Source: Pseudomonadota bacterium
Lineage (GTDB): Bacteria > Pseudomonadota > Alphaproteobacteria > Rhizobiales > Aestuariivirgaceae
Length of the DNA: 64,000 nt
Direction: 5' to 3'
Assembly: GCA_020161855.1 (NCBI GenBank)
Contig: JAIUNJ010000001.1
Coordinates: forward strand, 620,001-684,000
The notes under the pieces are model-generated. The model did not search any database, had not been told where the DNA came from, and was given only the letters and a program-made list of their open reading frames with translations. Below, piece after piece: positions 1-64,000 of the stretch (position 1 is its first letter; each line of letters begins with the position of its first letter). The position numbers were made by a program, and so were the translations under genes.

Positions 1-155
1 ATGTCGTCATCATTGCGGATCTCATAGGCGTTCCAGTCGCGCGACAGCGCTGCCGGATCGCAATGGGCTGCAAAGGCCGCGAAGAAACAATCTTCCTCGG
101 CGGCGGTGAGGTCGAGCAGGACGCCATCGACATCGAAGATGACGGCCTGCTCCAT
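1..155 (-). CDS. HAD-superfamily hydrolase (partial, cut by window edge)
   Basis: Only the first 51 residues are in the window; the gene runs off the left edge. The N-terminus carries the HAD motif I, FDVDGV at residues 7-12, in which the first Asp is the phosphoryl-accepting nucleophile. This fits a phosphoglycolate-phosphatase-type phosphatase or phosphomutase. It starts 8 bp after the stop of the ThDP decarboxylase gene on the same strand, so it is probably the third gene of that operon. Its substrate cannot be told from this fragment. Confidence 0.75.
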   Translation of the reverse strand, partial: MEQAVIFDVDGVLLDLTAAEEDCFFAAFAAHCDPAALSRDWNAYEIRNDDD

Positions 156-163
156 CGGTCAGT

Positions 164-1732
164 TCAGCCCTGCACCATGCGGGGTGTCATCTCGATCAGC
201 GTCGGGCCTTCGGCCTTCAGGCTGGCCGCAATGGCCGTTGCAAGCGCCTTCAGGTTCTCGGGCCGCTCAGCGCGAGCGCCATAGGCCTTGGCCAGCATCT
301 GGAAGTCAGGGTTGCGCAGGAACACGGCATTGGGCTGGATGGCCTTGTTCACCATGTCGTCCCGGATCTGGCCGAGGGCGTCGTTGTTCCAGAGCAGGAT
401 GGGGAGTGAAAGATTGTGCTCCACCGCTGTTCCCAGTTCATTGAGCGTGTACTGGAAGCCATAGTCGCCGATCATGGCAACGGTGGGCTTGGGGCCGACG
501 CCAATCTTGGCGCCAATGGCCGCGGGCACGGCAAAACCGAGCGTGCCGAAACCTACGGGATGCAGCCAGGTGCGCGGCTCATACATGGGGAATATCTCAT
601 TTGCCGCATAGGCAATCTGCGTCATGTCGGAGGCAATCACCGTTTCTTCCGGCAGGCTGTCGCGGATGACCTTGAGGACGCGCGAGAGCAGGCTGCGCAA
701 AGGTGAATCATCCGTAGGCGGCGCAGGCGGGGCCGCCTTCTTGCCGCCGCCCAGGGCATTCGCAATGGCCTCGAGCGCCGGGGCGGCGTCTCCCAGGATG
801 GCAAGCTTTGCCCGGTGCGGGCGGGCGATGGCGGCAGGATCGATGTCGATGCGGATGAGATTGTCGAGGATGCAGTTGCTGGCCCAGAAATCCGTTTCCG
901 ACAATTCGGTGCCGACGGCGAGCACGCAATCGGAAGCCTGAAGGCGCGCCTGAACATCGGGAAGTCCCATGCGGTAGTCCCAGACGTTTGGGTGATCGGC
1001 GCGCACCACGCCCTTGCCTGCGGTCGTGGTGATGACGGGAGCACCGAGCGCCTCCGAGATGCGGAGCGCTGCTGCGCCTGCATTCATCGCCCCGCCACCG
1101 AGCAGGATCATCGGTGATTTTGCCGCCTTCAACTGTGTGGCCGCCGCTTCGCAGTCACGGGCCGTGGCGTGCGGCAGCGAGGCCGCGGGGCGCGGTTGCC
1201 AGCCCGGACCTGCCGCGGTGGAGAGGAGATCGAGCGGAATCTCGAGGTAGGAGGGGCGTGGCCGGGCCGATGCAAACAGCGAGAAGGCGCGCGCCATGGC
1301 ATCCTGCACATCCTGTGGCGTCAAGGCGGCCATGGCCGTTGCGGTCACTGATTCCGCGGCCTTGTGCTGGCCCAGCATTTCATGCAGCCGTCCGCGGCCC
1401 TGGGCGCTGTCCTTGATATCAAGCGCCGAGGAAACGACGAGAACGCGCGAGGAGTCCGACCAGGCCTGGCCCAGTGGCGTCAGGATGTTGAGGAGGCCGG
1501 GCCCGGTGATGGTGAAGCACACACCGGGCTTTCCGGTGGCGCGGGCATAGCCATCGGCCATGAAGCCTGCGCCCTGCTCGTGGCGCGTAAGATAGTGGCG
1601 GATGCCGGAGCGCGGCAAGGCGCGGTACATCTCGACATTGTGCACACCCGGGATGCCGAAGATCGTGTCGACGCCATAGGCTTCGAGCAATCCGACGAGG
1701 GCTTCACCGGTGGAAAGTTCAGGGCGCGTCAT
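164..1732 (-). CDS. aruI: ThDP-dependent decarboxylase, 2-ketoarginine decarboxylase-like
   Basis: 522 residues, the usual size for the acetolactate synthase-like family. The N-terminal pyrimidine-binding domain has the catalytic Glu (E52 in RHEQ). The C-terminal domain has the ThDP/Mg motif GDYGF (422-426) ending in NN (449-450). In Pseudomonas, AruI decarboxylates 5-guanidino-2-oxopentanoate (2-ketoarginine) to 4-guanidinobutyraldehyde. I prefer this function over acetolactate synthase because the neighbours are a D-arginine dehydrogenase-like flavoprotein 11 bp upstream and a divergent guanidinobutyrase/agmatinase, and because no ilvN-type small subunit is present. Family assignment is secure; the substrate is inferred from context. 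Confidence 0.8.
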   Translation of the reverse strand: MTRPELSTGEALVGLLEAYGVDTIFGIPGVHNVEMYRALPRSGIRHYLTRHEQGAGFMADGYARATGKPGVCFTITGPGLLNILTPLGQAWSDSSRVLVVSSALDIKDSAQGRGRLHEMLGQHKAAESVTATAMAALTPQDVQDAMARAFSLFASARPRPSYLEIPLDLLSTAAGPGWQPRPAASLPHATARDCEAAATQLKAAKSPMILLGGGAMNAGAAALRISEALGAPVITTTAGKGVVRADHPNVWDYRMGLPDVQARLQASDCVLAVGTELSETDFWASNCILDNLIRIDIDPAAIARPHRAKLAILGDAAPALEAIANALGGGKKAAPPAPPTDDSPLRSLLSRVLKVIRDSLPEETVIASDMTQIAYAANEIFPMYEPRTWLHPVGFGTLGFAVPAAIGAKIGVGPKPTVAMIGDYGFQYTLNELGTAVEHNLSLPILLWNNDALGQIRDDMVNKAIQPNAVFLRNPDFQMLAKAYGARAERPENLKALATAIAASLKAEGPTLIEMTPRMVQG

Positions 1733-1743
1733 GATGTCAGACC

Positions 1744-2859
1744 TCAGTTGCGGAAGCGATGCGGTGTGATGTGTGAAAGGTCGAGCGCCTGGGCCACGAC
1801 CTTGTCGGGCAGGGGGTGGCCGAGCAGGAGGGCGGCGGCTGTTTCGGAGAGAGCCGGTGCCGACTGGATGCCATAGCCGCCCTGTCCGACGAGCCAGAAG
1901 AAGCCCTCTGCTTCCGGATCAAAGCCGATCACCGGGCTGCCGTCAGGCGCGAAGGTGCGAAGCCCGCCCCAGGAATGATCGAGATGTTCGACTTCGACCG
2001 TGGTCGCGGCCTTGAAGCGTTCGATGCCGAGTGCAATCGCCAGGTCATCGGCATAGGCATCGTGCGGATCGACAGGCGTGGTGTCGGCGGAAGACACCAT
2101 GAGCTTGCCACCTTGCGGTTTGCTGTACCAAGTCTCGCCAACGTCTGTGGCCAGGGGCCAGTCGGCAATGCCGTCATGACCTGGCAGTGGAATGATGCCG
2201 ATGGAGCGGCGCTTGGGCTGGAGGCCGACGGGCTTCACGCCGCTGAGCTTGGCGATGACGTCGCCCCAGGCTCCGGACGCGTTGACGACGACGGGCGCCA
2301 CGAAGAGGCCTTGCGGCGATGCCACCTGCCATTGGCCATTGCGATGGAGCAGGCCCTTCACCTCGGTGGAGAGGATCACCTCGCCGCCGCGGGCCTTGAA
2401 CATCCGGAGATAGCCACGATGCAGGAGGTCGACATCCATGTCGCCGGTATGCGGGTCGAGGAAGGTGCGCTTGGCGTAGCCTGGCCTCAGGATGGGGAAG
2501 GACTCACGCGCGGCCTTTTCCGAGATTTCTGCAAGGCCAGTGCTGAAGGCGAGCAATTCCTCCGTCTTCTTCTCCTGGCCGCGCGCCATGAAAAAGAGTG
2601 AATCGCGCGGCGTCAGGAGCGGCGCATCGGCGAAGCCTGCCGGCGGTTCATTGAAGAAACGTGCGCTCGCGCGCGTGAAGGCCAGCATCGGCGGGGGCCC
2701 GTAGTTGGGCTCGTAGGTTGCGGCGGAGCGCCCGGTGGTGTGGTAACCGGGGCGGTCTTCCATTTCGAGGATGGCAACCTTGCGGCTGTCGGCGAGATGG
2801 GCGGCAATGGAAGCGCCAGCGATGCCGGCGCCAATGACGATGATATCGTAGTTCTTCAT
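1744..2859 (-). CDS. dauA: FAD-dependent amino acid dehydrogenase, D-arginine dehydrogenase-like
   Basis: 371 residues of the DAO/glycine-oxidase family. A Rossmann GxGxxG motif lies at residues 10-15 and a C-terminal FAD-binding GQGGYGIQ motif near the end. The sequence is colinear with Pseudomonas aeruginosa D-arginine dehydrogenase as I recall it (PGYH-TGRSAA, LQPKRRS, LRTF motifs). That enzyme makes 2-ketoarginine, the substrate of the next gene. Two remembered substrate-contact residues appear changed: His48 is Thr48 and Glu87 is Ser87, while Tyr53 is kept. The true substrate may therefore be another basic amino acid or the L-isomer. First gene of a minus-strand operon with aruI and the HAD gene. 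Confidence 0.75.
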   Translation of the reverse strand: MKNYDIIVIGAGIAGASIAAHLADSRKVAILEMEDRPGYHTTGRSAATYEPNYGPPPMLAFTRASARFFNEPPAGFADAPLLTPRDSLFFMARGQEKKTEELLAFSTGLAEISEKAARESFPILRPGYAKRTFLDPHTGDMDVDLLHRGYLRMFKARGGEVILSTEVKGLLHRNGQWQVASPQGLFVAPVVVNASGAWGDVIAKLSGVKPVGLQPKRRSIGIIPLPGHDGIADWPLATDVGETWYSKPQGGKLMVSSADTTPVDPHDAYADDLAIALGIERFKAATTVEVEHLDHSWGGLRTFAPDGSPVIGFDPEAEGFFWLVGQGGYGIQSAPALSETAAALLLGHPLPDKVVAQALDLSHITPHRFRN

Positions 2860-2908
2860 GGGGAACTCTCTAGCCCATTGGCATCATGAATGTCAGGGGC
2901 TGGTGATT

Positions 2909-2939
2909 GCAGCAGCGGTGAGGACTGGTAACCTGCTGC
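2909..2939. promoter_or_regulatory. Inverted repeat in the divergent dauA/guanidinobutyrase promoter
   Basis: GCAGCAG (2909-2915) and CTGCTGC (2933-2939) form a perfect 7-bp inverted repeat centred in the 99-bp gap between two divergent arginine-catabolism genes. The placement suits an operator for a shared regulator, but no regulator gene is visible nearby and the repeat is short. Confidence 0.3.
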
Positions 2940-2958
2940 CCGAATAGAGGAGTTCTTC

Positions 2959-3927
2959 ATGACCGCCGATTCCTTCAATCAACCCGTATCCGGACTCGTG
3001 ACGCCGCGTTTCGGCGGCATTGCGACGTTTTTCCGCCTGCCGCATGTGGCGCCGGAGAAAGCCGAGAAGATCGACATCGGCGTTGTCGGCATTCCCTGGG
3101 ACGGCGGCACGACAAACCGCCCGGGCCCGCGCCATGGTCCCCGGCAGATGCGTGATCAGTCCTCCATGGTGCGCCGCATGCACCAGACCATGCATATCGT
3201 TCCCTATGATCTCGCCAATGTGGCCGATCTCGGCGATTGCCCGGTCAACCCGGCCAATGTCGATGATGCGCTGAAGCGTGTGGAAACCTACTTCAAGGCG
3301 CTGGTCGCCAAGGGCATCAGGCCTCTGGCGGCGGGCGGCGATCATCTCTGCTCGCTGCCGGTGTTGCGTGCGCTCGGGGCGAAGAAGCCGGTGGGCATGA
3401 TCCATTTCGATGCCCATACCGATCTCTATGACGGCTATTTCGGCGGCTTCAAATACACCCATGGCACGCCGTTCCGCCGGGCCATCGAGGAAGGCGTGCT
3501 CGATCCGAAGCGCACCATCCAAATCGGCCTGCGCGGCTCGATGTATGATCTCGATGACTTCGCCTACGGCGAGAAGATGGGTGTGCGACTGATGCGCATC
3601 GAGGAAGCCATGGAGCTGGGGCCCCAGAAGGTAATGGAGATCGCCCGCAAGGTGGCAGGCGACGGCGAAACCTATGTGAGTTTCGACATCGACATGCTGG
3701 ATCCGGTCTATGCGCCGGGCACGGGCACGCCGGAAATCGGCGGCTTCACGACCTTCCAGGCCCAGCAGATGCTGAGGGGCCTGCGTGGCCTCAATATCGT
3801 GGGGGCTGACGTGGTGGAGGTTTCGCCGCCTTTCGATCCGTCCGGCATGACGGCCTATGCCGGTGTGGTCATGATGTTCGAGATCCTGTGTTCCATGGCG
3901 GAAGACGTGGCCAAGCGCCGCAAGTGA
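2959..3927 (+). CDS. Agmatinase/guanidinobutyrase (ureohydrolase family)
   Basis: 322 residues with the full set of arginase-family binuclear Mn ligands: GGDH (126-129), DAHTD (151-155) and SFDIDMLDP (241-249). It hydrolyses a guanidino compound to an amine plus urea. Next to 2-ketoarginine decarboxylase and D-arginine dehydrogenase homologues, the likely substrate is 4-guanidinobutyrate, giving GABA and urea, rather than agmatine. A strong ribosome site (GAGGAG) precedes the ATG. Divergent from the dauA-aruI operon. The 4-guanidinobutyraldehyde dehydrogenase needed between AruI and this enzyme is not in the cluster. Confidence 0.88.
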   Translation: MTADSFNQPVSGLVTPRFGGIATFFRLPHVAPEKAEKIDIGVVGIPWDGGTTNRPGPRHGPRQMRDQSSMVRRMHQTMHIVPYDLANVADLGDCPVNPANVDDALKRVETYFKALVAKGIRPLAAGGDHLCSLPVLRALGAKKPVGMIHFDAHTDLYDGYFGGFKYTHGTPFRRAIEEGVLDPKRTIQIGLRGSMYDLDDFAYGEKMGVRLMRIEEAMELGPQKVMEIARKVAGDGETYVSFDIDMLDPVYAPGTGTPEIGGFTTFQAQQMLRGLRGLNIVGADVVEVSPPFDPSGMTAYAGVVMMFEILCSMAEDVAKRRK

Positions 3928-3979
3928 GATCGGCGCCAGCCTGTCTTGAGTCGGTCAACAAGGCAGGCGAAGAGGCGCC

Positions 3980-5506
3980 ATGCGGTTTCTCGGCCTGATT
4001 CTTCTTGTGCTTGCCGGTGCGGCCTCCGGTCTCGCCCTGCCGCCGGTTGGCGCCTGGTGGGTGCTGGGCCTGAGTTTCCCGGTGTTGCTGTGGTGGTGCG
4101 AGAAGGCGCGCAACTGGCGGAGCGGATTTGCGGGCGGCCTGCTCTTCGGGCTGGGCTATTTCTGCGTTGCCTTCCACTGGATCGGCTTTGCCTTCCTCGT
4201 CGATGCCGATGCCTATCTCTGGATGATGCCGTTTGCGGTGGGTGGCCTTGCCCTGATGATGGCGAGCTACTGGGGCATTGCGGTTGCACTTGCCGTACGC
4301 TTGCCGCTCGCATTTGTGCCACGCTTTATCTCGATTCCGGTTTTCCTGTCCGGCGCGGAGTGGCTGCGTGGCCATCTCTTCACCGGTTTTCCATGGGCAG
4401 CACCCGGGCTTGTTGCGGAAGGCATGGGTGCGGTGCTGCAGGCGGCAAGCCTCATCGGCATGACGGGGCTCACGCTCATGGTGCTGCTTTGGGCTTCGCT
4501 TCCCTTTGCGCTCTGGCGCAGCCGGCATCAGGGCTTTGCCATTAAATTGCTGCTGGCCGTGCTGGCGGCGCTGTTGCCGGTGGCGCAGTTCTGGGGTGTT
4601 GCGCGGCTTGAGAGCCATGCCGTGGCATTCAAGCCGGATATCACGCTGCGCCTTGTGCAGCCGAACGTTTCTCAGAGCGACAAGTGGCGGAGCGAGAATG
4701 CCGTTGTCATGCTGGACGATCTTGTTGCGCTGTCGTCCTCGCCTGTCGCCACCCCGCAACTCATTGTCTGGCCGGAAGCGTCGGTGCCCTTCCTGCTCGA
4801 TGAAGAGCCCGAGGCCTTGCGGCGCATCGGCGAAGCGCTCGTGCCGGGCCAGTCCTTGCTCGCGGGCTCCATCCGCCGTGGTGCTGATGCCGGTGAGGCC
4901 ACGCCTTATTACACCTCGATCATCGGCATTGACGATGAGGGCCGTGTAACAGGCCGCTATGACAAGTGGCGGCTCGTGCCCGGAGGCGAGTTCCTGCCGC
5001 TGGAGTGGCTGTTGGCGCCGCTCGGTTTCCGCAAGGTGGTCGACCTGCCTGAAAGCCTTTCGCCCGGCCCCGGCCCGCAGAATCTTCTCGTGCCCCGCGT
5101 CGGGCTGGCAGGGGCGCTTATCTGCTACGAAGCGATCTTCCCGCACCGGCTGCTGGCTGACGAGCGTCCCGATTTTCTGGTCAACGTCACGAATGACGGT
5201 TGGTTCGGGCAGTCTGTCGGCCCCTACCAGCATCTGGCGCAGGTGCGGCTGCGGGCCATTGAGCAGGGCCTGCCGGTGGTACGTGCCGCCAACACGGGCA
5301 TCTCGGCTGTGTTTGATTCTCTCGGGCGTTCCGTGATCCGCACCGAGCTCGGCGTGCGAACGGCGGTTGATTCGCCCTTGCCTATGTCCATTGCTGCGAC
5401 GGCCTATGCAAAATGGGGGGACTGGTCGCTGCTTTTCATCGCGCTTCTGGTCATTTTCCTGGGTGCGGCGGCGCAACGCAGCCATCATGCTGCCGCGCGG
5501 CCATAA
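3980..5506 (+). CDS. lnt: Apolipoprotein N-acyltransferase
   Basis: 508 residues. A hydrophobic N-terminal half with about six membrane segments is followed by a periplasmic nitrilase-fold domain. The catalytic triad is visible: E266 (VWPEAS), K329 (YDKWRLVPGGEFLP) and C382 (ICYEAIFP), close to E267/K335/C387 of the E. coli enzyme. It adds the third acyl chain to lipoproteins in the inner membrane. Gene order lnt / HTH regulator / metK / trmB is common in Hyphomicrobiales. Confidence 0.96.
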   Translation: MRFLGLILLVLAGAASGLALPPVGAWWVLGLSFPVLLWWCEKARNWRSGFAGGLLFGLGYFCVAFHWIGFAFLVDADAYLWMMPFAVGGLALMMASYWGIAVALAVRLPLAFVPRFISIPVFLSGAEWLRGHLFTGFPWAAPGLVAEGMGAVLQAASLIGMTGLTLMVLLWASLPFALWRSRHQGFAIKLLLAVLAALLPVAQFWGVARLESHAVAFKPDITLRLVQPNVSQSDKWRSENAVVMLDDLVALSSSPVATPQLIVWPEASVPFLLDEEPEALRRIGEALVPGQSLLAGSIRRGADAGEATPYYTSIIGIDDEGRVTGRYDKWRLVPGGEFLPLEWLLAPLGFRKVVDLPESLSPGPGPQNLLVPRVGLAGALICYEAIFPHRLLADERPDFLVNVTNDGWFGQSVGPYQHLAQVRLRAIEQGLPVVRAANTGISAVFDSLGRSVIRTELGVRTAVDSPLPMSIAATAYAKWGDWSLLFIALLVIFLGAAAQRSHHAAARP

Positions 5507-5635
5507 AAGGATTGCGATACAAGCTTCGATTGACTAAGGAAGTGCCACTTCGGCCACGTCGCGTGCTTTGTCTGGGGATCGCATTTCGCATGGCCGATGT
5601 CAGTTCAGACTGGGGGCAACAGTCTGAGGACATCT

Positions 5636-6046
5636 ATGGCAAGACGAGAGCCTAATTATATCGATCTTCATGTGGGCACACGTATCCGCATGAGGCGTCA
5701 GCTTATCAATATGAGCCAGGAACGCCTCGGCGAGCTGCTCGGCATCACCTTCCAGCAAGTACAGAAGTACGAGAAGGGCGCCAACCGTATCAGTGCAAGC
5801 AGATTGTTCTATACGGCCAAGACGCTGGGCGTGCCGGTGCACTTCTTCTTCGAGGGTTTGCCTGGAAGCGAGAACGAAGTGGGCGGCATGAAGGAAGGTG
5901 CGCCTTCCGATGAATTCCTGGCCGCGCTGATGACGCCCGAAGGCATCCAGCTTGCCAAGGCATTTCGTGATGCCGGATCTCCGCACAAGCGCAAGCTGAT
6001 CGCGGGGCTCGCCCGGCAGGTGGCGGAATCCAAAGATCCCGTTTGA
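5636..6046 (+). CDS. XRE-family HTH transcriptional regulator
   Basis: 136 residues from the chosen ATG, which has a GAGGA ribosome site 5 nt upstream; an in-frame ATG 39 nt earlier lacks one. An N-terminal XRE-type helix-turn-helix spans residues 12-66 (RIRMRRQ..., SQERLGELLG, FQQVQKYEKG). It is followed by a short C-terminal region rich in Glu, Gly and Lys. The family sits between lnt and metK in many alphaproteobacteria. Its target is unknown; the metK leader directly downstream is an obvious candidate. Confidence 0.85.
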   Translation: MARREPNYIDLHVGTRIRMRRQLINMSQERLGELLGITFQQVQKYEKGANRISASRLFYTAKTLGVPVHFFFEGLPGSENEVGGMKEGAPSDEFLAALMTPEGIQLAKAFRDAGSPHKRKLIAGLARQVAESKDPV

Positions 6047-6082
6047 GCAGAACTAAATCGTCAGTCTCACCAACAAACCCGG

Positions 6083-6123
6083 CTTGCCATGGTCAGGGCA
6101 TTTGATCCCTTGACCGTGGCGAG
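6083..6123 (+). promoter_or_regulatory. Long stem-loop in the metK leader
   Basis: Three helices stack into one hairpin. CTTGCCA (6083-6089) pairs with TGGCGAG (6117-6123) using one G-U. GGTCA (6091-6095) pairs with TGACC (6111-6115). GGG (6096-6098) pairs with CCC (6107-6109) beside one bulged T. The loop is CATTTGAT. It has no U-tract, so it is not a simple terminator. It lies 75 nt before the metK start and could be part of a SAM-sensing or other leader. I could not fit it to the SAM-II or SAM/SAH consensus I remember. Confidence 0.5.
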
Positions 6124-6150
6124 GGAGGCTGCCAATAACCCGCCGACGAT

Positions 6151-6166
6151 ATAAAGCTTTCTTTAT
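6151..6166 (+). promoter_or_regulatory. Small hairpin just before the metK ribosome site
   Basis: ATAAAG and CTTTAT form a 6-bp stem with a CTTT loop, ending 31 nt before the metK ATG and upstream of the purine-rich ribosome site CAGGGGAG (6181-6188). It could be a separate leader element or the second helix of a regulatory RNA with the larger stem at 6083-6123. Confidence 0.35.
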
Positions 6167-6197
6167 GTGAAAGTCCGGTGCAGGGGAGCCAGCCACG

Positions 6198-7394
6198 ATG
6201 GCACGCAAGAACTTCGTTTTCACCAGTGAAGCCGTTTCGGAAGGTCATCCCGACAAGGTTTGCGACCGCATCTCTGACGAGGTCGTGGACCTGTTCTTCC
6301 GCGAGGCCCTGACGCAGGGCATGGACCCATGGTCGGTGCGTGTTGCCTGTGAAACCCTCGCCACCACCAATCGCGTGGTGATTGCCGGTGAGTACCGCGG
6401 CCCGTCGTCGGTGACGCCCGACAAGATCGAGGCCGTGGCGCGCCAGGCCATCAAGGACATCGGATACGAGCAGGACGGCTTCCACTGGCAGAAGGCCAAG
6501 GTGGAAATCCTGCTGCATGGCCAGTCGGCCGATATCGCCGTCGGCGTCGACTCCGCTGGCAGCAAGGATGAAGGTGCCGGCGACCAGGGCATCATGTTCG
6601 GCTATGCCTGCGACGAGACACCGGATCTCCTTCCGGCACCGCTCTACTACTCGCAGAAGATCCTGCGGCTGCTCGCCGAGGCGCGCCATGCCGGTGAGAA
6701 GAAGCTGGGGCCTGATTCCAAGAGCCAGGTGACGGTCAGGTACAAGAACGGCAAGCCCGTTGCGGCGACGCAGATCGTCGTGTCGCACCAGCATCTCGAC
6801 GAGTCGATGACCTCCAAGGATGTCCTCGCCCTCGTGAAGCCCTATGTGAAGAAGGCTCTGCCCAAGGGCTGGATCACCAAGGACACGGTCTGGCATGTCA
6901 ACCCGACCGGCAAGTTCTTCATTGGCGGTCCCGATGGCGACTGCGGCCTCACCGGCCGCAAGATCATTGTCGACACCTATGGTGGCGCGGCCCCCCACGG
7001 TGGTGGCGCCTTCTCGGGCAAGGACCCGACCAAGGTTGACCGGTCGGCGGCCTATGCGGCGCGCTATCTGGCCAAGAACATCGTGGCGGCCAAGCTCGCC
7101 TCGCGCTGCACCATCCAGCTTTCCTATGCCATCGGCGTCTCGCAGCCGCTCTCCATCTATGTTGATACGCATGGCACCGGCAAGGTGAAGGAAGAGAAGC
7201 TCGAGAAGGCGATCCGCGAGTGCATGGACCTGTCGCCGCGCGGCATCCGCAAGCATCTCGATCTCAACAAGCCGATCTATGCCCGCACCGCCGCCTACGG
7301 CCATTTCGGCCGCACGCCGGACAAGGACGGCGGCTTCTCCTGGGAACGCACCGACCTCGTCAAGAAGCTCAAGGCTGCGCTGAAGAAGAAGTGA
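6198..7394 (+). CDS. metK: S-adenosylmethionine synthetase
   Basis: 398 residues, the expected length. The family signatures are present: [14 protein letters not shown] at the N-terminus, [13 protein letters not shown] in the ATP/methionine site, the glycine-rich [19 protein letters not shown] loop, and a conserved C-terminal GHFGR. It makes SAM from methionine and ATP in the cytosol. The stop overlaps the trmB start (GTGA), so the SAM producer and a SAM-using tRNA methyltransferase are translationally coupled. The leader carries a strong stem-loop. Confidence 0.98.
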
Positions 7395-8044
7395 GCGGCG
7401 ACAAGCCACGGCACCAGTTTTACGGGCGGCGCAAGGGGAAACCTTTGCGCCGTCAGCATTCCGAACTGATGGCAACGCTGCTGCCGCAGCTTGCGATTGA
7501 TCCGGCAGCACCGCTTGATGATGTGCCGGCCCCGCGCTGGCTCGAAATCGGCTTCGGTGGTGGCGAGCATCTGGCGCATCAGGCCGCCCTTCATCCCGGC
7601 ATGACGTTGATCGGGGCCGAGGCATTCAAGAATGGCGTGGCCAAACTCCTTTCCCATCTGGCGGAGCGGGATATCCGCAATGTCCGTGTTCACTATGGCG
7701 ATGCCCGCGAGTTGCTCGAGGCCCTGCCGGACGCCTCGCTGGAGCGCATCTATCTTCTCTATCCGGATCCCTGGCCAAAGGAGCGGCAGAAGAAGCGCCG
7801 CTTCGTCAATGCCGCAAACCTCGGCCATTTCCATCGCCTGCTGGCTGCGGATGGCATGTTCTTCTTTGCCAGCGACATTCCGGACTACGTCGGCTGGACG
7901 CGCGAACATGTCTCCCGTCACGGCGGCTTCCAGCCTGTCTCCGACAGTGACGAGCCGTTCCCGGGCTGGACCCGGACCCGTTACGAGGCCAAGGCCCTGC
8001 GCGAGGGCCGCAGCGGCCGCTATCTCTCGTTCCGCAAGGCCTGA
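7391..8044 (+). CDS. trmB: tRNA (guanine-N7-)-methyltransferase
   Basis: 217 residues from a GTG start that overlaps the metK stop by 4 nt. The SAM-binding motif [10 protein letters not shown] and the TrmB signature [14 protein letters not shown] are both present. It methylates G46 of tRNAs at N7. A longer reading frame upstream exists, but its extra residues lie inside metK in another frame and are not TrmB-like. Confidence 0.95.
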
Positions 8045-8156
8045 GCCAACCTTCCACAGGCCTTGAATTTTTCGCCTGCGAGGCATTTCGCTCCGCGGCA
8101 TCTCCGTCTAGAACCGTCATGAAACTGTCATCAAACTGTCATGATCCGGACGGCCC

Positions 8157-8801
8157 ATGTTCCAGCTCATCAAGTCGATCCTGCCCAAGGAAGAGAAATT
8201 CTTCGATCTCTTTGAGGCGCATGCCGCCAAGGCGGTGGAGGCGGCAACATCGCTGCGCGCCATTCTCAACGGCGGCAAGGCGGCGGCTGAGCATTGCGCC
8301 ACGCTCTCCAGGCAGGAGGAGGAAGCCGATCACATCTCGTATGAAGTGATGCAGGCCATCCGGCGCAGCTTCATCACGCCTTTTGACCGCAGCGACATCA
8401 AGGCGCTGTCCTCCGCGCTCGACGACGCCATCGACCAGATGAACAAGACCGGCAAGACGGTGATGCTCTACGATGTGGAGCGCTTTGAGCCCAACATGCG
8501 CGCCATGGCTGACCGCGTGATCATGCTGGCCAATATCACGGCGGAGGCCATGCCGCTGTTGCGCAGCATCTCCAAGAACTCGTCGCGGCTGCACGGCCTC
8601 ACCGGCGAGATCACCAAGATCGAGGAACAATCGGACCAGCTCAATGACGAGGGCCTGCGCGCCCTGTTCAAGGGAAAGGCCCGCAAGGATCCCTTGCAGT
8701 TCATTGTGGGCTCCGAGCTTTATGAACATCTCGAGAAGGTTTGTGACCGCTTCGAGGATGTGGCGCATGTCATGAGCGACATCGTCATCGAGCACGTCTG
8801 A
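8157..8801 (+). CDS. DUF47/PhoU-like phosphate transport regulator
   Basis: 214 residues, all-helical, beginning FQLIKSILPKEEKFFDLFE as in the DUF47 family. It is paired with a Pit-type phosphate transporter 15 bp downstream, the standard arrangement. The family resembles PhoU and is thought to modulate Pit activity at the cytoplasmic face of the membrane. No catalytic motif is expected. Confidence 0.9.
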   Translation: MFQLIKSILPKEEKFFDLFEAHAAKAVEAATSLRAILNGGKAAAEHCATLSRQEEEADHISYEVMQAIRRSFITPFDRSDIKALSSALDDAIDQMNKTGKTVMLYDVERFEPNMRAMADRVIMLANITAEAMPLLRSISKNSSRLHGLTGEITKIEEQSDQLNDEGLRALFKGKARKDPLQFIVGSELYEHLEKVCDRFEDVAHVMSDIVIEHV

Positions 8802-8816
8802 GGCGGGGCGGAAGAC

Positions 8817-9818
8817 GTGGAGATCAGCGCCGTCTCATTGACCCTCGTGCTGCTTGTCGGCGTGGCGCTGCTGTTCGACATCATCAACGGCATGCATGAT
8901 GCCGCCAATTCGATTGCGACGGTGGTATCGACGCGGGTGCTCAAGCCACACTATGCCGTGGCCTGGGCGGCCTTTTTCAATTTTGCCGCCTATTTTCTCT
9001 TTCCAACCCATGTGGCTGACACGATCGGCAAGGGCATCATCTCGCCCGACCTCATGGACAACGCCGTCATCATGGGTGCGCTTGCGGGCGCCATCGGCTG
9101 GAATCTCATCACCTGGTGGGGCGGCATTCCATCATCGAGCTCGCATGCCCTCGTCGGCGGCATCGTGGGTGCGGGCGTCACCAAGGCGGGCTTCGGCGCC
9201 ATCGTCTGGAGCGGCCTGTCAAAGACTCTTTATGCAATCGTCCTATCCCCGGTGACAGGTTTCATTCTGGGCATCGTTCTGATCGTGCTTGTCAGCTGGC
9301 TTTTCCTCCGCTCCAATCCTGCCTTCGCGGATGCGCTTTTCCGCAAACTGCAACTGGTTTCCGCTGCTCTCTACTCGCTGGGGCATGGCAGCAATGACGC
9401 CCAGAAGACGGCGGGAATCATCGCCGTGCTGCTCTATTCAAACGGCGTCTATTCCGAATTCACCATCCCGGCCTGGGTGGTATTCTCGTGCTATGCCGCC
9501 ATGGGACTTGGGACCATGCTCGGCGGCTGGCGCATCGTGCATACGATGGGGTCGAAGATCACGCGGCTCACACCGATGCAGGGCGCCTGTGCCGAGACGG
9601 GAGGTGCCATCACCCTGTTTGGCGCGTCCTATCTGGGCGTGCCGGTTTCCACCACGCACACGATCACCAGCGCGATTGTCGGCGTGGGCGCGGCGCGGCG
9701 CGCCTCGGCCGTGCGCTGGAACGTGGCCAAGGGCATCGTCTGGGCCTGGATCATCACCATTCCCTGTTCGGCTCTCCTTGCAGCCCTTTGCTACTGGATT
9801 GTATCCCATATCGTCTGA
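8817..9818 (+). CDS. pit: Low-affinity inorganic phosphate transporter (PiT family)
   Basis: 333 residues with about ten membrane segments and the two inverted PiT signatures: DIINGMHDAANSIATVVSTR at the N-terminus and LGHGSNDAQKTAGI in the second half. It carries phosphate, probably as a metal-phosphate complex, by proton symport. GTG start 15 bp after the DUF47 gene; its TGA overlaps the ATG of the Nudix gene. Confidence 0.93.
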   Translation: MEISAVSLTLVLLVGVALLFDIINGMHDAANSIATVVSTRVLKPHYAVAWAAFFNFAAYFLFPTHVADTIGKGIISPDLMDNAVIMGALAGAIGWNLITWWGGIPSSSSHALVGGIVGAGVTKAGFGAIVWSGLSKTLYAIVLSPVTGFILGIVLIVLVSWLFLRSNPAFADALFRKLQLVSAALYSLGHGSNDAQKTAGIIAVLLYSNGVYSEFTIPAWVVFSCYAAMGLGTMLGGWRIVHTMGSKITRLTPMQGACAETGGAITLFGASYLGVPVSTTHTITSAIVGVGAARRASAVRWNVAKGIVWAWIITIPCSALLAALCYWIVSHIV

Positions 9819-10321
9819 TGGCCAAGAAACACACACGGCAGGTTGCGGCACTTCCCTGGCGCCCCGGAGACAACGGGTTGCAGGTTCTGCTGGTGACCTC
9901 GCGCGAGACGCGGCGCTGGGTGATTCCCAAGGGCTGGCCGATGCGTGGGCTGCGCGATCATGATGCCGCCGCCCGGGAGGCGCTCGAGGAAGCGGGCATC
10001 AGGGGTGATATCTCGGCTCATGTGCTCGGTACCTACAGCTACGACAAGCGCCGCGAGCCTGACAGGCGGATGAACATCGAGGTCGATGTCTATCCCTTGC
10101 GTGTGCGCCAGGAACTGTCGCGCTGGCGCGAGAAGGGAGAGCGCAGCCGGCAATGGTTCGATGCGGCAGAAGCACAGTCCCTCGTGCAGGAGCCGGGCCT
10201 CGCCGAGTTGATCAGGCGCTTCTGCAATGCCAGCGGCGGCGGCGAACCGGAAGAACCGACGCCAGGACTGAGTGATTCCTTCTGGACGCGCTTCCTGCGC
10301 CGCCTTGGCCACAAGAGCTGA
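9818..10321 (+). CDS. Nudix hydrolase
   Basis: 167 residues from an ATG that overlaps the pit stop (TGATG). The Nudix box reads G-x5-L-x7-REALEEAGI, with Leu in place of the first box Glu. The preceding KGWPM is typical of a Nudix subfamily that includes diphosphoinositol-polyphosphate-type hydrolases, and the metal-binding REALEE core is intact. It probably cleaves a nucleoside- or inositol-diphosphate-linked compound. Coupling to a phosphate transporter fits phosphate metabolism, but the substrate is unknown. Confidence 0.85.
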   Translation: MAKKHTRQVAALPWRPGDNGLQVLLVTSRETRRWVIPKGWPMRGLRDHDAAAREALEEAGIRGDISAHVLGTYSYDKRREPDRRMNIEVDVYPLRVRQELSRWREKGERSRQWFDAAEAQSLVQEPGLAELIRRFCNASGGGEPEEPTPGLSDSFWTRFLRRLGHKS

Positions 10322-10333
10322 GCTTCTGCCGCC

Positions 10334-11809
10334 TCAGGCAGCGCCCGCGTAGGCGACGGACCCCATCATCCCGGAATTCATGTGATAGATGTGATGGCAG
10401 TGGAAAGCCCATGTGCCGGGATTGTTGGCATCGAACTGGATCGTCACCATGTCCATGGCGGGCACCAGAACGGTGTCGCGCACCGCGCCATCGACGCGCT
10501 GCATGCCCACGGCCACAACCTTGAAATAATGGCCATGCAGATGCATCGGATGGGCCATGTTGGTCATGTTGTGCAGCATGATCTCGTAGCGTTCACCCTC
10601 GCGCAGAGTGAAGAGCTTCTCATGCATCCCCGACTTGCCATTCAAGGTCCAGACATAGTCGGCACCGCCACCGCCCAGCATCAGCATGTCGCTGCGTGAG
10701 ACGGCAATCTCGGGCACCGTGACGAGGCTGCGCAGCCTGGCTTCAAGTGCCAGGCCGACGATGGCCTCCGGCTTCTCGGCCCGGTCAGAGATTTTTGCGA
10801 CCGGCGCCTCGCCGGACCTGAGGATGATGCCCGACTGAAGCGTCGTGCCTTCGCCCTTGAACAGGATAGGCCAGGCGCCGCTGCCCGGTGGAAGGGCGAG
10901 GCGGATGTCGGCCCGCTGGGCGATGGCGAGCGGAAATCGCCGGTCCCTGACGGGCCTGACGGCCTTGCCATCCACGGCGATCAGTTCACCCTCGAGTTCG
11001 CCCAGGTCAATCCACAGGTTCGAGGCGGCGCTGCCGTTGATGATGCGCAGGCGGAAACGCCCGCCCTTCTCGGCCTGCACCACTTCGGGATCGTCAAGCG
11101 TCCGGTCATTGGCAAGGAAGGCGTCGAATTCGATGTCGTTGACCATGGACGGCATGTTCATGCTCGGCATGGTCATTTCACCGGCGCCCTGGGCGGAGTG
11201 ATCCATGGTGCTGTGGTCCATCTGCCCACCCGGCATGGCGTGGCCGCCATGGGCACCGCCGCCACCCTTGAGTTCGGCGAGGATCTCGGCGGGATCGCGG
11301 AAGGTGAAGTCGTGCAGCATCACCACATGCTCCTGTTCGTCGTGGAGCGGGGCATCGCTTTCGCGGATGATCAAGGGTGCTGCAAGCATGAGCTGTTCCT
11401 GCAGTCCCACATGGGAATGCATCCAGTGCGTGCCGGTCTCGCGGTTCTTGAAAACATAGTCGCGGGTTTCGCCGGGCTTCATCGTGGGGCCCGAAAGCAT
11501 GGGCACACCGTCAAAGACGAGCGGCGGATTGAGCCCATGCCAGTGCAGCAGTGTTTCTTCGCCCAGGCGGTTGACCACGCGAGCCCGGAACTCCTCGCCG
11601 GCCAGCATGTTGAAGCCATGACCGCCATTTTCATTCAGGATGGCGAAGACCTTGGCGGCCCGGCCCTTCACCTCGAGGATGCGGTTCTCGATGGAGAGAA
11701 GCGGCAGGTGTTCTGCGGCCACCGCCGGGTTAACCTTTGCTCCCGCTGCTGCCAGCCCCGCGGCGGCAATCCCGCCAAGCGCCTGCCTGCGGTTCATTGT
11801 CATTGCCAT
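10334..11809 (-). CDS. Tat-exported multicopper oxidase, CopA/CueO-like
   Basis: 491 residues from the ATG with a strong GGAGGAG ribosome site. A Tat signal (NRRQALGG followed by an Ala/Gly stretch) directs export to the periplasm. Copper ligands occur as HWHG, HWMHSH, HPMHLHGHYF and HCHHIYHM. A Met/His-rich insertion around residues 195-225 (many HGGH, MDHS and MPSM groups) resembles the copper-binding segments of CopA and CueO. Likely role: oxidation of Cu(I) or phenolics in copper tolerance. No other copper gene is adjacent. Confidence 0.88.
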   Translation of the reverse strand: MAMTMNRRQALGGIAAAGLAAAGAKVNPAVAAEHLPLLSIENRILEVKGRAAKVFAILNENGGHGFNMLAGEEFRARVVNRLGEETLLHWHGLNPPLVFDGVPMLSGPTMKPGETRDYVFKNRETGTHWMHSHVGLQEQLMLAAPLIIRESDAPLHDEQEHVVMLHDFTFRDPAEILAELKGGGGAHGGHAMPGGQMDHSTMDHSAQGAGEMTMPSMNMPSMVNDIEFDAFLANDRTLDDPEVVQAEKGGRFRLRIINGSAASNLWIDLGELEGELIAVDGKAVRPVRDRRFPLAIAQRADIRLALPPGSGAWPILFKGEGTTLQSGIILRSGEAPVAKISDRAEKPEAIVGLALEARLRSLVTVPEIAVSRSDMLMLGGGGADYVWTLNGKSGMHEKLFTLREGERYEIMLHNMTNMAHPMHLHGHYFKVVAVGMQRVDGAVRDTVLVPAMDMVTIQFDANNPGTWAFHCHHIYHMNSGMMGSVAYAGAA

Positions 11810-11935
11810 GTTTTCTCCTCCATGCGGATGGGCCGGTACACAAAGCTTGCGGCATTGCCTCAAAAGATAGGGATCAGGTTAAGCCTTCGGGAGACATTTC
11901 ACGCTAGCGTTGGTGACGCACTGGAAGCTGCTGCC

Positions 11936-12082
11936 GTGAAAACCAATCCCTGGAAGATTGCCTCGAATTTTATCTGCGATGAAGCAGGCATGATTGCTGT
12001 CGAGTACGGCATCATTGCGATGGCGTTGCTTGCCGCGATCACACCGGCTTGCGTCTATGTGACGCCGGGGCTGCATCAGTAG
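11936..12082 (+). CDS. Flp/Fap-type pilin subunit (orphan)
   Basis: 48 residues from a GTG start. The hallmark Flp pilin pattern is present: a short basic leader, then DEAGMIAVEYGIIAMALLAAI, which combines the processing-site region, the conserved Glu of EYG and the hydrophobic helix. These pilins form Tad-type adhesive pili after prepilin-peptidase cleavage. No tad, cpa or rcp gene is in the window, so it is a lone gene between the multicopper oxidase and accA. A weak GGAAG lies upstream; the exact start is uncertain. Confidence 0.7.
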   Translation: MKTNPWKIASNFICDEAGMIAVEYGIIAMALLAAITPACVYVTPGLHQ

Positions 12083-12094
12083 TTTAAAGCGCGG

Positions 12095-13048
12095 TCAGAG
12101 CCCGCGGCCGATCCCGAGGAATTTCTCGCGGCGCTGGGTGCGCAGCACATCCGCCGACACACCCTCATAGGCCTGCAATGCGCGCGCGATGGCTTCGCCC
12201 GTGCTCTCGATGGTCTGGCCCGGCATGCGGTGTGCGCCGCCCAATGGCTCGGCGATGATCTCGTCGATAACGCCGAGCTTCTTCAGATCTTGCGCCGTGA
12301 TCTTGAGGGCGGTTGCCGCGTCCTTGGCCCGGGCCGCGTCGCGCCAGAGGATCGATGCAGCACCTTCGGGCGAGATGACGCTGTAGATGGCATGTTCCAG
12401 CATCATCACGTTGTTGCCGGTGGCGATGGCGATGGCTCCGCCGGAACCGCCTTCGCCGATGATCACGGAAACGAGCGGAACACCCAGCGACAGGCAGCAA
12501 TCGGTGGAACGGGCGATGGCCTCGGCCTGGCCGCGCTCTTCGGCGTCAACGCCCGGATAGGCGCCCGAGGTGTCGACGAGGGTGATGACAGGAATGCTGA
12601 AACGATCGGCCAGTTCCATGAGGCGCACCGCCTTGCGGTAGCCTTCCGGGCGGGCCATGCCCCAATTGTGCTTGAGGCGGGACTGGGTGTCAGAGCCCTT
12701 TTCCTGGCCGATCACCACCACGCTGCGGCCACGGAAGCGGCCGAGGCCGCCGATGATGGCCTCATCCTCGGAAAACTTGCGGTCGCCGGCCAGCGGCGTG
12801 AAATCGCTGATGAGGGCCCGGACATAGTCGAGGGCGTGCGGGCGTTCAGGATGGCGTGCCACCTGGGCCTTCTGCCAGGAGTCGAGGTTGGCATAGAGGT
12901 CCTGCATGGCCTTCTGTGCCTTTTTCTCCAGCGCCTTCACCTCTTCGGCAATGGACACCGAGGCATCACCCTGCGCCATGGCCCTGAGCTCGGCGATCTT
13001 GCCTTCCAGTTCCGCAACCGGGGCTTCAAAATCGAGGAAGGCCTGCAA
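12095..13048 (-). CDS. accA: Acetyl-CoA carboxylase carboxyltransferase subunit alpha
   Basis: 317 residues, the standard length. A TTG start follows an AGAGG ribosome site. The carboxyltransferase core includes [18 protein letters not shown] and [11 protein letters not shown]. It forms the alpha2beta2 carboxyltransferase with AccD for malonyl-CoA synthesis, the first committed step of fatty acid synthesis. It lies downstream of xerD on the same strand. Confidence 0.96.
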
Positions 13049-13111
13049 ATGTACCTCTTAGCTTCTGGGACCCTTCAATCGACGTGTTACTGGCGATGCC
13101 GCCCCTGAAAG

Positions 13112-14047
13112 TCAACGTTTCTTGGACAGAGGGTGAAAACGCTCAACGGTGCTGCGCAGGCGTTCCGCCTGGACATGGGTATAGATCTGGGTTGTCGAAA
13201 TATCGGCGTGGCCGAGCATCTGCTGCACGGCACGCAGGTCAGCGCCATGCTCAAGGAGCGTTGTGGCAAAGCCGTGGCGCAGCACATGCGGCGAGATGCG
13301 GGCCGCCGGAATGCCGGCGGCAGCGGCAAGAGCTTTCAGTTCCAGGGCGAAATGCTGGCGGGTCAGTGCGCCAGAGCGGCCGCGCGAGGGGAAAAGCCAG
13401 GGCGAGGCCCTGGCTTCTTCGCCGCGCACCTCGATCCAGCGGTCGATGGCGGCTCGCGCTGCATCGGCCAAGGGCACGATGCGCTCGCGCCCGCCCTTGC
13501 CGCGAATGGTGAGCACGTCGCGTTCGGCCTTGGCCTGGCGCAAGGTGAGGCCAAGCAGTTCCGAGACGCGCAGGCCCGTTGTGGCAAGGAGTGTGACCAG
13601 GCAATGCAGGCGGAGGGCCCGGACAACAGCCTTGCCTTTGGCCTCGGCGAGTTGTGCGGTTGCGGTGCGTAGCAGGGTTTCTACTTCGGCGGCATCGAGG
13701 AATTTCGGCAGGGCAGCCTGTTTGCGCGGGCTTTCCACCACCTGGGTGGGGTCGGCCGCCGCCAGTTTCTCTCCCAGGAGGAAGCCATGGAACTGGCGGA
13801 TGGCTGAAAGCTTGCGGGCGCTGGAGCTGCGGGCCATGCCGCGGGCTTCCAGATCTGCCAGGTAGTCCCGGACATGCTCCGCCGTGGCATTGGCCGGGGG
13901 CGTGCCGATCGTCTCCACGTAGTCAGTCAGATCGCGGCCATAGGCGGCAATGGAGTTCTGCGCCGCGCCGCGCTCGGCCGACATCATTTCGAGAAAGCGT
14001 TCGACCAGCCGCAGGGCTGGTGCTTCAGCCTTGCCGGAGTTTCTCAT
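13112..14047 (-). CDS. xerD: Site-specific tyrosine recombinase
   Basis: 311 residues. An N-terminal SAM-like core-binding domain is followed by the catalytic domain with every active-site residue: R160 (TTGLRVSEL), K184, H254-x-x-R257 (HVLRHGF), H280 (LGHADISTT) and Tyr289. With XerC it resolves chromosome dimers at dif. Its position beside accA and aroK matches chromosomal xerD in Hyphomicrobiales rather than a mobile integrase. Confidence 0.94.
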   Translation of the reverse strand: MRNSGKAEAPALRLVERFLEMMSAERGAAQNSIAAYGRDLTDYVETIGTPPANATAEHVRDYLADLEARGMARSSSARKLSAIRQFHGFLLGEKLAAADPTQVVESPRKQAALPKFLDAAEVETLLRTATAQLAEAKGKAVVRALRLHCLVTLLATTGLRVSELLGLTLRQAKAERDVLTIRGKGGRERIVPLADAARAAIDRWIEVRGEEARASPWLFPSRGRSGALTRQHFALELKALAAAAGIPAARISPHVLRHGFATTLLEHGADLRAVQQMLGHADISTTQIYTHVQAERLRSTVERFHPLSKKR

Positions 14048-14171
14048 GCGGCAGCGACCTGATCACGTCAGTCGGTTCGGGCGGATAGGTGCCAAGCGCA
14101 TAGGCACCGCCGTAGACCGCGCCGGCCAGGGCGGCCAGCAGGATGATGAAACGCAGGAAATCCGGGATCAC
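14025..14171 (-). CDS. Small single-pass membrane protein overlapping xerD
   Basis: 48 residues from a GTG. One hydrophobic segment (FLRFIILLAALAGAVYGGAYAL) is followed by a short tail with TYPPEPTD and a charged C-terminus. The last 23 nt overlap the start of xerD, suggesting coupling. Short proteins of this design (one helix then a proline-rich P-x-P-x-E/D patch) recur beside xerD/aroK in related bacteria as far as I recall. Function unknown. No strong ribosome site is visible, so the start is tentative. Confidence 0.55.
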   Translation of the reverse strand: MIPDFLRFIILLAALAGAVYGGAYALGTYPPEPTDVIRSLPHEKLRQG

Positions 14172-14282
14172 TGTTGAATTGCCAAAGCCTTCGTTTGCCA
14201 AGCGTAAGATGGCGTTCGTTTCCTTTGCCAGAGTCGCTGCCGTTCTGCACCTGCAAAATGGCGGTTTCCCTTTCCGGAGGCC

Positions 14283-14897
14283 ATGCTTTACAAGCAGCCC
14301 GGCAAAGTTATGGCAAAGCGTTCAACCATCAAGGATCTCGAAGCGGCCAAGACCTTCGTGAGTGGACGGCCCATCGTTCTGGTGGGGCTTATGGGGGCAG
14401 GAAAGACGAGCATCGGCCGCCGCCTGGCCGAGAAGATGGGCCTGCCTTTTGTCGATGCCGACCACGAGATCGAACTGGCGGCGGCCCAGTCCATCCCCGA
14501 TATTTTTGCCCAGCATGGCGAAGCCTATTTCCGCGAGGGCGAGCGCCGGGTGATCGCCCGGCTCATGGAGAACGGCGCCCAGGTACTGGCAACAGGTGGG
14601 GGCGCCTTCATCAATCCCGAGACGCGGGCGCGCATCAAGGCCGGTGGTGTCTCGGTCTGGCTCCGGGCCGAACTGCCCTTGCTCATGAAGCGCGTGTCCA
14701 AGCGCGGCGACCGCCCGCTCCTCAAGGCCGATGACCCGGAGGCGGTGATGCGCGATCTCATGGCGCTGCGCTATCCCATCTATGCCGAGGCTGACGTGAC
14801 CGTGGAGAGCCGCGACGTGCAGCACCAGCAGATGGTGTCGGAGGTGATCCGGGGTCTGGCGCGCGCCGTCGAAAGACAGAAGGATACGCATGACTGA
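14283..14897 (+). CDS. aroK: Shikimate kinase
   Basis: 204 residues with a CCGGAGG ribosome site. The P-loop GLMGAGKTS is at residues 35-43, shikimate-binding residues lie in FVDADHEIE and FREGERRV, and the central ATGGGA motif is present. It phosphorylates shikimate at O3. The last 8 nt overlap aroB, and both act in the chorismate pathway. An N-terminal extension of about 28 residues before the kinase core is typical of alphaproteobacterial AroK. Confidence 0.96.
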   Translation: MLYKQPGKVMAKRSTIKDLEAAKTFVSGRPIVLVGLMGAGKTSIGRRLAEKMGLPFVDADHEIELAAAQSIPDIFAQHGEAYFREGERRVIARLMENGAQVLATGGGAFINPETRARIKAGGVSVWLRAELPLLMKRVSKRGDRPLLKADDPEAVMRDLMALRYPIYAEADVTVESRDVQHQQMVSEVIRGLARAVERQKDTHD

Positions 14898-16008
14898 ACA
14901 TCTGACCGTGCCGGTACAACTCGGGGCGCGCTCCTACGACATTCTGATCGGCGATGGCCTTCTCGCTGCGGCGGGCAAGCTCATCCGTCCCAAGCTTGGC
15001 CGTGGCCTCACCGCCATCGTCACCGACGAGAATGTGGCGCGCCACCATCTGGCGGCTTTGCAGGCTTCACTTGCCGCCAGTGGCATCGAGAGCAAGGCCA
15101 TCATCCTGCCGCCGGGCGAAAAGACCAAGAGCTATGAGAAGCTCGCCTTTCTCTGCGACCGGCTGCTGGAGGCCGGGATCGAGCGCAAGGACAGCATCAT
15201 TGCCTTCGGTGGCGGCGTTATCGGCGACCTGGCAGGCTTTGCGGCCGCCATCCTGCGGCGCGGCATCAATTTCATCCAGATCCCGACCACGCTCCTGTCG
15301 CAGGTCGACAGTTCGGTTGGTGGCAAGACCGGCATCAACTCGCCTTTCGGCAAGAATCTCGTCGGCGCCTTCCATCAGCCTGTGCTGGTGCTGGCCGATA
15401 TCGGGCTGTTGCGTTCCCTGCCGCCGCGCCAGCTTGCGGCGGGCTATGCAGAAGTGGCGAAGTACGGGCTTCTGGGTGATGCGCCGTTCTTCACCTGGCT
15501 TGAGACGCATGTGAAATCCATCATGGCGAACGACGCCTCTGCCATCACCCAGGCGGTGCGCACGAGCTGCGAAGCCAAGGCGCGGATCGTGGCCGAGGAT
15601 GAAACCGAAACGGGGGTGCGGGCCCTTCTCAATCTTGGCCACACCTTTGGCCATGCGCTGGAAGCGGGGGCCGGCTATTCCGACAGGCTCCTGCATGGCG
15701 AGGCCGTATCGATCGGCATGGTGCAGGCGTTCCGTTTCTCGGCGCGGCAGGGACTTTGCGCAGCGGAGCTTGCCGACCGCGTGGCGGCCCATCTCGCTTC
15801 TGCCGGGCTTCCAACCCACATGTCGCAGGTGCCCGGCAGCCTGCCGCCGCCAGCGGCGCTGCTTGATCTCATGAAGCAGGACAAGAAGGCCGTGCAAGGC
15901 AAGCTCACCTTCATTCTCGTTGAAGGGATCGGCGAGGCGTTCATTGCACGCGACGTCAACAGCCAGGATGTTCTGGCCTTTCTGGAAGAGGACTGCAAAG
16001 CACCATGA
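14890..16008 (+). CDS. aroB: 3-dehydroquinate synthase
   Basis: 372 residues. The NAD-binding loop GGGVIGDLAGFAAA, the DSSVGGKTGIN substrate segment and the zinc ligand region GHTFGHALE and LHGEAVSIGM are all present. It converts DAHP to 3-dehydroquinate. It overlaps aroK upstream and the CBS-pair transporter downstream (ATGA). Confidence 0.97.
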   Translation: MTEHLTVPVQLGARSYDILIGDGLLAAAGKLIRPKLGRGLTAIVTDENVARHHLAALQASLAASGIESKAIILPPGEKTKSYEKLAFLCDRLLEAGIERKDSIIAFGGGVIGDLAGFAAAILRRGINFIQIPTTLLSQVDSSVGGKTGINSPFGKNLVGAFHQPVLVLADIGLLRSLPPRQLAAGYAEVAKYGLLGDAPFFTWLETHVKSIMANDASAITQAVRTSCEAKARIVAEDETETGVRALLNLGHTFGHALEAGAGYSDRLLHGEAVSIGMVQAFRFSARQGLCAAELADRVAAHLASAGLPTHMSQVPGSLPPPAALLDLMKQDKKAVQGKLTFILVEGIGEAFIARDVNSQDVLAFLEEDCKAP

Positions 16009-17309
16009 CGGGTGAGATCGGCTATGCCGCGATTTCGATTTTCCTGCTGATCCTGGTTTCAGGCTTCTTCTCGGCGGCGGAAACCGGCATGACCGCAGCC
16101 TCGCGGGCACGCCTCACCGAGATCGAACGGCGCGGCAGCAAGCGCGCCGCCTCGGCGCTCCGGCTGCTGCAGGTGCCGGAACGGCTGATTGGCGCACTGC
16201 TGCTTGGCAACAACCTCGCCAACATCACGGCCTCGGCCCTGGCCACGGCAGCCCTCATCAAGATTTTCGGTGACAGTGGTGCTGTCATCGCCTCGGCCGC
16301 CATGACGGTGATCATCCTGATCTTCGCCGAAGTGATGCCCAAGACCTATGCCATCAGCTATCCCGAGCGCACCGCACTGGCGGTGGCGCCGCTGATGCGG
16401 GTCATCTCGGCGGTTCTCGGTCCCATCGTCATTGCCGTCGAGCTTGTGGTGAAGACGGCGCTCAGGTTGCTGGGGGTCAACGTCAAAGCGAACGTCAATG
16501 TGCTGACCGCGCATGAGGAACTGCGTGGCGCCATTGACCTTCATCACAAGGAAGAGTCTCTGGTCAAATCGGACCGTGACATGCTGGGCGGCATTCTCGA
16601 TCTCAAGAATCTCGAAGTGCTCGATGTCATGGTCCATCGCACCCAGATGGAATCGATCGATGCCGGCGAGCCGGTCAAGGCGATCGTGGAGCATGTCCTG
16701 AAGAGCCGCTTCACGCGCATTCCGGTGTGGAAGGACAAGCCCGACAACATCATCGGCGTGCTGCATGGCAAGGCGCTCTTTGTTGCCCTTCAGAAGGCCG
16801 AAGGCGATGCCTCGAAGATCAAGCTCGAAGACATTATCAGCGAAACCTGGTTCGTGCCCGATACGCAGCCCCTGGAGGATCAGCTCAAGGCCTTCCTGCG
16901 CCGCAAGATCCATTTTGCCATCGTCGTCGACGAATATGGCGAAGTGCAGGGCCTGATCACCCTCGAGGACATTCTCGAAGAGATCGTCGGCGACATCAAG
17001 GATGAGTTCGACGCTGTGGCAACGGGCGTGCGCAAAGGCAAGGATGGTTCATTCGTGATCGATGGCAGCGTGCCGTTGCGCGATCTCAACCGCGCCTTTG
17101 ACTGGAAGCTGCCCGATGACGAAGCCACCACCATTGCCGGACTGGTGATCCACGAGGCCCGCATGATTCCGATGGTCGGGCAGGTTTTCGAGTTTCATGG
17201 TTTCCGTTTCGAGGTGCTTAAGAAAAAGCGCCAGCAGCTGACCTCGATCCGGGTGCGCCAACTTGAGGCTGAGGAATCCGCTGACGACCAGCCGGTCAAG
17301 CCTTCATGA
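16005..17309 (+). CDS. Membrane protein with DUF21, CBS pair and CorC/HlyC domain
   Basis: 434 residues in the CNNM/CorC order. An N-terminal DUF21 region has about four membrane segments. A CBS pair at about 200-330 follows (MVHRTQMESIDAG; IVVDEYGEVQGLITLEDILEEIVGDI). The C-terminal CorC_HlyC domain starts near residue 345 (GSFVIDGSVPLRDLN). The family is linked to Mg/Co efflux or ion homeostasis, and the old hemolysin label is misleading. Its ATG overlaps the aroB stop. Confidence 0.9.
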   Translation: MTGEIGYAAISIFLLILVSGFFSAAETGMTAASRARLTEIERRGSKRAASALRLLQVPERLIGALLLGNNLANITASALATAALIKIFGDSGAVIASAAMTVIILIFAEVMPKTYAISYPERTALAVAPLMRVISAVLGPIVIAVELVVKTALRLLGVNVKANVNVLTAHEELRGAIDLHHKEESLVKSDRDMLGGILDLKNLEVLDVMVHRTQMESIDAGEPVKAIVEHVLKSRFTRIPVWKDKPDNIIGVLHGKALFVALQKAEGDASKIKLEDIISETWFVPDTQPLEDQLKAFLRRKIHFAIVVDEYGEVQGLITLEDILEEIVGDIKDEFDAVATGVRKGKDGSFVIDGSVPLRDLNRAFDWKLPDDEATTIAGLVIHEARMIPMVGQVFEFHGFRFEVLKKKRQQLTSIRVRQLEAEESADDQPVKPS

Positions 17310-17565
17310 CCTCGATCGCCAGGGCATGAACACGGGTTCGCAGTTCTTCGGCCAGGGCTTCATTGACCAGGCGGTGCTGGGCAACGCGTGACTTGCCTGC
17401 GAAGGCGTCAGCCATGATCCTGATGCGGAAGTGGCTTTCGCCCGAGGGATGGCTGCCGGCGTGGCCCTCGTGTTGATTGCTTTCGTCAATCACACTAAGG
17501 AACGCGGGCTGGAAAGCGGTCTCGAGCTTCTGCTTGAGTTTTGTGCCGACCGGTCCCAAATCCAT
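17296..17565 (-). CDS. bolA: BolA-family protein
   Basis: 89 residues from an ATG with the ribosome site AGGAAAG. The BolA fold signature is ESHFRIRIMADAF followed by VAQHRLVNEALAEEL; the conserved His is a probable Fe-S ligand shared with a monothiol glutaredoxin. It acts in Fe-S or iron regulation. It overlaps the 3' end of the convergent CBS-pair gene by 14 nt. Confidence 0.92.
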   Translation of the reverse strand: MDLGPVGTKLKQKLETAFQPAFLSVIDESNQHEGHAGSHPSGESHFRIRIMADAFAGKSRVAQHRLVNEALAEELRTRVHALAIEVMKA

Positions 17566-17623
17566 CTTTCCTGTGCTCCTGTTACACGTTGCGGCGCAAG
17601 GTTGCCGCCCCCATAATTGACCC

Positions 17624-18220
17624 ATGAAACTCGATTCAAAATACTTCGACAAGATCAGGATGACGCCGCGCGGCTCGAAACCCGAGCCCAAGGTGGAAAA
17701 GACCTGCGAATGGCCCGGCTGCGAGAAGCCCGCCCGCCACAAGGCGCCCAAGGGCCGCAATGCCGAAGGCCAGTTCCATGCGTTCTGCCTGCAGCATGTG
17801 CAGGAGTATAACAAGTCGTACAATTATTTTGCCGGCATGGGGGATGCCTCGATCAGCGATTACCAGAAGGCCTCCCAGACCGGGCACCGGCCGACCTGGA
17901 AGCTGGGCGAGAATGCCCATGCCAATGCCGGGGCGCGGCGCGGCACGGCCCGCAATGTCCGCGATCCGCTGGAGCTTCTGGGCCGGGAACGCAAGCCTGC
18001 CGAGCAGAAACTGGGCCGGACCCTGCGCAAGAACGAGCTGGCAGCACTGCAAACGCTGGGCCTCGACGAAAATGCGACGCCTGACGACGCGAAAGCGAAG
18101 TACAAGCTGCTGGTGAAGCGCCTGCACCCGGACGCCAATGGCGGTAGCCGGGCCAATGAGGACACGCTCAAGGCGGTGATCCAGGCCTATGATACTTTGA
18201 GGGCCAGTGGCTTCTGCTGA
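17624..18220 (+). CDS. J-domain protein with C-terminal DnaJ domain
   Basis: 198 residues. The J domain is at the C-terminus (residues about 145-198) with an intact HPD motif (LHPDANGG), so it can stimulate an Hsp70. The N-terminal half has a conserved Cys/His group (TCEWPGCEKPARHKAP ... FHAFCLQH) that could bind zinc. This architecture is common next to bolA and cobS in Hyphomicrobiales. The client is unknown. Confidence 0.88.
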   Translation: MKLDSKYFDKIRMTPRGSKPEPKVEKTCEWPGCEKPARHKAPKGRNAEGQFHAFCLQHVQEYNKSYNYFAGMGDASISDYQKASQTGHRPTWKLGENAHANAGARRGTARNVRDPLELLGRERKPAEQKLGRTLRKNELAALQTLGLDENATPDDAKAKYKLLVKRLHPDANGGSRANEDTLKAVIQAYDTLRASGFC

Positions 18221-18305
18221 TCTTGCCCGCCGCCGCCTGAACGACTACAAGACGTTATCCCCGACATGGTGACGGCATAGTGGCCCCCGACAGGCCAAAG
18301 AGATT

Positions 18306-19307
18306 GTGAGTGAGATGACTTCCAAGGCCAATGGCAGCCTGCCCGGCGCCCCCGACAAGACAATTTCCGTGGCGCAGGTCTTCGGCTTCGAGACGAACAT
18401 GCAGGCACCTGCCTATTCCGAGACCAGCGAGCACGTGCCGGATCTCGATTCCGATTACCTGTTCAACAAGGAAACGACGCTCGCCATCCTGGCGGGCTTT
18501 GCCTACAACCGCCGCGTGATGGTGACCGGCTATCACGGCACCGGCAAGTCCACCCATATCGAGCAGGTGGCGGCGCGCCTCAACTGGCCCTGTATCCGCA
18601 TCAACCTCGACAGCCATATCAGCCGTATCGATCTCATCGGCAAGGATGCGATCGTGCTGAAGGATGGCAAGCAGGTGACAGAATTCCGCGAAGGCATCCT
18701 GCCCTGGGCCTACCAGCACAATGTGGCGCTGGTTTTCGACGAGTATGATGCGGGCCGTCCCGACGTCATGTTCGTGATCCAGCGCATTCTCGAATCCTCG
18801 GGTAAGCTGACGCTCCTCGACCAGAGCCGCGTGATCCGTCCGCATTCGGCCTTCCGGCTCTTTGCCACTGCAAACACCGTGGGCCTTGGCGATACGACGG
18901 GCCTCTATCACGGCACGCAGCAGATCAACCAGGCGCAGATGGACCGCTGGTCCATCGTGACGGCACTGAACTACCTGCCGCATGCGCAGGAAGTCGGCAT
19001 CGTACATGCCAAGTGCAAATCCTATGAGGGCGAGAAGGGCAAGAAAGTTCTGGCCAACATGGTGCGCGTGGCCGATCTCACCCGCAACGCTTTCATGCAG
19101 GGTGACATCTCGACGGTCATGAGCCCGCGCACCGTGATCACCTGGGCGCAGAACGCCGAAATCTTCGGCGGCGACCTTGGCTTCGCCTTCCGCGTGACCT
19201 TCCTCAACAAGTGCGACGAGCTGGAACGGCCCATCGTGGCCGAGTTCTACCAGCGCTGCTTCGGCGAAGAGCTGCCGGAATCGGCGGCTCGCCTCGCCAT
19301 CGCCTGA
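18306..19307 (+). CDS. cobS: Aerobic cobaltochelatase subunit CobS
   Basis: 333 residues of the AAA+ MoxR-like class. Walker A is GYHGTGKST (75-83) and Walker B is [10 protein letters not shown] (141-150). With CobT it forms the ATPase chaperone that drives CobN to insert cobalt into hydrogenobyrinic acid a,c-diamide. A GTG start is taken; an ATG three codons in is equally possible. cobT follows 13 bp later. cobN is not in the window. Confidence 0.95.
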
Positions 19308-19320
19308 TCCGGCGGTTTCC

Positions 19321-21198
19321 GTGAGCTCCGGCAAAGAGGACCGCGCCGAACGTTTCAAGGGCGTGCTGGGCACGGCCATGAAGACGCTGGCGCTCGATCC
19401 GGAACTGGCGGTGACCTTCGGCAACGAGCAGCCGGGCCTTGTCGGGCACCGGGTTAAGCTGCCGCAGGTGGGGCAAGGCACCACCGAGAAGGATATCGCC
19501 ATCACGCGCGGTCTGGCGGACAGCTTTGCCCTGCGCCTTTCCAACCATACGGATACGATTCACAACCGCTACCAGCCGCAGGGCAAGAATGCCCGTGCGG
19601 TTTTTGACGCGGTGGAGCAGGCCCGGGTCGAGGCCATCGGCTCGCTCGCCATGCCGGGCGTCAAGAAGAACCTCTCGGCCATGCTTGACGACCGCTACTC
19701 GCGAAGCGTTGTCAACCGTTCGACCAACCGGCGCGACACGCCGCTGGAAGAGGCGGTGGGCCTCATCCTGCGTGAACGCCTGACTGGCGAGGCGCCGCCG
19801 CCTGCCGCACGGCCCTATGTCGATATCTGGCGCCCCTGGGTCGAGGAGAAGGCTGCGGCTGAACTCTCCCATCTCGGCGATGCGCTGCATGACCAGCAGG
19901 CCTTTGCCCGGCTCTCGCGCGAGCTGATTGCCGCGCTCGACATGGCCGATGAACTGGGTGACGACCCGGACAAGGGCGAGGAGAACGAGGAACAAGAGGC
20001 GGAAGAAGATTCCGGCGAGCGCAACGAGACGCCTGAAGGCCAGGAACAGGAAAGCGAGGCCCAGGCCGAGCAGATGGAGCAGGCCGAGGGCGAGACCGAG
20101 TCCGCCGAGATGGAGGCGCAGTCGATCGAGACCGACGAGCAGCCCGAGGACGCCGAGACCGACGACGATGTCGATGGCGAGGAGCCATTCCGCCCGCAGC
20201 TGCCCTTCTCCTCAATCAGCAACGAGGATTTCTACAAGGTCTATACCAACCAGTTCGACGAGGTGGTTGAGGCGCAGGATCTCTGCGATGCCGAGGAACT
20301 GACGCGGCTGCGCGCCTATCTCGACAAGCAGCTTTCCAACCTGCAGGGGGTGGTGGCTCGGCTTGCCAACCGGTTGCAGCGCCGCCTGATGGCGCAGCAG
20401 AACCGCTCCTGGGACTTCGATCTCGAGGAGGGCATTCTCGACACGGCGAAGCTGATGCGCGTTGTCATCGATCCCATGCATCCGCTCTCCTTCAAGATGG
20501 AGAAGGATACGAAGTTCCGCGATACGGTGGTGACGCTGCTGCTCGACAATTCAGGCTCGATGCGCGGCCGGCCGATCACTGTTGCCGCCACCTGCGCCGA
20601 TATTCTGGCCCGCACGCTGGAACGCTGTGGCGTGAAGGTCGAGATCCTCGGGTTCACGACCCGGGCCTGGAAAGGTGGGCAGGCGCGCGAGAAATGGCTG
20701 GGGGCGGGAAAGCCTGCCAACCCAGGCCGTCTCAATGACCTGCGCCACATCGTCTACAAGGCGGCCGATGAGCCATGGCGGCGGGCGCGGCGCAATCTCG
20801 GGCTGATGATGCGCGAGGGCCTGCTCAAGGAGAACATCGACGGTGAAGCACTGATCTGGGCGCATAACCGTCTCCTCGGCCGGCAGGAGCAGCGCAAGAT
20901 CATGATGGTGATCTCGGATGGTGCCCCGGTCGATGACTCGACGCTTTCGGTCAATTCCGGAAACTATCTCGAGCGCCATCTGCGGCAGGTGATTACCGAT
21001 ATCGAAGGCCGCTCGCCAGTTGAGCTGATCGCCATCGGCATCGGCCATGACGTGACGCGCTACTACAAGCGCGCCGTCACCATCGTGGATGCCGAGGAGC
21101 TTGGCGGCGCCATGACCGAGAAGCTGGCGGAGCTCTTCGACGAGAAGACCGCGACGAAGAAGCCTGCGGCACCGAAGCGGCGCAAGGCCGCCGCCTGA
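19321..21198 (+). CDS. cobT: Aerobic cobaltochelatase subunit CobT
   Basis: 625 residues from a GTG. A helical N-terminal domain is followed by a strongly acidic linker (about 215-290, runs of Glu, Asp and Gln). A C-terminal von Willebrand A domain has the metal-ion-dependent adhesion site DNSGS (409-413). It partners CobS as in magnesium chelatase D/I subunits. The acidic linker and VWA order match the Brucella and Pseudomonas CobT pattern. Confidence 0.95.
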
Positions 21199-21200
21199 GA

Positions 21201-21737
21201 GTGCTGCACGCGCCTCCTGTTCTCACGACGGAGCGCCTCGTTCTCCGTGTCCATGATGTCTCCGATTTCGAACCGATGCTGGCGCTCTGGCAGGATGAAC
21301 GAATCTATCGCGACATCACCGGGCGCGCTTCAACGCGGGAGGAAAGCTGGATGCGGCTTCTGCGCTATCGCGGGCTCTGGCCGCTTCTGGGCTTCGGCTA
21401 CTGGGCCGTGACCCTGCGCGATGGCGGGCGGTATATCGGCGATGCCGGGCTTGCAGATTTTCACCGTGACCTTGACCCGGCGATTGACGGGGATCCGGAA
21501 GCCGGCTGGATGCTGCATCCGGATCACTGGCGGCGCGGGCTGATGTCGGAGGCGCTGGCCGCCATTTTTCAATGGGCTGACGGGACGCTCAAGCCATCGC
21601 GGCTGGTGTGCATGATCTCGCCGGGGAACGAAGCCTCGTTCAAGCTTGCCGCCGGGCATGGCTTCCGGCCGTTTTGCGAGGCGACATACAAGGGCGGCGC
21701 GGTGCGGCTCTTCGAGCGGCTGCGGCCTCAGGCGTAG
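21201..21737 (+). CDS. GNAT-family N-acetyltransferase (RimJ/RimL type)
   Basis: 178 residues from a GTG 2 nt after cobT. It begins [14 protein letters not shown], typical of RimJ/RimL-type acetyltransferases, and has an acetyl-CoA site region around [14 protein letters not shown]. Its substrate, a protein N-terminus or a small molecule, cannot be told. Its 3' end overlaps the convergent hexapeptide transferase gene by 10 nt. Confidence 0.85.
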
Positions 21738-22375
21738 CGCGCGAGAAATTCTTCCGGCGAAAGCGCCTGGATGTCGGGAACGGCAGCGGCAAGGCGGTCA
21801 TGCTCCCAGTCCCACCAGGCCAGCGCGATGATCCGTTCACGGATGGATTTTGCAAAACGCCACTTGATGTGTTTCGCTGGATTGCCAGCGACGATGGCAT
21901 AGGGTTCGACGTCCTTCGTCACGACGCTGCCAGCGCCGACGATGGCGCCGTGGCCGATCTCTATGCCCGGCAGGATGATGGCGCCATGACCGATCCAGAC
22001 ATCATGGCCGATCACCACGCGGCGCCTGAGCCGCTCCTCTCGGTAGGCCTTGTCGAGTTTCGCGCCGAGAAAATATTCGTTGGGCCGGTAGGTGAACTTG
22101 TGTTGCGAGATGCGGCCGTAGGGATGGTTCAGCGCATTTATGCGGGCGGCGGCTGCGATGGCACAGAACTTTCCGATCGCCGTGTAGATGGCATGGGCAT
22201 CGCGCTCGACGTAGGAGTAGTCGCCGAGTTCGCAGTCATGGAGGATGACACGCTCGGCCACATCGGTGAAGCGGCCGGGAACGGTGTCGCGGAGCGAAGC
22301 GGTGCTGTGGATGCGGGGCGTGCCGTCGCGGGACGCCTTGGGAGAATGGCGGCGGGGATGAGGAGGTTCGGCCAT
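21728..22375 (-). CDS. Left-handed beta-helix acyltransferase (CatB / phosphonate-associated type)
   Basis: 215 residues. Hexapeptide repeats ([20 protein letters not shown], then [14 protein letters not shown]) form the acetyl-CoA-binding coil and end in the [15 protein letters not shown] signature. The middle segment [20 protein letters not shown] and the C-terminal ALAWWDW match the transferase hexapeptide family often found in phosphonate (phn) clusters. No phn gene is adjacent here. The ATG was chosen because upstream in-frame sequence overlaps the rpmB terminator and gene. Confidence 0.82.
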
Positions 22376-22433
22376 GGCGCGTTTCTCGCAGAACCACCGG
22401 GAGCAGGCGACTCCCAATTTCCGCCCGCTGAAA

Positions 22434-22462
22434 TGAAAAACCGCCCCGAGAAGGGCGGTTTC
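22434..22462 (-). terminator. Rho-independent terminator of rpmB
   Basis: AACCGCCC (22439-22446) and GGGCGGTT (22453-22460) form an 8-bp stem with loop CGAGAA. On the minus strand it is followed by a run of five T. It lies 26 bp after the rpmB stop. Confidence 0.88.
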
Positions 22463-22487
22463 AAATTCAGGTCGCCGATGTGGCGGT

Positions 22488-22784
22488 TCAGGCGGCCTTC
22501 TGGGCTTCGAGCTTCTTGGCGACAGCGCGCTTGAGCTTGAGGGCCTTGGCCGAGAGTTCGTCGTTCTTGGCCTTGAGCAGGAAAGCATCGAGGCCGCCGC
22601 GATGTTCGACGGTCTTGAGGGCATGGGCCGAGATGCGGAAGGAATAGGAATTGCCAAGGGCATCCGAGATCAGCGTCACGTCGCAGAGATTGGGCATGAA
22701 GCGGGTCTTGGTCTTGTTGTTGGCGTGGCTCACCTGGTGGCCACTCTGCCAACCCTTGCCGGTGAATTCGCAGCGGCGGGACAT
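22488..22784 (-). CDS. rpmB: 50S ribosomal protein bL28
   Basis: 98 residues beginning [20 protein letters not shown], the bL28 N-terminus, followed by the basic [11 protein letters not shown] segment. A structural protein of the large subunit. It is monocistronic, with a clear terminator, and faces a long intergenic region upstream. Confidence 0.97.
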
Positions 22785-22941
22785 GTTACTCTCCGTGATC
22801 TAAACGTAAGAAAGCCGGGCGTTCTCGCACCCGGCGTGAATGTGGCGGTTCCCATAGCGGCGGGTCCGGGGCAGGTCAAGCCTGAAAGGGCGGGCTCTTT
22901 CAAGGTCTTATGAAAAAAGATATCAATTGTGAAATTAGTGC

Positions 22942-22970
22942 TTGACAGGCGCGCGGTGTTTCACTAGATT
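22942..22970 (+). promoter_or_regulatory. Strong sigma-70-type promoter without a following gene
   Basis: CTTGACA ends at 22947; the -35 is TTGACA (22942-22947). A 17-bp spacer leads to the -10 TAGATT (22965-22970). This is close to the alphaproteobacterial consensus CTTGAC-N17-CTATAT and predicts a start near 22977. No protein-coding gene with a ribosome site follows for more than 500 bp. Confidence 0.65.
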
Positions 22971-22976
22971 TGTGGA

Positions 22977-23270
22977 CAATCCAGAAATGGGTCTCCAGTC
23001 CGGCGCCTTAGGCCCCGGGCTCATCTCCTTCCAGCAACAGTCTTGCAAGCCCACGAAGACGACGTGGAGGGCGAATCCCATTTCGGGACAGATGGTTAAC
23101 GTAAACAGCGCAGAACGGCTTCAAGGCCCTTCCGGGAGAGGGTACGGCGGAACGCGATAGTGGTTCCGCCGCCGCCAACCCCCTAGGGATAGCGTGAACA
23201 AAGCGCGAAAACGAGCTAGGAAGCGATTCGGGCGGGGTTTGTTCCCGCCTGGAACGCTTTCTTGATTTTA
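22977..23270 (+). ncRNA. Candidate small RNA of about 290 nt
   Basis: It is bounded by the strong promoter at 22942-22970 and the terminator-like hairpin at 23221-23270. Inside is a perfect 8-bp hairpin, GGCGGAAC (23146-23153) with GTTCCGCC (23163-23170). I see no match to RNase P, tmRNA, 6S or SRP RNA signatures. A 57-codon frame from 22987 lacks a ribosome site and family resemblance. The rest of the 757-bp gap (22785-23541) holds a palindrome at 23304-23330 and otherwise nothing I can name. Confidence 0.5.
23221..23270 (+). terminator. Terminator-like double hairpin ending the candidate small RNA
   Basis: The outer stem is AAGCG (23221-23225) with CGCTT (23255-23259). The inner stem is GGCGGG (23231-23236) with CCCGCC (23244-23249) and loop GTTTGTT. 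A T-rich tail TCTTGATTTT follows. The T-run is interrupted, so strength is uncertain. Confidence 0.55.
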
Positions 23271-23303
23271 TGAGTCCAATCAGCGGCTTGCCGGTCACCT
23301 TCC

Positions 23304-23330
23304 GTTAACTTTCGCGGCCAGAAAGTTAAC
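23304..23330. repeat. Perfect 10-bp-arm palindrome with GTTAAC ends
   Basis: GTTAACTTTC (23304-23313), spacer GCGGCCA, GAAAGTTAAC (23321-23330). It lies 212 bp before the helicase gene. Further GTTAAC hexamers occur near 23095 and 23471 in the same gap. It could be a protein-binding site; the arms are too far apart for a canonical CtrA box (TTAA-N7-TTAA). Confidence 0.5.
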
Positions 23331-23541
23331 GCGCAAGGCCTGGCAGGCCCGCTGCCGCGGGTGGAGACGAGAAGATGACCTTTCCAGTTTGCTTCAAAAT
23401 CGAAGGAACAAAAGCGGAAAACTGGTCCATCAGCGATTCGGGCGCGCTCCGTTCGCCCTTCTCTCCGAAGGTTAACAGCCTGTCTCAAAACCAGAAACGG
23501 GCCATTGAGAATCCGCTGCATTTCCCCCACCTTGGGGCGAC

Positions 23542-26500
23542 ATGAACTTCCAACGCCCACCCCTGCGGCAGAGCCCTGTGACTGCCGTTCTGGGACCTAC
23601 CAATACCGGCAAGACCCACTATGCGGTGGAGCGGATGCTCGCCCATGGCGGCGGGATGATCGGCCTGCCGCTGCGGCTCCTGGCCCGCGAGATCTATGAC
23701 CGGGTGCGGCTGCGGGCCGGTGACCACGCGGTGGCGCTGGTGACGGGCGAAGAGAAGATCATCCCCGTTGCGCCGCGCTACTGGGTCTGCACGGTGGAGG
23801 CGATGCCGCCCGACGTGGATGTGCCGTTCCTCGCGATTGACGAAGTGCAGCTCGCCAATGACTTGGAACGCGGGCACATCTTCACTGACCGCATCCTGCA
23901 CCGGCGCGGCATTGACGAAACCGTGCTGCTCGGCGCCGCCACCATGCGGCCCATCCTCGAGAAGATGCTGCCGCGGACGACCTTCGTGTCCCGGCCGCGG
24001 CTTTCGAAGCTGTCCTATGCCGGGCAAAAGAAACTGACGCGCCTGCCACGGCGCTCGGCCATCGTCGCCTTCACGGCGGAGATGGTCTATGCCGTGGCCG
24101 AGCTCATCCGCCGCCAGCAGGGCGGGGCCGCCGTGGTGATGGGGGCATTGTCGCCGCGCACGCGCAATGCCCAGGTGGCGCTCTACCAGTCGGGCGACGT
24201 GGACTATATCGTTGCCACCGATGCGATCGGCATGGGGCTCAACATGGATGTGGACCATGTGGCCTTCTCCTCGACGCGCAAGTTTGACGGTTTTCAGTTC
24301 CGCAACCTGACGCCGGCCGAACTGGGCCAGGTGGCGGGGCGCGCCGGACGCCATCTCAATGATGGCACCTTCGGTGTGTCGGGCGATGCCGAGCCTTTCG
24401 AGCAGGAGACGATCGACCGGCTGGAGAACCACAATTTCGACAGCGTGCGGGTGTTGCAGTGGCGGAACCGCGACCTCGACTTCCGCTCGCTCGACAGCTT
24501 GCGCAAGAGCCTTGGCGTGCTGCCCCGCACCGAGGGCCTGACGCGGGCGCAGAACGCGCCCGATGTCGATGCGCTGGAAGCGGTGAACCGTGATGAAAGC
24601 GTAAGATCGCTGGTGCAGACGGCAGAACAGGTGGAGCGTGCCTGGGAGGCCTGCCAGATTCCGGACTACCGCAACATTTCGCCCGCCGAACACGCCCATC
24701 TCGTGGGCCGGGTGATCCAGTTCATCTTCGGGGCCAAGGGCCATATTCCGGAAGACTGGTTCGCCCAGCAGCTGTCCTATTGCGATAATGTGGAGGGCGG
24801 CATCGATACGCTCTCGACGCGCATTTCGCATGTGCGCACCTGGACGTTCATCGCCAACCGGGCGGACTGGCTTGAAGCACCGCTCTACTGGCAGGGCCGG
24901 GCCAAGGAGATCGAGGACCGTCTTTCAGACGTTCTCCACGAGCGCCTGACCCATCGTTTCATTGACCGCAAAACCAGTGTATTGATGCGGCGGCTTTCGA
25001 AGAAGGAAGGTTTGATGTCGAGTGTAGAAGATGATGGCGTGATCTCGGTGGAAGGCGAGGCGGTGGGCCGTATCCAGGGCCTGAGCTTCATTCCCGATCC
25101 CTCCATCGCCGGGTCCGAGACCCGGGTATTGAAGGCCGCCGCCGTGCAGGCGCTGGCCAGTGAAGTGGCCGCACGGGCGAAGTCGCTGTCGTCATCGAGC
25201 GAATCCGAACTGAAGCTGTCGCGGCTCGGGCAGATTATCTGGCAGGGCCATGCGGTGGGCAAGCTCGCAGGCGGCGACCAGCGTTTCCGCCCGCGTGCCG
25301 AAGTGATTGCCGACGATGTGCTGGCGCCGGCCGACCGCGAGCTGGTGCGCGAGCGCCTGCAGAAATTTGCCGACCGGCAGATCGCCACGCTGATTGAACC
25401 GCTGATGAAGCTCGAGGAGCCGGACGGCATCGAGGGCATCGCCCGCGGCGTCGCCTATCGCATCGCCGAGAATTATGGCGTGCTGTCGCGCGATGAAGTT
25501 GCCGAAGAAGTGAAGCAGCTCGGCCAGGAAGAGCGCGCCAAGCTGCGCACACTGGGTGTGCGCTTCGGTGCCTTCACACTGTTCCTGCCTGCCCTGCTCA
25601 AGCCCGCGGCGACCGATCTGCGCCTGCTGCTGTGGTGGCTGGAAAAGGAAAAGCGCGGCGAGAGCCTTGGCGAATTGCCGGCAGCGCCGGCCAATGGCCT
25701 GACTTCTGCGGCCGCCGATGCAAGCAAGCCGGACGGCTTCTATCGCATGTGCGGCTATCGTGTGTGCGGACCGCGCATCGTGCGCGTCGACATGCTGGAG
25801 CGCCTCTCCGACTTGGTACGCGACCGTGTGTTCTGGAAGCCGCGTTTTCCGGAAGAGCCGCGGCCTGCGGGCTCTGTCGAGGGCGGCGGCTTCACCGTTG
25901 TGCCCGACATGATGTCTCTGGTGGGCTGCTCGGGCGAGGAGTTCGACGCGATCCTGACGAGCCTCGGGTTCCGGGCGCAGAAGCGCATGCTGCCGAAACC
26001 TGCCACACCCGGAGCCAAGGGCAAGGCGGCGGCGGACGCACCGGCACCTGCGGAAGCGGTGGCTGAAGAAGCGGTGGCCGAAATTGCAACCGAGGAGGCC
26101 CCTGCCGCTGCGGATACGGTGGTGGCGGAAGCGCCCGTGGCCGAAGCTGCCGTGGTGGTGGAGACAGAGACGGCAGTGGTGGAGACACCGGCTGCTGAGG
26201 CTGCGCCCGCCGAAGCGGAACTGGCCGAGGCCAATGTCTGGTGGCCGGAAGGCATGGGACCGTTCCGGGCCCAGCGCCAGCGCCCCGAGCACAGGCCCCG
26301 GCAGGGCGGGGCTGGCGGCAGGCCGGAAGGGCAGGAGGGCCGCGGGCCCGAGCGCCATGGCAGGCCGCATGGAAAGGGCGAAGGCCGCGGCAAGCGCGAG
26401 CATGAGCGTGGCGAGCGGCAGGAGCGGAACGGCAAGCCTGAACGCCCCCGGCAGGAGCGACCGAAGCGCCCCGAGCGGCCCGCCGATCCCAATTCGCCCT

Positions 26501-26550
26501 TTGCGGTGCTTGGCGCTCTCAAGGCCCAGTTCGAGAAGGGCAAGACCTGA
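23542..26550 (+). CDS. SUV3-like superfamily 2 RNA helicase with disordered C-terminal tail
   Basis: 1002 residues. The N-terminal SF2 core has Walker A GPTNTGKTHY (16-25), DEAH-box equivalent IDEVQ and motif VI GQVAGRAGRH. A unique middle region is followed by a helicase C-terminal domain. Residues after about 820 are low complexity: first Ala/Glu/Val-rich, then Arg/Gly/Glu/Pro-rich (EHRPRQGG, HGKGEGRGKREH), suggesting an RNA-binding or degradosome-like tail. The homologue in mitochondria is SUPV3L1. The stop overlaps the start of an S4-domain RNA-binding gene, so the pair probably acts together on RNA. Confidence 0.88.
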   Translation: MNFQRPPLRQSPVTAVLGPTNTGKTHYAVERMLAHGGGMIGLPLRLLAREIYDRVRLRAGDHAVALVTGEEKIIPVAPRYWVCTVEAMPPDVDVPFLAIDEVQLANDLERGHIFTDRILHRRGIDETVLLGAATMRPILEKMLPRTTFVSRPRLSKLSYAGQKKLTRLPRRSAIVAFTAEMVYAVAELIRRQQGGAAVVMGALSPRTRNAQVALYQSGDVDYIVATDAIGMGLNMDVDHVAFSSTRKFDGFQFRNLTPAELGQVAGRAGRHLNDGTFGVSGDAEPFEQETIDRLENHNFDSVRVLQWRNRDLDFRSLDSLRKSLGVLPRTEGLTRAQNAPDVDALEAVNRDESVRSLVQTAEQVERAWEACQIPDYRNISPAEHAHLVGRVIQFIFGAKGHIPEDWFAQQLSYCDNVEGGIDTLSTRISHVRTWTFIANRADWLEAPLYWQGRAKEIEDRLSDVLHERLTHRFIDRKTSVLMRRLSKKEGLMSSVEDDGVISVEGEAVGRIQGLSFIPDPSIAGSETRVLKAAAVQALASEVAARAKSLSSSSESELKLSRLGQIIWQGHAVGKLAGGDQRFRPRAEVIADDVLAPADRELVRERLQKFADRQIATLIEPLMKLEEPDGIEGIARGVAYRIAENYGVLSRDEVAEEVKQLGQEERAKLRTLGVRFGAFTLFLPALLKPAATDLRLLLWWLEKEKRGESLGELPAAPANGLTSAAADASKPDGFYRMCGYRVCGPRIVRVDMLERLSDLVRDRVFWKPRFPEEPRPAGSVEGGGFTVVPDMMSLVGCSGEEFDAILTSLGFRAQKRMLPKPATPGAKGKAAADAPAPAEAVAEEAVAEIATEEAPAAADTVVAEAPVAEAAVVVETETAVVETPAAEAAPAEAELAEANVWWPEGMGPFRAQRQRPEHRPRQGGAGGRPEGQEGRGPERHGRPHGKGEGRGKREHERGERQERNGKPERPRQERPKRPERPADPNSPFAVLGALKAQFEKGKT

Positions 26551-26858
26551 GCCAGCGCATCGACAAGTGGCTTGTCTATGCCCGCTTCGTGAAGCACCGC
26601 GCGGCGGCGCAGGCGCTTGTGGAGGAAGGGCATGTGCGGCTCAACAAGGTGCGGGTGGTGAAATGCTCCTGCGCGGTGAAGCCCGATGACGTGCTGACGA
26701 TCGCGCTGCCCGGGCGGGTGAAGGTGGTGCGGGTGCGCGGCGAGGCAGAACGGCGGGGCTCCGCCAGCCTGGCCCAGGCGCTCTATGATGACCTGACCCT
26801 GCCGGCGGTGCCTGAGGCCCATGAGGCCCAGGCGACAAGCCCTGAAAGCCACGCATGA
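26547..26858 (+). CDS. S4-domain RNA-binding protein, Hsp15-like
   Basis: 103 residues if the start is the CTG that overlaps the helicase stop (CTGA). The S4 domain begins immediately (QRIDKWLVYARFVKHRAAAQ), so a start inside it at the GTG of position 26589 would remove the first helix. No in-frame ATG, GTG or TTG lies just upstream within the helicase gene, so a rare CTG start with coupling is the best reading. Hsp15-type proteins bind stalled 50S-tRNA complexes. Confidence 0.75.
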   Translation: MSQRIDKWLVYARFVKHRAAAQALVEEGHVRLNKVRVVKCSCAVKPDDVLTIALPGRVKVVRVRGEAERRGSASLAQALYDDLTLPAVPEAHEAQATSPESHA

Positions 26859-26957
26859 GCCTGCGCCATCTTTGAGTTTTGAAGTGGTTCCCCTCGCGGT
26901 TTCGATGCGCTAGAGGCATCGTCCGAAAAGCCCTGCAAGAGCAACGAGCCTTCATTC

Positions 26958-27293
26958 ATGACCTATGTCGTCACCGAGAACTGCATCAAGTGCAAGTACA
27001 TGGATTGCGTGGAAGTCTGCCCGGTGGACTGTTTCTATGAGGGCGAGAACTTCCTGGTGATCCATCCGGACGAATGCATCGACTGCGGTGTGTGCGAACC
27101 GGAATGCCCGGCCGAGGCGATCAAGCCCGACACGGAGCCCGGCCTCGAGGACTGGCTGAAGCTCAACGGCGAATATGCCGTGAAATGGCCGAACGTGACG
27201 GTGAAGCGCGATGCGCTGCCCGAGGCCAAGGAATTTGACGGCAAGCCGGACAAGCTGGCACTGCTCTCGCCCAACCCGGGCCAGGGCGATTGA
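26958..27293 (+). CDS. fdxA: 7Fe ferredoxin
   Basis: 111 residues. The N-terminal half has the cysteines for one 3Fe-4S and one 4Fe-4S cluster ([19 protein letters not shown] and [12 protein letters not shown]). A C-terminal extension ([15 protein letters not shown]) is typical of FdxA. It is an electron carrier in the cytosol. The order S4 protein / fdxA / carD is conserved in the order. Confidence 0.96.
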
Positions 27294-27545
27294 AACGGCG
27301 GATTTCGCCTCACATATCTGCACAAGGCGCAATTTACTGAATCGGATGGTTGCCGGACCCTTGGTGCAGGCCATTGAATTTGCCGCATATTTTTACCGGC
27401 AAAAGGTGGCTTTGGTGGCCTTCCGGGGTGGCATCTCGTTAACCATGCGGTTTTATCGCAGGGAGAAATGCGCCGTACACGGAGCACCGTCCCTTTAAAT
27501 TTCCTTAAATTCGTGCTAGGGTGCCCCCATGTAGATGAATTGGGG

Positions 27546-27591
27546 AAGAGACGTCGGGATCCGGGTATTTGCCCGGATTTTTTCGTCTCTT
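27546..27591 (+). promoter_or_regulatory. Attenuator-like hairpin in the carD leader
   Basis: The inner stem ATCCGGG (27559-27565) and CCCGGAT (27572-27578) with loop TATTTG is followed at once by six T. An outer stem, AAGAGACG (27546-27553) with CGTCTCTT (27584-27591), encloses it. It lies 55 nt before the carD ATG, so it could end transcription early or shape the leader. The gap 27294-27646 (353 bp) also holds a TTAACCAT element near 27438 and an AT-rich stretch 27490-27515; I see no small gene there. Confidence 0.55.
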
Positions 27592-27646
27592 TCACCTGCC
27601 GGGAACCCCGAAACGGGTCTTCCGGCCAACAACAAGGGTCAGGCAG

Positions 27647-28495
27647 ATGGTCAAAACCGTGAAAAACAAAGCAAAAACAAAGTCTAAGCCCGCCGCCAAG
27701 GCGAAGCCCGCTGCAAAGCCCGCCAAGAAGGTACAGGCCAAGGCCCCGGCAAAGCCGGTGGTGAAGGCCAAGGTTCAGCCGGCCGTGAAGCCGGTGGCTG
27801 CCAAGCCTGCCGTGAAGCCCGTTGCGGCGCCGCAGAAGGCCGTGGTCAGGCCTGCCGTTGCCCAGCCTGCGGCACAGGCCAAGCCTGCGGCCGCCCCGGT
27901 GGCTGCCAAGCCCGCCGTTGCTGCGGCTCCGGCTGCGCCGAAGAAGCCCACCTTCAAGGTTGGCGAGCTCGTGGTTTACCCCGCCCATGGCGTGGGCAAG
28001 ATCTCGAACATCGAGGAACAGGAAATCGCCGGCGTGAAGCTCGAGCTCTACATCGTCGATTTCGAGAAGGAAAAGCTCCGCCTCAAGGTGCCGACGAACC
28101 GCGCCGAAGCCAAGGGCATGCGCCACCTGGCCGACCGCACGATGATCGAAGCCGCCATGAAGGTGATCCGTGGCCGGGCCCGCATCAAGCGCACCATGTG
28201 GTCGCGCCGGGCCCAGGAATATGATGCGAAGATCAACTCCGGCGACATGATTGCCGTGGCCGAGGTGATCCGCGACCTGTACCGCTCGGAGCGCCAGCCC
28301 GAGCAATCCTATTCCGAACGGCAGCTCTTCGAGCAGGCGCTGGCGCGCTTTGCCCGTGAACTCGCCGCCGTGCGCAAGGTCGACGAAGACCAGTGCGTGA
28401 AGGAACTCGAGGATTACCTGGCCCGCAACGCCAAGCGCGGCAATGCCGCGGGCGGCGAAAAGGGCGACGACGACGCCGCCGAAGAAGCGGCATGA
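27647..28495 (+). CDS. CarD-family transcriptional regulator with long Lys/Ala/Pro N-terminus
   Basis: 282 residues from the ATG after AGGCAG. Residues 1-100 are almost only Lys, Ala, Pro and Val, histone-H1-like and probably DNA-binding. The CarD_TRCF RNA polymerase-interaction domain (about 105-165: FKVGELVVYPAHGVGKI) and the helical C-terminal domain follow. It ends in an acidic tail. CarD proteins stabilise RNA polymerase open complexes. The basic extension is typical of several Hyphomicrobiales homologues. A hairpin precedes the gene and two follow it. Confidence 0.92.
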   Translation: MVKTVKNKAKTKSKPAAKAKPAAKPAKKVQAKAPAKPVVKAKVQPAVKPVAAKPAVKPVAAPQKAVVRPAVAQPAAQAKPAAAPVAAKPAVAAAPAAPKKPTFKVGELVVYPAHGVGKISNIEEQEIAGVKLELYIVDFEKEKLRLKVPTNRAEAKGMRHLADRTMIEAAMKVIRGRARIKRTMWSRRAQEYDAKINSGDMIAVAEVIRDLYRSERQPEQSYSERQLFEQALARFARELAAVRKVDEDQCVKELEDYLARNAKRGNAAGGEKGDDDAAEEAA

Positions 28496-28504
28496 CGGGT
28501 TATG

Positions 28505-28523
28505 CCCCGGCGCAGCGCCGGGG
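28505..28523 (+). terminator. Hairpin just after carD
   Basis: CCCCGGC and GCCGGGG form a 7-bp stem with a GCAGC loop, starting 9 bp after the carD stop and followed by TGTTTCG. The T-run is weak; it may be a stabilising 3' hairpin or partial terminator. Confidence 0.5.
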
Positions 28524-28566
28524 TGTTTCGCGCCGACACGAACACGCTGACTGCACACAGCACAAG

Positions 28567-28594
28567 ACGGGCCGTATGATGCGGCCCGTTTTGC
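28567..28594 (+). terminator. Rho-independent terminator downstream of carD
   Basis: ACGGGCCG (28567-28574) and CGGCCCGT (28582-28589) make a perfect 8-bp stem with loop TATGATG, followed by TTTGCTGTT. It is the probable main terminator of the carD transcript. Confidence 0.72.
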
Positions 28595-28698
28595 TGTTCA
28601 GGTGGCAGCATTGCGGTGGCCAATTTGCCTTTCCGTAGCGCTTCAGGTTACACTCCGCCCTTGATCATCCGCCGCGCCGCCGCGGCAGAGGAGGCTTC

Positions 28699-29604
28699 GT
28701 GACGCCATTCGCCATCGCCGGCATCCAGATGAACCTCAACCATGGCTCGAACATCGAGGCCATGCGGCAGCGGATCGACCTCACCATGCATCTCTATCCT
28801 TGGGTGCAGATGGTGCTGTTCTCGGAACTGGCCTGCTACGGGCCGCTCCTGCACCACGCCCAGCCGCTGCCCGGCAATGCCGAGGCGGCCTTCCAGGAGA
28901 TGGCGCGGCACCATCGCATCTGGCTCATCAACGGCTCAATGTATGAGCGCCGCGAGGGCGGCATCTACAACACCACCTCGATCATCAATCCGCAGGGCGA
29001 GGTGATCGGGCGCTACCGCAAGATGTTCCCCTTCGTGCCGCTGGAACAGGGCGTGACACCGGGTGACGAATTCTTCGTCTTCGACGTGGAAGGGGCGGGC
29101 CGCTTCGGCATGCTCAACTGCTACGACATCTGGTTCCCCGAAACCTCGCGCCAGCTCACCGCCATGGGGGCCGAGGTGATCCTGCATCCGGTGATGACGC
29201 ACACGATCGACCGCGACGTGGACATCGCCATCAGCCACGCCACCTCGGCGATGATGCAGGCCTATGTCTTCGATGTGAACGGGCTGGGGGCTGGCGGCAA
29301 CGGGCAATCCTGCGTGTTCGATCCTTCCGGGCGGCAGCTGCACCGGGGCGACAATTCCGAACAGATCATTCCGATCGAGATCGACTTCGAGCAGGTGCGG
29401 CGCAGCCGCGAGCGCGGCATCCGCGGCTTGGGCCAGATGGCCAAAAGCTTCCGCGACCGCCCGGCGCAGTTCCCGGTCTATGGGCCGGGCTTCGACACGG
29501 GCTATCTCGATTCACTCGGCCCCGTGGCAACGCCGCGCCGCGTCGATGCGCCAGCACCGGTCAATGTGACGACGCTGCCGGTGCGAAGGAGCTTTGTGGG
29601 GTAG
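28699..29604 (+). CDS. Carbon-nitrogen hydrolase (nitrilase superfamily)
   Basis: 301 residues from a GTG with an AGGAGG ribosome site. The Glu-Lys-Cys triad is E43 (LFSELACYG), K108 (RYRKMFPF) and C141 (LNCYDIWFPE). It hydrolyses an amide or nitrile; the substrate is unknown. The C-terminal 57 residues, after the catalytic fold, are repeated in a second fragment at 30362-30595, on the far side of a toxin-antitoxin pair. Confidence 0.88.
   Translation: MTPFAIAGIQMNLNHGSNIEAMRQRIDLTMHLYPWVQMVLFSELACYGPLLHHAQPLPGNAEAAFQEMARHHRIWLINGSMYERREGGIYNTTSIINPQGEVIGRYRKMFPFVPLEQGVTPGDEFFVFDVEGAGRFGMLNCYDIWFPETSRQLTAMGAEVILHPVMTHTIDRDVDIAISHATSAMMQAYVFDVNGLGAGGNGQSCVFDPSGRQLHRGDNSEQIIPIEIDFEQVRRSRERGIRGLGQMAKSFRDRPAQFPVYGPGFDTGYLDSLGPVATPRRVDAPAPVNVTTLPVRRSFVG
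29435..29601 (+). repeat. Direct repeat, copy 1 (3' end of the C-N hydrolase gene)
   Basis: 167 bp, about 90 % identical by eye to 30381-30547 with no net gap. It codes for the last 55 or so residues of the hydrolase. The two copies enclose the toxin-antitoxin pair. The last 28 bp (about 29574-29601, ending GAGCTTTGTGGGG) are identical in both copies. Confidence 0.9.
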
Positions 29605-29620
29605 GCTTGAAAGTTTCCGG

Positions 29621-29643
29621 ATTTTCCGTATATTGCGGAAAAT
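29621..29643. promoter_or_regulatory. Operator/promoter of the toxin-antitoxin pair
   Basis: ATTTTCCG (29621-29628) and CGGAAAAT (29636-29643) are perfect 8-bp arms around TATATTG. The spacer supplies a likely -10 (TATATT, 29629-29634), so antitoxin binding would block the promoter. It ends 14 bp before the antitoxin ATG, as expected for an autoregulated TA operon. Confidence 0.65.
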
Positions 29644-29657
29644 AGGAGACAGCCTCA

Positions 29658-29915
29658 ATGGTCACCATTACTGCCGCCGAGCTGCAGAAGAAATTCGGGC
29701 AATACCGCGAAATCGCCATCCGCGAGCCGGTGTCCATCACCCATCACGGGCGGGAGTCGCTCGTCGTCATGTCGGCGCAGGAATATCAGCGGCTCAAGGC
29801 CCTCGACACGCGCCGCGCCTATCATGCCCATGCGCTGCCGGATGAAATCCTCGCCGAACTCGACAAGGGTTATCAGGGCGAGGCAACGCCTGAACTCGAT
29901 CATTTGATGAAGTGA
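29658..29915 (+). CDS. Phd/YefM-family antitoxin
   Basis: 85 residues. The N-terminal Phd/YefM DNA-binding fold is recognisable: ITAAELQKKFGQYREIA, then PVSITHHGRESLVVMSAQEYQRL. A C-terminal tail is the likely toxin-binding part. Strong ribosome site TAGGAG. The toxin-like gene starts 4 bp after its stop. A perfect palindrome in the promoter suits autoregulation. Confidence 0.85.
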   Translation: MVTITAAELQKKFGQYREIAIREPVSITHHGRESLVVMSAQEYQRLKALDTRRAYHAHALPDEILAELDKGYQGEATPELDHLMK

Positions 29916-29919
29916 GCCC

Positions 29920-30357
29920 GTGGTGCTGGAGCCCCGGCCCGGCCTCGTGCTGCGCTATGACTTCCTGTGGAAGGACGAGCGCGCAGCAGGCCAGCTGCAT
30001 GGCCGCAAGGACCGGCCCTGCGCGATTGTCGTGGTGGCGGGCGAGAAGCCGGACGGCAGTCGCGATGTGGTGCTCTGCCCCGTCACCCACTCCCCACCAG
30101 GCCCTGGCGAAACCGCCGTGCCTGTCCCGCTCGCGGTGGCGCGCCATCTTGGGCTTGATGACGCGCCCTGCTGGATCAAGACCGATCAGGTGAATGTGCT
30201 GCACTGGGAGAAGGGGCTCATTCCGCATGGCGTCATGCCTGCGCGCAAGGACGCCTGGGCTTATGGCATGATCCCGCAGGCGCTGGGCAAGCAGGTGTTC
30301 GATCAATTGCGCGAGAAGGCGCGGGCGGGAAGATTGGCATCGGTGCGGCGCGAGTAG
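29920..30357 (+). CDS. PemK/MazF-like toxin candidate
   Basis: 145 residues from a GTG. The N-terminal pattern (GLVLRYDFLWK ... GRKDRPCAIVVV) resembles the SH3-like barrel of PemK/MazF endoribonucleases, including the RPC/RPA turn before a hydrophobic strand. Position 4 bp after a Phd/YefM antitoxin supports a toxin role. Pairing of a Phd-type antitoxin with a PemK-like partner rather than Doc or RelE is a mixed combination. The catalytic residues are not certain, hence moderate confidence. Confidence 0.65.
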   Translation: MVLEPRPGLVLRYDFLWKDERAAGQLHGRKDRPCAIVVVAGEKPDGSRDVVLCPVTHSPPGPGETAVPVPLAVARHLGLDDAPCWIKTDQVNVLHWEKGLIPHGVMPARKDAWAYGMIPQALGKQVFDQLREKARAGRLASVRRE

Positions 30358-30361
30358 CGCA

Positions 30362-30595
30362 ATGCGACGTGTGATCGGTGAGATGGCCAGGAACTTCCGT
30401 GACCGCCCGGCGCAGTTCCCGTCTATTGGGGCGGGTTTCGACACGGGCTATCTCGAGTCACGCGGCCCGGTGGCAACGCCGCGCCGCGTCGACGCGCCGG
30501 CACCGGTCAATGTGACCACGCTGCCGGTGCGAAGGAGCTTTGTGGGGAGGGAAGACAGATACAGAAAAGGCGAAGCACTTAGATTAATTGAGTAG
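30362..30595 (+). pseudogene. Fragment duplicating the C-terminus of the C-N hydrolase
   Basis: A 77-codon frame whose residues 8-62 repeat the last part of the nitrilase-family protein (FRDRPAQFP, GFDTGYL, GPVATPRRVDAPAPVN). The catalytic fold is absent, so it is not functional as a hydrolase. The frame then runs 15 codons into AT-rich sequence, which marks the edge of the methyltransferase cassette. It is a scar of gene duplication or of an insertion. Confidence 0.85.
30381..30547 (+). repeat. Direct repeat, copy 2
   Basis: 167-bp partner of 29435-29601 with about 17 mismatches by eye. Base composition changes sharply to AT-rich right after its end. This suggests the copy lies at the junction of an imported segment. 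Confidence 0.9.
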
Positions 30596-30606
30596 ATAGA
30601 GCGATC

Positions 30607-32340
30607 CTAAGAGAAGTAGGTGCCAAATATCTTTTCTGCCATTCGATTGTATTGACTGGATCGGTACAAGCCAAAATCAAAGCTATCTATTCCTTTGACT
30701 TTCTTTGCAATTGCCGATTGGTCGAGATTGATTTTGCTCTCAACAAGAAGCCGAGTAAGAATTAGAAAGCCGTTAACTTGAGTGGTGGTTAACAGTCTCT
30801 TGGCCACTTTCTTATCCGTCGTCCAGCGATCAGCACTGACGTTCTGTTTAATGGCCGAGAGAACTGTATTGATAGAATCCGAGCAATACTCAATATAGGC
30901 TTTCAGAGCATCAATCCCCTTTCCACTTTTCAATTTGTTTTTACCAGTATGACTCCAAGTCGAAAAAAGCGAGTCATCACCAGACAGTTTCACGAGCGGC
31001 TTGAGTCCGTAGCTTACAATTGAAGACGTCTTCAGTTTGTCGGTCTCATAGAAATGTTGCTGGATGAAACCTGTCAATGGACCTTTTCTCGCGAGCGCAG
31101 ATAAAACTCTGGAAGCTATCGATTCTGGAGAGAGAGGATCTAAGACAACTCCTATTGCTTGCTTTAGGTCGGACTTAGCATTCGTTTGGTTTGAGTTTAT
31201 CTCCAAGAATAGTCTTGCTTCGAACTGCTCGCGCTCTTCAGATGAGATATTCTGTGGAAAAATGATACCAGTGATCAAAAGGTTCTGCTGTATCCGCAAT
31301 TTTGCGATTTCTGGATCATCTACAATCGTTTCGTGATACGCAAAAATGCGGTGCTGCCCATCCACAATCCCTACACTGTTCTGAGCAAATGGAATCTTGA
31401 TAATCACTGGCGATGTGGTGGTTAAATTAGAAGTTTCAACAGTATTGCCCTTTTTGTCCAAGGGTTTCACGTCTGAAGGCAGCGTAACAACAATATTGTT
31501 GATGAAAACTCGCTTTTGATCTTTTAAGTAGTGACGTATGGCTTCGATCTTTTTCTTCGAGATCATTCGTTGATACAAATTTATTGACTCTCGCCAGCCT
31601 TCCTTCCGAAGAACGTAACAGGTTTTAAGTAAGGCCTCTGGGTCTGCATAAAAGGTGATAACTTTGTATCCGCTGTCGAAGTGCGAGTGCGATTCAGGTA
31701 ATACAGAGCCGTGATAGTCTCGTGACTGTGTTGCAACGTTGATCTTACCGTCGTCGCCAATTTTCGCGGCATCTATCTCTAGAAAATGAAAGAGTTCGTG
31801 GCGTGTAGATTTCCTGATAGCCTCAACTACGGAAGTGAAGTATCGCAGAATTGGATAGTCCATATATATAGGACCGGGGACATTTTCTTTGTAGTGCTCG
31901 TCAAAATCGAAGCGTGAGCAGTAAAGAACTCTAATCAGCAATGAAGATGGATGGTATTGTGTGTCTAATATTTTTGTGATTGCAGGAAACGAGGATTTTA
32001 GAAACGTGATAAACCCCGTAGGGTTGGCAAATACCTTATCATATAATATCTTCTTCAGCTTAAGGTGCTCGCCGACAGCCGAAGATTGAGTTGTCGTATA
32101 CTCCGCAAAAACAAATACATTCTCATATATGAACAGGTCATCGAAATCCGATTTCTGACCTTCGAAAATAAACTCCTTGTCGGAAAGGAAGCCAACTCTC
32201 TTAAAGCCGCAAAGATTGAATACGCTCCGCACCCCTTTTCGGTGATCAGCTTTGAGTTTCGCTCTAGCTTTCTCTTCCGCCGAAAGTTTTTTCTTTTTTT
32301 TCGTTTTGGGTTTTGGCTTCTTTTGCGAGCTTTTTGACAT
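30607..32340 (-). CDS. DGQHR-domain protein with PD-(D/E)XK-like N-terminus
   Basis: 577 residues from an ATG that overlaps the methyltransferase stop (TAATG). The N-terminus is very Lys-rich. Residues 35-100 look like a restriction-endonuclease core: a helix ending NLCGF, strands with D65/D67/D68, then FVFAEYT with E80 and Thr82 where Lys is usual. The DGQHR motif (327-331, VDGQHRIFAY) and the companion EINSNQTNAKSDL (380-392) define the DndB/DGQHR family, related to ParB-like folds in DNA phosphorothioation and 7-deazaguanine systems. The gene is AT-rich, unlike its neighbours, and so probably imported. Not DndB itself: no dnd genes are present and it is larger. Confidence 0.75.
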   Translation of the reverse strand: MSKSSQKKPKPKTKKKKKLSAEEKARAKLKADHRKGVRSVFNLCGFKRVGFLSDKEFIFEGQKSDFDDLFIYENVFVFAEYTTTQSSAVGEHLKLKKILYDKVFANPTGFITFLKSSFPAITKILDTQYHPSSLLIRVLYCSRFDFDEHYKENVPGPIYMDYPILRYFTSVVEAIRKSTRHELFHFLEIDAAKIGDDGKINVATQSRDYHGSVLPESHSHFDSGYKVITFYADPEALLKTCYVLRKEGWRESINLYQRMISKKKIEAIRHYLKDQKRVFINNIVVTLPSDVKPLDKKGNTVETSNLTTTSPVIIKIPFAQNSVGIVDGQHRIFAYHETIVDDPEIAKLRIQQNLLITGIIFPQNISSEEREQFEARLFLEINSNQTNAKSDLKQAIGVVLDPLSPESIASRVLSALARKGPLTGFIQQHFYETDKLKTSSIVSYGLKPLVKLSGDDSLFSTWSHTGKNKLKSGKGIDALKAYIEYCSDSINTVLSAIKQNVSADRWTTDKKVAKRLLTTTQVNGFLILTRLLVESKINLDQSAIAKKVKGIDSFDFGLYRSSQYNRMAEKIFGTYFS

Positions 32341-33305
32341 TACTCGGCTGCCATTTTGATCCATTCTGCTGGCGGTCGAGCTACTCGATCAGCCACGTTC
32401 GGCTCTCTAACTTCTTGACCAGATTTCCTAAGTTTTATGGATCCAACTCTGAGCTTCTTGACGCGTTTCTTCGTTAGCTCGACGTATTCCTTGCAGCGGT
32501 CAATTGCCACTGACTTTCGGCCGAGTTTAATGGCGGCGATTGCAGAGGTGCCGGCACCGACAAAGGGATCCAGTACGACATCACCTGACTTGGTGAGCGC
32601 CAACACAAAACGCTCGGCAAGTTCGTGAGGAAACTGGCAGGGATGATCTGTTAGTTCGGGATGATTGGCTTTAACGTTGGGGATGTCCCAAATCGGGTCC
32701 AAGAAAAAGTTCTCCTCTGGCGTGAATGTCCAATAGTCAGATGGATTCTTGCCGAGAGGATTGCCGCTAGGAGTGCCCGCCCGTTGAGTCCCCTTCGAAC
32801 TAGAATGTCTCTTTCCAGGATAAAGTTGAGGTACGCGTACCGGATCGAGGTTGAAGGTGTAATCATCCGACTTTGTAAGCCATAACACTGTTTCATAGCG
32901 TCCAGAGAATCGCCGTTTTGCGTGCAGGCCGAAATTAAACTTCCATATAATTCTATTTCTGAGTTTGAATCCGTATTTGAGAAACAGTCCGTAAAAATAG
33001 TAATCCAGAGGATACACGGCGCCTTGGTCAACAAAGTTTCCGACCTGCCAGCAAATACTTCCCTTTGGCCCCACCTTCTTGCACAACTCTCCGACAATTG
33101 GATCCAGCCAACTAACATACTCGTCGAGCGACATAACTCTATCGCGCTCATAGATTTTCCGAAGGTTGTACGGAGGCGAGGTCAAGACAAGTTGGATTGA
33201 TCCATCGTCTATGAGCTTCAGTGCGTCTGAAACATCAGCTTCGATCAGTCGTAGGTCACCTTCTTTTGCAGTCCAGCAGCGTGGCTTTTTGGTCTTGCGC
33301 CCCAT
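32340..33305 (-). CDS. Site-specific DNA methyltransferase (N6-adenine or N4-cytosine)
   Basis: 321 residues. Motif IV TSPPYN (42-47) precedes the SAM-binding motif I DPFVGAGTSA (246-255), the beta-class order. The segment IWDIPNVKANHPELTDHPCQFPHELAERFV is the conserved pre-motif-I region. The central 135-205 is the likely target recognition part. TSPPY suits m4C or m6A. It is coupled by a TAATG overlap to the DGQHR gene and shares its AT-rich composition. No separate endonuclease gene is present. Confidence 0.92.
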   Translation of the reverse strand: MGRKTKKPRCWTAKEGDLRLIEADVSDALKLIDDGSIQLVLTSPPYNLRKIYERDRVMSLDEYVSWLDPIVGELCKKVGPKGSICWQVGNFVDQGAVYPLDYYFYGLFLKYGFKLRNRIIWKFNFGLHAKRRFSGRYETVLWLTKSDDYTFNLDPVRVPQLYPGKRHSSSKGTQRAGTPSGNPLGKNPSDYWTFTPEENFFLDPIWDIPNVKANHPELTDHPCQFPHELAERFVLALTKSGDVVLDPFVGAGTSAIAAIKLGRKSVAIDRCKEYVELTKKRVKKLRVGSIKLRKSGQEVREPNVADRVARPPAEWIKMAAE

Positions 33306-33431
33306 CGTCGACCCTCGTGGTGCAAATCAGCTATCTGACTACCTTATGTAGTAATATTTTGCCATAGGCAACTAATGCAACTTGTGCGACTTGGGAGTTG
33401 CGAAGGGGGCGCCCGCCTTATCCGTCTAAAA

Positions 33432-34889
33432 TCAAAACATCTTCTGATCGCCGAATGCCGCGGGCGGTGTCGGGGCTGAGGAGCCGGTGAGCGGTGTTGC
33501 CTGGAATTCGCGGTGGATGGCCGAGACCCAGGCCTTGGCGCGGTCGGTGAGCTTGCGGTCGTCGGTCTGGAAGCGCCCACGCGAGACAAGGATGCCCATG
33601 TCGGCGCCATGATAGCGGTAGTCTCCCGCCGTGTAGACACGCAGATAGAAGGCCTCCTCCTCGCCCGAGACGAGGAACCAGTCGATGGACTTGCGCACCA
33701 GCCTTATGTTGCCCTTGTCATCCATGCGGTAGATGCCCGATGAGGGCGCCTTGGTGATCATCTCCACGCGGTCCACCGGATACTTGAGGATGAGCTGGCT
33801 CCAGTTATCGAAGTCGGACCAGCGGGCCTGCACCTTGGCGAGATCGATCTCCCAGTCCACGTCCATGAACTCGAGCAGGTGGAACATGTAGACCGGGCAG
33901 CCGCCATAGGTGGAGGTGATGAGGTTCGTCATGGGCGAGGCGCCGGAGATGCGCGGGTTGATCTCGCCGAGATAGACCTCGCGCGTGTCGGTATCGATGA
34001 GGAAGTCCATGCAGAAGGCGCCGCGATAGCCGGCCTTGTAGAGCCGGTCGCCGAGCTTCTGGGCCATGCGCTGCACCGCCTTGCGCTCCTTCTCCAGCCC
34101 GTCGTGGAACACATCATTGCCGCACCAGCCGCCCTTGTAGGGTGTGACCTCGGCGAAACCCGTGATGTCGGTCTGCATGGGGCCTACCAGCGTGCCATGG
34201 CTCGTGGCGATGGCTTCCAGCGTGCCCGGCAGGTGGTTGATGCGGCGCATGACCTTGAGCTGCTCGTTGACGAGATGCTCGGCATTCTTGTTCCAGTCTT
34301 CCTCCGACTTGATGAAGAAGGTAGTGCGGCCGGAATCGCCATAGGGCGTCTGCACCACGAGATCGGGCCCGAGCTTCGCCGCGGTGGCGAGCTTGCGGAG
34401 CTGCTCATAGGATTTGGCGCGGCCCATGGTGTTGGGGGCGCTCTTGATGCCGGCCTCGTTGCCGAGCTTCGTCGTGATGATCTTGGAGTCGATGTGCTTG
34501 CGGAGTTTGGCGGGCGGCAGCGCAATGGTCTGGCCCAGTTCCTTGGCCAGCGCCTCCGTTTCCTCGTCGAACATGACGAGGAGGAGATAGCCGGGCCCAC
34601 GCTCCTTCAGCCTGGCGCGCACATCCTTGTGGCGCAGGAGATAGTTGTTCACGTCCTCGATGGAGCGGAACTCATGGGGCCCATGCTCGCGCGGCACGAA
34701 GATCTTGGGGTGGCTGCCGTCGAAGCTGTCGAAGAAGTTGATGTATTCGAAATTGTTCACCCAGCGGCCGAGCCCGAGGATGTTGTAGGGCGTGGGCGAG
34801 AGGAAGGTGATGGGCGTGCGGTTGCGGCGGAAGAAGGCGTAGATGTCGGAGAGGCTCCGGAGCTTTTCCCTGGCGGGCCTTCTGGCCAT
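33432..34889 (-). CDS. ATP-grasp domain protein of unknown function
   Basis: 485 residues from the ATG preceded by AGAGGGGG. The ATP-grasp core spans about 110-340: nucleotide-binding YGDSGRTTFFI, and metal-binding AFCMDFLIDTD with EINPRISGASPMTN. It resembles biotin carboxylase-like ligases without a biotin or carboxyltransferase partner. The N-terminal 100 residues are specific. The substrate is unknown. The GC-rich composition places it outside the AT-rich cassette, 126 bp away. Confidence 0.8.
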   Translation of the reverse strand: MARRPAREKLRSLSDIYAFFRRNRTPITFLSPTPYNILGLGRWVNNFEYINFFDSFDGSHPKIFVPREHGPHEFRSIEDVNNYLLRHKDVRARLKERGPGYLLLVMFDEETEALAKELGQTIALPPAKLRKHIDSKIITTKLGNEAGIKSAPNTMGRAKSYEQLRKLATAAKLGPDLVVQTPYGDSGRTTFFIKSEEDWNKNAEHLVNEQLKVMRRINHLPGTLEAIATSHGTLVGPMQTDITGFAEVTPYKGGWCGNDVFHDGLEKERKAVQRMAQKLGDRLYKAGYRGAFCMDFLIDTDTREVYLGEINPRISGASPMTNLITSTYGGCPVYMFHLLEFMDVDWEIDLAKVQARWSDFDNWSQLILKYPVDRVEMITKAPSSGIYRMDDKGNIRLVRKSIDWFLVSGEEEAFYLRVYTAGDYRYHGADMGILVSRGRFQTDDRKLTDRAKAWVSAIHREFQATPLTGSSAPTPPAAFGDQKMF

Positions 34890-34995
34890 GACGCAATCCC
34901 CCTCTTGATACGGGCCCTCTTTGGCGGGGCCACCGTCCTGCATCATGCGCGCAAACGGGAAAAACTGGCAAGGGCGGCGCGGCCGCCGTGGGTGA

Positions 34996-35385
34996 TTATG
35001 GGGCGGGTGCGAGGGTGGCGAGATAGGCGACGATGTTCTCGCGGTCTGCCAGCTTCTTCAGGCCGCCGAAGGCCATGGTCGTACCCGGCACGGTCTTGCG
35101 CGGGTCTTCGAGATAGGCAACGAGCTTGGCCTCATCCCAGCTGCCATCCTTGGCGGCGTGGTCCTTCATGGCCTGCGAATAGGTGAAGCCTTCCACGCTG
35201 GCCATGGGCCGCCCGATGACGCCAGCGAGCGACGGGCCGATCTTGTTGCTGGCATCGGTGAGGGAATGGCAGGCGGCGCAGAGCTTGGCGAGATTTGCGC
35301 CGCGCTTCAGGTCGGCGGCGTGAGCGGCGGATGCGCCGGCAAACAGGGCGAGGGCAGCGGCAATTCCCAGAAGATGACGGCTCAT
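34996..35385 (-). CDS. Class I cytochrome c (c2/cytochrome c550 type)
   Basis: 129 residues. A Sec signal peptide ends near AAHA. The haem motif CAACH is at about 36-40, with a C-terminal Met ligand in GTTMAFGGLKK. A small soluble periplasmic electron carrier. It is transcribed in the same direction as the ATP-grasp gene. Confidence 0.92.
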   Translation of the reverse strand: MSRHLLGIAAALALFAGASAAHAADLKRGANLAKLCAACHSLTDASNKIGPSLAGVIGRPMASVEGFTYSQAMKDHAAKDGSWDEAKLVAYLEDPRKTVPGTTMAFGGLKKLADRENIVAYLATLAPAP

Positions 35386-35482
35386 GGTTCACTCCTTGAC
35401 GGCCCTTTCTAGCGCAAAGGCCGCCACATCAAATTGATCCAGCGCAACAAGGGCCTGCGGCCTTTTGCCGGGGGTAGAAAGG

Positions 35483-36238
35483 CTAGAGCGAGGTCGAAAG
35501 CCCGCCATCGACGGCCAGCACATGGCCGTTCACATAGGCGGCGGCATTGGAGGCCAGGAACACGGCGGCCCCGCCCAATTCCTCAGGCTTGGCCCAGCGG
35601 CCGGCCGGCGTGCGCGCTTCCACCCAGGCGGTGAAGGCCTTGTCCTCGAGCAGGGCCGTGTTGAGCTCGGTGGCGAAATAGCCGGGCGCCAGGGCATTGA
35701 TGGTGATGCCGTGACGGCCAAGCTCGGCGGCCATGGAGCGGGTGAGGCCATGGAGGCCTGCCTTGGCGGCGACATAGGCATGGATGGTGGGGCGGCCGAG
35801 AATGGCGGCGACGCTGCCCGTGTTGATGATACGGCCGAACTTGTTGGGCAGCATGAGCTTCACCGCATCGCGCGCCAGCCGGAAACAGGAAGAGAGATTG
35901 ACGGCGATGACGCGGTCGAAATCCTCATCGGTCCATTCGGTGATGGGGCGGCGGTGCTGGATGCCGGCATTGTTGACGAGGATGTCGAGGCGGCCATGGC
36001 GCTTGACGATGGTATCGAGGTTCTGGCGCGCGATGGCGGCGTCGGTGACGTCGAAGGCGAGCGGTATCGCGCCGATCTTCTGGGCCGCGGCATTGAGCTC
36101 GGCGCCGTTGCGGGCATTGACGATGACCGTGGCGCCATGTTCGACGAGGGCCTTCGCCATGGCCAGGCCAAGGCCGCGCGAGGCGCCGGTGACGAGGGCG
36201 ACGCGGCCCTTGAGCGAGAAGATATCAGGCATGGGCAA
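35483..36238 (-). CDS. Short-chain dehydrogenase/reductase, gluconate 5-dehydrogenase-like
   Basis: 251 residues. The Rossmann motif TGASRGLG (17-24), the NNAG motif, a catalytic Ser in NTGSVA and Tyr-x-x-x-Lys in AYVAAK are all present. The sequence ends DGGLSTSL, as in sugar-type SDRs. Reactions on sugar acids or polyols are likely. It lies next to vapBC and a sugar ABC importer, which may supply its substrate. Confidence 0.88.
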   Translation of the reverse strand: MPMPDIFSLKGRVALVTGASRGLGLAMAKALVEHGATVIVNARNGAELNAAAQKIGAIPLAFDVTDAAIARQNLDTIVKRHGRLDILVNNAGIQHRRPITEWTDEDFDRVIAVNLSSCFRLARDAVKLMLPNKFGRIINTGSVAAILGRPTIHAYVAAKAGLHGLTRSMAAELGRHGITINALAPGYFATELNTALLEDKAFTAWVEARTPAGRWAKPEELGGAAVFLASNAAAYVNGHVLAVDGGLSTSL

Positions 36239-36607
36239 TCATCCTTCAGTGTCGACGAGATTGAGCGAGTGTGCCGCAGCCTTGAGCCGCTTGTCACGGG
36301 TCCAGATGCGGGTACCGGGTGTCAGGCTTGCAGAGGCCAGGAGATGGGCATCGACATAGCCAATCCCGGTGCCGCCGAGGCGCCGGGTTTCGATATATGA
36401 AAGAACTTCGGGATCACTGGCGAGGCTGCTCATGGGGAGGTTTTGCAGACCTTCCAGAATTTCCCGGCGCTGGCGCAATTGTCCCAGGGCAATTTCACCG
36501 ACAACAAAGGGATGGGTGAGAACCTGCGCGTCGTGGAGGAGCTTTATCAGGCGTGCGTCTCCCTTGCGGAGATGATCGATCCAGACAGAGGTGTCGACAA
36601 GGATCAT
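36239..36607 (-). CDS. vapC: VapC-type PIN-domain ribonuclease toxin
   Basis: 122 residues. The PIN-domain acidic residues are D5 (VDTSVWIDHLR), E38, D86 (YVDAHLLA) and D105. The start overlaps the antitoxin stop by 4 bp, the common vapBC arrangement. Likely cleaves tRNA or rRNA when freed. Its stop abuts the SDR start. Confidence 0.9.
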   Translation of the reverse strand: MILVDTSVWIDHLRKGDARLIKLLHDAQVLTHPFVVGEIALGQLRQRREILEGLQNLPMSSLASDPEVLSYIETRRLGGTGIGYVDAHLLASASLTPGTRIWTRDKRLKAAAHSLNLVDTEG

Positions 36608-36819
36608 TCCGGGGATGCGCGGCGGCGGCGCGGCGCCTTCGCCTGCCTGTCGCTGCCACCAAGGCGCGCCAGCCGTATTGCGCTTTCACGGGCAATGAGA
36701 GCCTTCAAGGCTTCACGTATGAGGGTCGCTTTCTCGTTGACGCCGGTCAGCCGCTGGGCCGTGGCCACGAGTTCGTCATCAAGAGCCAAGGTGGTACGCA
36801 TGGGCATGTTTTCTATCAT
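36604..36819 (-). CDS. vapB: VapB-type antitoxin
   Basis: 71 residues. A ribbon-helix-helix DNA-binding N-terminus (MRTTLALDDELVATAQ) is followed by the VapB helix (KATLIREALKALIARES) and a basic Arg/Lys tail. A later ATG (MPMRTTLAL) is also possible. It overlaps vapC by 4 bp. Confidence 0.88.
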   Translation of the reverse strand: MIENMPMRTTLALDDELVATAQRLTGVNEKATLIREALKALIARESAIRLARLGGSDRQAKAPRRRRASPE

Positions 36820-36855
36820 CGTTTGATGCCTTCTTCAATGCCTGCCCGCGCCATG

Positions 36856-36884
36856 AAAAAGGGCGGATGTTGCCATCCGCCCTT
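36856..36884 (-). terminator. Strong rho-independent terminator of the sugar ABC operon
   Basis: AAGGGCGGAT (36859-36868) and ATCCGCCCTT (36875-36884) make a perfect 10-bp stem with a 6-nt loop. On the minus strand a T-run follows. It ends the ABC operon 23 bp after the binding-protein stop and separates it from vapBC. Confidence 0.92.
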
Positions 36885-36907
36885 CCGGTCAATTCACGCG
36901 CAGCGCC

Positions 36908-37912
36908 TTACTTGGCGATGCAGGTGTCAGCGGTTTCAGGCGTGCAGACATCGAGGCCCGTGTAGGTCGGGTCTGCCGGAGCGGCCTTGCCGTCCTTCAT
37001 GTCCTGAAGGGCGAACATGGTCTTGTAGCCCATCTCGAACGGACGCTGGCCGACCTGGCCAAGCGACAGGCCTTCCTTCATCTGGTCGATCTGCACAGGC
37101 AGCGTATCGGCCACCACGAGAGCGAGAGACTTGGAAGCGATCTTGTCCTTGTACTTGCCAACGGCTGCGCGGTTCGCATCGGGGATGAACTGCGGGAAGC
37201 CGCCGGTCGGCACGAAGGCATCAAGGTTCGGGTTGGCCGCCATGAAGTCTTCGAACTGCTGCACCGACTTCGGGAAATCGTCGTCGGTGTAGAGTGGGCA
37301 GCCTTCAGCTTCCGTCCAGCCACCCTGGCCGGTCAGGCGGTCGCCGGGCGAAGCGGCGGACTTGGTGCCCGACAGTTCGTCGCGGATGCCCTGCATGCGC
37401 TCGTTGTGGTTGGCAGCGGCAGCGCCACCCGACTGAATGCAGACCGTGCCGCCATTCGGCTTGATGGTCTTGATCAGCTTGGCGAGGTTGGTGCCGATCT
37501 CATAGTTGTGCGTGCCGATATAGGCCACACGGAGATCCTTGTTCTCGGGCAGGAGGTCCGAGTCCCAGGTCAGGACCGGGATGCCGGCTTCCTTGGCGGC
37601 CTGGGCGGCAACGGCCATGGCTGCAGCGTTCGATGGCGAAACAGCGATGCCGTCCACCTTCTTGGCCACGAGGTCCTGCACGATCTGGGCCTGCTCGTCA
37701 CCGCCACCGTGTTCGCCGGGGCCGATGTACAGGCACTCGAAGGCGCCGTTCGACTCGGCTTCGGCCTTCTTGCAGCCGTCACGGGCCTGATCGAAGAACG
37801 GGTTGTTCATGTTCTTCGGCACCAGGGCGAAGACATATTTCGCCTGGGCGCCGCTCGTCGCGGCTGCGATGGCGCCTACGGCGACAGCAGCAGCCAACAG
37901 ATACTTCTTCAT
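36908..37912 (-). CDS. Sugar ABC transporter periplasmic binding protein
   Basis: 334 residues. The signal peptide ends at GAQA. The periplasmic binding protein type I fold (VPKNMNNPFFDQARDGCKKAEAE; DGIAVSPSN; TWDSDLLPENKDLRVAYIGTHNYEIG) is of the ribose/fructose/xylose class. Four late cysteines (GCPLY, DVCTPETADTC) could form disulphides. Third gene of an ATPase-permease-binding protein operon. The ligand is not identifiable. Confidence 0.92.
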   Translation of the reverse strand: MKKYLLAAAVAVGAIAAATSGAQAKYVFALVPKNMNNPFFDQARDGCKKAEAESNGAFECLYIGPGEHGGGDEQAQIVQDLVAKKVDGIAVSPSNAAAMAVAAQAAKEAGIPVLTWDSDLLPENKDLRVAYIGTHNYEIGTNLAKLIKTIKPNGGTVCIQSGGAAAANHNERMQGIRDELSGTKSAASPGDRLTGQGGWTEAEGCPLYTDDDFPKSVQQFEDFMAANPNLDAFVPTGGFPQFIPDANRAAVGKYKDKIASKSLALVVADTLPVQIDQMKEGLSLGQVGQRPFEMGYKTMFALQDMKDGKAAPADPTYTGLDVCTPETADTCIAK

Positions 37913-37963
37913 TTTTATTCCTCCACTTTGTCCTGCCGCTGAAGGACCGCCGCGGCCGCGGAT

Positions 37964-39073
37964 CTAGTGATGCCTCTTCGGCAAGAATTTCTCCCAGGTT
38001 TCGGTAATGATCGATTTGCCGGCGGGAGAACGCATGCCGATGAGCACCGCAAGAATGATGAGGGCGCCGACGAAGGTGCCCTGCCAGTTGGAATCGATGC
38101 CCGCCATGAGCAGGGCATTGCGGATCACTTCCAGGAAGGCCGCACCGATGATCGCGCCGAAGGCCGTGCCGGCGCCGCCCATGAGATTGGCCCCGCCGAT
38201 GACCGTGGCGGCGATGACGCGCAGCTCATAGCCCTGGCCCAGGGCGTTGATCGCCGAGCCGTTGTAGCCAAGCAGCAGAAGCGAGGCGAGTGAGGCCGTG
38301 AGGGCCGAGAAGACATAGGCCTGGAACTTGATCCAGTTGACCGGAACGCCGGTGAGGCGCGCGGCATTCTCGTTGCCGCCGATGGCAAAGAGGTGGCGGG
38401 CCCAGGCCGTGAAGTTGAAGACGAAGCCCACATAGAGCGCCAGAACCACCATGATCCAGAAATGCGAGGACAGTTCCGGCATCCAGTGCGGCGCCCAGCC
38501 GGCGGGCTCGCGCAGGGGCCAGCGAGCCTGGCCGATGGCCTTTACGATGGGCGCATCGGGGCCGAACTTGTAGAGCATCTGGTTGCCGGAGAAGACCACG
38601 GCGAGCGAACGCGCGATCGACAGCATGCCGAGGGTGACCACGAAGGACGGCATGCCGACATAGGCCACGAAGAAACCGTTGACGATGCCGCAGGCGAGCC
38701 CGGCGAGCAGGCCCATGAAGAAGGCCAGATACCAGGGGTATTCCCATGTGAGGAAAAGCCCCGCGACGATGGCCACAAGACCCATGATGGAGCCGACCGA
38801 GAGGTCGATGCCACCGGTGATGATGACGATGGTCATGCCCAGCGCCATGATCCCGAAGGGAGCAAAGTTGCGCGTGACGTTGGCCATGTTATCTGCGGTG
38901 CCGAAGCTCGGCTGGATCGACGCCATGATGACGACGAGCACGAAAAGCGCCACGCTCACCCAGAAAGGCTGGCTGGCGGCGACGCGCTGCAGGAAGGTCT
39001 GCTCCTTGATGCCGACGACTTCCGAGATGGAGGCGTGTTCCGTTTCGGCGGATTTTTCTTTTTCAGGCGGCAC
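37964..39073 (-). CDS. Sugar ABC transporter permease (RbsC/FrcC family)
   Basis: 369 residues from a GTG with an AGGAG ribosome site, overlapping the ATPase stop by 11 nt. About eight to ten membrane segments, including the family motif GGIDLSVGSIMGL and the GGANLMGGAGTAFGAIIG loop. An upstream in-frame ATG lies inside the ATPase gene and is less likely. A single permease gene implies a homodimer. Confidence 0.93.
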   Translation of the reverse strand: MPPEKEKSAETEHASISEVVGIKEQTFLQRVAASQPFWVSVALFVLVVIMASIQPSFGTADNMANVTRNFAPFGIMALGMTIVIITGGIDLSVGSIMGLVAIVAGLFLTWEYPWYLAFFMGLLAGLACGIVNGFFVAYVGMPSFVVTLGMLSIARSLAVVFSGNQMLYKFGPDAPIVKAIGQARWPLREPAGWAPHWMPELSSHFWIMVVLALYVGFVFNFTAWARHLFAIGGNENAARLTGVPVNWIKFQAYVFSALTASLASLLLLGYNGSAINALGQGYELRVIAATVIGGANLMGGAGTAFGAIIGAAFLEVIRNALLMAGIDSNWQGTFVGALIILAVLIGMRSPAGKSIITETWEKFLPKRHH

Positions 39074-39803
39074 GGATCGCTCCTGTGATGAGTCCGGTGA
39101 TCTCCTCCGGCGAGGTGCGCCGTGTTTCCTTGTCGGCAACCTTGCTGCCGCGGCGGAGCACGATGATGCGGTCGCAGACGGCGAAGACGTCAGGCATGCG
39201 GTGGCTGATGAGGATGACGGCCACGCCTTGCGCCTTCAGCCGGCGGATCAGCTCCAGCACCTCGGCGACCTGGCGCACCGAGATGGCGGCGGTGGGTTCA
39301 TCCATCAGCACGAGCTTGGCATTGGACAGCCGCGTGCGGGCAATGGCGACGGCCTGGCGCTGGCCGCCCGACATTTTCTTGACGAGATCGCGGGGCCGGG
39401 TTTCCGACTTGAGTTCCTGAAAAAGTTCGCCGGCGCGATCAATCATCGCCTGCTTGTCGAGGACGCGAAAAGGCCAGAAGCCCTTCTTTAATTCGCGGCC
39501 GAGAAAGACATTCTGGGCTGCCGTCAGGTTATCGGCGAGGGCCAGATCCTGATAGACGACTTCGATGCCCTTGCCGCGGGCCTCGATCGGCTTGTGGAAA
39601 TGGCAGACTTCATCCTCGACCCGGATCTCGCCATCGGTTGGCGGGAAATTGCCGGCAATGAGCTTCACCATGGTCGACTTGCCGGCGCCGTTGTCGCCCA
39701 TGAGGCCCACGACCTCGCCCGGCTGAATGGTGAAACTCACATCCGCCAATGCACGGATGGCGCCAAAACTTTTGGATACATTGCGGACTTCAAGCAACGC
39801 CAC
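39063..39803 (-). CDS. Sugar ABC transporter ATP-binding protein
   Basis: 246 residues, a single ATPase domain, with GTG start and GGGAGGA ribosome site. Walker A GDNGAGKST, signature SGGQRQAVAIAR and Walker B LVLMDEPTAA are intact. A single-domain ATPase is FrcA-like, not the usual two-domain RbsA type. First gene of the operon; the 181-bp upstream gap shows no clear operator. Confidence 0.93.
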   Translation of the reverse strand: MALLEVRNVSKSFGAIRALADVSFTIQPGEVVGLMGDNGAGKSTMVKLIAGNFPPTDGEIRVEDEVCHFHKPIEARGKGIEVVYQDLALADNLTAAQNVFLGRELKKGFWPFRVLDKQAMIDRAGELFQELKSETRPRDLVKKMSGGQRQAVAIARTRLSNAKLVLMDEPTAAISVRQVAEVLELIRRLKAQGVAVILISHRMPDVFAVCDRIIVLRRGSKVADKETRRTSPEEITGLITGAIRAA

Positions 39804-39984
39804 GCACGTCCTCCCACTTCCTCAGACCGTCCTGCAGGTTCTTGTGCCTGCGCTTGCCCGGAGATTGGTCCAAGCACGGGGCCGAGGTCAAGTGAAACGC
39901 TCGTTAAAGTGTCATGTTTTTCATGAGGATATGGTCAGGCGTGCATAAAGTGGCGGCAGCGATTCATGTTGCATCGCAAGATGA

Positions 39985-40737
39985 TCAGCCTTGATGCAGA
40001 AGTGTGCCGAGCGGGATCAGTTCCTTGGCGCCATCATGCCACGGCGAACCATACCAGTCGCCCATCCAGCGCTCGGCGCGCAGACCCGCAGCCGCAAGGA
40101 GCGACTCAAGTTCGGATTTGGGCGGAAAGGCAATCTGCGAGGCGGCATGAAAGCGTTGGCCGCTTGCCGCGGCTTCGTAGAATGTTTCGTAGGTGGCGAC
40201 TGCCATGGCGGGATCGTAGCGCACATCATTCCAGGCATGGACGCGGCCCAGCGCAGGATGGTCGATGTCACGCCGCGAGAGCTCAGGCACCCATTCCCGC
40301 CATTCCTCGATGTCCGGATTGCGCGAGTCGAAGATGAAGCGGCCCTGCGGCTTGAGGTGGTGGGCGATGGTGGTGAGGGCCGCGGCCCTGTCCTCACGGG
40401 TGAGGAAAACCTGAAATGCGTGGCCTGTCAGCAGAATGAGATCGAAGCGCCTGTCGAGACGAAGACTGCGGGCATCGGCCTCGATCCAAGTGGCCTTGCT
40501 GCCGCCTTCGCGATGGCGTGCAACCGCGAGCATGGCTGCCGCGGGATCGGCGCCGACCACATCGCAGGATTTCGCGGCGGCAAGCTTTGCCGCGAGAAGG
40601 CCCGTGCCGCAGCCGAGGTCGAGCACGGAAGAATGGGGAACCGCGAGATCAAAGCAGAAGGTGGTGTCCGGCGCCCAGCCGTTCTCAAGATCATAGAACT
40701 GGACGAGGGCGGGGTCGTGGTAGAGGAGGTCTGTCAT
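39985..40737 (-). CDS. Class I SAM-dependent methyltransferase
   Basis: 250 residues from an ATG. The SAM-binding motif I is VLDLGCGTGLLAAKLA, followed by DPAAAML and a TGHAFQVFL segment of the ubiquinone/menaquinone-type methyltransferase fold. The substrate is unknown. It lies 28 bp downstream of the TetR-family gene on the same strand, so they may be co-transcribed. Confidence 0.85.
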   Translation of the reverse strand: MTDLLYHDPALVQFYDLENGWAPDTTFCFDLAVPHSSVLDLGCGTGLLAAKLAAAKSCDVVGADPAAAMLAVARHREGGSKATWIEADARSLRLDRRFDLILLTGHAFQVFLTREDRAAALTTIAHHLKPQGRFIFDSRNPDIEEWREWVPELSRRDIDHPALGRVHAWNDVRYDPAMAVATYETFYEAAASGQRFHAASQIAFPPKSELESLLAAAGLRAERWMGDWYGSPWHDGAKELIPLGTLLHQG

Positions 40738-40765
40738 GGGTGATCCAGTGGGGGCGTGAGCAGGG

Positions 40766-41377
40766 TCAGGGTGATGCCTGGCGGAAAGCGTCGGCAAGGC
40801 CGAGGGCGAGGCCTGTTCTCGCCCTGACATAGTCTTCCATCTGTTCAAGGGCCTCGCGGCGCGTGAAACGCTCGCCCTGCAGGCTGCGGCGAAGCCACAG
40901 TCCATCGATGAGGGTGGTGATGCCGAGAGCCGTGGCTTCGATGTCCTTGGCTGCCACGAGATCTTTGAGCGCGGAGACAAGGTTCGAGCGCATGCGGGCA
41001 TGGATGACCCGCTGGATGCGTGCCAGCGTCTTGTCGTGCGGAACAGCCGCGCACAGCGACAGCCAACCCTGGCAGACCGACGGCTGGAAAAAGTGCTCCG
41101 CGAAGTTGCCGTCGATGATGGCAAAGAGGCGTTCCTGCGGCGACCGCGCCTGACGCATGCGCAGGACGATCGATTCCATGAGCTGGGCATTGGCCTCGCG
41201 CATCGCATGCTCGAAGACCTCCTGCTTGTTGCGGAAGTAATGCAGGACAATGCCCTTGGAGGCGCCAGCCTGTGCCGCAACCTTTTCCAGGGTGGCGCCT
41301 GCCATGCCCTGCTGCTGCAGGACCGCAAAAGCGGCGCGGCGCAATTCGGCGCGTCTGATCTCGGACAAGGACTTCAT
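40766..41377 (-). CDS. TetR-family regulator, BetI-like
   Basis: 203 residues from the second in-frame ATG; the first would put the promoter inside the gene. The N-terminal HTH (AGATLEKVAAQAGASKGIVLHYFRNKQEVFEHAM) and the C-terminal region (HDKTLARIQRVIHARMRSNL) resemble BetI, the choline-responsive repressor. It is divergent from a choline-type binding-protein gene with repeated operator-like sequences between them, so it probably controls that operon. Confidence 0.82.
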   Translation of the reverse strand: MKSLSEIRRAELRRAAFAVLQQQGMAGATLEKVAAQAGASKGIVLHYFRNKQEVFEHAMREANAQLMESIVLRMRQARSPQERLFAIIDGNFAEHFFQPSVCQGWLSLCAAVPHDKTLARIQRVIHARMRSNLVSALKDLVAAKDIEATALGITTLIDGLWLRRSLQGERFTRREALEQMEDYVRARTGLALGLADAFRQASP

Positions 41378-41441
41378 GGCCGCTGGAATACAGGTTTTAC
41401 CGGGAAATGTTGACAATTCTGGCTATTCAGATCAATCATTG

Positions 41442-41475
41442 ACCAATTGGATAATAAACTAACCAAATGGATAAT
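41442..41475. promoter_or_regulatory. Two direct repeats between the BetI-like gene and choX
   Basis: ACCAATTGGATAAT (41442-41455) and ACCAAATGGATAAT (41462-41475) differ at one base and are spaced 20 bp apart start to start, about two helical turns. The second ends right before the choX ribosome site. They are probably the binding sites of the divergent TetR-family regulator. Confidence 0.6.
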
Positions 41476-41490
41476 GTGGAGGAATCGCCC

Positions 41491-42426
41491 ATGAAGACCC
41501 GGTGTTTTGGATTGGCCGCACTGGCGCTGGCCGCAACCACTCAGGTTGCAGGTGCTGCCGATCCGGCCTCTTGCAAGGTGGTACGCATGGCCGAGCCCGG
41601 CTGGAACGATCTTGCCTTCACCACGGGCGTTGCGTCGACGCTTCTGTCGGCCATGGGCTATGAGCCGCAAAGCTCGCTGCTGGGCATCGACGTCATCTAT
41701 GCAAGCATGAAGAACAAGGATCTGGATGTGTTCCTGGGCTACTGGGACCCGGCCATGGTCACGTATTACAAAGCCTATAAAGAAGACGGCAGCGTCGAAA
41801 CCGTCGGCGTGAACCTGACCGGTGCCAAATATACTCTCGCAGTTCCCACCTATGCCTGGGAGGCAGGCGTGAAGGACTTCGCCGACCTGCAAAAATTTGC
41901 GGAGAAGTTCGACAAGAAGATGTTTGGCATTGAATCCGGTTCCAACCAGCTGATGTTTGACACGGTCGCCGATCCAGCTCTTGGGCTCGCGGGCTGGGAA
42001 GTCGTCGAGTCAAGTGAAGTCGGCATGCTGACGGAACTCGAGCGCAAGGCGAAGAAGGGCGAGTACATCGTCTTCCAGGGCTGGGCGCCGCATCCGATGA
42101 ACAGCAAGTTCGACTTCAAGTATCTCACCGGCGGCGACAAGTTCTATGGTCCGGATTTCGGGGCCGCGACAGTCTCCACGCAGGTGCGACAGGGCTATGC
42201 TGGTGAATGCCCGAATGTCGGCAAGCTGCTTTCAAACCTCGTCTTCGACATCGACTTCGAGAACAAGGGCATGGGCTACCTCATTGATGATGGCATGAAG
42301 CCGGAAGAGGCTGGCGCCAAGTCCATCTCGCAGGCGCCGGCGTTGCTGGAGAAGTGGCTAGATGGGGTCACGACCCTTGACGGCCAGCCTGCGCTGCCTG
42401 CTGTGAAGGCAAAACTCGGCCTGTGA
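41491..42426 (+). CDS. choX: Choline/glycine betaine-type ABC binding protein
   Basis: 311 residues from the ATG after GGAGGAATCG. The signal peptide ends at AGA. The OpuAC-type fold shows aromatic cage residues as in ChoX (RMAEPGWNDLAF; LGYWDPAM; FQGWAPHPMN). No permease or ATPase gene follows; instead an alpha/beta hydrolase gene overlaps its stop by 4 nt. It must borrow a transporter encoded elsewhere or act as a sensor. Regulated by the divergent BetI-like protein by inference. Confidence 0.86.
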   Translation: MKTRCFGLAALALAATTQVAGAADPASCKVVRMAEPGWNDLAFTTGVASTLLSAMGYEPQSSLLGIDVIYASMKNKDLDVFLGYWDPAMVTYYKAYKEDGSVETVGVNLTGAKYTLAVPTYAWEAGVKDFADLQKFAEKFDKKMFGIESGSNQLMFDTVADPALGLAGWEVVESSEVGMLTELERKAKKGEYIVFQGWAPHPMNSKFDFKYLTGGDKFYGPDFGAATVSTQVRQGYAGECPNVGKLLSNLVFDIDFENKGMGYLIDDGMKPEEAGAKSISQAPALLEKWLDGVTTLDGQPALPAVKAKLGL

Positions 42427-43301
42427 GGGATGATCTGCAGACAGGCTGGGTGGCTGAAAAACGCCATCTCAGCCTGCCGAACGGCGTGCGCCTTGCGATT
42501 TGGGAGCAGGATGGGTCCGCGCCCACGATCCTGTTTCTTCACGGGTTTTCCGACAGCAGCCGCAGTTTTTCGCGGCTCGTGCCCTTTCTGCCGGGCATGA
42601 GGCTCATCGCGCCCGACCTGCGGGGACATGGTGGCACGGCTGTTCCCGAAGGGCTGCAGCTCAGCATCGAGGGCATGGCGGAGGACATGCACATGCTGCT
42701 GTCGCAGCTCGCCGGGCCTCCTGTAACGGTGGTTGGCCATTCGATGGGGGCAATGGTTGCGATGATGCTTGCGGCCCGCCATCCGCAGCTTGTGCGCAAT
42801 CTTGTGCTGATCAGCGCCGTGCCGCGCGTGCCCTTTGATGACGGCCATCCCGTGGTTGGCGCGATCAATGGCCTTCGTGATCCGATTAACCCGGCGCAGG
42901 CCTTCTTCGATGACTGGCACGAAGGCATCGCAGGCATCGATCCCGCCTTCGCCCGCCTGATCAGCACCGAAGCCTGCCGCATGCCCAGCGCTGTATGGCG
43001 CGAAGTGCTGCAGGCGCTTCGCCTTGCCGATCTTCGCGACATGGTCTCATCAATCGCAATGCCGGTGTTGCTGGCCAGCGGGGGCGCTGACCGACTCTTC
43101 AGCCTCGATGATCAGCACGTGCTGATGAATCTTGTAGCTGACATCCGGCAGCGCGTCTTCCCCCCGCTCGGACACAATCCGCACTGGGAGGAGCCCGCAT
43201 TGATGGCGCGGGAGATCAGTGATTTTATCAAGCAAACGCCGGATGCCATGATGGCTCCGGCGCCGGCTGCGTCGGCACTCAGGCCGCGATCTTCTGCCTG
43301 A
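42423..43301 (+). CDS. Alpha/beta hydrolase coupled to choX
   Basis: 292 residues from a GTG overlapping the choX stop (GTGA). The nucleophile elbow GHSMG, an oxyanion HGFSDS segment, a late Asp (GGADRLF) and the catalytic His in [10 protein letters not shown] are present. There is no signal peptide, so it is cytosolic. Pairing with a choline binding protein suggests a choline ester or related quaternary amine ester as substrate. The 3' end overlaps fba by 23 nt, convergent. Confidence 0.85.
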
Positions 43302-44349
43302 GTTCGCCCTTGGCATAGAGCTTGGCCATTTCCGAGAGCGGCAGTACTTTCTTGATCTTGCTGGCATTGCCGGCCGTGCCGAATTCCTGGAAGCGCTGGC
43401 TGCAGAGCTTGGTCATGGCTTCCATGCCAGGCTTGAGATATTTGCGCGGATCGAACTCGCTCGGATCCTCGGAGAGCACCTTGCGGATGGCGCCGGTCAG
43501 GGCCATGCGGTTGTCGGTGTCGATGTTGATCTTGCGCACACCGTGCTTGATGCCGCGCTGGATTTCTTCCACCGGCACGCCCCAGGTCGGCTTCATCTTG
43601 CCGCCGAACTTGTTGATGATCTCCTGCAGATCCTCAGGCACCGAAGACGAGCCGTGCATCACCAGATGGGTGTTGGGCAGCTTGCGATGGATCTCTTCGA
43701 TCACATTCATGGCCAGCACCTTGCCATCGGGCTTGCGCGAGAACTTGTAGGCGCCGTGGCTCGTGCCCATGGCAATGGCGAGCGCGTCGACATCAGTTTC
43801 CTGCACGAACTTTACGGCCTCGTCAGGGTTGGTGAGAAGCTGGTCGTGGCTGAGCTTGCCTTCCGCGCCATGGCCATCTTCCTTGTCGCCCATGCCGGTT
43901 TCCAGCGAACCGAGGACACCGAGCTCGCCTTCGACGGAGATGCCGCCAAGGTGGGACATGCGGGTGACTTCCCTGGTGACGCCGACATTGTAGGCCCAGT
44001 CGCCCGGTGTCTTGCCATCGGCCTTGAGGGACCCGTCCATCATCACCGAGGTGAAGCCGGCCTGGATCGCCGTCATGCAGGTCGCAGGTTCATTGCCATG
44101 GTCGAGATGCACGCAGACGGGAATGTGCGGGTAGATTTCGGTGACGGCGTCCATCATGTGGCGGAGCATGATGTCGTTGGCGTAGGAGCGGGCGCCGCGC
44201 GACGCCTGGATGATGACCGGCGCGTCGTTCTTGTCGGCCGCTGCCATGATGGCGAGCGCCTGTTCCATGTTATTGATGTTGAAGGCGGGCACGCCGTAGT
44301 CATTTTCGGCGGCATGATCGAGAAGCTGACGCAATGTAATGCGGGCCAT
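43279..44349 (-). CDS. fba: Fructose-bisphosphate aldolase, class II
   Basis: 356 residues with a GGAGGAA ribosome site. The class II zinc ligands appear in CVHLDHGNE and later His residues; motifs [20 protein letters not shown]-like MHGSSS and [10 protein letters not shown] are present. The length and [14 protein letters not shown] region fit the Calvin-cycle subtype used in glycolysis and gluconeogenesis by many alphaproteobacteria. Confidence 0.95.
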
Positions 44350-44478
44350 GGACGGTTCCTCCACTGATGTCGGTTGAGGCGGATAGAGGAATTCCCGGCC
44401 CGGTTCAAAGGGAATAAGGTTGCAGGCTGCAATCCTTCTCACTTCCGCGCCGGGTGGTGAACAGGCTATGGAAACGCC

Positions 44479-45573
44479 ATGAAATTCACGCCCATCATCG
44501 ACAAGCTGCCGTCGACCGTGCCCTTTGTCGGCCCCGAAGCCCTCGAGCGCCGCAGCGGTGCGGCCATTGCCGCGCGCATCGGCGCCAATGAAAGTGTGTT
44601 CGGGCCTTCGCCCAAGGCCGTTGCGGCCATGCGTGAGGCGGCCGCCGAAAGCTGGCAATATGGCGATCCCGAAAACTTCGCCCTGAAAGATTCGCTGGCG
44701 AAACATTTGGGCGTCACGCCGCAGCAGGTGGTGCCGGGTGAAGGCATCGACGGGTTGCTCGGGCTCGTGGTGAGGTTGTTCATCGATCCGGGCGACGTGG
44801 TGGCAACCTCATTTGGTGCCTATCCCACCTTCAATTTCCATGTGGCGGCAGCGGGCGGGCGCCTGGTGACAACCCCTTACGTCAACGACCACGAGGACGT
44901 TGACGGGCTGATTGCCCTGGCCAAACGTGAAGGGGCCAAGCTTCTCTATTTCGCCAATCCCGACAATCCGATGGGGACGGTGTGGCCGGCAGCGACGGTG
45001 CAGCGCCTCATCGATTCGGTTCCGGAACAATGCCTCTTGCTGCTGGACGAGGCCTATGTCGAGTTTGCGCCTGCAGGCACAGCACCTGCCATTGATGTGG
45101 GGCGGCGCAATGTGCTGCGCTTCCGCACCTTCTCCAAGGCCCATGGCATGGCGGGCATCCGCGTCGGCTATGCCTTCGGACATGAAGAGGTGATCTCGGC
45201 CTTCGACAAGATCCGCAATCATTTCGGCATCTCGCGCGTCTCACAGGCCGCCGCGATCGCTGCCTTGGCCGACATGGCGTGGGTTGAGGACGTGGCGGCC
45301 AAGGTGGCGAGCGCCCGGGCGAGGATCGGCGCCATTGCCGTGGCCAATGGCCTGACGCCGCTGCCGTCGGCCACCAATTTCGTCACCATCGATTGCGGCC
45401 GCGACGGCGCCTACGCGCGGGCGATCGTCGACGGGCTGCTCGGCCACGGCATCTTCATCCGCATGCCGGGGGTGGCACCGCTCAACCGCTGTATCCGCAT
45501 TTCCTGCGGCCGGGATGCGGATCTGGCGCTGCTTTCGGATGCGCTGCCGCAGGTTCTGGCGAGATTGGGCTGA
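44479..45573 (+). CDS. PLP-dependent aminotransferase, histidinol-phosphate aminotransferase-like
   Basis: 364 residues of fold type I. The PLP Lys is K220 ([14 protein letters not shown]), with PDNPMGT and the [10 protein letters not shown] Asp/Tyr motif. This is HisC-like, but it stands apart from his genes and beside an mttB-type gene 127 bp downstream, so a role with another amino acid or imidazole compound is possible. Divergent from fba. Confidence 0.88.
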
Positions 45574-45662
45574 GTCTGCAGGGGCTGTAAAAATACGATA
45601 TTTCAATATGATATGAAGTTTTCGGCGATTTTGGTTGCGGCAGAGCCAAGGTCTATGGCAAA

Positions 45663-45686
45663 TATTGACTATCCATCCAGTCAATA
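45663..45686. promoter_or_regulatory. Palindrome abutting the mttB-family ribosome site
   Basis: TATTGACT (45663-45670) and AGTCAATA (45679-45686) are perfect 8-bp arms with spacer ATCCATCC. It ends 3 bp before the AGGAGG ribosome site of the following gene. It may be an operator or an mRNA hairpin controlling translation. Confidence 0.55.
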
Positions 45687-45700
45687 AATAGGAGGCGCTC

Positions 45701-47194
45701 ATGCGTCGAGCTGCAGCACGGAAACGCGAACAGTGGCCGGTTCCGCCTGTCGTGGAGCGCGCCCTCCATGTGGGGCAGACGCTTCCCTATAATCCGGTAC
45801 AGCCGGAAGAGGCAGATCGCGTCGTCAAGACGGCAATGCAGCTCCTGGCCGAGATCGGCGTGCGCTTTGAGCCGGGCACCGAGGCTGACGCACTGTTGCG
45901 GGCGGCGGGCTGTGAAGTGCTCGCCGACGGCGTGGTGAAGATCCCTGAAGCGGTGGTGGAGCGGGCGCTGGCCACGGTGGCGCGCAGCGTCAAGCTGTGG
46001 AACCGCGATGGCACGGCCGGCATCGACATCGATGACCGTCACACCTGGTTCATGCCGGGCATGACCTGCATCAAGGTCTATGACGAGGTGACCGGCGAGC
46101 CGCGCGACAGCACCCGTGATGATCTTGCGCTGATCACCCGCATTGCGGACGGCCTGCCCAACATCGATGCCATCTGCGTGGCTTGCAAGGATGTGCCCAA
46201 CTCGACCATGGCGGGCGAGATCGGCGAGTTCGCCTGCATGGCGGAAAATTCAACGAAGCCGCTCGAGTTTCTCTGTGAGTATCCGGAATCGCTGCAGGCT
46301 GCGATCGACATGGCCGCCGCAATCCGCGGCTCGCATGAGGCACTGGCAGCCAAGCCCTATTTCCTCCAGATCGTGACACCGCTTCCTGTCTTCTATGCGC
46401 AGCCGCACATCGACCAGGTGATCATCGCGGCCCGCGCCGGCATTCCCGTGAGCGTAGGCACGCTGGCGATTGGCGGCGCATCTTCGCCGATCACTACGGC
46501 TGGCTGCCTCGTGCATTGCCTCGCCACAGATTTTGCCGGCATGGTGCTGGGGCAGGCGGCAAAGCCCGGCTCCTTCTGCATCGGCAGCACCAATCCCTAT
46601 TTCATGGAACCTGCGACCGGCGGCATCGGCAACCTGCCGCAGACCATGCTGGGCGAGCAGATCATGTGCCAGATCCGCCGCCAGATGAGCCTGCCGTCCT
46701 TTACGGGGCTCGGCGGCGAGGCCAAGTCACGGCGTTTCAACCAGGACGCCGTTTTCGAGATTGCCGCGATGATGGGGCAGATTTTCCATACACGGCCAGC
46801 CACCTGCGACTATCTCGGCTCGCTCGACCAGGGCATCACCTACTCGCTGCATGCCCTTCTGCTGTGCGACGACATGGCGGGCATGCTGCGCACCCTCTGG
46901 CGCGGCACGGTGATCGACGATGATACGCTGGCGCTTAGCGTGGTGCGCGATATCGGCCTCTTCGGCAATTTCCTCGGCCATGAACATACGGCCCGCCATT
47001 GCCGCAGCAACATGTGGGGCAGCCGTTATTTCGGCGGCAACGAGCCCCTGAGCACCTCAGGCAAGGAGGAGCGCGACCTCATGCTGCGCATCGACGACGA
47101 CTTGCAGGACCGGCTGAGGGCGGCGCCACCGCCAGCCCTCTCGCCTCTCGTGCAGGCCGAAATCGACGCCATCCAGGCGCGCTTTCAAGCCTGA
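45701..47194 (+). CDS. Trimethylamine methyltransferase (MttB)-family protein, non-pyrrolysine
   Basis: 497 residues without an internal amber codon, so it is the non-pyrrolysine branch of MttB. Family motifs include GMTCIKVYDEVTGEPR and the barrel strands AGIPVSVGTLAIGGASSPIT. Members such as MtgB demethylate glycine betaine to a corrinoid protein. No corrinoid protein or MtgA partner is in the window, though cobST for cobalamin synthesis lie 25 kb away. The choline-type uptake gene nearby hints at quaternary-amine metabolism. Confidence 0.86.
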   Translation: MRRAAARKREQWPVPPVVERALHVGQTLPYNPVQPEEADRVVKTAMQLLAEIGVRFEPGTEADALLRAAGCEVLADGVVKIPEAVVERALATVARSVKLWNRDGTAGIDIDDRHTWFMPGMTCIKVYDEVTGEPRDSTRDDLALITRIADGLPNIDAICVACKDVPNSTMAGEIGEFACMAENSTKPLEFLCEYPESLQAAIDMAAAIRGSHEALAAKPYFLQIVTPLPVFYAQPHIDQVIIAARAGIPVSVGTLAIGGASSPITTAGCLVHCLATDFAGMVLGQAAKPGSFCIGSTNPYFMEPATGGIGNLPQTMLGEQIMCQIRRQMSLPSFTGLGGEAKSRRFNQDAVFEIAAMMGQIFHTRPATCDYLGSLDQGITYSLHALLLCDDMAGMLRTLWRGTVIDDDTLALSVVRDIGLFGNFLGHEHTARHCRSNMWGSRYFGGNEPLSTSGKEERDLMLRIDDDLQDRLRAAPPPALSPLVQAEIDAIQARFQA

Positions 47195-47199
47195 GCACG

Positions 47200-47685
47200 C
47201 TATTCGAAATCGCCGCGCTGCGGCGGTGCGAGTGGTATAAAGAGGCTTCGATCCGGCTTGATGTCGAGGAGCGGCGTGCCGTCGAGGCAATCAAGGCCGC
47301 GAACATGCAGGGTGAGGCCTTCCACTCTTTCCAGTTTCACGATGGATGTGCCGATGGGATTGGGCCGCACCGGCGAGCGCAGGGCGAAGGTGCCGCGCAC
47401 CTCACCATTGTTGGCGGGGCTTTGCAGCACGAGATCGCGGCGCGATTCATGCAGCCAGTAGAGCACCTCCAGCCGCTCATATTTTGCAATGCCGGTCAGC
47501 GCCTCGGCCCAGCGCGCGAAGATTTCGATGCGGCACGGAGGACCATCCTGCTTGCCCTGGCGCGGGCAGGTGAGCCGGTCGTTCCATGGCGTGTGAATGC
47601 GGCCGATATAGGTGAGCCCGGCATCGGTGAAGGCGCCGGGCTTGACCATCACTTCATTCTGCCGGACCTCATTGAGGCGGACCAT
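47200..47685 (-). CDS. trmO: tRNA (t6A37)-N6-methyltransferase
   Basis: 161 residues of the TsaA/YaeB/TrmO beta-barrel family. The signature RSPVRPNPIGTSIVKL is intact, with FIPLAPP near the end. It methylates t6A37 in tRNA-Thr using SAM. It lies 2 bp after the Mop gene stop; a second in-frame ATG at 47649 could be the true start. The tie with molybdate genes is positional only. Confidence 0.88.
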   Translation of the reverse strand: MVRLNEVRQNEVMVKPGAFTDAGLTYIGRIHTPWNDRLTCPRQGKQDGPPCRIEIFARWAEALTGIAKYERLEVLYWLHESRRDLVLQSPANNGEVRGTFALRSPVRPNPIGTSIVKLERVEGLTLHVRGLDCLDGTPLLDIKPDRSLFIPLAPPQRGDFE

Positions 47686-47687
47686 GA

Positions 47688-47894
47688 TCAGTCGATGCCG
47701 ACCATCACGTCCGAGGCCTTGACGATGGCATAGGCCTCCTGACCAACGGCGAGCTTCAGCTCATCGACGGCCTCATTGGTGATCGAGGCGGTGACGATGG
47801 AGCCGCCGATGTCGATCCGCACATGGGAAGTGGTGGCGCCCTTGGTGATGGCGGCGATCTTTCCCTTGAGCCTGTTGCGGGCGCTGATTTTCAT
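47688..47894 (-). CDS. Molybdenum-pterin/molybdate-binding Mop protein (single TOBE domain)
   Basis: 68 residues, exactly one Mop/TOBE domain, starting MKISARNRLKGKI with SHVRIDIGG and AIVKASDVMVGID. Such molbindins assemble as hexamers binding up to eight molybdates and may buffer or store them. GGAGAG ribosome site. It is divergent from modA with a ModE-type palindrome in the 231-bp gap. Confidence 0.92.
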   Translation of the reverse strand: MKISARNRLKGKIAAITKGATTSHVRIDIGGSIVTASITNEAVDELKLAVGQEAYAIVKASDVMVGID

Positions 47895-48039
47895 GATGAT
47901 CTCTCCTTCAGGATTGCACAGACATGATGTTGTTGCCTGATAGCAGGATACGAGATTTCTGGAGGGAAATCACGATTGTTCACGAGACGGTCAAATAGAC
48001 AGAAAAGGCGTGGTCTCTGGGTGCCTTGCAATTTCATAT

Positions 48040-48061
48040 GTTATAGTTCAATGAAAATAAC
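48040..48061. promoter_or_regulatory. Putative ModE operator upstream of modA
   Basis: GTTAT (48040-48044), 12-bp spacer, ATAAC (48057-48061). The minus-strand sequence GTTATTTTCATT-N5-ATAAC is nearly the same as the palindrome at 56252-56273 in front of another molybdenum operon. The half-site CGTTAT/ATAACG matches the core of known ModE sites. It lies 64 bp before the modA ATG and could also control mop-trmO. Confidence 0.72.
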
Positions 48062-48125
48062 GAAAATGCCAGGCCGCATGGACTGCCCCGGCGGCCCGGG
48101 CCGTTTGCTTCAGGAGGAGACACAG

Positions 48126-48926
48126 ATGAACCGCAGACATTTTGCACGGAAATTTGCAGGCCTCGCCACGGCAGGCCTCATGCTCGCCATGGGCGCCTTG
48201 CCGTCCTTCGCCGCTGACAAGGTCACGGTCTTTGCCGCCGCCAGCCTCAAGAACGCGCTCGACGCCGTGAGTGAGTCTTGGAAGGCTGACACGCAGAAGG
48301 AAACGACGATTTCCTATGCCGCCAGCTCGGCGCTCGCAAAGCAGATTCAGGAAGGTGCGCCTGCCGATATCTTCATTTCCGCCGACATGGACTGGATGAA
48401 CAAGCTCTCGGAAGCCAAGCTGATCGCCGATGGTTCGGTGGTGAAGCTGCTGGGCAATGAAATCGTGCTGGTGGCCCCGAAGGATTCGGCTGCAACGGCA
48501 ACCATCGCCAAGGGCTTCGATCTTGCCGGGCTCCTCGGAGATGGCAAGCTCGCCATGGGTGACGTGAAGGCCGTGCCGGCGGGCAAGTATGGCAAGGCCG
48601 CCCTCGAATCCCTCGAAGTGTGGAGCGCGGTCGAAGGCAAGGTCGCCATGGCTGAAAACGTGCGGGCCGCTCTCAAGCTTGTCTCGACCGGTGAGGCGCC
48701 GCTCGGCATCGTCTATGCGACCGACGCCAATGCCGACAAGGACGTGAAGGTGGTCGGCACATTCCCCGCCGACTCGCATCCCGAGATCGTCTATCCGGTT
48801 GGCATCATCGCCGCTTCGAAGAATGCCGATGCGGCCGAGTTCGTGAAGTATCTGCAGGGTGCGAAAGCCCAGGCGCTCTTCAAGGAACAGGGCTTTACGA
48901 TTCTGGTGCCGGCTGCCACAAACTGA
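48126..48926 (+). CDS. modA: Molybdate ABC transporter binding protein
   Basis: 266 residues from the ATG with AGGAGGAGA ribosome site. The signal peptide has RRHFARK (Tat-like) followed by a hydrophobic run and cleavage near SFA. ModA motifs are VFAAASLKNALDAV, the ligand-binding SSALAKQI and GAPADIFISAD. First gene of modABC. The next ORF begins 3 bp after its stop. Confidence 0.95.
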   Translation: MNRRHFARKFAGLATAGLMLAMGALPSFAADKVTVFAAASLKNALDAVSESWKADTQKETTISYAASSALAKQIQEGAPADIFISADMDWMNKLSEAKLIADGSVVKLLGNEIVLVAPKDSAATATIAKGFDLAGLLGDGKLAMGDVKAVPAGKYGKAALESLEVWSAVEGKVAMAENVRAALKLVSTGEAPLGIVYATDANADKDVKVVGTFPADSHPEIVYPVGIIAASKNADAAEFVKYLQGAKAQALFKEQGFTILVPAATN

Positions 48927-48929
48927 GGC

Positions 48930-49628
48930 ATGAACTGGTTCACGCTCAGCCCGGAGGAATGGAATGCCGTCCGGCTGAGCGTGAAAGTGGCTACATGGGC
49001 CATGTTTGCCAGCCTGCCGTTGGCCATTGCCGTGGCCATGATTCTGGCGCGGACAAACTTCTGGGGTAAATCGCTCCTCAACGGCCTCGTGCATCTGCCG
49101 CTCGTGCTGCCGCCAGTGGTGACAGGCTATCTGCTGCTGCTCACCTTCGGGCGGCGCGGGCTTGCCGGGGCCTTTCTTGCCGAACATTTCGGTCTCGTCT
49201 TTTCCTTCCGCTGGACAGGCGCGGCGCTGGCCTGTGCCGTGATGGGCTTTCCGCTCATGGTGCGCGCCATCAGGCTTTCCATCGAAACGATTGATCGCAA
49301 GCTGGAACAGGCCGCATCGACGCTGGGTGCCAATCCGGCCTGGGTTTTCGCCACGGTGACATTGCCGCTGATGCTGCCCGGCATCATCGCCGGGATGATC
49401 CTGTGCTTCGCCAAGGCGATGGGCGAATTCGGTGCCACCATCACTTTCGTGTCCAACATTCCCGGCGAGACGCAGACGCTGCCGTCCGCCATCTATACCT
49501 TCACGCAAGTGCCTGACGGCGATGCCAATGCGCTGCGGCTGACGGCTGTTTCGGTCATCATCTCGCTTGTCGCACTTGTGGCCTCGGAGGTGCTGGCGCG
49601 GCGCGTCGGACAGCGGGTTGCGGAATGA
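48930..49628 (+). CDS. modB: Molybdate ABC transporter permease
   Basis: 232 residues with five to six membrane segments. The EAA-type loop reads EQAASTLGANPAWVFATVTLPLMLPGI. The motif LPPVVTGYLLL is typical of ModB. It overlaps modC by 4 nt (ATGA). Confidence 0.95.
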   Translation: MNWFTLSPEEWNAVRLSVKVATWAMFASLPLAIAVAMILARTNFWGKSLLNGLVHLPLVLPPVVTGYLLLLTFGRRGLAGAFLAEHFGLVFSFRWTGAALACAVMGFPLMVRAIRLSIETIDRKLEQAASTLGANPAWVFATVTLPLMLPGIIAGMILCFAKAMGEFGATITFVSNIPGETQTLPSAIYTFTQVPDGDANALRLTAVSVIISLVALVASEVLARRVGQRVAE

Positions 49629-50746
49629 GCATCTCGGTTGCCATCCGCCACCAGCTTGGCCGCTTCGCGCTCGATGTGAGTTTTGAAAGCCGCGGGCGGC
49701 TGACGGCGCTCTTCGGCCCTTCGGGTTGCGGCAAGACCTCCGTCATCAACATCATCGCCGGCCTGATCCGCGCCGATGTGGCGAGGATCACCATTCGGGG
49801 TGATGTGCTCGCCGATACGGCGCAGGGCCTGTGGCTTCCGGCCCATCGCCGCCGGATCGGTTATGTTTTCCAGGACTCGCGGCTTTTCCCACATCTCAGT
49901 GTCCGCCAGAATCTCGGCTATGGCCGCTGGTTCACCCCGAAGCCGGGCCGCTATGCAGATGAGGCAAGTGTTGTCGACATGCTCGGGCTGGCGAAGCTCC
50001 TGGAGCGCAAGCCGCAACAATTGTCGGGCGGCGAGAAGCAGCGCGTGGCACTGGGCCGTGCCCTGCTGCAATCACCACGTCTCCTGCTCATGGACGAGCC
50101 GCTGGCCTCGCTTGATGAAGCGCGCAAGCTCGATGTCATGCCTTACATCGAGCGCCTGCGCGATGAACTGAAGATCCCGATCATCTATGTGAGCCATTCT
50201 CCGGCGGAGGTGGCGCGCCTGGCGACGGATGTGGTTCTGATGGCGGAGGGGCGCGTGCTGCGCAGCGGTGCGGCGGGCGATGTGTTGCCCGCGATTGCCT
50301 CGGCAGGCGATGACTACAGCCGGGAGGCCGGCTCGCTTCTCGAAATGCGCGTGGCCGGCCACGACCCGGAAACCGGTCTCACGACGCTGCAGTTTGCAGG
50401 CGGTGTAGCCTTTGTGACAGGTCCCGTCGCGGCAAGGAACACGCAGGTGCGCGTCCTCGTGCGGGCGACCGATGTGATGCTTGCCACTGTAAGGCCCAAG
50501 GGGATCAGTGCGCTCAACATCCTCGGCGGCAAGGTTGAATCGATTGTGGAAGACGGCGCTTCGGCTGATGCGGTGCTGCGCGTTGGCGATGCCCGCCTCA
50601 CCGCGCGGCTGACGCGGCATTCGGTGCAACAGCTCGGCCTCAAGCCCGGCAAGACGGCCTATGCCATCGTCAAGGCCATGTCAGTGAAGACACCGACGCG
50701 TCTGCCGTCCGTGGCGGATGCACAAGGTGCCGACGCCCGGCCCTGA
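49625..50746 (+). CDS. modC: Molybdate ABC transporter ATP-binding protein
   Basis: 373 residues. Walker A GPSGCGKTS, signature LSGGEKQRVALGRAL and Walker B LLLMDEPLASLD. A C-terminal TOBE/Mop domain (about 290-355: SALNILGGKVESIV ... TAYAIVKAMSV) can bind molybdate and regulate the transporter. Convergent with a DUF2478-type gene, whose stop is immediately adjacent. Confidence 0.95.
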   Translation: MSISVAIRHQLGRFALDVSFESRGRLTALFGPSGCGKTSVINIIAGLIRADVARITIRGDVLADTAQGLWLPAHRRRIGYVFQDSRLFPHLSVRQNLGYGRWFTPKPGRYADEASVVDMLGLAKLLERKPQQLSGGEKQRVALGRALLQSPRLLLMDEPLASLDEARKLDVMPYIERLRDELKIPIIYVSHSPAEVARLATDVVLMAEGRVLRSGAAGDVLPAIASAGDDYSREAGSLLEMRVAGHDPETGLTTLQFAGGVAFVTGPVAARNTQVRVLVRATDVMLATVRPKGISALNILGGKVESIVEDGASADAVLRVGDARLTARLTRHSVQQLGLKPGKTAYAIVKAMSVKTPTRLPSVADAQGADARP

Positions 50747-51313
50747 CTATGGGCTGGCCGGTGCTGGTGCTGCACGCAACACATCTTCCCACCACAGGGT
50801 GATTTCGCCGGGGTTTGCGCCCAGCCTCAAGCCTGCGTCAGCGGTGAAGGCCGACCATTCCTTGCCGAAGAGCGGGTTGACCGAGGTGAGCACGGGAATG
50901 TCCTTGAGGAAGGCAAGGCGGAAAGCATCGCAGAAGCCCCGGCCGGCAATCTCTTCCTTGCCGAACTTGCTGATGATGACGAGATCGCAAGGCGATTGCA
51001 GGGCGGCCTCGAGGGCACCGGCGGCTGCCGTGAGGCCGGTCGAGTCGAGGCTGCAGGAGAGCGAGCTGCTGCCGAGATCCTGATAAATTGTGTATTCCTG
51101 GCCGCTTCGCAGATCCTGGATGATCGCGGTGCCATCATCCATGGCGGCCTTATGCACGGATGGCACTTCCGTCATCCCGGCGACAGCGAAGCCCCGTTGC
51201 AGGAGAAGCCTTCCGAAACGCCGCAACTCCTCCTGGATGCTGCTGCTGGATGCGCCCTGCACATAGGCCAGACGGACATCCACAACGTGATCCTCATGCG
51301 GCGGGGAAGGCAT
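50747..51313 (-). CDS. DUF2478-type protein, possible nucleotide-binding Mo-linked factor
   Basis: 188 residues if started at the ATG inside the moeA 3' end (overlap 20 nt). Family-like segments are RLAYVQGASSSSIQEELRRFG, SPCDLVIISKFGKEEIAGRG and GANPGEITLWWEDV. DUF2478 proteins are often encoded beside molybdate transport or cofactor genes, and their fold resembles small NTPases. Exact function is unknown. Last gene of a ModE-boxed operon. Confidence 0.75.
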   Translation of the reverse strand: MPSPPHEDHVVDVRLAYVQGASSSSIQEELRRFGRLLLQRGFAVAGMTEVPSVHKAAMDDGTAIIQDLRSGQEYTIYQDLGSSSLSCSLDSTGLTAAAGALEAALQSPCDLVIISKFGKEEIAGRGFCDAFRLAFLKDIPVLTSVNPLFGKEWSAFTADAGLRLGANPGEITLWWEDVLRAAPAPASP

Positions 51314-52541
51314 GAAACTCAACCCGGTCTCCGGCATCTGCGTGTTCCATTTCTTCGGGCAGGGCCACGAAGCCATCGCAGCCAGCCAGGCTTCCCAGCA
51401 TTGCTGATCCCTGCTTCGGCATGGGCATGGCGATGCTTTGACCGGCGTCATTGCGTGCAAGCGCAACCGGCATTGCTTCCCAGCGGCCCTTCTTCTTCGA
51501 TATCTGTGCGCCCAGCGGAAGGCCAAGCCTTGCTGCCGCACCATGTTCCAGACCTGACAGGCGTTCGATCATGGCAAGGCCCAGCATGGTGAAGATGACT
51601 GCCGCCGCCACGGGATTTCCAGGCAAGGCAAGGATCGGGCAATCATCGATGTCGCCGATTCCGACAGGCTTTCCGGGCTTGACCCGGAGTTTCCAGACTT
51701 CCAGAAAGCCACGGCGGCGGATGACCGAGGGCATGTGGTCTTCTTCGCCTTCCGACATGCCGCCGGTGGTGACGATGAGGTCGCTTGCCAGCGCTGCCTG
51801 CATGAGCCGCGCAACCTGCTGGTCGGCATCATCGGGAAGAATGCCACCATCCGTGACACTGCAATGGCTGGCGCGCAAAAAGCCCATCAGCAATGGGCGG
51901 TTTGCGTCTGCGATCTGGCCCTGATCTCGCGTTGCCGCAAGCTCGTCGCCGGAAGAGAAGACCGTGACGCGCAAGGGTCTGAAAGCTGGCACTGTTTCCA
52001 GGCCTAGTGCCGAGACGAGGGCAAGGCGCGTTGGCGACAATCTTTGCCCCTTGTGCAGGACATGTGCACCGCTGGCGACATCCTCGCCCTGCCTGCGTAT
52101 GTTTGCACGTTGGCCTGCCTTGCCCTCGACAAAAACCCAGTCGCCCTTGTGCAGGCAATCTTCCTGCATGATCACGCTGTCGCAACCCGCCGGCACGGGT
52201 GCCCCGGTAAAAATGCGCACTGCCCCCATGGCACTGACCGTGCCGGTGAAAGGATGGCCCGCGGCGGCCCTGCCTATGAGGTGAAAGCGGTTGGTGACGC
52301 CGGAGCGCAGATCGGATGTGCGAACGGCAATGCCATCAACGGCGGCGGCATCGAAACGCGGCAGATCGACGGGCGCAATGATGTTTTCGGCGAGGATGCA
52401 GCCGCTCGCTCCGGCGACAGGCACCTGTTCGGTGCTGCAAACACAAGTGTAGGTTTCTTTGACAAACGACAAGGCCTCATCCAGGCGGCGCAGGGGCTGC
52501 GCGGACGAGGCCTTGCCTTGCTGTCTGTCAATCCTTGCCAA
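51294..52541 (-). CDS. moeA: Molybdopterin molybdenumtransferase
   Basis: 415 residues from a TTG that overlaps the end of the ALDH gene. MoeA motifs are present: PRFDAAAVDGIAVR, GRAAAGHPF, TTGGMSEGEEDHM and KPGKPVGIG with LPGNPVAA. It inserts molybdate into adenylated molybdopterin. The C-terminal domain IV is complete. Its place in an operon with two aldehyde dehydrogenases is unusual. Confidence 0.92.
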   Translation of the reverse strand: MARIDRQQGKASSAQPLRRLDEALSFVKETYTCVCSTEQVPVAGASGCILAENIIAPVDLPRFDAAAVDGIAVRTSDLRSGVTNRFHLIGRAAAGHPFTGTVSAMGAVRIFTGAPVPAGCDSVIMQEDCLHKGDWVFVEGKAGQRANIRRQGEDVASGAHVLHKGQRLSPTRLALVSALGLETVPAFRPLRVTVFSSGDELAATRDQGQIADANRPLLMGFLRASHCSVTDGGILPDDADQQVARLMQAALASDLIVTTGGMSEGEEDHMPSVIRRRGFLEVWKLRVKPGKPVGIGDIDDCPILALPGNPVAAAVIFTMLGLAMIERLSGLEHGAAARLGLPLGAQISKKKGRWEAMPVALARNDAGQSIAMPMPKQGSAMLGSLAGCDGFVALPEEMEHADAGDRVEFHAFPAA

Positions 52542-53958
52542 ATCCCACGATACCCTTGATCTCGAGGAAGTCGTGGATGCCCCAGTCGGCATATTCGCGG
52601 CCGTTGCCTGACTGCTTGTAGCCGCCGAAGGGCGCATGGGTATCCCAGTCGGGATAGTTGATGTTGACCGTGCCGGCCCTGAGCTGCGCCGCCACCTTGC
52701 GGGCATGCTCAATGTCACCCGAAGCGATGTAGGCGGCAAGGCCGTAGACGGTGTCGTTGGCCTTCTCGATTGCCTCTTCCTCGGTCTTGTAGGGCAGGAT
52801 CGAGATGACGGGGCCGAAAATCTCCTCGCGCGAGATGCTCATCTCGTGCTGGACATTGCCGAAGACCGTCGGCCGCACATAGTAGCCGCGGTTGAGGCCA
52901 TCCGGACGGCCAATGCCGCCGGTGACCAGCGTGGCGCCTTCCTTGATGCCGCTTTCGATCAGACGCTGCACCTTGGCGAACTGTATGTCGCTCACCAGGG
53001 GGCCGAGGACCGTCTTCGCGTCGTTCGGATCACCGACGATGTTGGTTTCGGCGGCCTTCTTGGCGATGGCGAGCGCCTCGTCGTGCCGTGAGGCAGGCAC
53101 GAACATGCGCGTCGGCGCGTCACAGGACTGGCCGGAGTTGGAGAAGCAGGCATTGACGCCCGTCGTCACCGCGGCCTCAAGATCGGCATCATGCAGGATG
53201 AGGTTGGGCGACTTGCCGCCCAGTTCCTGGGCGACGCGCTTCACTGTGTCGGCGGCCGACTTGGCAACCAGGATGCCGGCACGGGTCGAGCCCGTGAAAG
53301 ACATCATGTCGATGCCTGGATGGGCCGACATCGCCGCACCCACCGTTGGGCCTTCACCATTGACCAGGTTGAACACGCCCTTGGGCGTGCCTGCCTGCTC
53401 CATGATTTCAGCAAAGATCAGGCCGCTCAGCGGCGCGATCTCGCTTGGCTTCAGCACCATGGTGCAGCCTGCGGCGATGGCCGGCGCCACCTTGCAGACG
53501 ATCTGGTTCAAGGGCCAGTTCCAGGGTGTGATGAGACCGACGACGCCGATCCCTTCCTTCACAACCCTGGTGGTGCCGCGCTGCTCGGAGAACTTGAAGT
53601 CCTCCAGAGCCTTGATGGTGGCCTCGAGATGGACCTGCCCGGCCCAGGCCTGTGCGCCCTTGGCGAAAGACAGGGGTGCACCCATTTCCATCGAGACCGC
53701 GGCAGCAATCTCGTCATAGCGGCTGTTGTAGATCTCGAGCACGCGACGGAGCAGCTTGAGCCGCTCCTCGCGCGTCGAGAGGGTCCATTTCGGAAAGGCC
53801 TTGCGGGCCGCTGCGACGGCACGATCCACATCTGCCGCCGAGCCGACGGAGATGGTGGCGCAAGATTCTTCCGTTGCCGGATTGATGACATCCAGGCTGC
53901 GTGGCGCTGCCGGATCGACCCAAGCGCCATCGATGAAGAATTTCAGATTCTGCGTCAT
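52528..53958 (-). CDS. NAD(P)-dependent aldehyde dehydrogenase (copy 1 of tandem pair)
   Basis: 476 residues. Catalytic Glu245 (QELGGKSPN) and Cys279 (NSGQSCDAPTRM), with the cofactor motif TPWNWPLNQ. It is colinear with the neighbouring copy at every motif and has the same length, so the two arose by tandem duplication. The aldehyde substrate is unknown. It is separated from copy 2 by 5 bp and belongs to a ModE-boxed operon. Confidence 0.93.
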   Translation of the reverse strand: MTQNLKFFIDGAWVDPAAPRSLDVINPATEESCATISVGSAADVDRAVAAARKAFPKWTLSTREERLKLLRRVLEIYNSRYDEIAAAVSMEMGAPLSFAKGAQAWAGQVHLEATIKALEDFKFSEQRGTTRVVKEGIGVVGLITPWNWPLNQIVCKVAPAIAAGCTMVLKPSEIAPLSGLIFAEIMEQAGTPKGVFNLVNGEGPTVGAAMSAHPGIDMMSFTGSTRAGILVAKSAADTVKRVAQELGGKSPNLILHDADLEAAVTTGVNACFSNSGQSCDAPTRMFVPASRHDEALAIAKKAAETNIVGDPNDAKTVLGPLVSDIQFAKVQRLIESGIKEGATLVTGGIGRPDGLNRGYYVRPTVFGNVQHEMSISREEIFGPVISILPYKTEEEAIEKANDTVYGLAAYIASGDIEHARKVAAQLRAGTVNINYPDWDTHAPFGGYKQSGNGREYADWGIHDFLEIKGIVGFGKD

Positions 53959-53963
53959 GATCT

Positions 53964-55394
53964 TCAGGCTGCCTCGTAGCCGGCGATGCCCTTGATCTCG
54001 GTGAAATCCTCCAGGCCATACTCGGCATATTCGCGGCCATTGCCCGACTGCTTGTAGCCGCCGAAGGGCAGGGCCGTGTCCCAGGCCGGATAGTTAATAT
54101 AGACATTGCCAGAACGCATCTTGCGGGCGATCTCGCGGCCTTTCTCGATGTCCTTGGTCTGCAGATAGGAGGCGAGGCCATAGACGGTGTTGTTGGCTTC
54201 CTCGACGGCATCATCGAGCGAGTCGTAGGCCATGATGGAGATGACGGGACCGAAGATCTCTTCCTTGGCGATCCGCATGTCCGGCGTCACATTGGCGAAG
54301 ACGGTGGGACGGATGAAGTAGCCGCGGTTGAGGCCATCGGGGCGGCCGGGGCCGCCCGTCACCAGTTCCGCACCTTCCTTGATGCCGCTCTGGATAAGGT
54401 CCTGAATCTTGTTGAACTGAATCTCGCTGACCACCGGTCCGAGGTGCGGACCATGTTCACCAGCCGGGCCGACCTTGAACTTCTCGGCGGCGGTCTTGGC
54501 GTAGCGGGCCGCATCAGCCATCTTGCTGCGCTGGACCAGCATGCGGGTCGGCGCGTTGCAGGACTGGCCGCTGTTGCCGAAGCACTTGTTGATGCCCTTG
54601 GTCACGGCGTCTTCCAGATCGACATCCGGGAACAGGATATTGGCCGACTTGCCGCCCAGTTCCTGCGAGACGCGCTTCACCGTGTCGGCAGCGCTGCGGG
54701 CCACGAGAATGCCGGCGCGGGTCGATCCGGTGAAGGACATCATGTCGATGCCGGGATGGCGCGACATGGCTTCGCCCACCGTCGGGCCGTCGCCGTTGAC
54801 GAGATTGAAGACGCCAGGTGGCGTTCCGGCTTCATGCATGATTTCGGCGAAGATCACGGCATTGAGCGGTGCGACTTCGCTGGGCTTCAGCACCATGGTG
54901 CAACCGGCGGCGATGGCCGGGCCGACCTTGCAGGTGATCTGGTTCAGGGGCCAGTTCCACGGCGTGATCAGGCCTGCAACACCGATCGGCTCGCGCACCA
55001 CCAGCGCGTTGCCCTTCGCGTGTTCGAATTGATAGGTCTCAAGCACCTTGCGGATACGCTTGAGGTGCTGGAAGCCCGACTCGACCTGATCGCTGACGGC
55101 GAAGTCGATGGGCGCGCCCATTTCCTGGGACAGGGCCTCGGCCAGATCCTTGGCGCGGCGCTGATAGCCCGCGATGATCTTGTCGAGCAGGGCAAGACGC
55201 TGCTCGCGCGACCATTCGGCGAAGGCCGGGAAAGCGGCCCGGGCGGCGGCCACGGCCTTGTCGAGGTCGGCAGCGGAGCCTACCGAGATGTTTGCAAAGA
55301 CTTCCTCGGTTGAAGGGTTCACGACGCCAAGCGTCTTCTTCTCGATGGGGTCAACCCATTGTCCGTTGATGTAGAATTTCAGCAAGTTGCTCAT
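53964..55394 (-). CDS. NAD(P)-dependent aldehyde dehydrogenase (copy 2 of tandem pair)
   Basis: 476 residues with Glu245 (QELGGKSAN) and Cys279 (NSGQSCNAPTRM) at the same positions as copy 1. TPWNWPLNQ and FTGSTRAGILVA are shared. The N-terminal 130 residues differ most, suggesting a changed substrate channel. It follows the AroQ-like gene by 63 bp. Confidence 0.93.
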   Translation of the reverse strand: MSNLLKFYINGQWVDPIEKKTLGVVNPSTEEVFANISVGSAADLDKAVAAARAAFPAFAEWSREQRLALLDKIIAGYQRRAKDLAEALSQEMGAPIDFAVSDQVESGFQHLKRIRKVLETYQFEHAKGNALVVREPIGVAGLITPWNWPLNQITCKVGPAIAAGCTMVLKPSEVAPLNAVIFAEIMHEAGTPPGVFNLVNGDGPTVGEAMSRHPGIDMMSFTGSTRAGILVARSAADTVKRVSQELGGKSANILFPDVDLEDAVTKGINKCFGNSGQSCNAPTRMLVQRSKMADAARYAKTAAEKFKVGPAGEHGPHLGPVVSEIQFNKIQDLIQSGIKEGAELVTGGPGRPDGLNRGYFIRPTVFANVTPDMRIAKEEIFGPVISIMAYDSLDDAVEEANNTVYGLASYLQTKDIEKGREIARKMRSGNVYINYPAWDTALPFGGYKQSGNGREYAEYGLEDFTEIKGIAGYEAA

Positions 55395-55457
55395 GACATC
55401 ACCTTTCTGCGACTGTCGTTGTTCTGAAGATTGAAAGACGGGAAATCCCGCCGCCTG

Positions 55458-55859
55458 CTAGCTTGGCGGTGCCGGGATGGCGCTGCGCTGGCGGTCCGCC
55501 CTGCCTGCGGTTTTCCGTGTTGCTTCCGGGGCCTTGCGCTGCGTGGCCGTGCTGCCCTTGCCGGCATGGGTGTGCCTTGACATGAGGATCTCCTCATACT
55601 GGCAGCATTGTTCGACGATTGCCTTCCAGATTGCTGCCGTAGCCATCCGGGGTATGCCAAGGCCACGACCAGCAGCCTCGCGGCGCTCAATAACGGTCCT
55701 GATGCGGCTTTGAATCCGCGCCGGAATGCCGTGCTGCGCCTTGAGTTGGGCCACGCGCTCGACAATCTCGAACCGCGCTGCCAACAGCTCCACAAGTTTG
55801 CGGTCTGAGGCATCGATGTCAAGGCGCAAACGGCGAAGCTCGTCATGCATGCCGGGCAA
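55458..55859 (-). CDS. AroQ-type chorismate mutase-like protein
   Basis: 133 residues. The first 85 form the AroQ helical fold: ELRRLRLDIDASDRKLVELL, then AARFEIVERVAQLK with the Arg and Lys that bind chorismate carboxylates. A second helix follows with RIRTVIERRE. A basic, disordered tail (about 95-133) follows. It could be chorismate mutase or an isochorismate-pyruvate lyase type enzyme. Its place in a molybdenum operon is unexpected. Confidence 0.75.
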   Translation of the reverse strand: MPGMHDELRRLRLDIDASDRKLVELLAARFEIVERVAQLKAQHGIPARIQSRIRTVIERREAAGRGLGIPRMATAAIWKAIVEQCCQYEEILMSRHTHAGKGSTATQRKAPEATRKTAGRADRQRSAIPAPPS

Positions 55860-55864
55860 TCCCT

Positions 55865-56239
55865 CTAATGAAGGGGTTCAGGTGCGTGGTTCGCGGCAAG
55901 GTCAGCCAAGCTGCGCAGGGCTTCCGGCGGCACGCAGAAAGACACCTCAAATCCATCGGCGGTCTTGAGGGACAGAATGAGGTCGCGCCGGCCCGGCGCT
56001 TCCTCGAGATGATAGGTCGCAAGCGGAAAAACCATGCGCAGCGAAGGATCATCGTAGCGGGCCTTGAGGGCCGCACTGACGAGACGCGGCAAGGTCATGG
56101 CAAGGGAACCCGCCTGATCAGGCGAGAGGCACAGTTTCACCGGCTCACCGGATTCTCCTGAGAGCCCGACGCGGATCACCTGCCCGTCATGGCTGACGTC
56201 GCAGCTGTTGAGTGCGCCAACCGTCAAAACTGTCGTCAT
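55865..56239 (-). CDS. Hypothetical protein leading the ModE-boxed operon
   Basis: 124 residues with a clear GAGGAAG ribosome site. It looks like a small soluble alpha/beta protein: VIRVGLSGESGEPVKLCLSPDQAG early and TADGFEVSFCVPPEAL near the end. I do not recognise a family. It is the first gene after the palindrome at 56250-56275, so it is probably expressed when molybdate is scarce. A sensor or accessory role is a guess. Confidence 0.7.
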   Translation of the reverse strand: MTTVLTVGALNSCDVSHDGQVIRVGLSGESGEPVKLCLSPDQAGSLAMTLPRLVSAALKARYDDPSLRMVFPLATYHLEEAPGRRDLILSLKTADGFEVSFCVPPEALRSLADLAANHAPEPLH

Positions 56240-56249
56240 GGAAGCTTCC

Positions 56250-56275
56250 TCGTTATTTTCATTTGAGCATAACGA
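56250..56275. promoter_or_regulatory. Putative ModE operator of the six-gene operon
   Basis: TCGTTAT (56250-56256) and ATAACGA (56269-56275) are perfect 7-bp arms with a 12-bp spacer. The plus-strand sequence GTTATTTTCATT-N5-ATAAC almost repeats the modA operator at 48040-48061. It lies 10 bp before the start of the minus-strand operon and right after the modE-like gene. Confidence 0.75.
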
Positions 56276-56295
56276 AGATGGGCGTGCAAGGGCTG

Positions 56296-56667
56296 CTAGC
56301 CGGAGCCTGCCCTCAGTTCCGGGATCTCGGCATCGAGCGCCTTCATATGCGACTCGGCCGCCACCATGGCGGCGCGCTCAATGGCGCGGTAGCGCGAGAT
56401 GAGGGTGAGCCCGAGCGGTGTGAGAGCAGCACCTCCGCCCTTGCGGCCTCCGGTCTTGGGCATGAGCACGGGCTGGCCGAAAATCTGGTTGATTTCATCG
56501 ACCAGTTCCCACGCCCGGCGATAGGACATGCCAAGGGCGCGGCCCCCGGCGGCGATCGAGCCCAGGGCGGCAATCTGCTCCAGAAGAGCGATCTTGCCGG
56601 GGCCGAGGCGATGCCCGGGCCCGAAGTCTATGCGAATGCTCAAGGCCGTCATCGGTTGCTCCTGCAC
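56296..56667 (-). CDS. ModE-type winged-helix regulator lacking the molybdate domain
   Basis: 123 residues (or 118 from the second ATG). The ModE N-terminal winged HTH is clear: ALLEQIAALGSIAAGGRALGMSYRRAWELVDEIN and KTGGRKGGGAALTPLG. The usual C-terminal tandem TOBE/Mop domains are absent, so it cannot sense molybdate alone unless another protein supplies that function. The gene is directly upstream of a perfect ModE-type palindrome. Confidence 0.9.
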   Translation of the reverse strand: MQEQPMTALSIRIDFGPGHRLGPGKIALLEQIAALGSIAAGGRALGMSYRRAWELVDEINQIFGQPVLMPKTGGRKGGGAALTPLGLTLISRYRAIERAAMVAAESHMKALDAEIPELRAGSG

Positions 56668-56783
56668 CCATCATGACGGACTTGCCCAAGGGAATCCACG
56701 CCAAAGCGGCAGGCAAAGCGCCTGCTTCCCGGCGGCCGCTTCTCTAATCGATATGTCAATTTGGATATAGCGCGCTTCGCAAA

Positions 56784-56815
56784 CTTCCCGGCCGGGCATT
56801 GGTCCGGCCGGGAAG
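56784..56815. terminator. Strong hairpin after kup
   Basis: CTTCCCGGCCGG (56784-56795) and CCGGCCGGGAAG (56804-56815) form a perfect 12-bp stem with an 8-nt loop. It lies 21 bp beyond the kup stop. The minus-strand tail is GTTTGCG, so termination is likely but the T-run is short. Confidence 0.65.
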
Positions 56816-56836
56816 AATATTGTCATCAATGATGGA

Positions 56837-58756
56837 CTACACAGCGATCTGGCTCCCCACTTCCACCACCCTGTCTGTGGGCAGGCGGAAGTAGTGGCTT
56901 GCATCATCAGCATTGCGGGCCAGGGCGATGAAGAGCCCATCCTGCCAAAGCGGCATCCCGGACCTGGGCGAGGCCCGAACGGTGCGCCGTGACAGGAAGA
57001 ACGATGTCGTCATGATATCGAATTTCAATCCATCAGGCCGCGCCTGTAGCAGGGCCGCCGGGATGCTCGGATTTTCCATGTAGCCGAAGCTGATCTGCAT
57101 CAGTGTGAAGTGGTCGCTGAGACGGCGCGTGCTCATGCGTTCCGTTTCGGAGACAACCGGCAGAGTGCTGTTGCGTACGGTCAGGACGATATTGTGTTCA
57201 TGCAGAACCTTATAGTGCTTGAGACTGTGCAGGAGTGCCGTCGGGGCGCTTTCCGGATCGGAGGTAAAGAACACCGCCGTGCCGGGCACGAGATGTGGCA
57301 ACCTGCGCTCAAGGCTGCCGACGAGATCCCCGAGTGGAACCTCACTCTTGCGCGTCTTGGCAAAGAGGATCGCCGTGCCGCCGCGCCAGGTCCACATAAC
57401 GAGCAGCAGGGCTGCACCGAGCGCCAACGGCACCCAGCCGCCGTGGAGAATCTTCAGCGCATTGGCGGCGAAGAAGATCACGTCGATCAGCAACAGCGGC
57501 AGCATCACGGCGAGGCTGAGCCACAGCGGCCATTTCCAGTATTTCCAGATGACGGCGATCGCCATGGTTGCGGTCACCACCATGGTTCCGGTGACGGCAA
57601 TGCCATAGGCAGACGCAAGGCTCGACGATGACCGGAAGGTGAGGACAAGAACGACCACCCCGAAGAGCAGAAGCCAGTTCACGTTGGGCATGTAGATCTG
57701 TCCCGATTGCGTTTCCGAGGTGAAGCGGATGCGCATGCGCGGCAGAAGCCCGAGCTGGATGGCCTGACGCGTGAGTGAGAATGCGCCGGTGATCACGGCC
57801 TGGCTGGCTATGATGGTTGCTGCCGTTGCCAGAACGACCGTGGGGACAAGTGCCCAATCGGGGACCATCAGGAAGAACGGGTTCTCGATGGAGGCCGGGT
57901 CCTTCAGGAGCATGGCGCCCTGACCGAGGTAGTTGAGGAAGAGGGCCGGCAGCACGATGACAAGCCAGGCGTATTGGATCGGCCGGCGGCCGAAATGGCC
58001 GAGGTCCGCATAGAGCGCCTCGGCACCGGTCACGGCGAGAAAGACTGCCCCCAGCGTGACAAGGCCGATCATCCCGTGGCCGGCCAGGAAGCTCACGGCA
58101 TAGACTGGGTTCATGGCTGCGAGGACGCCGGGATGATCGCTGATGTGCAGCAGGCCAGTTGCGGCGATGGCCGCGAACCAGACCAGCGTGATTGGCCCGA
58201 AATAGCTGGCGACGCGGCCTGTGCCGAAGGACTGTACGGCAAAAAGGGCCACAAGAATGGCAAGCGACAACGGCAGGATATAGGGATCGAAGGCTGGCGT
58301 GACGATCTTCAGGCCTTCGACCGCAGAGAGAACGGAGATGGCCGGTGTGATGATGGCGTCGCCGTAGAAAAGAGCGGCACCGATCATGCCGAGCACCGGG
58401 ATGAAGACGAGACCCTTGCCCATGCTGCGCTGTGCCAGCGCCATCAGAGAGAGTGTTCCGCCTTCGCCCTGATTGTCGGCGCGCAAGAGAATGAAAACGT
58501 ATTTGAGTGTGACGATGAGGATGAGAGCCCAGAAGATCAGCGAGAGAATGCCGAAGATGATGGGCTCGGTAATCGCGCCGCCGCCGGTTGCGGCAATGAC
58601 GGCCTCGCGGAGTGCGTAGAGCGGGCTTGTGCCGATGTCGCCATAGACGACACCGATGCTGCCAAGTGCAAGAATCCAGAAGTTCGACGGCTTCGCGCCG
58701 TGTCCTTCAGATGCGGGAGAGTCCGGTCCCTCCGCGATGTGTTGTGTGTGAGTCAT
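56837..58756 (-). CDS. kup: KUP-family potassium transporter
   Basis: 639 residues. The N-terminus [22 protein letters not shown] is the KUP signature, followed by about twelve membrane segments and a cytosolic C-terminal domain of about 180 residues. Potassium uptake by proton symport. Monocistronic by appearance, with a strong hairpin after the stop. Confidence 0.96.
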
Positions 58757-58914
58757 GATGTTTACCCCTTGATGCTGCGGTGCAGCAGGGGCGGCGCTTT
58801 ACGCCTGTGCGGATGTGCCAGCGATGCAAAGTGGGCGCTGCAGGCATGCTGCCTGCGAAATGTCAGCGCCTCTTACCGATTTCCGGCATGAACGTTCAAT
58901 GCATTGAAACAAAA

Positions 58915-58942
58915 GAAAAACCCCGGTTAAGAACCGGGGTTT
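58915..58942 (-). terminator. Terminator of the VOC-wrbA operon
   Basis: AACCCCGGTT (58919-58928) and AACCGGGGTT (58932-58941) form a 10-bp stem with a 3-nt loop; on the minus strand a T-run (TTTTTCTTTTG) follows. It lies 25 bp after the wrbA stop. Confidence 0.9.
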
Positions 58943-58966
58943 GAGACGTGGTTTGCGGGTTGCCGG

Positions 58967-59578
58967 TTACTTGGCGGCGAGCTTGGCCGCAATCTTGGCG
59001 AGGTGGTTGCCCTGCCACTTTGCGCCGTCGAGCTCCTGTTCCGAGGGCATGCGCGAGCCGTCGCCACCCGTCGTTGTCGTTGCGCCGTAGGGCGAGCCGC
59101 CGCGGATGACGTCGTGGCCCATCTGGTCCTTGTAGGCATAGGGCAGGCCGACGATGACCATGCCATGATGCAGGAGGACGGTCTGGAAGCTCAGGATGGT
59201 CGGAACCTGACCACCGTGCTGATTGCCTGCGCCTGCCATGACGGCGCCCGGCTTGCCGAGAAGTGCGCCCTTGGCCCAAAGGCCGCCTGTCTGGTCGAGG
59301 AAGTTCTTCATCTGTGAGGCCATCATGCCGTAGCGGGTCGGCACGGCGAAGATGAAGCCATCATAACCCGCGAGATCGTCCGGCTTGGCCACAGGGGCCT
59401 TCTGGTCGGTCTTGTAGTGATAGGACTTCTGCACCTCTTCAGGGACGAGTTCCGGCACGCGCATCACGTCAACCTTTGCGCCGCCTTCCTTGGCACCTTC
59501 CGCCGCGGCATAGGCCATGGCTTCCATGTGGCCCCAGGAGGAATAGTAAAGAACGAGAACCTTTGTCACTTTGATCAC
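58967..59578 (-). CDS. wrbA: NAD(P)H:quinone oxidoreductase, WrbA type
   Basis: 203 residues of the flavodoxin-like WrbA family. The FMN phosphate loop [36 protein letters not shown] and [15 protein letters not shown] are present. It reduces quinones by two electrons, avoiding semiquinones. It starts 1 bp after the stop of a VOC-family gene, which forms one operon with it. Confidence 0.96.
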
Positions 59579-59579
59579 C

Positions 59580-60071
59580 TTATTGAGTTGCTTGTTTGAG
59601 GAGGTTGTTGAGGTCGAGGCGCTGGGTCACCATGGCGAGTGAACCATCGTCCTTGCGCGGCCACTGGCTTTCGGGCTTGTCCCAGTAGAGTTCGACACCG
59701 TTTTCATCGGGATCGCGCAGGTAAAGCGCTTCCGAGACACCGTGATCGGAGGCTCCGTCCAGCGGATAGTTGTTCTCGATCAGACGCTTCAATGCGTTCG
59801 CGAGGTCAGCGCGGGTCGGATAGAGAATGGCGGTGTGGAAAAGGCCGGTCGTGCCGGGCGGCGGTGGTTTGCCACCCTTGCTTTCCCAGGTGTTGAGGCC
59901 GATGTGGTGATGATAGCCGCCAGCGGAAATGAAGGCGGCCTGGTCGCCGTACAGCTGTTGCAGTTCAAACCCCAGGACGCCGGTGTAGAAGGCAAGGGCG
60001 CGCTGGAGATCCGCCACCTTGAGGTGGACGTGGCCGATCTTCGTGCCGGCCGGGATGGGGGACGTGCTCAT
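59580..60071 (-). CDS. VOC-family (catechol dioxygenase/glyoxalase-like) protein
   Basis: 163 residues. Two betaalphabeta modules; metal ligands are likely H14 (GHVHLKV), a central His of the YHHHIGLN segment and a C-terminal Glu (GVELYWDKP). This resembles CatE/MhqO-type ring-cleaving dioxygenases. Its pairing with wrbA matches quinone/catechol detoxification operons in other bacteria. An operator-like palindrome lies 18 bp upstream of the ATG. Confidence 0.85.
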
Positions 60072-60089
60072 GGGAGACCCACAAATTAA

Positions 60090-60110
60090 AAGTAACTGTT
60101 GATGTTACTT
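60090..60110. promoter_or_regulatory. Palindrome upstream of the VOC-wrbA operon
   Basis: AAGTAAC (60090-60096) and GTTACTT (60104-60110) are perfect 7-bp arms with spacer TGTTGAT. It suits a HxlR- or MarR-type quinone-responsive repressor, but none is encoded nearby. Confidence 0.6.
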
Positions 60111-60238
60111 AATTAGGCGGCCAGAGCAGCGGTTTCAAGTGAAAACTTGGAAAAAGTTGAAAGTGGTGGACATTTCAGACCTTTGGGCTTGTGGCAGCGG
60201 GGTCCGGCGCGGCATGAGGTGATCAGGAGGCCGCTGCC

Positions 60239-60895
60239 ATGTCGAAGAAAACGCCCTTCACCCCGCCTGCCAATCTGACCGTGGTCGACCATCCGCTGGT
60301 GCTGCACAAGCTGAGCCTGATGCGGGACAAGCATACGCCTTCGGCGGTGTTCCGGCAGCTGCTGCACGAGATCAGCCATCTCCTCGCCTATGAGGTGTGC
60401 CGGGACCTGCCGATGACCACCCAGACCATCGAGACGCCGCTTGCCGAGATGGAGGCCCCGATTCTCAAGGGCAAGAAGCTGGTCATTGTTTCGGTGCTGC
60501 GCGCCGGCAATGGCCTGCTCGAAGGGATGCTGTCTCTCATTCCTTCGGCGCGTGTCGGCCACATCGGCATCTACCGCAATCCTGAGACACTGCAGCCGAT
60601 CGAATACTACATGAAAGTGCCGGAGGACATTGCCGAGCGCCGCACCATTGTCGTCGACCCCATGCTGGCCACGGGCAATTCCGTGTCGGCGGCGGTGAAG
60701 CGCCTGAAGGAGAAGGGCGCCCAGGATCTTCGTCTGGTGACGCTGCTTTCGGCACCGGAAGGTATCCTGCATTTCAACCGGGAGCATCCCGATGTGCCAG
60801 TCTTCACGGCAGCGGTGGATTCGCACCTCAACGGCCACGGCTACATCGTGCCGGGACTGGGCGACGCGGGCGACCGCATGTTCGGCACCAAGTGA
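60239..60895 (+). CDS. upp: Uracil phosphoribosyltransferase
   Basis: 218 residues. The PRPP-binding loop is [20 protein letters not shown], and [14 protein letters not shown] plus the C-terminal [16 protein letters not shown] uracil-binding segment are present. It salvages uracil to UMP. AGGAGG precedes the ATG. Confidence 0.97.
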
Positions 60896-60993
60896 GTTTA
60901 CGCTTCATTCAGCATGGCAAGATTTTGCCCTGCTGGTGATACGTCTGGGCAAGACATTCACCCCTAGGGTTTCCCGGAATGGAGAAGTCCTGA

Positions 60994-61788
60994 ATGTCTG
61001 CTGCTGCACCCGCCCGTCATCCCCGGGCCTACGCGCCGGAACTTGCGCGCCGGCCTGATGGGCAGCCGCGCCGTGTGCTCTATGCAGAAGACCAGGTTTC
61101 ATCGCGCGTGGTCACCAAGGCCATGCTGGAAAAGATGGGCTTTCAGGTCGATGCCGTCGATGACGGCGAACTTGCCGTCGAGAAGGCGGCCAGCGGCAGC
61201 TATGATCTCGTCCTCCTTGATATCGAAATGCCCGTCATGGATGGGGTGACTGCGGCCCGCATCATTCGCGCCGAGAACGAGAACTATCGTGCGACGCCGA
61301 TCCTCGCGCTGTCCGCATTCCTTGCCGATTCGACCGAGAACTGCATCTGGCGCGATGCTTTTGACACGGCCGTACCCAAGCCTGCCAACATGCAGGATAT
61401 TAGCCTTGCCATGCTTCGCGCCATGGAGAAGCACGGTGTCGCTCCCAAGATGGCCGAGCCAAAGCCGCAGCCGAATCTCACTGCCGGTGACGGTTCCCTG
61501 TGGAGCAGTATGGAAAAGACCCTGCCGCGCGGAACACGCGCCCTTCTGGTGCGTGCGGCCGCAGGCGAGATGGAGCATCTGGCACTGGCTGTGGCTGCAG
61601 CACGTGAGGCCGGTGAGACCGAACAGCTTCGCAAGTGCCGGCATACGCTGAAAGGTCTGGCGTTGAACTTCGGACTGGATGAGGTGGTCAGTGCCATTGC
61701 CTCGACCAGCACGTCACCTCGCACCATCGACATGAGCGCGCTTCTGACGCTCATTCGTTCGTGGCTGGAAAAGAACGGCAAGGCCTGA
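60994..61788 (+). CDS. Response regulator receiver plus HPt domain protein
   Basis: 264 residues. The REC domain (27-145) has E32-D33, phosphoacceptor D76 (LLDIEMPVMDG) and K129 (VPKPAN). A linker leads to a helical HPt domain with H217 (RHTLKGLALNFG). There is no DNA-binding or kinase domain, so it probably passes phosphate within a phosphorelay. No kinase is encoded next to it; the input is unknown. Confidence 0.88.
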   Translation: MSAAAPARHPRAYAPELARRPDGQPRRVLYAEDQVSSRVVTKAMLEKMGFQVDAVDDGELAVEKAASGSYDLVLLDIEMPVMDGVTAARIIRAENENYRATPILALSAFLADSTENCIWRDAFDTAVPKPANMQDISLAMLRAMEKHGVAPKMAEPKPQPNLTAGDGSLWSSMEKTLPRGTRALLVRAAAGEMEHLALAVAAAREAGETEQLRKCRHTLKGLALNFGLDEVVSAIASTSTSPRTIDMSALLTLIRSWLEKNGKA

Positions 61789-61847
61789 GACCGGCCTGCG
61801 TCAGCTTTTGCGTCTTTAATCTGTTTTGAGGGTGACCGCGATGACGA

Positions 61848-62006
61848 TCAGCGATTGGCTGTCGTTGTCTTGTTGAGCGCGGGACGAAGCTCAAGGGTGT
61901 TCAGCATCTGCAACAGCTCGGCCACATCGGGGCTCATGCGCTTCTTGCTGTCCTTGGCGATCGTGCGGTCTTGCGTCGTCATCTTCGTGTTCCTGGCAGC
62001 TGCCAT
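61848..62006 (-). CDS. Small hypothetical basic protein
   Basis: 52 residues (44 from the second ATG at 61982, which has AGGAA upstream). Rich in Thr, Lys and Arg at the N-terminus with an amphipathic segment MSPDVAELLQMLNTLEL. No family is recognised. It fills most of the gap between the REC-HPt gene and the cytochrome pair on the opposite strand. Coding is suggested by the codon pattern only. Confidence 0.45.
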   Translation of the reverse strand: MAAARNTKMTTQDRTIAKDSKKRMSPDVAELLQMLNTLELRPALNKTTTANR

Positions 62007-62193
62007 CTAAAATGCTGAACTTAAGCAAACCCTAATCCGTCACGGCTGAAGCCAGCCGGAATGGCCTGTTCATCTGCCGTTCATCGCCGCGGAACACACA
62101 GAATTGTGATGCCAGAATTCGGACAAGATATGTAACAAGGCTGGTGGCATCGTAGATGCGTTCCGGCGCAAAAAGTTGAAGGAGAAACGCCCA

Positions 62194-62649
62194 ATGAAAG
62201 TGAAGCTCGTCGCCACACTGATGTTTGGAGCCTTGGCGCTCGGTGCCGGCACAGCGCTGGCAGGCCCGGCAGATGATGCCATCACGGCGCGCCAGGCGTG
62301 CATGAAAGCCAATGGCGCCGCCATGGGTTCGCTCGTGCCGATTGCCAAGGGCGAGAAGGCTTTTGATGCTGCAGCCGTGGCCGAAGCCGTCGGCAAGATC
62401 GAGACGGCCTGCAGCGGTTTCGCAGGCTGGTGGGGTGAAGACACGCAGAAGGGTGAAACCTTGCAGACCTGGGCCAAGCCTGAAATCTGGTCTGATGCGG
62501 CCGGCTTCCAGGCCGCAGGATCGGCCTATGGTGCGGGCCTCGCCGCTGTGAAGACGGCGACAGACGAAGCCACATTCAAGGATGGCTTTGCCAAGTTCGG
62601 CGCATCCTGCGGTGGCTGCCACCAGAAGTTCCGCATGCCGAAAGGCTGA
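62194..62649 (+). CDS. Class II cytochrome c (c'/c556 type)
   Basis: 151 residues from the ATG after GAAGGAG. The signal peptide ends at ALA. The four-helix fold has its haem motif CGGCH close to the C-terminus (SCGGCHQKFR), as in cytochrome c' and c556. A periplasmic electron carrier or gas-binding protein. The diheme cytochrome gene follows 3 bp later. Confidence 0.92.
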   Translation: MKVKLVATLMFGALALGAGTALAGPADDAITARQACMKANGAAMGSLVPIAKGEKAFDAAAVAEAVGKIETACSGFAGWWGEDTQKGETLQTWAKPEIWSDAAGFQAAGSAYGAGLAAVKTATDEATFKDGFAKFGASCGGCHQKFRMPKG

Positions 62650-62652
62650 GTC

Positions 62653-63567
62653 ATTTCCAGCATCCTGACCAAACGCAATCTGGGAGCCCTGGCCGTTCTT
62701 GTCGCGCTGGGGCTTCTGGCTTTCTGGCTGCTGACTGTTCCGCGGCCGCTCAGCGAGGCAGATATCCCGAAGCACACGCCCGACGTTGCGAACGGGCAGC
62801 TTCTCTACAATGCCGGGGGCTGTCATTCCTGTCACCTGCCCGGGCCTGAACTGGCAAGTGCCGACCCGTCTCTCCCGGCCGGTGGTGCGCCGCTCAAGAC
62901 ACCGATCGGCATTCTCTACCCACCGAACCTGACGCCTGATCCCGAGACGGGTCTTGGCAAGTGGCGTGACGTGGATTTCGTCAATGCCATGCAGAAGGGC
63001 ATTGGCATCAACAACGAACACCTGATCCCGGCCTTCCCTTACACCTCCTATGCCAAGATGCGTGTGGAGGATGTGCTCGACATCAAGGCTTATCTCGCCA
63101 CACTGCCGCCGGTGAAGAACCCGGCCAAGGCCGATGAGGTCTTTGCCTTGCCCGTGGTCCGGCGTGGCCTAGGTCTCTGGAAATATGTGGGCCTCGACGA
63201 GGGCAAGTGGGTGCCAGACCCCTCACAGAGCGAAAGCTGGAACCGTGGATCCTATCTTGTGAACGGGCCGGGCCATTGCCAGGAGTGTCACACGCCACGC
63301 TCAATCTTCATGAGCACGGACGACTCGCAGGCTTTCCGCGGCGGTGCGCATCCTGAAGGTGAAGGTAAGGTGCCATCACTTGTCGATCTCGTGGGGCGCG
63401 AGCGCTACAAGGACGCAAAAGACCTGATGAGTGCTTTCCAGTTCGGGGAGATGATGGGTTACGACCGCATGTCATCGGGTGGCATGGGCAACGTACAGCA
63501 GAATATCTCCAAGCTGCCCGAAAGCGACATTCTGGCCATCGCTGAGTATCTGGTCAGCCTGAAGTAG
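62653..63567 (+). CDS. Membrane-anchored diheme cytochrome c
   Basis: 304 residues if started at ATT (62653), just after AAAGG. An N-terminal membrane anchor (LGALAVLVALGLLAFWLL) is followed by two haem motifs, CHSCH and CQECH, each in its own domain, with PNLTPDPETGLG as in fructose/gluconate/alcohol dehydrogenase cytochrome subunits. No ATG, GTG or TTG is in frame before the anchor; the alternative CTG at 62665 lacks a ribosome site. It likely passes electrons to or from the cytochrome c' neighbour. Confidence 0.8.
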   Translation: MSSILTKRNLGALAVLVALGLLAFWLLTVPRPLSEADIPKHTPDVANGQLLYNAGGCHSCHLPGPELASADPSLPAGGAPLKTPIGILYPPNLTPDPETGLGKWRDVDFVNAMQKGIGINNEHLIPAFPYTSYAKMRVEDVLDIKAYLATLPPVKNPAKADEVFALPVVRRGLGLWKYVGLDEGKWVPDPSQSESWNRGSYLVNGPGHCQECHTPRSIFMSTDDSQAFRGGAHPEGEGKVPSLVDLVGRERYKDAKDLMSAFQFGEMMGYDRMSSGGMGNVQQNISKLPESDILAIAEYLVSLK

Positions 63568-63588
63568 TGCAGGCGCTTCCGCTGGTTT

Positions 63589-63987
63589 TCAAAGCAGGTC
63601 TTCGAGGTGCGGCAGCAGCGGCTTGTCGGCCGGCGGCATGGGATAGTCGCGCAGGTTCTTGGCGCGCACCCATTTGATCTCCTGGCCCTCCATGGCTTCC
63701 GCCTCGCCCTTCCAGCGTCGGCAGACATAGAGGGGCATCAGCAGGTGAAAATCATCATAGGCGTGGCTGGCAAAGGTGAGTGGTGCCAGGCAGGATTCCG
63801 CCACGTCGATGTTGAGCTCTTCCTTGAGTTCGCGGATCAGGGCTCGCTCGGGCCGTTCGCCAGCCTCGATCTTTCCGCCCGGAAACTCCCAGAGGCCTGC
63901 CAGCGCCTTGCCCTCGGGCCGCTTCGAGAGAAGCACGCGCCCGTCACGGTCAATGAGAGCAACGGCGACGACGAGAACGACGCGCAT
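63589..63987 (-). CDS. mutT: 8-oxo-dGTP diphosphatase
   Basis: 132 residues. The Nudix box GGKIEAGERPERALIRELKEEL is complete, and the N-terminal VVLVVAVALIDRDGRVLLSKRPEGK and LWEFPGG match MutT. It removes oxidised dGTP from the nucleotide pool. The gene ends close to the diheme cytochrome gene on the other strand. Confidence 0.93.
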   Translation of the reverse strand: MRVVLVVAVALIDRDGRVLLSKRPEGKALAGLWEFPGGKIEAGERPERALIRELKEELNIDVAESCLAPLTFASHAYDDFHLLMPLYVCRRWKGEAEAMEGQEIKWVRAKNLRDYPMPPADKPLLPHLEDLL

Positions 63988-64000
63988 GCTAGCTGCGATA

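What the first reader, a model, noticed from the sequence alone, without database searches (positions are those of the whole stretch)
30607..33305. Two-gene DGQHR/DNA-methyltransferase cassette with a nuclease-like N-terminus
A beta-class DNA methyltransferase is coupled by TAATG to a 577-residue DGQHR-family protein, and the pair sits in an AT-rich patch within GC-rich surroundings. DGQHR proteins are otherwise known from phosphorothioation (DndB) and 7-deazaguanine DNA systems, but no dnd or dpd genes are here. Residues 35-100 of the DGQHR protein resemble a PD-(D/E)XK core (D68 ... E80-x-T82), so it could be the restriction partner of the methyltransferase. No other endonuclease is present. 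I infer a compact modification/defence module.
Basis: partly seen in the sequence, partly recalled or inferred. Interest (0 to 1): 0.78.

Follow-up and report, generated by a model that had tools for sequence, protein, structure and literature searches.

The report
Methyltransferase paired with NTPase-nuclease fusion
Two adjacent bacterial genes, a DNA-marking enzyme and a protein that joins a predicted DNA-cutting domain to a ParB-like nucleotide-binding domain, travel together between bacteria, plasmids and phages and look like an undescribed form of restriction-modification immunity.

Summary
Window 32340-33305(-) is a beta-class DNA methyltransferase; 30607-32364(-) is a DGQHR protein coupled to it by TAATG, in a 44.7% G+C stretch (rest of window 62.5%) absent from the same site in four genus mates. 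(1) Of 19 genome relatives retrieved, 17 have a methyltransferase directly upstream and co-oriented, one adjacent and convergent, one 4.5 kb away; both full-length plasmid relatives and an Akkermansia phage have an adjacent one. (2) The N-terminal domain models with PD-(D/E)XK topology; its top Foldseek hits are such nucleases (best E 0.002; none <=0.001), and its profile aligns (hhalign prob 91.9; control 0.2) with N-termini of longer DGQHR proteins bearing D...ECK, 4 of 6 of which also adjoin a methyltransferase. D75, N82, E88, T90, H100 and K104 are invariant in 24 of 24 sequences; the usual lysine is T90. The same methyltransferase subfamily adjoins BglII/BstYI-type endonucleases elsewhere. 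I infer that the DGQHR protein is the restriction partner: a nuclease fused to a ParB-like NTPase, reminiscent of DndI/SspE/GmrSD but with a different nuclease and methylation as the mark. Cutting, target and NTP use are untested.

The parts
32340..33305 (-). Beta-class DNA methyltransferase (321 aa), motif IV TSPPYN, motif I DPFVGAGTS
   Evidence: M.RsrI 1eg2 6.7e-26; SPPY invariant in the 18 rows aligned
30607..32364 (-). DGQHR protein, 585 aa (577 aa from ATG at 32340); predicted PD-(D/E)XK + ParB-like NTPase + helical C-terminus
31780..32280 (-). Predicted PD-(D/E)XK-type domain, residues 29-195
   Evidence: AlphaFold2 models; Foldseek; hhalign
32053..32142 (-). Candidate active-site residues D75, N82, E88-x-T90, H100, K104 (invariant in 24 of 24 sequences)
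30997..31656 (-). DGQHR (ParB/Srx-type NTP-binding) domain, residues 237-456
   Evidence: NCBIfam TIGR03187; Foldseek top hit of the full model pNOB8-like ParB-N 5k5d, E 0.033
31348..31362 (-). D335-G-Q-H-R339 motif
   Evidence: invariant in the 20 rows
32338..32342 (-). TAATG coupling of MTase stop and DGQHR start
29605..33431 (.). Insertion between two convergent genes (carbon-nitrogen hydrolase and ATP-grasp) relative to four genus mates; holds a TA pair, a repeat of the hydrolase gene's tail, and the MTase/DGQHR cassette
29658..29915 (+). Phd/YefM-type antitoxin (neighbour, not part of the module)
   Evidence: 4.5e-10
29920..30357 (+). PemK/MazF-like toxin, weak match below Pfam cut-off (neighbour)
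   Evidence: 0.0013, 19.4 against 23.1 bits
30381..30550 (+). Second copy of the hydrolase gene tail, 91% to 29435-29605
   Evidence: 172 columns, 91.3%

Best explanation
A mobile two-gene restriction-modification module. The beta-class methyltransferase marks host DNA at a specific site. The DGQHR protein is the restriction partner: its N-terminal PD-(D/E)XK-type domain cuts or nicks DNA, and its ParB-like DGQHR domain binds a nucleotide and gates that cutting according to whether the DNA carries the mark. Shown here: the gene pair and its recurrence in different phyla and replicons, the DGQHR family assignment, and invariance of the candidate active-site residues. Predicted here: the nuclease fold. 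Inferred: nuclease activity, NTP gating, methylation-based self/non-self discrimination, and a possible GATC-centred target (because sister methyltransferases are paired with BglII/BstYI-type enzymes).
For: Linkage: 17 of 19 genome loci have an MTase directly upstream and co-oriented; both full-length plasmid relatives and phage Chantilly have an adjacent one. Fold: N-terminal model pLDDT 88.9 with alpha-beta(3)-alpha-beta order; top Foldseek rows Cdn1 (prob 1.00), R2 endonuclease, VC1899, BspD6I subunits, Bax1, SduA, BstEII, Card1. Homology: hhalign of the N-terminal domain alone against N-termini of six longer DGQHR proteins prob 91.9, E 7e-7, against the unrelated MTase alignment prob 0.2; whole proteins prob 99.6, E 1.2e-23; both alignments put D75/E88/T90 on the D...EC[KTR] motif. 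One of the six hits Pfam Card1_endonuc at 4.8e-5, under its cut-off. Four of the six adjoin an MTase of another class, MT-A70 or D12. Conservation: D75, N82, E88, T90, H100, K104 in 24 of 24. Slot argument: of 10 plasmid neighbourhoods of this MTase subfamily seen, 5 have a BglII-family gene beside it (one by a weak match), 2 have the DGQHR gene. DGQHR and MTase distances correlate, r=0.78 over 17 pairs, 0 of 5000 permutations as high. Mobile context: conjugative and mobilizable plasmids, Sphingomonas prophage, phage Chantilly, empty site in genus mates.
Against: The motif lysine is threonine in all 24. Neither model has a PDB match at E<=0.001, and the full-model list also holds unrelated proteins such as AcrB; sequence profiles find no solved relative. 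In L030 the MTase is 4.5 kb away next to its own BglII-like gene, and in Spirosoma a BglII-type gene lies between the MTase and a DGQHR-type N-terminus, so the DGQHR protein need not be the only nuclease. Four of 19 loci use a 421-428 aa MTase only ~25% identical, so partners were swapped. In 3 of the 10 plasmid neighbourhoods no restriction partner was recognised. DGQHR-paired MTases are not significantly clustered by label on the MTase tree (91 of 500 shuffles as low). The distance correlation does not control for shared ancestry. No activity data exist.
Confidence: 0.64

Rival explanations
1. Modification-dependent effector (SspE-like): the methyl mark on host or phage DNA stimulates the NTPase and so licenses the nuclease, rather than protecting from it.
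For: The related DGQQR proteins SspE and DndI change NTPase activity on sensing a DNA mark; SspE needs the mark for activity (PMC11662687 passages). DGQHR/DUF262 similarity is reported in PMC4619093 (passages).
Against: Sister MTases occupy BglII-type R-M operons, where methylation is expected to protect (established for such systems, not tested here). No modified-base-binding domain was recognised in the DGQHR protein.
Confidence: 0.14
2. Regulator or accessory of the methyltransferase (DndB/DpdB-like): the DGQHR protein controls expression or site access of the MTase, and the N-terminal domain is a dead nuclease used for DNA binding.
For: DndB is described as a transcriptional regulator (PMC4507180 passages). 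DpdB is the second-best NCBIfam hit, 7.8e-12. ExT replaces ExK.
Against: D75, N82, E88, T90, H100 and K104 stay invariant in 24 of 24 sequences down to about 30-37% identity, unlike a decaying active site. The score against the DpdB equivalog model is 44.7 against a cut-off of 300. The N-terminal ~200 aa lie outside the DndB/DpdB profile matches.
Confidence: 0.14
3. Orphan methyltransferase with an unrelated hitch-hiking gene on the same mobile element; no functional coupling.
For: Both are on mobile DNA.
Against: Overlap or close spacing and recurrence in 17 of 19 loci from Pseudomonadota and Bacteroidota, while no other gene family (ORFs of 60 aa or more) recurs in more than 3 of the 22 loci compared.
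Confidence: 0.03

Closest known systems
DndI / SspE / GmrSD (DUF262 DGQQR NTPase + HNH nuclease)
   Same: ParB/Srx-type NTPase with a DGQ[H/Q]R motif joined to a nuclease; acts with or against modified DNA (PMC11662687 and PMC4619093, passages)
   Different: Nuclease here is predicted PD-(D/E)XK-type and N-terminal, not C-terminal HNH; the mark would be base methylation from a single adjacent MTase, not phosphorothioate or glucosyl-hmC
BglII/BstYI-type Type II restriction-modification
   Same: Sister methyltransferases 45-52% identical; the endonuclease gene directly follows the MTase
   Different: The partner slot holds a 585-aa NTPase-nuclease fusion instead of a ~200-aa endonuclease
DndB / DpdB
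   Same: DGQHR domain
   Different: No DndC match in the assembly; extra N-terminal nuclease-like domain; scores far below the DpdB and DGQHR_dnd_1 equivalog cut-offs
Cdn1/Card1/Can2 and BspD6I nuclease domains
   Same: Among the best fold matches of the N-terminal domain
   Different: Only about 9-15% sequence identity in those rows; the CARF domain of the first group is absent (recalled architecture)
Long DGQHR proteins with D...ECK-type N-terminus (here L004, L005, L007, L012, L061, L062)
   Same: Same order PD-(D/E)XK-like then DGQHR; MTase neighbour in 4 of 6
   Different: 670-798 aa as called here; sub-threshold HEPN-like C-terminal matches in 4 of 6 scanned; MT-A70 or D12 MTases instead of N6_N4_Mtase

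Membership tests
DGQHR domain family (TIGR03187) | Score over curated cut-off 58.85 bits | tested here: met
   85.8 bits
Pfam DndB superfamily (PF14072) | Score over gathering cut-off 29.1 | tested here: met
   36.1 bits; 16 of the 20 aligned members match at E<=0.1
DpdB equivalog | Score over cut-off 300 | tested here: not met
   44.7 bits
DGQHR_dnd_1 (TIGR04172) | Score over cut-off 450 | tested here: not met
   36 bits; DndC unmatched in the assembly
PD-(D/E)XK nuclease superfamily | alpha-beta-beta-beta-alpha-beta core | tested here: met
   secondary-structure order in the predicted models; Foldseek neighbours, (best E 0.002, prob 1.00; none at E<=0.001)
PD-(D/E)XK nuclease superfamily | Asp ... 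Glu-x-Lys catalytic motif | tested here: inconclusive
   D75 and E88 invariant; Lys position is T90; K104 is an invariant candidate substitute; geometry could not be measured
PD-(D/E)XK nuclease superfamily | Metal-dependent DNA cleavage | not testable with these tools
   needs biochemistry
Type II-like restriction-modification | Adjacent DNA methyltransferase and nuclease genes | tested here: inconclusive
   linkage met (17 of 19); the nuclease is predicted only
Type II-like restriction-modification | Methylation blocks cleavage at the same site | not testable with these tools
   needs methylome and digestion
DUF262/GmrSD-SspE-DndI | DUF262 NTPase with C-terminal HNH (DUF1524) | tested here: not met
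   no DUF262 or DUF1524 match for the 20 members
BglII/BstYI endonucleases (PF09195) | Endonuc-BglII profile match of the nuclease | tested here: not met
   no match of the DGQHR protein

The most novel reading that the evidence does not exclude
A restriction enzyme class in which a ParB-like NTP-driven DNA clamp is fused to a PD-(D/E)XK nuclease: the clamp loads at unmethylated sites of its partner methyltransferase, closes and moves on DNA with NTP, and the nuclease cuts away from the site; the same clamp-nuclease chassis has been paired with at least four kinds of DNA methyltransferase (two N6_N4_Mtase subtypes, MT-A70, D12).
Probability: 0.27. Interest if true: 0.82.

Novelty: new variant of a known kind. 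Interest (0 to 1): 0.62.

Why it matters
DGQHR proteins are known mainly as enigmatic parts of phosphorothioate and deazaguanine systems. A two-gene system with only a methyltransferase and a DGQHR-nuclease fusion is a small setting in which to ask what a DGQHR/ParB-like NTPase does in DNA defence. It also suggests that the NTPase-plus-nuclease logic of DndI/SspE extends to ordinary base methylation with a different nuclease fold. PADLOC-DB 2.0.0 matches the DGQHR protein only in part, as DpdB/DndB, so such annotation would miss or mislabel the module.

Tried and rejected
Single-sequence scans of genome contigs and viral contigs with the window protein found no relatives; the four-row alignment found 19 and 2 loci. 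The two viral loci repeat genome loci L016 and L019 and were not counted again; L003 repeats L021. PDB by sequence: nothing for the full protein or its profile and only spurious-looking hits for the N-terminal profile (a ribosomal protein at 0.06). The N-terminal profile found no other architecture: matches in 2 of 398 genomes of the phylum, this protein (plus the C1 fragment) and its ortholog. I considered that the TA pair and the cassette form one element; they are on opposite strands, separated by a repeat of the hydrolase tail, and differ in G+C, so I treat the TA pair as a neighbour. I considered assigning the target from BglII homology: M.BglII makes AGAT(m4C)T (PMC4882945 passages), but another Endonuc-BglII system methylates RG(m6A)TCY (PMC10734518 passages), so neither base nor target is fixed; site counts in the window say nothing. 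SPPY as typical of m4C enzymes is recalled, not from a call. Label clustering on the MTase tree was not significant (3 changes; 91 of 500 shuffles as low), although 15 of 17 DGQHR-paired MTases fall in one well-supported group (100/99); L028 and L029 are near-copies. L006 was dropped from the long-DGQHR set because its open frame begins after the N-terminal domain, next to a transposase-like ORF (by eye). L007, L004, L005 came, L061 and L062, L012; the other DGQHR ORFs lacked a D...ECK-type N-terminus by eye. Plasmid MTase hits: 12 records at E<=1e-50; neighbourhoods seen for 10 of 12 (H14 and H18 not fetched). Literature: searches listed no paper whose title or shown abstract describes an MTase + DGQHR-PD-(D/E)XK pair; of the six papers holding DGQHR I looked into two. 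The library lacks most subscription journals and preprints. Papers were seen as passages only (PMC4619093, PMC4507180, PMC10853773, PMC12839542, PMC11662687, PMC13092281, PMC4882945, PMC10734518) or outline with abstract plus passages (PMC12704722); none was read whole.
Full report
WHAT IS THERE. The window holds two co-oriented genes on the minus strand. The first, 32340-33305, encodes a 321-aa DNA methyltransferase (Pfam N6_N4_Mtase 6.8e-46; closest solved relative by sequence M.RsrI, 6.7e-26). Motif IV (TSPPYN) precedes motif I, the beta order. The second, 30607-32364, encodes a 585-aa DGQHR protein (NCBIfam TIGR03187 85.8 bits over a cut-off of 58.85). G+C is 44.7% over the pair and 62.5% in the window outside 29601-33432.

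INSERTION. Of 31 genomes of the genus searched, 12 (the window's own included) hold the ATP-grasp gene; I fetched the site in seven others. In four of them (L050, L053, L054, L055) the hydrolase and ATP-grasp genes are convergent neighbours with 3, 119, 4 and 4 bases between their stops. So 29605-33431 is extra DNA relative to these: a Phd/PemK-like pair, a repeat of the hydrolase tail (91% over 172 columns) and the cassette. In two others (L049, L052) other ORFs lie between, among them a 391-aa one; in L051 the hydrolase was not found in the stretch. The DGQHR gene is rare: full-length relatives in 2 of 297 genomes of the order, the window's own included (6 of 297 had any match), and the N-terminal profile in 2 of 398 of the phylum.

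RELATIVES AND NEIGHBOURS. A four-row alignment retrieved 19 genome loci (37-59% identity), from Sphingomonas, Novosphingobium, Mesorhizobium, Stappia, Tardiphaga, Ensifer, Pseudomonas and others, and Bacteroidota such as Salegentibacter and Flavisolibacter. An MTase gene is directly upstream and co-oriented in 17 of 19. In 13 of these it is the same subfamily (46-63% identity). In four (L020, L023, L031, L034) it is a 421-428 aa N6_N4_Mtase only about 25% identical. In L033 the MTase is convergent, 33 bases away. In L030 it is 4.5 kb away, next to a BglII-like gene (3e-5, below cut-off), a ParB-like ORF (weak) and an SNF2 helicase. Both full-length plasmid relatives, of 5 plasmid records matched, have the pair, and Akkermansia phage Chantilly has a 32%-identical protein convergent with an N6_N4_Mtase. 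No other gene family recurs in more than 3 of the 22 loci compared. The survey started from close relatives that already had the pair, so it describes this subfamily and not all DGQHR proteins: most DGQHR proteins met in 385 genomes of the class were short forms without this N-terminus, by eye.

THE N-TERMINAL DOMAIN. AlphaFold2 on 20 sequences gave mean pLDDT 84.2 for the whole protein and 88.9 for residues 9-195 alone. The order is helix, strands, a strand carrying E88-x-T90, helix, strand: the PD-(D/E)XK core. Foldseek against PDB with the domain model returned, among the 50 rows shown of 423, Cdn1 (E 0.002, probability 1.00), R2 endonuclease, VC1899, N.BspD6I and R.BspD6I2, Bax1, SduA, BstEII, arenavirus and bunyavirus endonuclease proteins, Card1 and Can2, which I recall as PD-(D/E)XK nucleases. 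No match reached E<=0.001 and TM-scores were at most 0.46. With the full protein the top hit is a ParB N-domain (5k5d, E 0.033), followed by some of the same nucleases and also by unrelated proteins such as AcrB with low probability. Six longer DGQHR proteins (670-798 aa) carry [QK]IDV...[EQ]C[KTR] in their N-termini. Profile against profile, the N-terminal domains alone align with probability 91.9 and E 7e-7 over 136 columns, while the control against the MTase alignment gave 0.2; the whole proteins gave 99.6 and 1.2e-23. In both alignments D75/E88/T90 fall on D/E/K of the motif. One of the six hits Pfam Card1_endonuc at 4.8e-5, below the curated cut-off. Four of the six adjoin a methyltransferase gene: MT-A70 in L004; D12 class in L007, L061 and L062. 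L005 and L012 do not within the stretch seen.

ACTIVE SITE. D75, N82, E88, T90, H100 and K104 are identical in the 20 aligned proteins and in the Phyllobacterium, Rhizobium, Chantilly and Spirosoma sequences (24 of 24). Thr for Lys is unusual, but the position varies in the longer group too (K in four, T in one, R in one; one of them has Q for E). BglII itself uses Gln there (recalled). K104 is a candidate replacement; geometry was not available.

WHICH SLOT DOES IT FILL? Of 12 plasmid records with a close relative of this MTase (E<=1e-50) I saw 10 neighbourhoods. Two have the DGQHR gene (Phyllobacterium, Rhizobium). Five have a BglII/BstYI-type gene beside the MTase: Acinetobacter, Sphingobium, Komagataeibacter, Spirosoma, and Paracoccus by a weak match (1.6e-5). 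In three (Shinella, Neorhizobium, Paenibacillus) no partner was recognised. The chromosomal Sabulibacter locus L030 adds a weak BglII-like case (3e-5). In the cassette that slot holds the DGQHR protein. In Spirosoma both occur: MTase, BglII-type gene, then a DGQHR-type N-terminus that ends at the record's start. This is the strongest argument for a restriction role and also the clearest sign that the DGQHR protein may add to, rather than replace, an endonuclease. DGQHR and MTase distances correlate (r=0.78, 17 pairs, 0 of 5000 permutations as high; 0.70 without two rows), without control for shared descent; on the MTase tree the DGQHR label is not significantly clustered (91 of 500 shuffles as low).

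MECHANISM. DndI, a ParB-like-superfamily NTPase fused to HNH, attacks DNA lacking the mark; its ATPase is stimulated by the mark, which is proposed to release it from self DNA, whereas SspE needs the mark (PMC11662687 passages). A DndB-like protein bound ATP and GTP, and ParB-fold fusions to HNH and methyltransferase domains are described in a 2025 survey (PMC12704722 outline and passages); its main text has no occurrence of DGQHR, and the passages shown mention no PD-(D/E)XK fusion. By analogy I propose an NTP-gated nuclease guarded by methylation. Nothing here tests gating, cutting or target.

NOVELTY. Six literature searches listed no description of the pair in titles or shown abstracts. 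PADLOC-DB gives only DpdB/DndB partial matches. It would work like a restriction-modification system with a DndI-like NTPase-nuclease, but fails the tested defining features of DpdB, DGQHR_dnd_1, DUF262-HNH and BglII families. I file it as a new variant of a known kind.

Noticed in passing
own assembly C1:1-1395 (L002, L056); window 32071-32197: Contig C1 begins with 127 bases identical to the interior of the DGQHR gene, then an IS3-like element (by eye) whose end occurs once per strand in the assembly, then a cut-off ORF with a sub-threshold ResIII match and a Vsr gene. It looks like an assembly-graph trace of an IS insertion or rearrangement in the DGQHR gene in part of the sequenced DNA.
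   Followed up: partly
29435-29605 and 30381-30550: The 3' tail of the carbon-nitrogen hydrolase gene is repeated (91%) on the far side of the Phd/PemK-like pair, as if that pair had entered with its own copy of the gene end.
   Followed up: partly
L030 7793-13068, L091 4000-8510: Another arrangement around the same MTase subfamily: MTase, BglII-like gene (weak matches), a possibly ParB-like protein (sub-threshold ddrB-ParB match) and an SNF2 helicase; homologs of the last two of L030 also lie beside the DGQHR pair in Pseudomonas L031. It may be a separate multi-gene defence system.
   Followed up: partly
L016/L035, L019/L036, L087: The cassette lies between phage packaging and tail genes in Sphingomonas (L016), is found in two IMG/VR contigs (L035, L036) and lies beside the integrase of Akkermansia phage Chantilly, suggesting temperate phages carry it as cargo.
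   Followed up: partly
L010 (Spirosoma plasmid NZ_CP056033): MTase, BglII/BstYI-type gene and a DGQHR-type N-terminus are consecutive; the last reading frame ends just past the start point of the circular record, so the record may be incomplete there.
   Followed up: partly
L093 4851-5699, L094 4875-5884: Sister MTases on Shinella and Neorhizobium plasmids are followed by proteins without any Pfam match at E<=0.1, possible unrecognised endonucleases.
   Followed up: no
NZ_CP017943 record annotation (L008): The Phyllobacterium DGQHR gene is also labelled as an lmrP efflux pump by a resistance predictor in PLSDB, apparently a wrong label.
   Followed up: no
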